IMG/VR virus record: IMGVR_UViG_3300025070_000295
Coordinates: 1-20,815 of that record
Strand: one strand, 5' to 3'
DNA length: 20,815 nucleotides
DNA from: a virus
Under the pieces are notes generated by a model. That model was not told where the DNA came from. It did not search any database and saw nothing but the letters and a program-made list of their open reading frames with translations. Both the position numbers and the translations under genes were made by a program. The stretch's first letter is position 1. Every line of letters begins with the position of its first letter. This document shows positions 1 to 20,815 of this stretch, piece after piece.

Positions 1-170
1 ATTTCTAACTTTATATTATAATCTATTAATTTTTCGTTATATTGTATTTGTAATGTTGCAACTGCTTTTTCACGCCATATTCTATATCTTTTAGATTTAA
101 CACGCCTTCGTCCAAGGTTTGAATACATAGCATTAACGCTAATTGGAAATGGTAATACTAGTTTATTCAC
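1..170 (-). CDS. rusA: RusA-family Holliday junction resolvase, N-terminal part (runs off the left edge)
   Basis: RusA enzymes are small dimeric nucleases that cut Holliday junctions and branched DNA during phage recombination. Only the first 56 residues are present. They begin MNKLVLPFPISVNAMYS and continue with a basic stretch (GRRRVKSKRY), then RIWREKAV, which matches the usual RusA N-terminus: a beta strand, the LPxPxSxN motif, then R/K-rich sequence and a helix. The catalytic aspartates lie further on and are not visible. The start has to be the GTG at 168-170, because an in-frame TAG lies one codon upstream and no ATG precedes the conserved motif. This GTG overlaps the NinB stop by 8 nt (GTGAATAA), so translational coupling is likely. 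RusA next to NinB recalls the nin region of lambdoid phages. Family call fairly sure; start inferred. Confidence 0.8.
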   Translation of the reverse strand, partial: MNKLVLPFPISVNAMYSNLGRRRVKSKRYRIWREKAVATLQIQYNEKLIDYNIKLE

Positions 171-576
171 TTTCTATATCTTTTATATTAATACCCCAGT
201 TGTTGGCTTGCGCTATAATTAATTCACATAATTCGCTATGTTGCTCCTTAGTCATTTTGCTCGTACTTGGATTTAATGGTATCATACCGCCATCAAGGTC
301 TGGCATAAATTGCGTTTTGTATAAACTAGAGGCAAAAACTTGCTTCCAATTTTCTGGACTATAACGACCACCAATATCACTTATATGCCATTCATTACCA
401 TTCCAGCGTACTTGATTGCTAATTATAGTTAATAATGCCCACATCAAGCTATTTTGATTTGTGGTGCGTTTATCACGTTTCCAAGTTATATATGTGCCAG
501 CTGGTGCTCTTTTAGTAAGGTCAAGAGCTTTTGTTCTCTCAACCTCACTGTTAATTTGTATTGTATATTGACCCAT
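163..576 (-). CDS. ninB: NinB-like recombination protein
   Basis: A 137-residue protein of the NinB (lambda Orf) family. These are DNA-binding recombination mediators that can stand in for RecFOR by helping load annealing proteins onto SSB-coated DNA. The family signature is visible at residues 36-60: RTTNQNSLMWALL followed by QVRWNG, then an acidic/aromatic stretch and an ENWK motif around residues 75-78. Length is typical (about 140). It starts 2 nt after the SSB stop with only a weak ribosome site, so it is probably translationally coupled. Its stop overlaps the GTG start of rusA. Placement between SSB and RusA supports a role in annealing and resolution of recombination intermediates. Confidence 0.85.
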   Translation of the reverse strand: MGQYTIQINSEVERTKALDLTKRAPAGTYITWKRDKRTTNQNSLMWALLTIISNQVRWNGNEWHISDIGGRYSPENWKQVFASSLYKTQFMPDLDGGMIPLNPSTSKMTKEQHSELCELIIAQANNWGINIKDIESE

Positions 577-578
577 CT

Positions 579-995
579 TTAAAACGGTATTTCATCGTCT
601 AATGGATAATCTGTTGTTATTGGCTTTTCAGGCAATGAAATTAATCCAGTACCTTTATTATTATTACCAAGCAATTTAATTTCTCCATTATATCTTTCTA
701 ATACAATTTCAGTCGTATATTTATCACCGCTATCAGTACTATATTTTCTGGTTATTAACTTGCCTTCAATATATATTTTTGAACCCATGCCACCATAATT
801 TTCCATTAGCTTTATTAAATTTTCATTAAATATGCTTATTTTATGCCAATATGTTTTTTCTTGTGTTTCACCAGATTTATTTTTCCAACGTTCATTTGTA
901 GCTAATGAAAAACTCATGTTTTTATTACCATTACTAAATGACCTAACTTGTGGCTCACTTCCTATATTTCCTATTAAAATTACTTTATTAACCAT
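579..995 (-). CDS. ssb: Single-stranded DNA-binding protein (SSB)
   Basis: A 138-residue OB-fold SSB that coats single-stranded DNA during replication and recombination. The N-terminus MVNKVILIGNIGSEPQVR is the classic SSB beginning. It is followed by FSLATNERW, the W-H-K-I motif at residues 50-53, and the GSKIYIEGKL strand near residues 71-80. The protein ends in an acidic tip, DDEIPF, the conserved partner-binding tail, so the gene is complete. A longer reading starting at 1070 adds 25 residues unlike SSB. The start at 995 is preferred because it has a good ribosome site (aaggaga, about 6-12 nt upstream) and begins exactly at the family start. It overlaps the end of the YqaJ gene by 8 nt. 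Confidence 0.93.
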   Translation of the reverse strand: MVNKVILIGNIGSEPQVRSFSNGNKNMSFSLATNERWKNKSGETQEKTYWHKISIFNENLIKLMENYGGMGSKIYIEGKLITRKYSTDSGDKYTTEIVLERYNGEIKLLGNNNKGTGLISLPEKPITTDYPLDDEIPF

Positions 996-1635
996 TTTTA
1001 TCTCCTTGTAATTGGTTAAGTTCCAACAATAATGCTTCAACCTCACTGTTGGCACTATGTATTTCTTCAAGCATATATTTTTGATATTCTAAGTCTGGTA
1101 GAACCCTACAACGCGCTAATTGTAATCCAACTGGAAAGCGTGGGTCATAAGATACTATGTCAACCCATTCTTTTTTAGTTACCATTAATTGATGCTGTAA
1201 TTGTGTTTTATATTCAATTGCGTGTGCATTTTCTTGTAAATAGCTAACGTGTTTATGCATTGCAGATGGACATTTAATTTCTACTAATCCATTACTATCA
1301 ACTAAACCATCAGGCGAACACGTTATATAATTAAAATCAGGGTGGGTCACCATACCTACTTCTTTTATATTTATATAATCAAATTCGAAAGCGTAACAAT
1401 CTCTTGCTTCAGCTTCTAGCTCTGTTCCACGTTGCATTGCAGGGCTAGTATATGTATTTTGTTCGACATGACCAGTCATGCGCTCTAATGCTAATTTAAC
1501 AATCATATTCTTGCGCGATGTACTATACCCACTTTTTGTTTTAGCTAATATATCTTTAATACGAGATGCAGTAAAATTACCGCACCTCGCTTCAAACCAT
1601 TCTTGGCTACCTTGTTCTACATTATGTATTTTCAT
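988..1635 (-). CDS. YqaJ-like viral recombinase (lambda exonuclease-type 5'-3' nuclease)
   Basis: A 215-residue nuclease of the YqaJ/lambda Exo family (PD-(D/E)XK fold). It resects double-stranded ends to expose single strands for the annealing protein encoded just upstream. Motifs in order: GSQEWFEARCGNFTAS at residues 9-24 (family N-terminus), RGTELEAEAR at 69-78, the catalytic aspartate in CSPDG (D109), the VEIKCP motif (E119, K121), and the Q-rich helix YKTQLQHQLMV at 142-152 with the conserved glutamines. All expected active-site residues are present and the length is normal (about 200-220). The start overlaps the ERF gene by 14 nt. Annealase plus exonuclease in one operon forms a Red-like double-strand-break recombination system. 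Confidence 0.93.
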   Translation of the reverse strand: MKIHNVEQGSQEWFEARCGNFTASRIKDILAKTKSGYSTSRKNMIVKLALERMTGHVEQNTYTSPAMQRGTELEAEARDCYAFEFDYINIKEVGMVTHPDFNYITCSPDGLVDSNGLVEIKCPSAMHKHVSYLQENAHAIEYKTQLQHQLMVTKKEWVDIVSYDPRFPVGLQLARCRVLPDLEYQKYMLEEIHSANSEVEALLLELNQLQGDKNG

Positions 1636-2218
1636 TATTATCTTCTTTTTTTAACATAGTACGTTTTGCTGTTAGATATAAACTTCGCAATGTAGATTTG
1701 CTATTGTTAGGCATTTTTGTATGTCTTATAGTATTAGCTATTGCATCTAATTCTTCTACAGTTTGTGCTTGATATATATTTTTCATTAAAGGTTCTGTAT
1801 CAAAATCAGGTTCTTCTGCTTTTGCATCATGCGATTTATTTCCATCGTCATCTTCAACAGGCATATTGAGCATTGCTGATATTGCATTCCTACGGCAATA
1901 AGTGAATGTACTCATTAGCACGTGTATGTCTTTATTTTTCAATGGTGCTGGTGTTACTAATTCATAATATTCGCCAGACGTATGTGTTAATCGTGTAGTA
2001 ACTTTAATCATTTGGTTGTCTGTTATTTCACTTAATTCTTGCATAATGCTTAAATTATTATCACTTAATGGTTTATTAGCCGCATTAATAACTGAGCTAA
2101 GTGTTGCATATGTTGATTTATAATGTGGGTTTTTACCATCTTTCTTTGCGCCAGTAATAGCATTACTAGCGGCTGTAACAGCTGGTGCTATGTTTTTTGT
2201 TGATTCTGAATATTGCAT
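1622..2218 (-). CDS. erf: ERF-family single-strand annealing protein
   Basis: A 198-residue protein of the ERF superfamily, ring-forming annealing proteins that pair complementary single strands (named for P22 Erf). The diagnostic pattern is clear: a lysine/asparagine turn with NPHYKSTYATLSSVI at residues 30-44, then NKPLSDNNLSIMQ, LTHTSGEYYE at 77-86, the STFTYCRRNAISAML block at 103-117, and the acidic DDDGN at 123-127. After residue 130 the sequence is variable and probably a flexible or interaction region. A strong ribosome site (aggaga, 6-7 nt upstream) fixes the start. It is the first recognisable enzyme of the leftward operon, directly upstream of its YqaJ nuclease partner. Confidence 0.9.
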   Translation of the reverse strand: MQYSESTKNIAPAVTAASNAITGAKKDGKNPHYKSTYATLSSVINAANKPLSDNNLSIMQELSEITDNQMIKVTTRLTHTSGEYYELVTPAPLKNKDIHVLMSTFTYCRRNAISAMLNMPVEDDDGNKSHDAKAEEPDFDTEPLMKNIYQAQTVEELDAIANTIRHTKMPNNSKSTLRSLYLTAKRTMLKKEDNNENT

Positions 2219-2242
2219 ATTTAATCTCCTATTTTTATGCAG

Positions 2243-2437
2243 TTATGTAATTATTACAGGAACTAAGTCAGTTCCATGTGTTTCTGTATTATAATGTGAT
2301 ATATACCACTTACCATTACTACCATAATGTTTATGATAATCGGCTATAAAATTATTCCAATTATCGCGTGGTATTTCTATATGATTTGTTATTTCGTTAT
2401 AATTATAATAACTATTTGCTGGTTGATACTTTACCAT
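2243..2437 (-). CDS. Hypothetical small tyrosine/asparagine-rich protein
   Basis: A 64-residue protein that I do not recognise. It is rich in Tyr, Asn and His, with a central PRDNWNNFIADYHKHYG stretch and a C-terminal hydrophobic strand (LVPVIIT). No membrane segment, signal peptide or metal-binding cysteine motif is visible. It is the second gene of the leftward operon, 10 nt after the preceding gene and 24 nt before erf, and has a plausible ribosome site (aagggga) upstream of its ATG. The gene is real by position, spacing and ribosome site. The function is unknown; a small host-interaction or regulatory role would fit its place but is only inference. Confidence 0.7.
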   Translation of the reverse strand: MVKYQPANSYYNYNEITNHIEIPRDNWNNFIADYHKHYGSNGKWYISHYNTETHGTDLVPVIIT

Positions 2438-2447
2438 TTTTATCCCC

Positions 2448-2696
2448 TTAAATTGCTATAGCTTGTGCTAAATGTTTGAAATAATGTATTACATCTTTAT
2501 GATAGAAATCTATTTTTACTAACATATTTTTTATATTATTTTGTTCATTATTAGATGTATTTTTTATAGCGTCAATTAAGCAATTTAATGGAATATAATT
2601 CATTCCGCTGTTGCCATTAATTTCTAATACCTGTTCAACATCTATATTTTTTTCATTAATAAATGTATCTATCCATATATTAAATTTATTAGTCAT
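2448..2696 (-). CDS. Hypothetical small acidic protein, first gene of the leftward operon
   Basis: An 82-residue protein, first in the leftward operon and so the first made from the promoter at 2737-2765. Its ATG is preceded by a strong ribosome site (aaaggagat, about 5 nt spacing). The sequence has an N-terminal amphipathic helix (NIWIDTFINEKNIDVEQVLEI), a central loop (NGNSGMNYIPL), then two predicted helices, the second ending in VIHYFKHLAQAIAI. No known motif is seen. In lambda the corresponding place is held by the antiterminator N, but this protein lacks the arginine-rich N-terminus of N proteins, so I do not assign that role. Function unknown. Confidence 0.72.
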   Translation of the reverse strand: MTNKFNIWIDTFINEKNIDVEQVLEINGNSGMNYIPLNCLIDAIKNTSNNEQNNIKNMLVKIDFYHKDVIHYFKHLAQAIAI

Positions 2697-2736
2697 ATTA
2701 TCTCCTTTTGTAGCTTAATTGCTTGATAATAAAATT

Positions 2737-2765
2737 ACAGTATCAAACTATATATATAATGTAAA
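2737..2765 (-). promoter_or_regulatory. Leftward sigma70-type promoter of the recombination operon
   Basis: On the minus strand a TTTACA -35 box (2765-2760), a 17-nt spacer and a TACTGT -10 box (2742-2737). Predicted start near 2730, giving a leader of about 34 nt with a strong ribosome site. The -10 box matches only the key T, A and T positions, but it mirrors the plus-strand promoter, which strengthens the call. Confidence 0.6.
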
Positions 2766-2795
2766 GTAAAATAATTATCTTTTTTAGCTTTACAT
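2759..2795. repeat. Inverted repeat spanning both -35 boxes (possible operator)
   Basis: ATGTAAAG at 2759-2766 is perfectly repeated in inverse as CTTTACAT at 2788-2795, with a 21-nt AT-rich centre. The arms contain the -35 boxes of the two divergent promoters. A dimeric regulator bound here would block both. The HTH protein encoded at 3723 is the obvious candidate, but that is inference. Confidence 0.55.
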
Positions 2796-2817
2796 AACAG
2801 AATAAATAAATTACTAT
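2789..2817 (+). promoter_or_regulatory. Rightward sigma70-type promoter of the plus-strand operon
   Basis: On the plus strand a TTTACA -35 box (2789-2794), a 17-nt spacer and a TACTAT -10 box (2812-2817). Predicted start near 2824, with a leader of about 40 nt carrying a strong ribosome site (taggagat). Box sequence and spacing are the mirror image of the leftward promoter. Confidence 0.62.
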
Positions 2818-2863
2818 ATAAATATTACATAAGGCAATTAAGCCATTTTATAGGAGATGTAAT

Positions 2864-3721
2864 ATGAAAGTTTCACAAGAAGCCAAGAACGTTTATGAAC
2901 GTACTAATAAAATTTGGAAGGATAATGGTTTTACAATTAGATTCGGTGAACCTAATGAACCTGCTGACTTTAAAACAGCAGTACAATGTATAAAAGCATT
3001 TTGGTTAAAAGAGTTCAATCAAGAATTTCCATATAAAATTGAAAATGCTACATATGATTACGCTATTGGTTTAACGAGAAGGAAAAGAAAAAGTAGCTGG
3101 ATTGTAGAAGATTTGAGTACTCATGGTAGGCGTGACAATAAAAGTAAGGTAAAAGGTTATTACACATACAAACTTGCACCACACACTGGTTGGGCAAATA
3201 TAATACATGAAACAGGACATTTAGCAGGTCTAAAATTAGGTCATCGTCATAATGCAGAACACGCTTGTATTGAATTACGATTTACCAAATTCTTTTTTAG
3301 CAAGAAGTACATTGAAAAATCACGCAAGCGACTTGAGGCCAATCCTCCATCATATACTAACCATGTAATGGATTGCTCTGGACAAATAAAAAAACAGAAG
3401 AAGAAAAGAATAAGTTATAAACAGATGTGTATTACCTGTGCTAAATTGAATGACTGGTTATATTTTGAAATGTATGAAGTTTTTTTTAACACGCTTATGT
3501 GGGAATTTGAAGATAAACGTATAACAAAAGCTTGTAGTAAATATAGCAATTTATATGACTCATGTTCATATGAAGATATCGCGGCTAATTATTGGTGCGA
3601 ATATAAATGGAAACTTGAAAACCTGACATGGAAAGAAAGATGGGAATTATTATCTAAACACAAACTAATGACAAATGAAGATATTGATGATTATGCCAAA
3701 AATATTATGAAAGGAGTGTAA
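2864..3721 (+). CDS. Putative HExxH zinc metallopeptidase (ImmA/IrrE-like or SprT-like possible)
   Basis: A 285-residue protein with a zincin motif in IIHETGHLAG: H115, E116 and H119 would be two zinc ligands and the general base. Further candidate ligands follow in GHRHNAEHACIE (H127, H129, E132, H133, E137). A basic segment follows, with C171 and a CITC pair (C189, C192), which could form a small zinc site. The C-terminal third is helical, aromatic and Trp-rich. No signal peptide or membrane segment is seen, so it probably acts in the cytoplasm. A strong ribosome site (taggagat) fixes the start. It is first in the rightward operon, directly before a Cro-like gene, a setting that recalls ImmA-type proteases that cleave phage or ICE repressors; the His/Glu cluster and Cys pair also recall SprT proteases. 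The exact family is not recognised; peptidase activity is inferred from the motif. Confidence 0.6.
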   Translation: MKVSQEAKNVYERTNKIWKDNGFTIRFGEPNEPADFKTAVQCIKAFWLKEFNQEFPYKIENATYDYAIGLTRRKRKSSWIVEDLSTHGRRDNKSKVKGYYTYKLAPHTGWANIIHETGHLAGLKLGHRHNAEHACIELRFTKFFFSKKYIEKSRKRLEANPPSYTNHVMDCSGQIKKQKKKRISYKQMCITCAKLNDWLYFEMYEVFFNTLMWEFEDKRITKACSKYSNLYDSCSYEDIAANYWCEYKWKLENLTWKERWELLSKHKLMTNEDIDDYAKNIMKGV

Positions 3722-3722
3722 A

Positions 3723-3932
3723 ATGCAACATACAATAAAACAAATTATAGAACAATGTGGAGGCACTACTGCTTTAAGTCAACATTGTAAAACTCAACAA
3801 CAAACAATTAGAAAATGGTATGTCAATAAAGGCATACCAGAAAAGCACTGGGCTAAGATTATAAATCTGTATGGTGATGATTTAACGCCTAGCATATTAC
3901 ATGAATTAAATGAAAGCTTGCGTAATGATTGA
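3723..3932 (+). CDS. Cro/YdaS-like helix-turn-helix DNA-binding protein
   Basis: A 69-residue protein with the layout of Cro/YdaS-type regulators: helix IKQIIEQCGG, the turn motif TTALSQHCKTQQQTIRKWYVN, then KGIPEKHWAKIINLYG and a short C-terminal tail (LTPSILHEL). The GGTTALSQH...IRKWYxxKGIPxxxW pattern is typical of the family. These are small dimers that bind operators, often repressing an early promoter. The gene lies 1 nt after the metallopeptidase gene with a good ribosome site (aaaggagtg). The symmetric divergent promoter region at 2713-2843 is the likely target, by analogy with lambda Cro. No partner CI-type repressor is seen in the window. Confidence 0.78.
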   Translation: MQHTIKQIIEQCGGTTALSQHCKTQQQTIRKWYVNKGIPEKHWAKIINLYGDDLTPSILHELNESLRND

Positions 3933-4107
3933 ACAATATAAAGATAAAAGTGGCACTGTAACTTATTATAAAAATCACCCATATTATTCACGTTATAAAT
4001 ATCGCAATGCAATATTAAGGCGAGATACACGCGACCAACATAAATGGTTAAAGATATTAAAAGATGATGTTAGCAAAGCAATTAGAGGCGACTATGAAGC
4101 TATCTGA
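3925..4107 (+). CDS. Hypothetical 60-residue basic tyrosine-rich protein
   Basis: A small protein rich in Tyr, Lys and Arg, beginning MIEQYKDKSGTVTYYKNHPYY and continuing with RYKYRNAILRRDTRDQHKWLK. I do not recognise it. The net positive charge could suit nucleic acid binding, but no motif is seen. The ATG at 3925 is preferred because it overlaps the preceding stop by 8 nt and has a modest ribosome site (gaaag); an alternative ATG at 3910 lacks one and overlaps by 23 nt. Its end overlaps the HNH gene start by 14 nt. Tight coupling on both sides supports it as a real gene. Confidence 0.6.
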   Translation: MIEQYKDKSGTVTYYKNHPYYSRYKYRNAILRRDTRDQHKWLKILKDDVSKAIRGDYEAI

Positions 4108-4474
4108 CCATCCCGACTATGTTAAATTTAAACCACTAACTAAAATGCAGTTTGGACAATTAGTTGCTGAACAAAATGGCTTATGTGCGACTTGTAAAGA
4201 GTTCTTAGTATTTAAACCAAAACACATCCGAGAAGAACACTTACACAGTCGTGCGTTAGGTGGTAAACACGAATTGCGTAATATCTCATTGACCTGCATT
4301 AAGTGTGCAATCGTTAAAGATAAAGCAGATAGCTTAGCACGTAAGAAATTACGTTCGCTATTAAAAACGACCAAGAAATCACAGAAACCTAAGCAGAAAA
4401 TACAAGGTCGTACTAAAATACAATCAAGAGGGTTTAAAAATACTTACAAACCAAATATAAAGGAGATAGACTAA
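4094..4474 (+). CDS. HNH endonuclease
   Basis: A 126-residue HNH (beta-beta-alpha metal) nuclease. Motifs in order: CATC at residues 31-34 (first half of the structural zinc site), EEHLHSRALGG at 47-57 carrying the catalytic histidine in the place of the usual DH, N63 in LRNISLTC, and CIKC at 68-71 (second half of the zinc site) followed by VKDKAD. The C-terminal 40 residues are Lys-rich and probably unstructured, DNA-binding sequence. The start at 4094 is chosen over 4064 because it has a ribosome site (gagg) and matches the domain start. It may be a free-standing homing-type nuclease or a genuine early phage enzyme attacking host or rival DNA. The family is clear, the target unknown. Confidence 0.83.
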   Translation: MKLSDHPDYVKFKPLTKMQFGQLVAEQNGLCATCKEFLVFKPKHIREEHLHSRALGGKHELRNISLTCIKCAIVKDKADSLARKKLRSLLKTTKKSQKPKQKIQGRTKIQSRGFKNTYKPNIKEID

Positions 4475-4788
4475 TGCCTTTTATACAAACATGGAATTGG
4501 ATGGACAACATAGACGAATATATGGACATCTACTTTCTTAACCAAGAATGCGTACACGACGATGGTGAAGTCAGAAAATACAAATTTCATTTGTTTAGAC
4601 GTGATGTCTACACTAACAAATTTAACTTCATTGAGACATTAAACTGGTCGTCATACACGACATATGGTGCTGATAAGGCAACTGAGTTTTATGCTATCTG
4701 TGATAAATTAGAACTACAATATAAGCAAGCGGCTAACGTGGCCTCACGGTTGTTCGGTGTACCTCGCCAAGCTTATAATGATATGTAA
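4474..4788 (+). CDS. Hypothetical protein, last gene of the plus-strand operon
   Basis: A 104-residue protein that I do not recognise. It is aromatic and acidic at the N-terminus (FIQTWNWMDNIDEYMDIYF), with a middle strand-like region (YKFHLFRRDVYTNKFNFIE) and a C-terminal helix. No membrane segment or metal-binding motif is visible. Its ATG overlaps the HNH stop (TAATG) and has a strong ribosome site (aaaggag). The 3' end overlaps by 56 nt the 3' end of the opposing metallophosphoesterase gene, so the two operons converge with shared coding sequence and no terminator that I can see between them. Confidence 0.65.
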   Translation: MPFIQTWNWMDNIDEYMDIYFLNQECVHDDGEVRKYKFHLFRRDVYTNKFNFIETLNWSSYTTYGADKATEFYAICDKLELQYKQAANVASRLFGVPRQAYNDM

Positions 4789-5914
4789 TCACTTTAGCAC
4801 CTCTTGCTGACGTCCAACCGCCAGCGGTGGAATATGAATCTCGTGTTGACAAGGTCGGGTGTTGCTCGACTACGGCTCCACCATCCTCCACTGTTCTTTC
4901 GTGGTGCATATGTCCAGTATGTATGTAAGCTTGTGTAGATTGCCCCCATAGCTTACGAAAACGTGGCTCACTTGCAAATAGCTTTGGCAGTTGTGCCATT
5001 CTTTTCTTATGTCCATGATGAAACCCTAATAATATCTCACCATGTAAATAAGCGTAGTAAGGAAATTCATTGTCAATCACTTCAACTCTTTTATCATCTT
5101 TAAATACGTATTTTATATGCTTTCTTAGCCAAATGCTACCTGACATATCATGGTTGCCTTCTGCCTGAACTACAACAACCTTACCAAATTTTTTAAGCAT
5201 CATATGAACCGCTTGGGTCATTATCTCAATAGTCAACCCTACAAGCTTACTATAGCGTGTATCTGCATCAAGTATGTGGCCTGACATAGGTGTGACAGCT
5301 GTAATGCCATCAAAATGCAGGAAATCACCTAGTTGGCAAAGAAAGCCTGTATGGGCTTTAGGTGAAGCTTCTATCATATCTGCTATTGCATTGAGAAACA
5401 CACGCTTTGATATATTTACATCCCAATCGTCACCTGTCTCAGCTTCCCATGCGTACATCCCCAAATGAAAATCTGTAATCGTAATTAATGATAATAAATC
5501 TTTATCTGTGTGCTCAACTTTAGGGCTTGGCTTAAATGGCTTATAATTTTTATGCGTATCCTCAATAGCTAACAACATAATCTCATGTTGTCGTTCTTTG
5601 TCACCAATAGTTTTTACCCATTGACCAGTTAACTGTCCACTTGCATTATAATAACTAGATACACCTTTTACCTGAAAGCCATCTGGCGCAGTAGCAATCA
5701 TATCGTGTTCTGGTGCGTGGCCTCTGCGTGCCGCTCTTGCTTTAACTGTACTTGATATTGTAAATATAGCTCTAACAGACAAACCAAATTTAGCGGCAGT
5801 GTCATCAACAGTATCATCAGCGGCACGCGCAGTAATTATTTCTAATTCGCGTTGGTTAATACAATATTCCTTTAAGTCTAACCAATTTACTTTACTTGAA
5901 TTCGTTTTTCCCAT
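4733..5914 (-). CDS. Calcineurin-like metallophosphoesterase with predicted N-terminal HTH
   Basis: A 393-residue protein with two parts. Residues 18-65 look like a helix-turn-helix (TVDDTAAKFGLSVRAIFTI). Residues 142-340 are a calcineurin-like phosphoesterase with all metal motifs: DFH (D148, H150), GD (G196, D197), GNHD (253-256), the H299-H300/GH302 site and the final GHMHH (334-338, with H332 just before). Such two-metal enzymes cut phosphodiesters; Mre11/SbcD-type members act on DNA, and the HTH suggests DNA as target here. The last ~50 residues are variable. It lies 72 nt after the endolysin gene, separated by two small hairpins, with a weak ribosome site. It is the last gene of the late strand before the convergent junction. 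Domain call sure; role (DNA processing, packaging or nucleotide metabolism) unknown. Confidence 0.85.
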   Translation of the reverse strand: MGKTNSSKVNWLDLKEYCINQRELEIITARAADDTVDDTAAKFGLSVRAIFTISSTVKARAARRGHAPEHDMIATAPDGFQVKGVSSYYNASGQLTGQWVKTIGDKERQHEIMLLAIEDTHKNYKPFKPSPKVEHTDKDLLSLITITDFHLGMYAWEAETGDDWDVNISKRVFLNAIADMIEASPKAHTGFLCQLGDFLHFDGITAVTPMSGHILDADTRYSKLVGLTIEIMTQAVHMMLKKFGKVVVVQAEGNHDMSGSIWLRKHIKYVFKDDKRVEVIDNEFPYYAYLHGEILLGFHHGHKKRMAQLPKLFASEPRFRKLWGQSTQAYIHTGHMHHERTVEDGGAVVEQHPTLSTRDSYSTAGGWTSARGAKVITYHYKLGEVHRTTVRPR

Positions 5915-5933
5915 TTGCTTGTTTTAACTTTCT

Positions 5934-5980
5934 ATGCTAATAGCATGTTACAAGGTTTCTTTATCCCCTATTTCCTTGTA
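5934..5980. other. Two small hairpins in the leader of the phosphoesterase gene
   Basis: ATGCT/AGCAT at 5934-5938 and 5942-5946 form a tight 5-bp stem, and TACAAGG/CCTTGTA at 5949-5955 and 5974-5980 form a 7-bp stem with an 18-nt loop. Neither is followed by a T-run on either strand, so they do not look like standard terminators. They may be processing or attenuation structures between endolysin and phosphoesterase. Confidence 0.35.
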
Positions 5981-5986
5981 GCAAAC

Positions 5987-6400
5987 TTAGAGGTCGCTTA
6001 ATTGTGGCCTCTTTTTTTGTAATTGGAAGTGTGGCATATCAATAAATGATTTCCATAAACCACCCCACTCTAATGAAACATTTAACTGACTTGCTGATTG
6101 TAGCATTGCCGTTGCAACCATTGCTAAATGCTCCTCTTTCCAAGATGCTTTGCCATTTACATAAGCATATACATCTAATGCCTCTCCTGTTTGATGCGAA
6201 CTGATTTTCTCATATCCATCGCACTTAGATAAGCCAGCTGTAAATAGTTCATATTGCTCTGCTTGTGTACGCAAACCACCATGAAGTGGTATACCAAAAT
6301 CAACCTTAGTAATTTGTATTGCAAGTCTAGCCACTTTAAATATGTCTGGGTCAACACCCAGCAATCTGTTCTTGCTACTTTTACTAAATCTGAAAGGCAT
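5987..6400 (-). CDS. Endolysin, M15-family peptidase (L-alanyl-D-glutamate type)
   Basis: A 137-residue zinc peptidase that cuts peptidoglycan cross-links at lysis. The VanY/M15 motifs are complete: SSHQTGEALDV at residues 67-77 (zinc ligands H69 and D76), the general base region in EWGGLW (E111), and DMPHFQL at 121-127 (third ligand H124). GGLRTQAEQ near 41-49 is also typical. There is no cell-wall binding domain and no signal peptide, so release depends on the holin encoded directly upstream (stop TAA adjoins this ATG, with ribosome site ggcgag). Small single-domain M15 endolysins are common in phages of Gram-negative hosts. Confidence 0.92.
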   Translation of the reverse strand: MPFRFSKSSKNRLLGVDPDIFKVARLAIQITKVDFGIPLHGGLRTQAEQYELFTAGLSKCDGYEKISSHQTGEALDVYAYVNGKASWKEEHLAMVATAMLQSASQLNVSLEWGGLWKSFIDMPHFQLQKKRPQLSDL

Positions 6401-6817
6401 TTACTCGCCTGTACCTTTGTATGTCTTAATAGCTTTCTCTACTGACCTACCACCAATGTAACCACCAACGCCTAACGTGATTAAGTTCCACAAGCTTTGA
6501 TATTCTTTCTCTGTCATGCCTTCAGCCTCAAAGCCAAGAAAACGTGCTACAACTAATCCTGTGAAAGTAAGCATAACTAATGGCCTCCAATTAGCTGTTA
6601 ACCAATGCTCTGAACTTGCTTCGCTGTTTACTATCTTGGCCTGACCCATAAGCAATTCTGTGTTATATTCATGAACTCTGTCCATTGCTCTGCCTTGCAC
6701 CTCAAGTAACAGTCGCTTCTGTTCAAGTTTTTCTTCTTTTGACGTATGTAAGTTGTCTATTAGTTCCGTAGCTGGCTTAAATATACCTGCAATAAGTTCT
6801 GTAATACCTAAGCTCAT
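6401..6817 (-). CDS. Holin (3TM / GTA-holin-like family)
   Basis: A 138-residue membrane protein resembling the 3TM holin family found with phage and gene-transfer-agent lysis genes. The N-terminal part (residues 1-65) starts with a weakly hydrophobic segment and then a charged helix (TSKEEKLEQKRLLLE). The family signature follows: SEHWLTANWRPLVML at 69-83, a membrane segment at about 79-96, then a second at about 108-124 ending in GGYIGGRSVEKA. Such proteins form the lesion that lets endolysin reach the wall. It overlaps the upstream gene by 4 nt (ATGA) and adjoins the endolysin gene, giving a compact lysis cassette. Confidence 0.82.
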   Translation of the reverse strand: MSLGITELIAGIFKPATELIDNLHTSKEEKLEQKRLLLEVQGRAMDRVHEYNTELLMGQAKIVNSEASSEHWLTANWRPLVMLTFTGLVVARFLGFEAEGMTEKEYQSLWNLITLGVGGYIGGRSVEKAIKTYKGTGE

Positions 6818-7074
6818 TTATCAACCTTTGCATCAAGCTTCTGGTCTATTGCATCTAGCTTAGTAAATAACCTTTGTACTATTTCATTAAACTCTGCACG
6901 TTTTATATAATTACCTGCAACAGTAACTTCTATTTTAGTAAGTTTGTCATTAATTTCTTTATCTGATTGTTCTAAGTCTTTAACGCCTGTCCATATTGTT
7001 CTAAGCATTGCACCTAGCATAATACTTGCGCCAGTTAGTAATACGTTTACGAGATTTTGTTCCATAATAGCCAT
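6814..7074 (-). CDS. Small membrane-anchored coiled-coil protein of the lysis cassette
   Basis: An 86-residue protein with one N-terminal hydrophobic segment (VNVLLTGASIMLGAMLRTIW, residues 8-27), then a charged heptad-rich helix (KDLEQSDKEINDKLTKIEV) and a second helical stretch to the end. The build, a short membrane anchor plus soluble coiled coil, is that of small phage lysis accessory proteins such as Rz-like spanins or antiholins, but no family signature is visible. An alternative start lies 3 codons later. It overlaps the upstream gene by 28 nt and the holin by 4 nt. Role inferred from position only. Confidence 0.65.
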   Translation of the reverse strand: MAIMEQNLVNVLLTGASIMLGAMLRTIWTGVKDLEQSDKEINDKLTKIEVTVAGNYIKRAEFNEIVQRLFTKLDAIDQKLDAKVDK

Positions 7075-7463
7075 CGCTCATACCGACCTAGCAAAAGCTT
7101 GTAACCAATGTATGGCAAAGCCAGCCTAAATCTAAATTGATACATAGGTTCACTGCATTCAAGATTGCAACGATTAACCCATGCTCGTTTATTTAAATCT
7201 ATGAAACGTCCCTGACTTTTCACTACTAATGTCTTGGCTCCACCAAGTGTAACAGAATAGATACTGCAGCGTCTGGTCAACAACGAAAGCAATGCTCTTT
7301 TTGTACTGTTCTTGTTCAATAAATATACTGCTGTTACTGCATAGTCAAATTTGTCACCTACATAATTTCCATCGCCATTAGGTTTTATAATTTGCCAGCC
7401 ATCGACTAACTTATGCTCGTCGCCAATTATCCAGTCTTTTGTTATGCTTAGTAAATTATTCAT
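7047..7463 (-). CDS. Hypothetical protein between tail fibre and lysis genes
   Basis: A 138-residue basic protein that I do not recognise. The N-terminal part (LSITKDWIIGDEHKLVDGWQIIKPNG) looks soluble. The C-terminal third, from about residue 108, contains RFRLALPYIGYKLLLGRYERWLLW, rich in Trp, Tyr, Leu and Arg, possibly membrane- or surface-seeking. Two cysteines (CSIYS and RCNLEC regions) do not form a clear motif. Its ATG directly follows the tail fibre stop with a weak ribosome site, suggesting coupling. It could be a lysis accessory, a fibre-assembly factor or an internal protein. Confidence 0.65.
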   Translation of the reverse strand: MNNLLSITKDWIIGDEHKLVDGWQIIKPNGDGNYVGDKFDYAVTAVYLLNKNSTKRALLSLLTRRCSIYSVTLGGAKTLVVKSQGRFIDLNKRAWVNRCNLECSEPMYQFRFRLALPYIGYKLLLGRYERWLLWNKIS

Positions 7464-10400
7464 TTATGCTTCTAATGCTTCTAGGCGTGTTTCTAATGCT
7501 TCAATCTTAGCAATAGCGTCTTGTAATGCTGAAGTTAGCAACGGCACTATCTTACTTTGGTCAATACCTTGATAATCTGGCACTTGCCTTGTTGCCATAA
7601 CTTTTTCTGTTGTTTCGCGCCATAGTTGACCTTCCTCAAGTTCATCTGGCTTCTCAACATCTGAGCTATGTATTACTTCATCAATAGCAGGGGTTAGCTC
7701 TTGCTCTTGCTCCTCATAAGTAGCCTCAACAGCAGGTGTAACAAGTTGCTCACGTTCTTCTGTTACCGCTTCAATTGCAGGTGTAACAAGTTGCTCTTGT
7801 TCCTCTGTTATCGCTTCGACAGCAGGTGTTAACTCATTTCCATCATCGTCATAGGTAGCTTCAACAGCAGGGCTTATTTCTACTGTGATTGTTTCATAAA
7901 CAGCATCAACGGCAGGGCTTATTTCTACTGTTACAGTTTCATAAACGGCCTCAACAGCAGGTGTTAGCTCAACTTGTATTGTTTCATATGTTGCTTTTAC
8001 GGCAGGAGTATATATGTCACCTGTTGCTTCACTCTCAACATACTTTTGGTCACGCATTGCATCTTTTTCACCATCAACCGCTTCTGGCACTACTTCTTGT
8101 GCCTCATGTGCTAAGAAGCCGTCTACTCTAGTGCCATCGACTACCCATTCAAAGTTTACTGGCCTTAGTGCTTTAACTCTATCAATAGAGCCTGTCATTT
8201 CTTGCACATCAGTTTTAAGTCTATAGTCTGAGCTTGTAAGATAGCTAGTGCTTGAATTTAGTGTGTTTATTTTACCAACCGCACCATTGGGATTATCAAA
8301 TATAATGTGGTTTCTTAGTCCTGTTGAATCAGTTGTAGATGATATAGCGGGTGTACCTAATGCTATAACACCAACTTCAATAGCACCATCTTGATTAGGT
8401 GTTAGTGAACCAACTTCTATTGTACTTGATACAGTTAAGTCACCTGTTACATCTATACCTGAAGTGTTAACCTCTAGTTTAGTCGCAGTTCCAGCTTTGA
8501 TTTTCATTTTAGCTTGGTCTACCTCTATCTCATAGTCTGAAGTAGCACTTAAGTCATTAAATGTTAGAGTAGGCGTAAAGCTATTTATAGAAATACCACC
8601 TGACACATCTAACCCACTGCCATCTATGGTAGCTCTAACATTGCCAGCATTATCTGTCCAAGTAGTTTTACCTAATCCGTCTATTGTGAAAACTGGATAA
8701 TAACCTGCCGCTACACCATTCCAACCCATAGCCGCTTCAAATATTGTTGAAGTGCTACTTGCCCAAGCATTCATAACGGATAAGCCGTTCTTACCTGATG
8801 CGTTAGAGTTTTGTTGTACTTTAGCTAAGAAGTCACCTGTGGTTGTATATGTTGTTCCATTAGCAACGTCTATACCACCGCTATCAATACGCATACGTTC
8901 TGCGCCACCCGCTTTAATAACAGTTGCAAAACCACCATCGTTAGCATTTAGTGTTAAATTAGAATTATGTGCTTGTATCTCCGCAGGTAGCATATGCGTT
9001 CTGACTGCATCTGCATCGTTAGTAATTCTTATGGCTTCTGTAGAAGCGTTTGCAACAGTTGTTTGTAGCTTAACTTGTGGTGATGTAGTCCCTATGCCCA
9101 CGTTACCTGAGCTATCAATACGCATACGTTCTGCGTTTGCAGTTTGGTCACGAATAGCAAACCACGCAGTTGCCTGTATCTGCCAATCTTGATTGTTATC
9201 AACATCTTCAAATGTAATATAAGGTGCGTTCGATGCTAAATGTAGTAGTGAACTCGGTGATGTACTACCTATGCCCAAGCGCCCATAATTATCAAGACGC
9301 ATACGTTCAGTTACAACATCATCTACACCGCCATTGTTTTGCAATGTACCAAATCTAATGCAACTATCGGGCGTTGTGTCTAATGCGTTTGCTCTAATAA
9401 ATGCAAGCACCTCATTACCATCTTCGGATGTATCATTACCTTTAAAATCAATACCGCCGATTAACTCATTAGCACTAATAGATGTAATAGAATTTTCTAG
9501 TGTTAGTGTTGAGCCACCGCTTCTAGTAGCATCTATATTACCTGTTACATCTATACCACCGCTATCAATCCTCATTCTTTCGCTACCATTTGTAACAAAA
9601 TATTGTACGTCAGTATCAAACTCAAAATAATTGTTTGAGTCACCATGATGCAACAATCTATCTTTGAGCACTATGTCCTCAACATTATCAATTATATTGC
9701 CGTTCATTTGCAGTTGACCTGTCAGTGTCAATGAACCTGTTACATCTATACCAGTAGATGTTGTAGCTAGTTTAGACGCGCCACCATAGTATAATGATAC
9801 CGCGTCATTTCCGTCTGCTGTTAGTAAGTTAGTACCTACCTCATCTTGTAAGCGTATATACTGTCCTTTAACAATAACGTCGCCTGTACCTGTATCTGAA
9901 ATGTAAGAGTTACTACCATCGTGATAGATTTGTAAGTCTGAGCTAGTACCATATTTAGCTTTGACATTATCGTTAAACAGTATGTCACCTGTCATAGTGC
10001 CACCAGCTTTAGGTAGCGCAGCATCAGCAGTATTTGTTGTAGTAGTTAATACAGCATCTCTTGCAGCTATATTAACGCCATCTACTGTGCCTGACACAGC
10101 AATGTCACCTGTTACATCTAGATTACCACTAGAGATAGTTCCAGTTGTTGTAATATTACCAGATGTATCAATATTTGCTTCTGCAGTTGTATTACTACCA
10201 CCGAAATAATGTGTACTTCTTGACTCTATTCTTGAACCCCATACTTCAATTGGTACTGCTTCATCTCTTTGTATCAATAAAAAACTTGATTTGGAACCTA
10301 TATTCCTTGCATCTGTGGCAACATTTCCACCACCATCGCCGATTTCTATCTCCGAAACATCTATAGCATCAAAAGTAGATGTGCCTGTAGCAGTAATATT

Positions 10401-11459
10401 ACCTGTTACATCTAACCCTGAAGTCGTAGCACGTAAGACACTGTCTTGCGAACCAACATTAACAATAAATCTAGGATTTGAACCTGTTTCGCCTTTATCA
10501 ACGTGGATTTGTAATGAACCAGCACTAGAGTTACTATCAATACTCGTAGTTACATTCGTATTTGTATCTACAAGTAATATTTCTGGGTCTGAGGATTCAA
10601 GTGTCAATTTACCTGCAATATCTATATTACCTGTGCCTGTAATATCGTGTGAATTAAGACTTAAGTTGCCTCCAAGTTGTGGTGTAGTATCGTCTACAAC
10701 GTGTGCTAGTCCGCTACTGCCGCCTGTTGCAGATATAGTACCATCAGCCGCTATTGTCACGTTAGTACCAGCAGTAAGTGAAGCAACAACATTTGTTGTG
10801 TCTGTAACATCAGCCGATGCTTCTATTCCGTCTAATTTTGTATGGTCGGCATCTGTGAATGCGTTTGTATTGCTATTGCTCTCGTATGCTGTTTTAATCT
10901 GCGCTGCAGTCTGATCTGCCGTAGCACCCGGCTCTATACCACTTAGTTTACTTACATCAGCGTCAGCAAAATTGTTTGTGTTTGCATTACTTTCATACGC
11001 TGTTTTGATTTGCGCTGCTGTTTGGTCAGCTGTTGCTCCAGATTCAATGCCGTCAAGCTTTGTGCCATCTGCTGATACATCACGCCCATCAATAGTACCA
11101 GTAATAGCTATATTGCCTGTGCCTGTGATATTCCGATTATTTAAATCAAGATTACCGCCAAGCTGGGGAGTCAAGTCCTGTACAATAGCAGTAATACCAG
11201 CATTTTCATCTGTGCCATTTACCCACACATTACCATTGTACTTTAATACTTGACCGCTAATTGCATTGTTAACCTGTACGTCTGTAATGTTATCTAGTAT
11301 GTGATTGTGACCATTATCTACAACAGTTACGACAATATCTATATCGCCTGTGGTGTAATCTAACGTACCGCTACCTGTTGCTTGCCCAGTAAGGTTTGTC
11401 GTTAAATCTGTAGGTACGGGTACGGGTGAACCACCAGCACTATCTTCAGCTATTGGCAT
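7464..11459 (-). CDS. Large tail fibre/tailspike with C-terminal S74 intramolecular chaperone
   Basis: A 1331-residue adhesion protein. The N-terminus (residues 1-110) is probably the virion-attachment part. Residues 134-217 hold KLxGIExGATADQTAAQIKTAYES repeats. From about 225 to 1075 there are many repeats of the types ITGTGNI, GIDVTGNI and ERMRIDSSGNVGIGTTSP, typical of beta-structured trimeric fibres. A peptidase S74 chaperone begins near residue 1076 with SSDYRLK; S1077 and K1082 have the spacing of the autocleavage dyad, and GFLAHEAQEVVPEAV follows. Seven 15-residue repeats interrupt this domain at 1151-1255. The protein closes with YQGIDQSKIVPLL and a coiled coil (IEALETRLEALEA). A good ribosome site (ggagag) fixes the start. 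It is expected to fold as a trimer, release the C-terminal chaperone and bind host surface sugars. Confidence 0.9.
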   Translation of the reverse strand: MPIAEDSAGGSPVPVPTDLTTNLTGQATGSGTLDYTTGDIDIVVTVVDNGHNHILDNITDVQVNNAISGQVLKYNGNVWVNGTDENAGITAIVQDLTPQLGGNLDLNNRNITGTGNIAITGTIDGRDVSADGTKLDGIESGATADQTAAQIKTAYESNANTNNFADADVSKLSGIEPGATADQTAAQIKTAYESNSNTNAFTDADHTKLDGIEASADVTDTTNVVASLTAGTNVTIAADGTISATGGSSGLAHVVDDTTPQLGGNLSLNSHDITGTGNIDIAGKLTLESSDPEILLVDTNTNVTTSIDSNSSAGSLQIHVDKGETGSNPRFIVNVGSQDSVLRATTSGLDVTGNITATGTSTFDAIDVSEIEIGDGGGNVATDARNIGSKSSFLLIQRDEAVPIEVWGSRIESRSTHYFGGSNTTAEANIDTSGNITTTGTISSGNLDVTGDIAVSGTVDGVNIAARDAVLTTTTNTADAALPKAGGTMTGDILFNDNVKAKYGTSSDLQIYHDGSNSYISDTGTGDVIVKGQYIRLQDEVGTNLLTADGNDAVSLYYGGASKLATTSTGIDVTGSLTLTGQLQMNGNIIDNVEDIVLKDRLLHHGDSNNYFEFDTDVQYFVTNGSERMRIDSGGIDVTGNIDATRSGGSTLTLENSITSISANELIGGIDFKGNDTSEDGNEVLAFIRANALDTTPDSCIRFGTLQNNGGVDDVVTERMRLDNYGRLGIGSTSPSSLLHLASNAPYITFEDVDNNQDWQIQATAWFAIRDQTANAERMRIDSSGNVGIGTTSPQVKLQTTVANASTEAIRITNDADAVRTHMLPAEIQAHNSNLTLNANDGGFATVIKAGGAERMRIDSGGIDVANGTTYTTTGDFLAKVQQNSNASGKNGLSVMNAWASSTSTIFEAAMGWNGVAAGYYPVFTIDGLGKTTWTDNAGNVRATIDGSGLDVSGGISINSFTPTLTFNDLSATSDYEIEVDQAKMKIKAGTATKLEVNTSGIDVTGDLTVSSTIEVGSLTPNQDGAIEVGVIALGTPAISSTTDSTGLRNHIIFDNPNGAVGKINTLNSSTSYLTSSDYRLKTDVQEMTGSIDRVKALRPVNFEWVVDGTRVDGFLAHEAQEVVPEAVDGEKDAMRDQKYVESEATGDIYTPAVKATYETIQVELTPAVEAVYETVTVEISPAVDAVYETITVEISPAVEATYDDDGNELTPAVEAITEEQEQLVTPAIEAVTEEREQLVTPAVEATYEEQEQELTPAIDEVIHSSDVEKPDELEEGQLWRETTEKVMATRQVPDYQGIDQSKIVPLLTSALQDAIAKIEALETRLEALEA
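7695..8009 (-). repeat. Seven tandem 45-bp repeats (15-residue units) in the tail fibre C-terminus
   Basis: Residues 1151-1255 are seven consecutive 15-residue units starting TPAVKATYE, TPAVEAVYE, SPAVDAVYE, SPAVEATYD, TPAVEAITE, TPAIEAVTE and TPAVEATYE; an eighth starts TPAIDE and degenerates. The 45-bp period is visible in DNA, for example gcagggcttatttctactgt at 7868 and 7913, and gcaggtgtaacaagttgctc at 7732 and 7777. Units are acidic and proline-containing. Confidence 0.93.
10839..11060 (-). repeat. Two 37-residue tandem repeats (111 bp) near the tail fibre N-terminus
   Basis: Residues 134-170 and 171-207 share KLxGIExGATADQTAAQIK and TAYESNxNTN, and a third partial copy (KLDGIEASADVTDTTNV) follows. 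The protein core is identical between copies although the DNA differs at many third codon positions. Confidence 0.85.
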
Positions 11460-11470
11460 TTAACTCTCCA

Positions 11471-11752
11471 TTACCATTTTACGCGATTTGCCCAATAGGC
11501 TGCGCTTGATTTACCTTTTGCTATGTTCTTGCGATGTCTCGCTTTAAAACTAGCTCTCTTTTTCTTCATGCGTTGGCTTTCACCAGCCTTAGGCTTTCCT
11601 GCTGTGCTAGCACCTTGCTGTCCAAAGCGTATGATCTTCTCTTTGCCGTCATAACATGATTTTACAACGTGCGACTTCTTACTATGCCCGGGCGTACGTC
11701 TAGGCTTGTTGCACTTCATCTTAGCTTTTAATATGGGTTTGCGGCTAATCAT
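11471..11752 (-). CDS. Small strongly basic phage protein
   Basis: A 93-residue Lys/Arg-rich protein. A central block KEKIIRFGQQGASTAG and a C-terminal block SFKARHRKNIAKGKSSAAYWANRVKW stand out as well-formed and match, from memory, a small protein family recurrent in phages, whose function I cannot name. The charge suggests nucleic acid contact, perhaps DNA inside the virion. Its position between an internal/ejection protein and the tail fibre supports a structural or packaged role. The start overlaps the upstream stop by 4 nt (ATGA); a later Met at residue 12 is possible. Existence sure, function unknown. Confidence 0.75.
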   Translation of the reverse strand: MISRKPILKAKMKCNKPRRTPGHSKKSHVVKSCYDGKEKIIRFGQQGASTAGKPKAGESQRMKKKRASFKARHRKNIAKGKSSAAYWANRVKW

Positions 11753-13359
11753 TTGTTTCGATAACCGCCTGGGTATAAATCTACTTTATAATCTCTTGAA
11801 TCTTTATCTTCATTTACAAGTGTATTTGATATAATATTAGCTTTTACTGCTAATTCACGTTGTGCTGGTGTAAGCATATTACCGCTTTCGTTTATTTCAT
11901 AGAATGTTTTTAACAATTTATTTATATCACTACGTGCTTTTACTTTTGATGCAGCACTAGCGCCTTCTAATGCAGCTAATGTAGCTGTTGCTACTGCAGT
12001 TCCGCCTCCAAGACCTCCACTACTATAATCTACTGTTAATCCGCCTAATAACCCTAACACACCAATCGTACTGCCTTGCCCTTTACCACCAGCTAACGCT
12101 AAATCACCTGCTTTTTCTAGTCCTCTAACCCCTAAACTTGGTGCTATTACATCATTAATTGCTTTTATTTGCTCTGGTGTAGCATTGCTATATAGTTGTT
12201 CTTTATTTACGTTTACAGTGTTTCTACCTTTATCATATATTGGTATACGACTTGTTGTAACGTCGGGTGGTCTTTTACCTGCTACTTCACCAGTTTTATT
12301 TTTTATATCTGTTGGATTAACTGTTCTATTTATTATATCTGTTTTAACTTCTCTAATGTGTGCATCATTTCCACCTTTAAAAATTTCATGTGCATTTACA
12401 ACGCCATCGTCTGTAGAATTTAATAGTACATCATCTACTTCTTTTTTTATCATGGCTAATTGTGCAGCATTTGTTGTGCCATCCTTAATACTAGACGTTG
12501 CTTTTCTTATTATTTGTTGTATTTCATCTGTATTTGTGCCATTATTAGCTGCCTTTCTAATTTCTTCTATTATATTTTTTGTGCTTTCCTCTACGCCTGC
12601 ATCTCTATCTTTAAATTTTGGATGGTTATCCAGTTTATTTATTATGTTTGCCATGTCATTACTTGGTATATCAGTTTTTAGTTCTATAGCTGCATTATAT
12701 GCGTCGATTTTAAATTTAGTGTTTTTTTCTATTGCATCTGATATTAGTCTGCCGTCAGTAAATAAATCTTTTGCACCTTTTAATCCACTAAAAGCCCCTC
12801 TTGTTAGTTTGTCTAATGCAACTGTGCCAACTGCATCGAATGCCGCACGTTTACCTATTTCATCAGCTTTAGCTCCTTCAGAAAAAGATTCTGTAGCGCC
12901 GTAAGTTGTTGCGTCTATTACACCTTCTTTTAATCCATATTCAGCCCCTTCTTTACCCGCAAGTTTTGCTACTCCAGTCGAACCTGCAGTTAGTATTTTG
13001 CCCGGCCCCATAAATCCTAGTATATTACCTAAAATGTTACCCCCTGTAGAAGTTTTTGGATATGCATCTTGCAAATAATTTACATTTTCACGTTTTCTTT
13101 TTAATGCTTCAGGGTATGTTTCATTTGGATCTAAAGCCGCATCAATGCCAGCACTAGCAAGTGTGCTCAATCCAGCAGTTGCTCCTCTTAATAATCCTGA
13201 TAGTCCAGCTCTGCCTTGCATAGTTAAATTATTATTAGGATTTGCTTCTGTATCCATAGGTATACTGTCAGCTTCTTTTGCTATAGGTATTCTGTTAGCT
13301 TCTTCCTCTGTTATGTATCTAATATTGCCATTTACATCTTTGTATTTAACTGTTTTCAT
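11749..13359 (-). CDS. Putative internal virion / DNA ejection protein (536 aa)
   Basis: A 536-residue protein. The N-terminus binds no obvious motif. Residues 45-170 are Gly/Ala-rich helices with the pattern GLLRGATAGLSTLASAGID and a TGGNILGNILGFMGPG stretch, commonly seen in podovirus internal or ejection proteins (from family memory). The middle (about 200-340) is charged and helical. Residues about 425-475 are a long Gly/Ala/Leu hydrophobic stretch (GVLGLLGGLTVDYSSGG) that could insert in a membrane. It fits a protein ejected with DNA to form part of a trans-envelope channel. It overlaps the preceding gene by 1 nt (TAATG). Role inferred from composition and position. Confidence 0.62.
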   Translation of the reverse strand: MKTVKYKDVNGNIRYITEEEANRIPIAKEADSIPMDTEANPNNNLTMQGRAGLSGLLRGATAGLSTLASAGIDAALDPNETYPEALKRKRENVNYLQDAYPKTSTGGNILGNILGFMGPGKILTAGSTGVAKLAGKEGAEYGLKEGVIDATTYGATESFSEGAKADEIGKRAAFDAVGTVALDKLTRGAFSGLKGAKDLFTDGRLISDAIEKNTKFKIDAYNAAIELKTDIPSNDMANIINKLDNHPKFKDRDAGVEESTKNIIEEIRKAANNGTNTDEIQQIIRKATSSIKDGTTNAAQLAMIKKEVDDVLLNSTDDGVVNAHEIFKGGNDAHIREVKTDIINRTVNPTDIKNKTGEVAGKRPPDVTTSRIPIYDKGRNTVNVNKEQLYSNATPEQIKAINDVIAPSLGVRGLEKAGDLALAGGKGQGSTIGVLGLLGGLTVDYSSGGLGGGTAVATATLAALEGASAASKVKARSDINKLLKTFYEINESGNMLTPAQRELAVKANIISNTLVNEDKDSRDYKVDLYPGGYRNK

Positions 13360-15290
13360 TATGAGTTACCTGCTTTTATTAAACCTGGCGATATTTTATT
13401 TAATATTGCATTTGACAGTTCAATATTTGACTGGTTTGGGTTTATATCTAATTTGTACGCCTTATCTCGCAAATCATCTCTGTTAAATCTGCTTTGTCTA
13501 TCTTCTATACTTGCGCCCATTGCTTTTGCGCTAAGATATTCAAATTTTAACAATTCTTCAAATGCTTTCTCTTTGCTTAATCTATTGTTTAACAATCTGT
13601 TACCTATTGAACGTGCAAACGCTAATTCTGGCGCTGATAATGAACCAAATGTTGTACTACCAATTACTTTAATTGCCTCTGGGCCAAATACTTCGTCAAT
13701 TATAATTCTTATATCTTCATTTCTTTGTGACATTTTTCCTGCAACATTCCATTTGCCAAATGTACTTGTACCTAATTGTAATAACTCTCCTACACCATTA
13801 TACAAACTATTTCTATATTGCGTAGCAGTGTTTTCTAGTTTTTGTCTTTGTGTAGCAGCCTTGAAGCCATCTTTATCTACTAATTTTACAACTGTTTCTA
13901 CGCCATCTATTATTTGTGTTGGTCTTTCTTTTGTAGCTGCATCTACATATCCATTTGGCCCAGCTACAACTTGTATTTGGTTACCTGTGTTAGCATCATA
14001 TAATATCTCTATATCACCATATTCTGTTTCTGGATTTAACTCATTATATAATTTTGCTTTATTTAATTTAATTTTATTCCGCGTATTTGCGTTAGTTAAA
14101 TCTAATGACGTTAATTCTCTTTCAGCAATTTTTTGTGTGTTTTCATATTCAGTTATTTGCTCTGTTGTTGGCGCACCTAATTTTACAAGTTTATTTGTTG
14201 TCTTATCATAGCCAACAAGTGTATATGTACCATCATCTTCTTTATCTAAAGTAACTGTGCTATAATCAACATTTTGTTTCTTTAGATTATTTATTTGCAT
14301 TTGCGTAAATGTATTCTCCAAATTAGTAGTTTTTTCTGTACGTTCATTGCTTAATTGGTCTTGAAACCTACTGTAATTTAGTGCTTCATTTTCTTTTAAT
14401 GTAGTTGCTCTATCTTTTAGTTCTGCACGTTGGTCTTGATATTTTTTATATGCAGCATCTTCACTTGCTGCTTGCCTTGCTAATACACCTTGCATTACAT
14501 TGCTTCCTGTACCCGGTATTGCAAATGCATCTGCTGCTGCACCAGCTGCTATTTGTAGATAATCACCAAATTTTAATTTGCCTGATTCATAATCTTCATC
14601 TAATTTTTTGTATATATTTTGTAATTCTTGTTCATTTTTCTCATCAGGTACATATTGTTTTTTGTCTGTATTTAATCCGAAGTTTTTAGATAATACTGAA
14701 CCTTTAGGTGTTATATCTTCTTCAGTTCGTGTGTGTGTACCATTTTCATTTTGAGTTATTACAGTGCGTTTAGTTTGAATTTGTGGTTTTATGTTTTGAC
14801 TTCTGCTCTCTGCAGCATTTACAGCAGCATTTACATTACCATAACCTTGTAATGGTGTGCCTGTTATTGGGTCAGTTATTTTACCATCTTGACCGATAAC
14901 AGATTGTATTGCTTGTTCTTTGTTTAATATATTACCATTAGCACCTACTGTTGGTATATTGTAAAAAATACCATTTATAGGCTCTGTAATTGTTTTTTCA
15001 GAATAACTTTCGCCATTTTTATTGTATACAGGTCTGCCATATTGCGTTACTTGTCTATTAGCTGTTGTTTCAGGTGCTAAACCATTAAGTAAATTTGGAT
15101 TTATCATTGATTGTTGTTGTGACATATTATTTGGCATTACTTGCGTTTGTTCTGGCGGTAGAGCAACAGGCCTTTCGTGTATCTTTGATGGTAGTTTTAT
15201 GCCCAATGATGCTCTTAACCTACGTTCTTCGTCAGTTAATTCTCTATTATCTTTTGCAAGTAAATTACCTAATATGTTAATGTTTCTCAT
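13359..15290 (-). CDS. Putative internal virion protein (643 aa), coiled-coil rich
   Basis: A 643-residue protein, mostly hydrophilic and helical. The N-terminal 160 residues are Gln/Asn/Pro-rich and low in structure. Residues about 215-330 include a helical segment with a small hydrophobic patch (AAGAAADAFAIPGTGSN) followed by charged coiled-coil-like sequence (YKKYQDQRAELKDRATTLKEN). The C-terminal third contains a helical region with FGPEAIKVIGSTTFGSLSAPE and ends in SPGLIKAGNS. I recognise no enzymatic motif and no lytic transglycosylase signature. Size and place, between two other internal-type proteins and before the tail fibre, resemble the large ejection proteins of podoviruses. It starts 13 nt after the preceding stop with a weak ribosome site. 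Confidence 0.6.
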   Translation of the reverse strand: MRNINILGNLLAKDNRELTDEERRLRASLGIKLPSKIHERPVALPPEQTQVMPNNMSQQQSMINPNLLNGLAPETTANRQVTQYGRPVYNKNGESYSEKTITEPINGIFYNIPTVGANGNILNKEQAIQSVIGQDGKITDPITGTPLQGYGNVNAAVNAAESRSQNIKPQIQTKRTVITQNENGTHTRTEEDITPKGSVLSKNFGLNTDKKQYVPDEKNEQELQNIYKKLDEDYESGKLKFGDYLQIAAGAAADAFAIPGTGSNVMQGVLARQAASEDAAYKKYQDQRAELKDRATTLKENEALNYSRFQDQLSNERTEKTTNLENTFTQMQINNLKKQNVDYSTVTLDKEDDGTYTLVGYDKTTNKLVKLGAPTTEQITEYENTQKIAERELTSLDLTNANTRNKIKLNKAKLYNELNPETEYGDIEILYDANTGNQIQVVAGPNGYVDAATKERPTQIIDGVETVVKLVDKDGFKAATQRQKLENTATQYRNSLYNGVGELLQLGTSTFGKWNVAGKMSQRNEDIRIIIDEVFGPEAIKVIGSTTFGSLSAPELAFARSIGNRLLNNRLSKEKAFEELLKFEYLSAKAMGASIEDRQSRFNRDDLRDKAYKLDINPNQSNIELSNAILNKISPGLIKAGNS

Positions 15291-15303
15291 GTTATTGCTT
15301 TCT

Positions 15304-16230
15304 TTACTTGTAAGGTAATCCAGGTATTTTTATGCCAGACAATGCACTTGTTAACAAACCGCCTATGCCCATACCACCTGACTCTGTAGTTGTTCTATTG
15401 CTATCAACTATTTGTGGTGTTCCACCAAGTATACCAAGTTCAATATTAGAACGTCTGTATGCGTCATCATATTGTCTAATAGCTTCATTATACATTGCAT
15501 CTAATTGTGCTTGCTCTAATTCACGTTGTGTTTGTCCATATTGATTTTCCAAACTATATGCACGTAGATCAGCATCAGATAGTTGACCAGCCATATCAGC
15601 TATTTGCGCTGCACTCCTAGCTCTCATATCTGCACCGCGCAATCCAGCAGATTGATTATATTGGTCTGCCGTAAGCTGTCTTTGTGCATCTGCTTGAACT
15701 CTATTTGCAGCATCTTCATAACCCTGACTGCGTAATTCTGCGGCAGTTTTTGCAGCTATTTCTGTAAAATTACGTGTATTTTCAGCTTGCTGTATTGCTT
15801 GCCTAGAACCGCCAAATGCAGATGCTTTAGACGCTTGTGCATCTATATTTTCAGCACTAGCCATTTCTCTGCGCTCTATATCGCTTAATGCGTTGCCAAT
15901 GACGTTTTCCATGTATGGGTTCATGTATCCGCTAATATCAGCATCAGTAAAATTTTGTGTTTGTATTTGTTCAGGCGTGTATTGTGCGCCCTGTTGTGCC
16001 ATTGTTAAGCCTTGTTCAACAAAACCCCGGTTGCTTACATTATTACCCATGTAATTTGCTAAAGCATTTGTTTCCATGTCACTTACACCAGCAACACGTT
16101 CGCCTGTGTAAGGTGTATATGCCTGCTCACCAAAGCCTCTTGCATTAGCAGAAGCAGTATTTAACATATTCACCATAAAAGGGTCTGCTGTGTTATCTGT
16201 TGTTTCTACTTTTTTCTTTTTACTGCCCAT
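15304..16230 (-). CDS. Putative internal virion protein (308 aa), Ala/Gln-rich helical
   Basis: A 308-residue protein starting MGSKKKKVETTDNTADPF. Much of it (residues 60-250) is Ala/Gln/Arg-rich helix, with a recognisable YMNPYMENVIGNALSDIER and SKASAFGGSRQAIQQAE pattern that I recall from small internal proteins of aquatic podoviruses. The C-terminus (about 275-308) is Gly/Leu/Ile-rich (GGMGIGGLLTSALSGIKI) and could associate with membrane. The start at 16230 is preferred over 16242 because ggagg lies 5 nt upstream of it, and the ATG overlaps the upstream stop (TAATG). It is probably one of a set of three proteins ejected with DNA. Inferred from similarity of style and position. Confidence 0.65.
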   Translation of the reverse strand: MGSKKKKVETTDNTADPFMVNMLNTASANARGFGEQAYTPYTGERVAGVSDMETNALANYMGNNVSNRGFVEQGLTMAQQGAQYTPEQIQTQNFTDADISGYMNPYMENVIGNALSDIERREMASAENIDAQASKASAFGGSRQAIQQAENTRNFTEIAAKTAAELRSQGYEDAANRVQADAQRQLTADQYNQSAGLRGADMRARSAAQIADMAGQLSDADLRAYSLENQYGQTQRELEQAQLDAMYNEAIRQYDDAYRRSNIELGILGGTPQIVDSNRTTTESGGMGIGGLLTSALSGIKIPGLPYK

Positions 16231-16601
16231 TACAGCCTCCATATTAAGGTGTTGCCATGCTCAACAAAACCTAATTTTTTTAATAATTTATTCCAACCTT
16301 TGCGATGACCAAATGTCATAATGTAATCACCGCCTAAATCTTTTACATATTTTTTTGCAGACACAACCAATGGATAAAAATCTTTTAAGTTGCCTCCATA
16401 AAGCCATACGTTTAGTCCAATAGTACCATCTGATTTATTAGCTATTTGTGTTATTGCAGCACTATTATTAGCAGGCCAATATTGCGCTTCTTTGTTTATT
16501 ACAGCCTCTTTAACTTCTTCATATGTATGCTCGTGCCCCGAACGCTCTAAAGCGTTCACGATTTGTTCTTTATGATTATCTATGTTTACAGTGCTGTCCA
16601 A
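16230..16601 (-). CDS. GNAT-like small protein (T7 gp13-like), TTG start
   Basis: A 123-residue protein with a GNAT-like pattern: strands GTIGLNVWLYGG, a helix with VVSAKKYVKDLGGDYIMT, then HRKGWNKLLKKLGFVEHGNTLIWRL, the typical end of an acetyltransferase fold. T7 gp13 (internal virion protein A), just before the T7 internal core genes, has a comparable GNAT-like fold, and this gene likewise lies just before three internal-type proteins. The start is a TTG (16599-16601) with ggag 7 nt upstream; no in-frame ATG exists before residue 90 or so. It overlaps the upstream gene by 16 nt. Whether it acetylates anything is unknown; the acetyl-CoA loop is not clear. Confidence 0.7.
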   Translation of the reverse strand: MDSTVNIDNHKEQIVNALERSGHEHTYEEVKEAVINKEAQYWPANNSAAITQIANKSDGTIGLNVWLYGGNLKDFYPLVVSAKKYVKDLGGDYIMTFGHRKGWNKLLKKLGFVEHGNTLIWRL

Positions 16602-16795
16602 GACAATACTCCAGAGTTATTAATACTTGCGCTATAACGTGTGCCGTTAGGACTTGTTAGTATTAATCTATTGTTAGCGTTTATATTTATATCTTCATTA
16701 ATCTTACGTGTTTGCGTCATTTCATATGTAATATTACGACGTGTTTCTGTTTCATTTACTGCATCGTATGCTGGCATTGCATCAGGTAGCCTCAT
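16586..16795 (-). CDS. Small conserved-looking phage protein (69 aa)
   Basis: A 69-residue protein beginning MRLPDAMPAYDAVNETETRRN and ending with a small beta unit, NRLILTSPNGTRYSASINNSGVLS. The N-terminal helix and C-terminal beta segment resemble small proteins found next to the nozzle/stabilisation gene in other podoviruses (from memory, unverified). It overlaps the upstream gene by 4 nt (ATGA) and the downstream GNAT-like gene by 16 nt, so it is tightly coupled. It may be a minor virion component or an assembly factor for the tail stub. Function unknown. Confidence 0.65.
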   Translation of the reverse strand: MRLPDAMPAYDAVNETETRRNITYEMTQTRKINEDININANNRLILTSPNGTRYSASINNSGVLSWTAL

Positions 16796-18270
16796 CGTTT
16801 GCTCCCTGGTTTAACTTCAATACGCGGTACACCAAGCCTCCAGTTAGTTGACTCTGCACCTATTGCCTTAACAAGCATCTGTCTGCCATGTACTCTTATT
16901 GGTACAGGTTGCCGAGTTGCTGTATATGGCCCAAAACTACGCTCTGTGCCGTTAGGGTACATTTTAGTTTTAAATGTCATGCTCACGTCGCCTTGTGCGC
17001 TTTCATCAGGATATAAAAACGTAAGATTAGAGCTGTTTTCACCTGTACCTAATTCTACAGGGCCATGCTCAATAAAACTAACATCTCCATTGTGATCATA
17101 TCCAAACTCATGGTCATATATTTTGCCACTCGCATCTACAGCTATTGGATATGGTAATGGCGCTTTGTCTGTCGCACATAATCGCGATAAACTGCCTTTA
17201 TTCCAATGTCCTTCTCTGTAGTCATAAACCACATATTTGTCATTTTCAGTGCTATCAGCACTAGGGTAAAACCACCAAACCTCACCAAATGATGCGTTGT
17301 GCCAAGCAGTAACTTTGCTAATTTGCGCCCTGTTAATATCTTTGAACACTGCATCATGTACGTCGCATTTTATAGGTTGGCTGTAACCTGTATAAACATA
17401 AAAGTTTTCATGTGACATCCAATAAGCTGCGCCATCAGCCGTAGTTACAGCACCAGCAGATACTAAACCACCACCAGCATTATCTTGTGGGAATCCGTAA
17501 ACTAATGGCGGGCCTAAATACACAACGCGCCACACATCTTTGTCTGTAAATATAAGACTACCGCCTTTGACATTTACAGCATTTAATATTGTACCAGCTG
17601 TTTGTAAGCTAAAATTACCAGCTTGGTTATTAGCTGCTGCTGTCCATTGGTTTCTATCTTCTTGATCTGACCAAGCAACATCTCTTGGAACTCCTGCTGC
17701 TCCAAGGCACATTACAATACGCTCTGGTGTCACTAATACTGCTTTGTTGCTTACAGGCGCATTTGTTACTTGTGTAGCATCAACATTAACATCTACATTC
17801 CATTCGTACAATTTACCATCATCAGGCAATACGCCTAGTAATATTTGTCCAAAAGTATCTAATGACCACACACTTGCTGGATTTATAGTATTTGTTACAG
17901 CAGGGTTACTAACACCATACGGCCCACGACCATATAAACCTGTACCATAACCAGCACCTGTATCTGCATCCGCCCTGCCTGCAGTCAATCCAGAAGGCGT
18001 AATATCTGTTACAGCACCACCAACAGTCATAGCGTATAAGTTACTATTAGTACCTATAGCGGCAAATATTTGATTACTGTTATCACGCCAAGATATAACA
18101 CGTCTTGCCTTACCGCTTACAGTTGTGGTTGTTCTTTGCCTCCAACCGCCCATTGGCCCTAATGCACCAAACTGCCAACGCACTAGATTAGCATCGTAGT
18201 TACGGCCTTTAGACTGATACTCTGTGCCGTTAGTATATACACCAGGCGGTATGTTTAATGGTACTAACAT
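16792..18270 (-). CDS. Tail stabilisation / nozzle protein (P22 gp10-like)
   Basis: A 492-residue beta-rich protein. The N-terminus, PLNIPPGVYTNGTEYQSKGR followed by NLVRWQFGALGPMGGWR, is typical of the phage stabilisation protein family (P22 gp10-like, equivalent in place to T7 gp12). Repeated strand-turn units with W and D suggest a beta-propeller, including AIGTNSNLYAM, GQILLGVLPDDGKLYEWNV, VWWFYPS and YDYREGHWNKGSL. The GYGTGLYGRGPYG loop near residues 108-120 is Gly/Tyr-rich. Such proteins form the tail stub below the adaptor and connect to spikes or fibres. The end overlaps the next gene by 4 nt, the start overlaps the previous stop (TAATG). Confidence 0.8.
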   Translation of the reverse strand: MLVPLNIPPGVYTNGTEYQSKGRNYDANLVRWQFGALGPMGGWRQRTTTTVSGKARRVISWRDNSNQIFAAIGTNSNLYAMTVGGAVTDITPSGLTAGRADADTGAGYGTGLYGRGPYGVSNPAVTNTINPASVWSLDTFGQILLGVLPDDGKLYEWNVDVNVDATQVTNAPVSNKAVLVTPERIVMCLGAAGVPRDVAWSDQEDRNQWTAAANNQAGNFSLQTAGTILNAVNVKGGSLIFTDKDVWRVVYLGPPLVYGFPQDNAGGGLVSAGAVTTADGAAYWMSHENFYVYTGYSQPIKCDVHDAVFKDINRAQISKVTAWHNASFGEVWWFYPSADSTENDKYVVYDYREGHWNKGSLSRLCATDKAPLPYPIAVDASGKIYDHEFGYDHNGDVSFIEHGPVELGTGENSSNLTFLYPDESAQGDVSMTFKTKMYPNGTERSFGPYTATRQPVPIRVHGRQMLVKAIGAESTNWRLGVPRIEVKPGSKR

Positions 18271-18737
18271 TAACTAAAACTCACTGTAACTGTATTTGTA
18301 TAAATTACACTGCCGCTATCAGTATCTGTTACACGACATCTATAAACAGCATTGCCTACTTGTAAATCGTTGTTGTAACTAAACACTGTAGAAGATGCAA
18401 ATGGCGTTACTGCTGATAAATTTATAGCAGCCGTAGTACCAGATACATATTGCCATAAATATGCAATATTTTGACCGCCACCTGTAACTGTAACTGTTGC
18501 ATAACCGTTATTTGGACTACTTGATTGCCCTACATAAAGTTGGCGTTGTTCACTGTAAGTTACACTGCCAAATAATTGTGTAGGCGTTGTTGTAGCTTCA
18601 AATGCAGTAGAAACAACTTCCCACGCACTACCATTCCAACGCTTAACACCACTATTAGGCTCTACCCACGCACTACCATTGTAATACTTAGCTGTTGCGT
18701 CTGCAAATGCAGTTCCGTTATACGTTTTTATTGCCAT
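18270..18737 (-). CDS. Ig-like-fold surface protein
   Basis: A 155-residue secreted-style beta protein of the virion. Residues 1-45 contain three NGxAW-type short repeats (YNGTAFADA, YNGSAWVEP, WNGSAWEVV), often seen at the start of phage fibre or decoration proteins. The rest (about 60-155) looks like a single Ig-like domain: YATVTVTGGGQNIAYLWQY, then a VYRCRVTD strand with the disulfide-position-like cysteine, and TNTVTVSFS to end. Phage Ig-like domains usually sit on capsid or tail and stick to surfaces or glycans. Overlaps its neighbours by 1 nt on each side (TAATG). Confidence 0.75.
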   Translation of the reverse strand: MAIKTYNGTAFADATAKYYNGSAWVEPNSGVKRWNGSAWEVVSTAFEATTTPTQLFGSVTYSEQRQLYVGQSSSPNNGYATVTVTGGGQNIAYLWQYVSGTTAAINLSAVTPFASSTVFSYNNDLQVGNAVYRCRVTDTDSGSVIYTNTVTVSFS

Positions 18738-19273
18738 TATGTACTTGTATCAAACCAAATGTCATCTGTTAATGGACTGCTAGGTGCTGTTGTGCCTACA
18801 GTAATTGTTCTGCCATTACCACTTGCATGTGCCACTTTACTATCTAATGCAGCTTGTAAACCTGTTGTTTTTGCTATTGTAAATGTACTGTCAGCTACAG
18901 TAGCTAATGTTGTAGCTAACGAAAAGTTACCAGTACCATCAAATGCTACGCTTCCTGTTACAGCGCCTGTTAGCGTTACTGTTCTTGCAGTAGACCATTT
19001 ATCTGCTGACGTTGCATTGCCTGTCACAGCACCAGTAACATTGCCTGTTACGTTACCTGTAACATTTCCTGTAAGATTACCAGCAAATGTTGGCCCTGTT
19101 ACTGTGCCTGTAAATGTAGGATTAGCTAACGGTGCTTTTGAGTTAGCAAGGTTTTCATTAGTCTTTACTTGTGCATCAATCGCTATTTGCGTGTTGTTTA
19201 GATCACCACCCCATGTATCTTGTGCAGTGCCTGGTGTATTATATGTCCAGCCATAGTTAGTTGTTGTAGGCAT
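18737..19273 (-). CDS. Short fibre-like protein with GNVTG repeats
   Basis: A 178-residue fibre-type protein. The N-terminus NYGWTYNTPGTAQDTWGGDL is a common phage fibre opening (GWTxPxxGxxxDTWG...LN), followed by a helix (NTQIAIDAQVKTNENLA). Then come APLANPTFTGTVTGPTFAGN, a tandem GNVT repeat at residues 65-88, a serine/threonine-rich beta region and an end GTTAPSSPLTDDIWFDTS, a frequent closing motif of fibre proteins. It is short compared with host-binding fibres and may be a head or tail-stub fibre or an adaptor for a larger one. A ribosome site (agga) precedes the start. It is located between the adaptor and nozzle genes. Confidence 0.75.
   Translation of the reverse strand: MPTTTNYGWTYNTPGTAQDTWGGDLNNTQIAIDAQVKTNENLANSKAPLANPTFTGTVTGPTFAGNLTGNVTGNVTGNVTGAVTGNATSADKWSTARTVTLTGAVTGSVAFDGTGNFSLATTLATVADSTFTIAKTTGLQAALDSKVAHASGNGRTITVGTTAPSSPLTDDIWFDTST
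19010..19081 (-). repeat. 12-bp tandem repeats encoding GNVT units
   Basis: Residues 65-88 of the fibre-like protein are six four-residue units, GNLT, GNVT, GNVT, GNVT, GAVT, GNAT. In DNA this is a 12-bp period with imperfect copies (cctgttacatta-like units). Such tracts can gain or lose units by slippage. Confidence 0.85.
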
Positions 19274-19274
19274 A

Positions 19275-19886
19275 TCAATAGTATCCTGCTGTTGCGTTTA
19301 TCATCTGTGGTTTTGTTCCTGACATTCTGCGCTTGTCTTGGTCATTTAATGCTTTTACGGCATCTTCAAACAATGCACTCCACACAGGCAATCTAGAGTC
19401 ATCATTAAGAAATGGTGCAGCGTGTAGTAATGTTCCATATAAGTATATTTGTGGCGATTTACTTAATAACCAATTTGTATTATCATCATTTACTAAAGGT
19501 GTTACTTCAGCCAAGTACCTCATAATACCTACAGTAGCATCCGGGGGAAACGGATAAAATAATAGTTTAGTGCCTTGTATAGAGTAGAATCTAGGTATAC
19601 CTGAGTCAGAACCTATGCCATCCAATGAGTTATGCGGTACATATTGCAATGGATATTCAGAGTTTTTCATCTGTATATTACGCATTTCTAAGAAGTTTGT
19701 AGGCAATGTTGTCTGACCTACATTTATAGTAAACTCAGTGTATTCCTCCATTTCAGATACATTGACTTTGCGATTTACGCTTTCTTCGTTCATCTTAATA
19801 AAATTAGGTATCTGTGCAGTCAAATCATCGCGATTTAACGTGTCATTTATAACTGTTTTTAACTCGCCTAGATTTGCAAATGCCAT
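19275..19886 (-). CDS. Head-to-tail adaptor protein (P22 gp4 / T7 gp11-like)
   Basis: A 203-residue protein of the phage adaptor type, which joins the portal ring to the tail stub. Features are an N-terminal helical pair (LGELKTVINDTLNRDDLTAQIPNF) and a helix with MNEESVNRKVNVSEM. A beta region FTINVGQTTLPTNFLEMR then LLFYPFPPDATVGIMRYL follows, and a C-terminal helix PVWSALFEDAVKALNDQDKRR typical of the family. Length (about 200) fits T7 gp11-like proteins. A good ribosome site (aaggtg) fixes the start. Its place downstream of the capsid gene and upstream of the stabilisation gene is the usual order. Confidence 0.8.
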   Translation of the reverse strand: MAFANLGELKTVINDTLNRDDLTAQIPNFIKMNEESVNRKVNVSEMEEYTEFTINVGQTTLPTNFLEMRNIQMKNSEYPLQYVPHNSLDGIGSDSGIPRFYSIQGTKLLFYPFPPDATVGIMRYLAEVTPLVNDDNTNWLLSKSPQIYLYGTLLHAAPFLNDDSRLPVWSALFEDAVKALNDQDKRRMSGTKPQMINATAGYY

Positions 19887-19888
19887 AT

Positions 19889-20218
19889 CTACACCTTAAA
19901 TTGTGCTACGCGTAATGCTTGGTATTCATTACTGTTTAATTTTTCTACAACACGCGGCCAATGCTCTTTATTGTAAATGTCTAAGCCTTCTGTTGCTTTC
20001 CAATGCTCTATCAAACCTAATGGTATTGTGCCAACTTTTACTAGATCGGCTTTACCTAATGTGCCTTTTGCATCATATTGTTGTCGTTTATTTTCATCTA
20101 ATATACTAGTAAAATCTTGTTCTGTTTTTACATACATTTCATTAGTTAAATTATCTACTGCTAAGCTATGTTTAATGCCTGTAAGCGTATCTATTGAAAA
20201 TGGTTTAAAATCACTCAT
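19889..20218 (-). CDS. Hypothetical protein between capsid and adaptor genes (109 aa)
   Basis: A 109-residue soluble protein that I do not recognise. It has an N-terminal strand region (FKPFSIDTLTGIKHSLAVD), a middle helix with TEQDFTSILDENKRQQYD, and an end with IPLGLIEHWKATEGLDIYNK and NSNEYQALRVAQFKV. No membrane segment or metal motif. It lies 1 nt after the preceding gene and 2 nt before the adaptor gene, with ribosome site agaga. Position between capsid and adaptor would suit a head-completion or connector protein, which is inference only. Confidence 0.65.
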   Translation of the reverse strand: MSDFKPFSIDTLTGIKHSLAVDNLTNEMYVKTEQDFTSILDENKRQQYDAKGTLGKADLVKVGTIPLGLIEHWKATEGLDIYNKEHWPRVVEKLNSNEYQALRVAQFKV

Positions 20219-20219
20219 A

Positions 20220-20438
20220 TTAATCTCTTGCTACAACTAAATCGTTTTCTTCTAATAGTTTAGCTTGTGCTGCATTTGTTTTAAATATGTCGCCTTTTTT
20301 GTAACATATTTCACTGCCATCAGCATTTAATTTACCTGTTCGTATTTGCGATATACCGCCTTTTTTAGTGACAATGCACTCTATGCCATCATCTTTTTGT
20401 ATTTTAGCTTTAATTTTTGGTGCTTTTGCCTTTGGCAT
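20220..20438 (-). CDS. Hypothetical small protein directly downstream of the capsid gene (72 aa)
   Basis: A 72-residue protein with a Lys-rich N-terminus (MPKAKAPKIKAKIQKDD) followed by small beta-like strands (IECIVTKKGGISQI, SEICYKKGDIFKT) and a short helix (AAQAKLLEENDLVVARD). It might be a small SH3-like or capsid-associated protein, but no family is recognised. A very strong ribosome site (taggagag) precedes the ATG, and a stable hairpin lies just upstream, between it and the capsid stop. High expression is suggested by the ribosome site. Confidence 0.65.
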   Translation of the reverse strand: MPKAKAPKIKAKIQKDDGIECIVTKKGGISQIRTGKLNADGSEICYKKGDIFKTNAAQAKLLEENDLVVARD

Positions 20439-20456
20439 ATTTCTCTCCTAATTATA

Positions 20457-20478
20457 GGGGCTGGCGTATGCCAACCCC
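20457..20478 (-). terminator. Stable hairpin between capsid gene and next gene (terminator or attenuator)
   Basis: On the minus strand the RNA would read GGGGUUGGC, loop AUAC, GCCAGCCCC: a 9-bp stem with one U-G pair and a 4-nt loop, extendable by one G-U pair. It is followed by UAUAAUUAGG, not a clear U-run, so it may only partly terminate, reducing downstream transcripts relative to the capsid message, or protect the capsid mRNA 3' end. Confidence 0.55.
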
Positions 20479-20494
20479 CGGTAGTTACCTAATA

Positions 20495-20815
20495 CTAGGT
20501 TAAGTCTGCGGCTACGCCTAGACCTTTTTCGTTTTTAACGATTAGTGTCATATCACCAAGGATTTGACCTTTTTCGTTGTCACCAGTTTTAGACAGTTCT
20601 TCATAACGTGGTGAACGTAATGTACCTAAAGTACACATGGATGGGTCTACAAATAGAGCATCGCGTGTTAGGCCATACTGTACAGGTATCACAGTTAATT
20701 CGCCGTGGTTAGACATATACACGTCTGCACCGCCAATTACTCTACCTTCTTGCCCAGCAGATACTTGGTATCTGTTAGCCGCTAATCCTGTAAATCCAGA
20801 GAATATTGCTTTGTG
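20495..20815 (-). CDS. Major capsid protein, C-terminal part (DUF5309 / SU10-like), runs off the right edge
   Basis: The last 106 residues of a capsid protein, reading continuously from the window edge: HKAIFSGFTGLAANRYQV, then GGADVYMSNHGELTVIP, ALFVDPSMCTLGTLRSPR, EELSKTGDNEKGQILGDMTL and NEKGLGVAADLT before the TAG at 20495-20497. The pattern Vx-S-(N/D)-x-G-x-L-x-V-(V/I)-P, D-P-x, KTGDxEKxQIxGxxTL is that of DUF5309-type (SU10-like) major capsid proteins. The open frame has no stop up to the right edge, so a GTG at 20722 inside it is not a start. It is the first late gene seen here; scaffold, portal and terminase genes would lie to the right. Confidence 0.85.
   Translation of the reverse strand, partial: HKAIFSGFTGLAANRYQVSAGQEGRVIGGADVYMSNHGELTVIPVQYGLTRDALFVDPSMCTLGTLRSPRYEELSKTGDNEKGQILGDMTLIVKNEKGLGVAADLT

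Follow-up and report, generated by a model that had tools for sequence, protein, structure and literature searches.

The window analysed here is an entire viral contig record, 20,815 bases long, from a marine phage. It contains two divergent early operons separated by a 167-nt gap (2697-2863), and it raises the question of why the two operons begin with what look like mirror images of one another. An earlier note had described the gap as symmetric, and every element of that layout is present base for base. On the minus strand, TTTACA (2765-2760) is followed by 17 nt, TACTGT (2742-2737), GCAATTAAGC (2722-2713), AGGAGAT and an ATG at 2696; on the plus strand, TTTACA (2789-2794) is followed by 17 nt, TACTAT (2812-2817), GCAATTAAGC (2834-2843), AGGAGAT and an ATG at 2864. 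Both -35 boxes lie in an unstranded 8-bp inverted repeat (2759-2795), formed by ATGTAAAG (2759-2766) and CTTTACAT (2788-2795).

The divergent operons and their conservation

Taken from the window sequence alone, the symmetry of the gap is not significant. The gap is AT-rich, its longest inverted repeat has 10 bp, and dinucleotide shuffling produces a repeat of that length or longer in 77 of 500 cases (15%); promoter-like sites, moreover, are not in excess in the window (64, versus 82 in shuffles). The predicted promoters of the plus operon (2789-2817, TTTACA-17-TACTAT, 9 of 12 consensus positions) and of the minus operon (2737-2765, TTTACA-17-TACTGT) are likewise not significant individually.

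Conservation is more informative. Relatives were retrieved from IMG/VR through the 285-aa protein encoded first in the plus operon and through the Erf protein of the minus operon, and both leader elements persist in them, even where the gap is only 65% identical, so the leader symmetry is real. The earlier note had made conservation in relatives a test of its inverted repeats. The leader elements pass that test, but the -35 repeat is not kept beyond close relatives, shrinking in our reading of the alignment from 8 bp in the window to 6 bp in L004 and L005, 5 bp in L012 and none in L022 and L023. The picture of divergent early operons whose leaders match each other holds, and the -35/17/-10 spacing is conserved among close relatives, with TTTACT-17-TACTAT or TACCCT at the plus promoter and TTTACA or TTGACG with a 17-nt spacer at the minus promoter. 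No close relative at the DNA level was found among named phages; the best structural-protein matches there reach at most 48% identity (L472 and L473). The leader is absent from these two records and from P19250A (L474), and a covariance model of the leader finds none in L472-L475.

The minus operon starts with an 82-aa gene (2448-2696) assigned to PHROG 6004 by PHROG search and also encodes an Erf-family single-strand annealing protein (1622-2218; Pfam and PHROG), a YqaJ-like nuclease (988-1635), SSB (579-1070) and NinB. The plus operon starts with the 285-aa protein (2864-3721), which carries a HETGH motif and has no match in Pfam and PHROG searches, continues with a 69-aa YdaS/Cro-like HTH protein (3723-3932), a candidate regulator (Pfam PF15943, E=1.9e-6, just below the cut-off; PHROG 35, transcriptional repressor, E=5e-6), and also encodes an HNH protein. 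Gene order is kept in relatives apart from the first plus-strand position, where other genes stand behind a retained leader. Small zincin-type metallopeptidases are common in this position, behind the leader of the regulator operon or another early leader, with HETGH in the window and HELAH in L012 and L165 (leader at L165:9571). ArdC-like anti-restriction proteins (L104:3727-4614, L158:43-969 and L108:5514-6509) and a SprT-like protein (L161:1645-2286) are also found behind early leaders.

A covarying hairpin recurs in sense at a fixed distance from the AUG

GCAATTAAGC is the core of a predicted RNA hairpin, XGC-AAUUAA-GCX′, and not half of a DNA operator. In the plus-operon leader, this hairpin (P1, 2833-2844) reads GGC-AATTAA-GCC, with a stem formed by 2833-2835 and 2842-2844 and a loop at 2836-2841, and is separated by 19 nt from the ATG (2864-2866), with an AGGAG ribosome site in between (site and start codon, 2852-2866). 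Its counterpart in the minus-operon leader (2712-2723) reads AGC-AATTAA-GCT, with an outer A-U pair instead of G-C, and precedes an AGGAG ribosome site and an ATG at 2696-2694 (together 2694-2706). The hairpin is conserved ahead of the Shine-Dalgarno (SD) sequence in relatives. The covariance model, built from the relatives together with both window copies and run with filters off, finds only two strong sites in the window, at E=1.9e-9 for the plus leader and E=2.4e-6 for the minus leader (2694-2728), with the next at 0.02; across the phage group it finds 53 places at E<0.002, two of these in the window.

All 47 distinct occurrences in the group are in the sense orientation, with a ribosome site and start codon after them (46 by a script rule and one with AAAGGGAC), and a control pattern read backwards occurs 0 times. 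The 3′ end of the hairpin lies 18-20 nt before the AUG in 44 of 47 copies, and the SD position varies over 3-10 nt. An HMO-2011-type phage (L167/G016) is included in the orientation count and in the shared-protein lists and excluded from the counts of spacing and of mosaic switches. The hairpin recurs up to six times per contig (six in L113), ahead of unrelated early genes, and six copies start 0-15 nt past the preceding stop codon. The outer pair takes all four Watson-Crick types (GGC/GCC, AGC/GCT, CGC/GCG and TGC/GCA) and is formed in 100% of the group, a covariation score reached by 0 of 500 shuffles. On its own, GCAATTAAGC is at chance level, with three occurrences in 1.5 Mb. Sense-only orientation, a fixed distance to the AUG and covariation of the hairpin are the behaviour of an RNA leader.

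Searches for a known counterpart gave little. Rfam (release 15) has no gathering-score match in the window, L004, L012 or L022, only a sub-threshold preQ1-II match (E=0.38), and text searches of open-licence papers returned no description of the hairpin. No protein common to all carriers was found, nor a shared RNA-binding protein. By eye, no consistent complement indicates a loop-tail pseudoknot. Of the 20 pattern matches in bacterial genomes, almost all lie in coding sequence or belong to a single unrelated repeated sequence, none has the context of a group leader, and we attribute them to chance.

Further pairing is possible around the ribosome site, and the 3-bp hairpin stem by itself is barely stable. 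A possible outer stem in the plus-operon leader has perfect 9-bp arms: ATATTACAT (2822-2830), where the mRNA is predicted to begin, and ATGTAATAT (2857-2865), which takes in the spacer between SD and AUG as well as the AU of the start codon. This stem has 7-9 bp in three of five lineages, with one compensatory change and a different sequence in L012 and L013 (ATTACTA/TAGTAAT), and only 5 bp, not above chance, in the other two; as a general feature of the leader it was rejected, being confined to the plus operon. Separately, 34 of 48 group leaders have a CC, CCU or CUC immediately 3′ of the hairpin, where it could base-pair with GG, AGG or GAG in the ribosome site. Predicted accessibility of the ribosome site does not support strong masking (median unpaired 0.46 at leaders versus 0.58 at other gene starts, p=0.09), and the AUG is more open at leaders. 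As this accessibility differs little from that of other genes, masking of the ribosome site is only a suggestion.

In a few phages the leader region carries additional elements. Tandem leader hairpins, GGCAATCAAGCCACC then GGCAATTAAGCCACC, stand ahead of a single gene at L168:8910-8925 (G026) and in L129. Terminator-like hairpins of the GGGGGCGTAAGCCCCC type lie immediately upstream of several leaders (L113, L118, L025 and L026), as if the cassette consisted of terminator, leader and gene. A T-arm-like GGTTCGATTCC is found just 5′ of leaders in G029 and L108 (L161:2360-2320, L161:600-575 and L108:6522-6550), where ARAGORN predicts no tRNA.

The leader as a joint in mosaic early regions

Homology between phages of the group switches on or off across leader-bearing gene starts in 64 of 80 comparisons (80%) and across other starts in 117 of 358 (33%), the comparisons not being independent of each other. 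Pairs of leaders, again not independent, are often more than 90% identical on one side and without identity on the other; between L107 and L112, for example, 150 nt upstream and the 35-nt leader are identical and the genes behind are unrelated. About 35 nt is also the length of homology used by annealing recombinases, and the Erf/YqaJ annealing system of the phage may make exchanges at the short homology that the leader provides. How phage mosaicism arises has long been in question, with homologous recombination at short boundary sequences and random joining as the alternatives (PMC3029335, PMC3233612). The leader resembles the boundary sequences proposed there in being a homologous segment at a gene border with unrelated genes on one side, but differs from them in doubling as an RNA element that covaries.

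We consider it likely that the leader has two roles, as a cis-acting RNA element of translation initiation and as a short stretch of homology at which early genes are exchanged. Each divergent operon would open with one copy of the same leader hairpin, and the mirrored look of the two window copies comes from this divergent arrangement rather than from a single DNA site made up of both. An initiating 30S subunit would have its upstream edge at the 3′ end of the hairpin, and from this position the leader may influence how translation of the downstream gene starts. In the operon with the HTH gene, the second stem could plausibly tie up the SD-to-AUG spacer, and in most other copies of the group the CC(U) after the hairpin might conceivably pair with the (A)GG of the ribosome site. 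The invariant loop suggests recognition by some factor, which may be a phage protein, a host protein or the ribosome itself. The same 33-39 nt would also serve as the joint at which early genes are exchanged, consistent with the mosaic pattern. Both roles are testable because the boundary sequence is identified here, the RNA structure covaries and genes for an annealing recombinase are adjacent.

A reading in which the leader is conserved only through gene recombination, as a boundary sequence with no regulatory role, would account for the switches of homology in 80% of comparisons and for cases in which 35 nt of leader are identical and the genes that follow are unrelated. It does not explain why stem changes are compensated, why the loop is kept in unrelated phages or why the spacing to the AUG is fixed, and we regard it as improbable.

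The earlier note had proposed another reading, in which the symmetric repeats are a DNA operator and a single regulator, possibly the 69-aa HTH protein, acts there on the two divergent promoters. The divergent arrangement, the 8-bp repeat at the -35 boxes and the nearby HTH gene fit this proposal, but the leader element is single elsewhere, is tied in one orientation to the AUG, covaries and has an asymmetric AATTAA centre, and the -35 repeat erodes in relatives. Nothing in the analysis connects the protein encoded at 3723-3932 with the repeats, although a role for it as an HTH regulator is plausible and an operator may lie elsewhere in the gap (2697-2863). As an explanation of the repeats, control of both promoters from such an operator is very unlikely.

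The hairpin beyond the group and its nearest known counterparts

A broader scan used GCAATTAAGC followed by AGGAG and ATG, with the outer stem left free in the query, and served for analysis of pairing rather than abundance. Among the matches listed, 64 deduplicated loci from unrelated phages fall into 53 protein-linked clusters with a GC content of 25-61%, and, counted outward, pairs 1-4 form 45, 39, 29 and 29 times versus 19, 16, 15 and 16 expected by shuffling (p<0.0002 for each of the four free positions), with off-register pairing at background. A permuted-loop control shows a weaker excess among the matches listed (pair 1 in 19 of 47 versus 11 expected), so hairpins before genes are common in general. 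In matched scans of the whole collection, GGC-AATTAA-GCC followed by AGGAG and ATG occurs in 100 viral stretches and the same pattern with an ATAATA loop in 10; with duplicates removed, this comparison gives 55 versus 6. One otherwise largely unrelated 40.7-kb phage contig (G029) carries three leaders with stems TACTGC, GTGGC and AACGAC. Other multi-copy phages include G031, and by pattern there are five candidate copies in G033, four in G035 and three each in G034 and G036. An apparent family with an AACCAA loop proved to be a homologous coding stretch of one gene and was rejected.

The broad set is mixed, because some of its members are terminators: 6 of the 64 loci among the matches listed have a T run, and the cultured marine phage HMO-2011 has a strong terminator with the same hexaloop (L475:16904, AGGGGGC-AATTAA-GCCCCCT-T8). 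The window itself has a terminator-like hairpin at 5989-6012, AGAGGTCGC-TTAATT-GTGGCCTCT followed by six T, whose loop reads AATTAA on the minus strand; a 9-bp version is found at L113:3609. Terminators such as that of HMO-2011 lend some weight to the idea that C-AAUUAA-G is nothing specific, only a hexaloop favoured in AT-rich phages, where it would cap short hairpins or terminators acting in both directions. This idea is hard to credit given that, in 1.5 Mb of unselected loci, 20 terminators have a hexaloop and in none of them is it AATTAA, that enrichment is seen with a ribosome site and is lost for GCAATTAAGC alone, and that few leaders have a T run.

It is possible, though we hold it with clearly less confidence than the role of the leader within the group, that one AAUUAA-hexaloop RNA signal is common to many unrelated phages, with a common phage or host factor binding the loop and setting early-gene translation. 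Genes would then be swapped by short-homology annealing with control retained, since every cassette would carry the same signal. The leader would add a widespread, uncatalogued RNA element to those of phage leaders, and this would help to place gene starts correctly and to recognize early operons in phages known from metagenomes.

In lambdoid phages, the two divergent early leaders carry small RNA structures, nut/boxB and put, which act on transcription. The present leaders share that arrangement but track ribosome sites gene by gene. That they act in transcription of the early operons, for example as an antitermination signal of the put or nut kind at both operon starts, is the least probable of these readings: both leaders begin at predicted transcript starts and some copies in relatives come after terminator-like GGGGGCGTAAGCCCCC hairpins, but copies within operons follow directly on a stop codon, and association with the ribosome site and spacing to the AUG are strict.

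The nearest known kinds of element are the SAS/ESAS and PeSL cassettes, with each of which the leader shares some features while lacking a defining one. SAS and ESAS were described in cluster K mycobacteriophages (PMC3203893), with similar elements in cluster EF Microbacterium phages (PMC7302621), and are thought to concern translation initiation (PMC3203893, PMC7302621). Like SAS, the leader is short, conserved and present in many copies in one orientation just before the starts of unrelated non-structural genes. SAS, however, is the ribosome site itself, a 13-bp GGGATAGGAGCCC that contains the SD and lies 3-7 nt from the start codon, whereas GCAATTAAGC is upstream of the SD and ends 18-20 nt from the AUG. 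ESAS consists of imperfect 17-bp inverted repeats upstream of SAS whose arms do not support RNA pairing, unlike the covarying 3-9 bp stem and 6-nt loop of the leader. PeSL cassettes of T4-like phages (Arbiol 2010, Comeau 2014), as summarized in PMC4503421, fuse an early promoter to a terminator stem-loop. The leader resembles them, in that summary, as a small intergenic stem-loop cassette at the borders of early genes shuffled between relatives. It differs from the cassettes as summarized there in that its constant part is a non-terminator hairpin with a ribosome site, in that group leaders have no T run, and in that several copies (the six that start 0-15 nt after a stop codon) leave no room for an intergenic promoter.

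Elsewhere in the window, the tail-fibre gene (7464-11459) contains two stretches of 45-nt tandem repeats of about three copies each (7701-7988), which encode repeated ELTPAVEA-like peptides.
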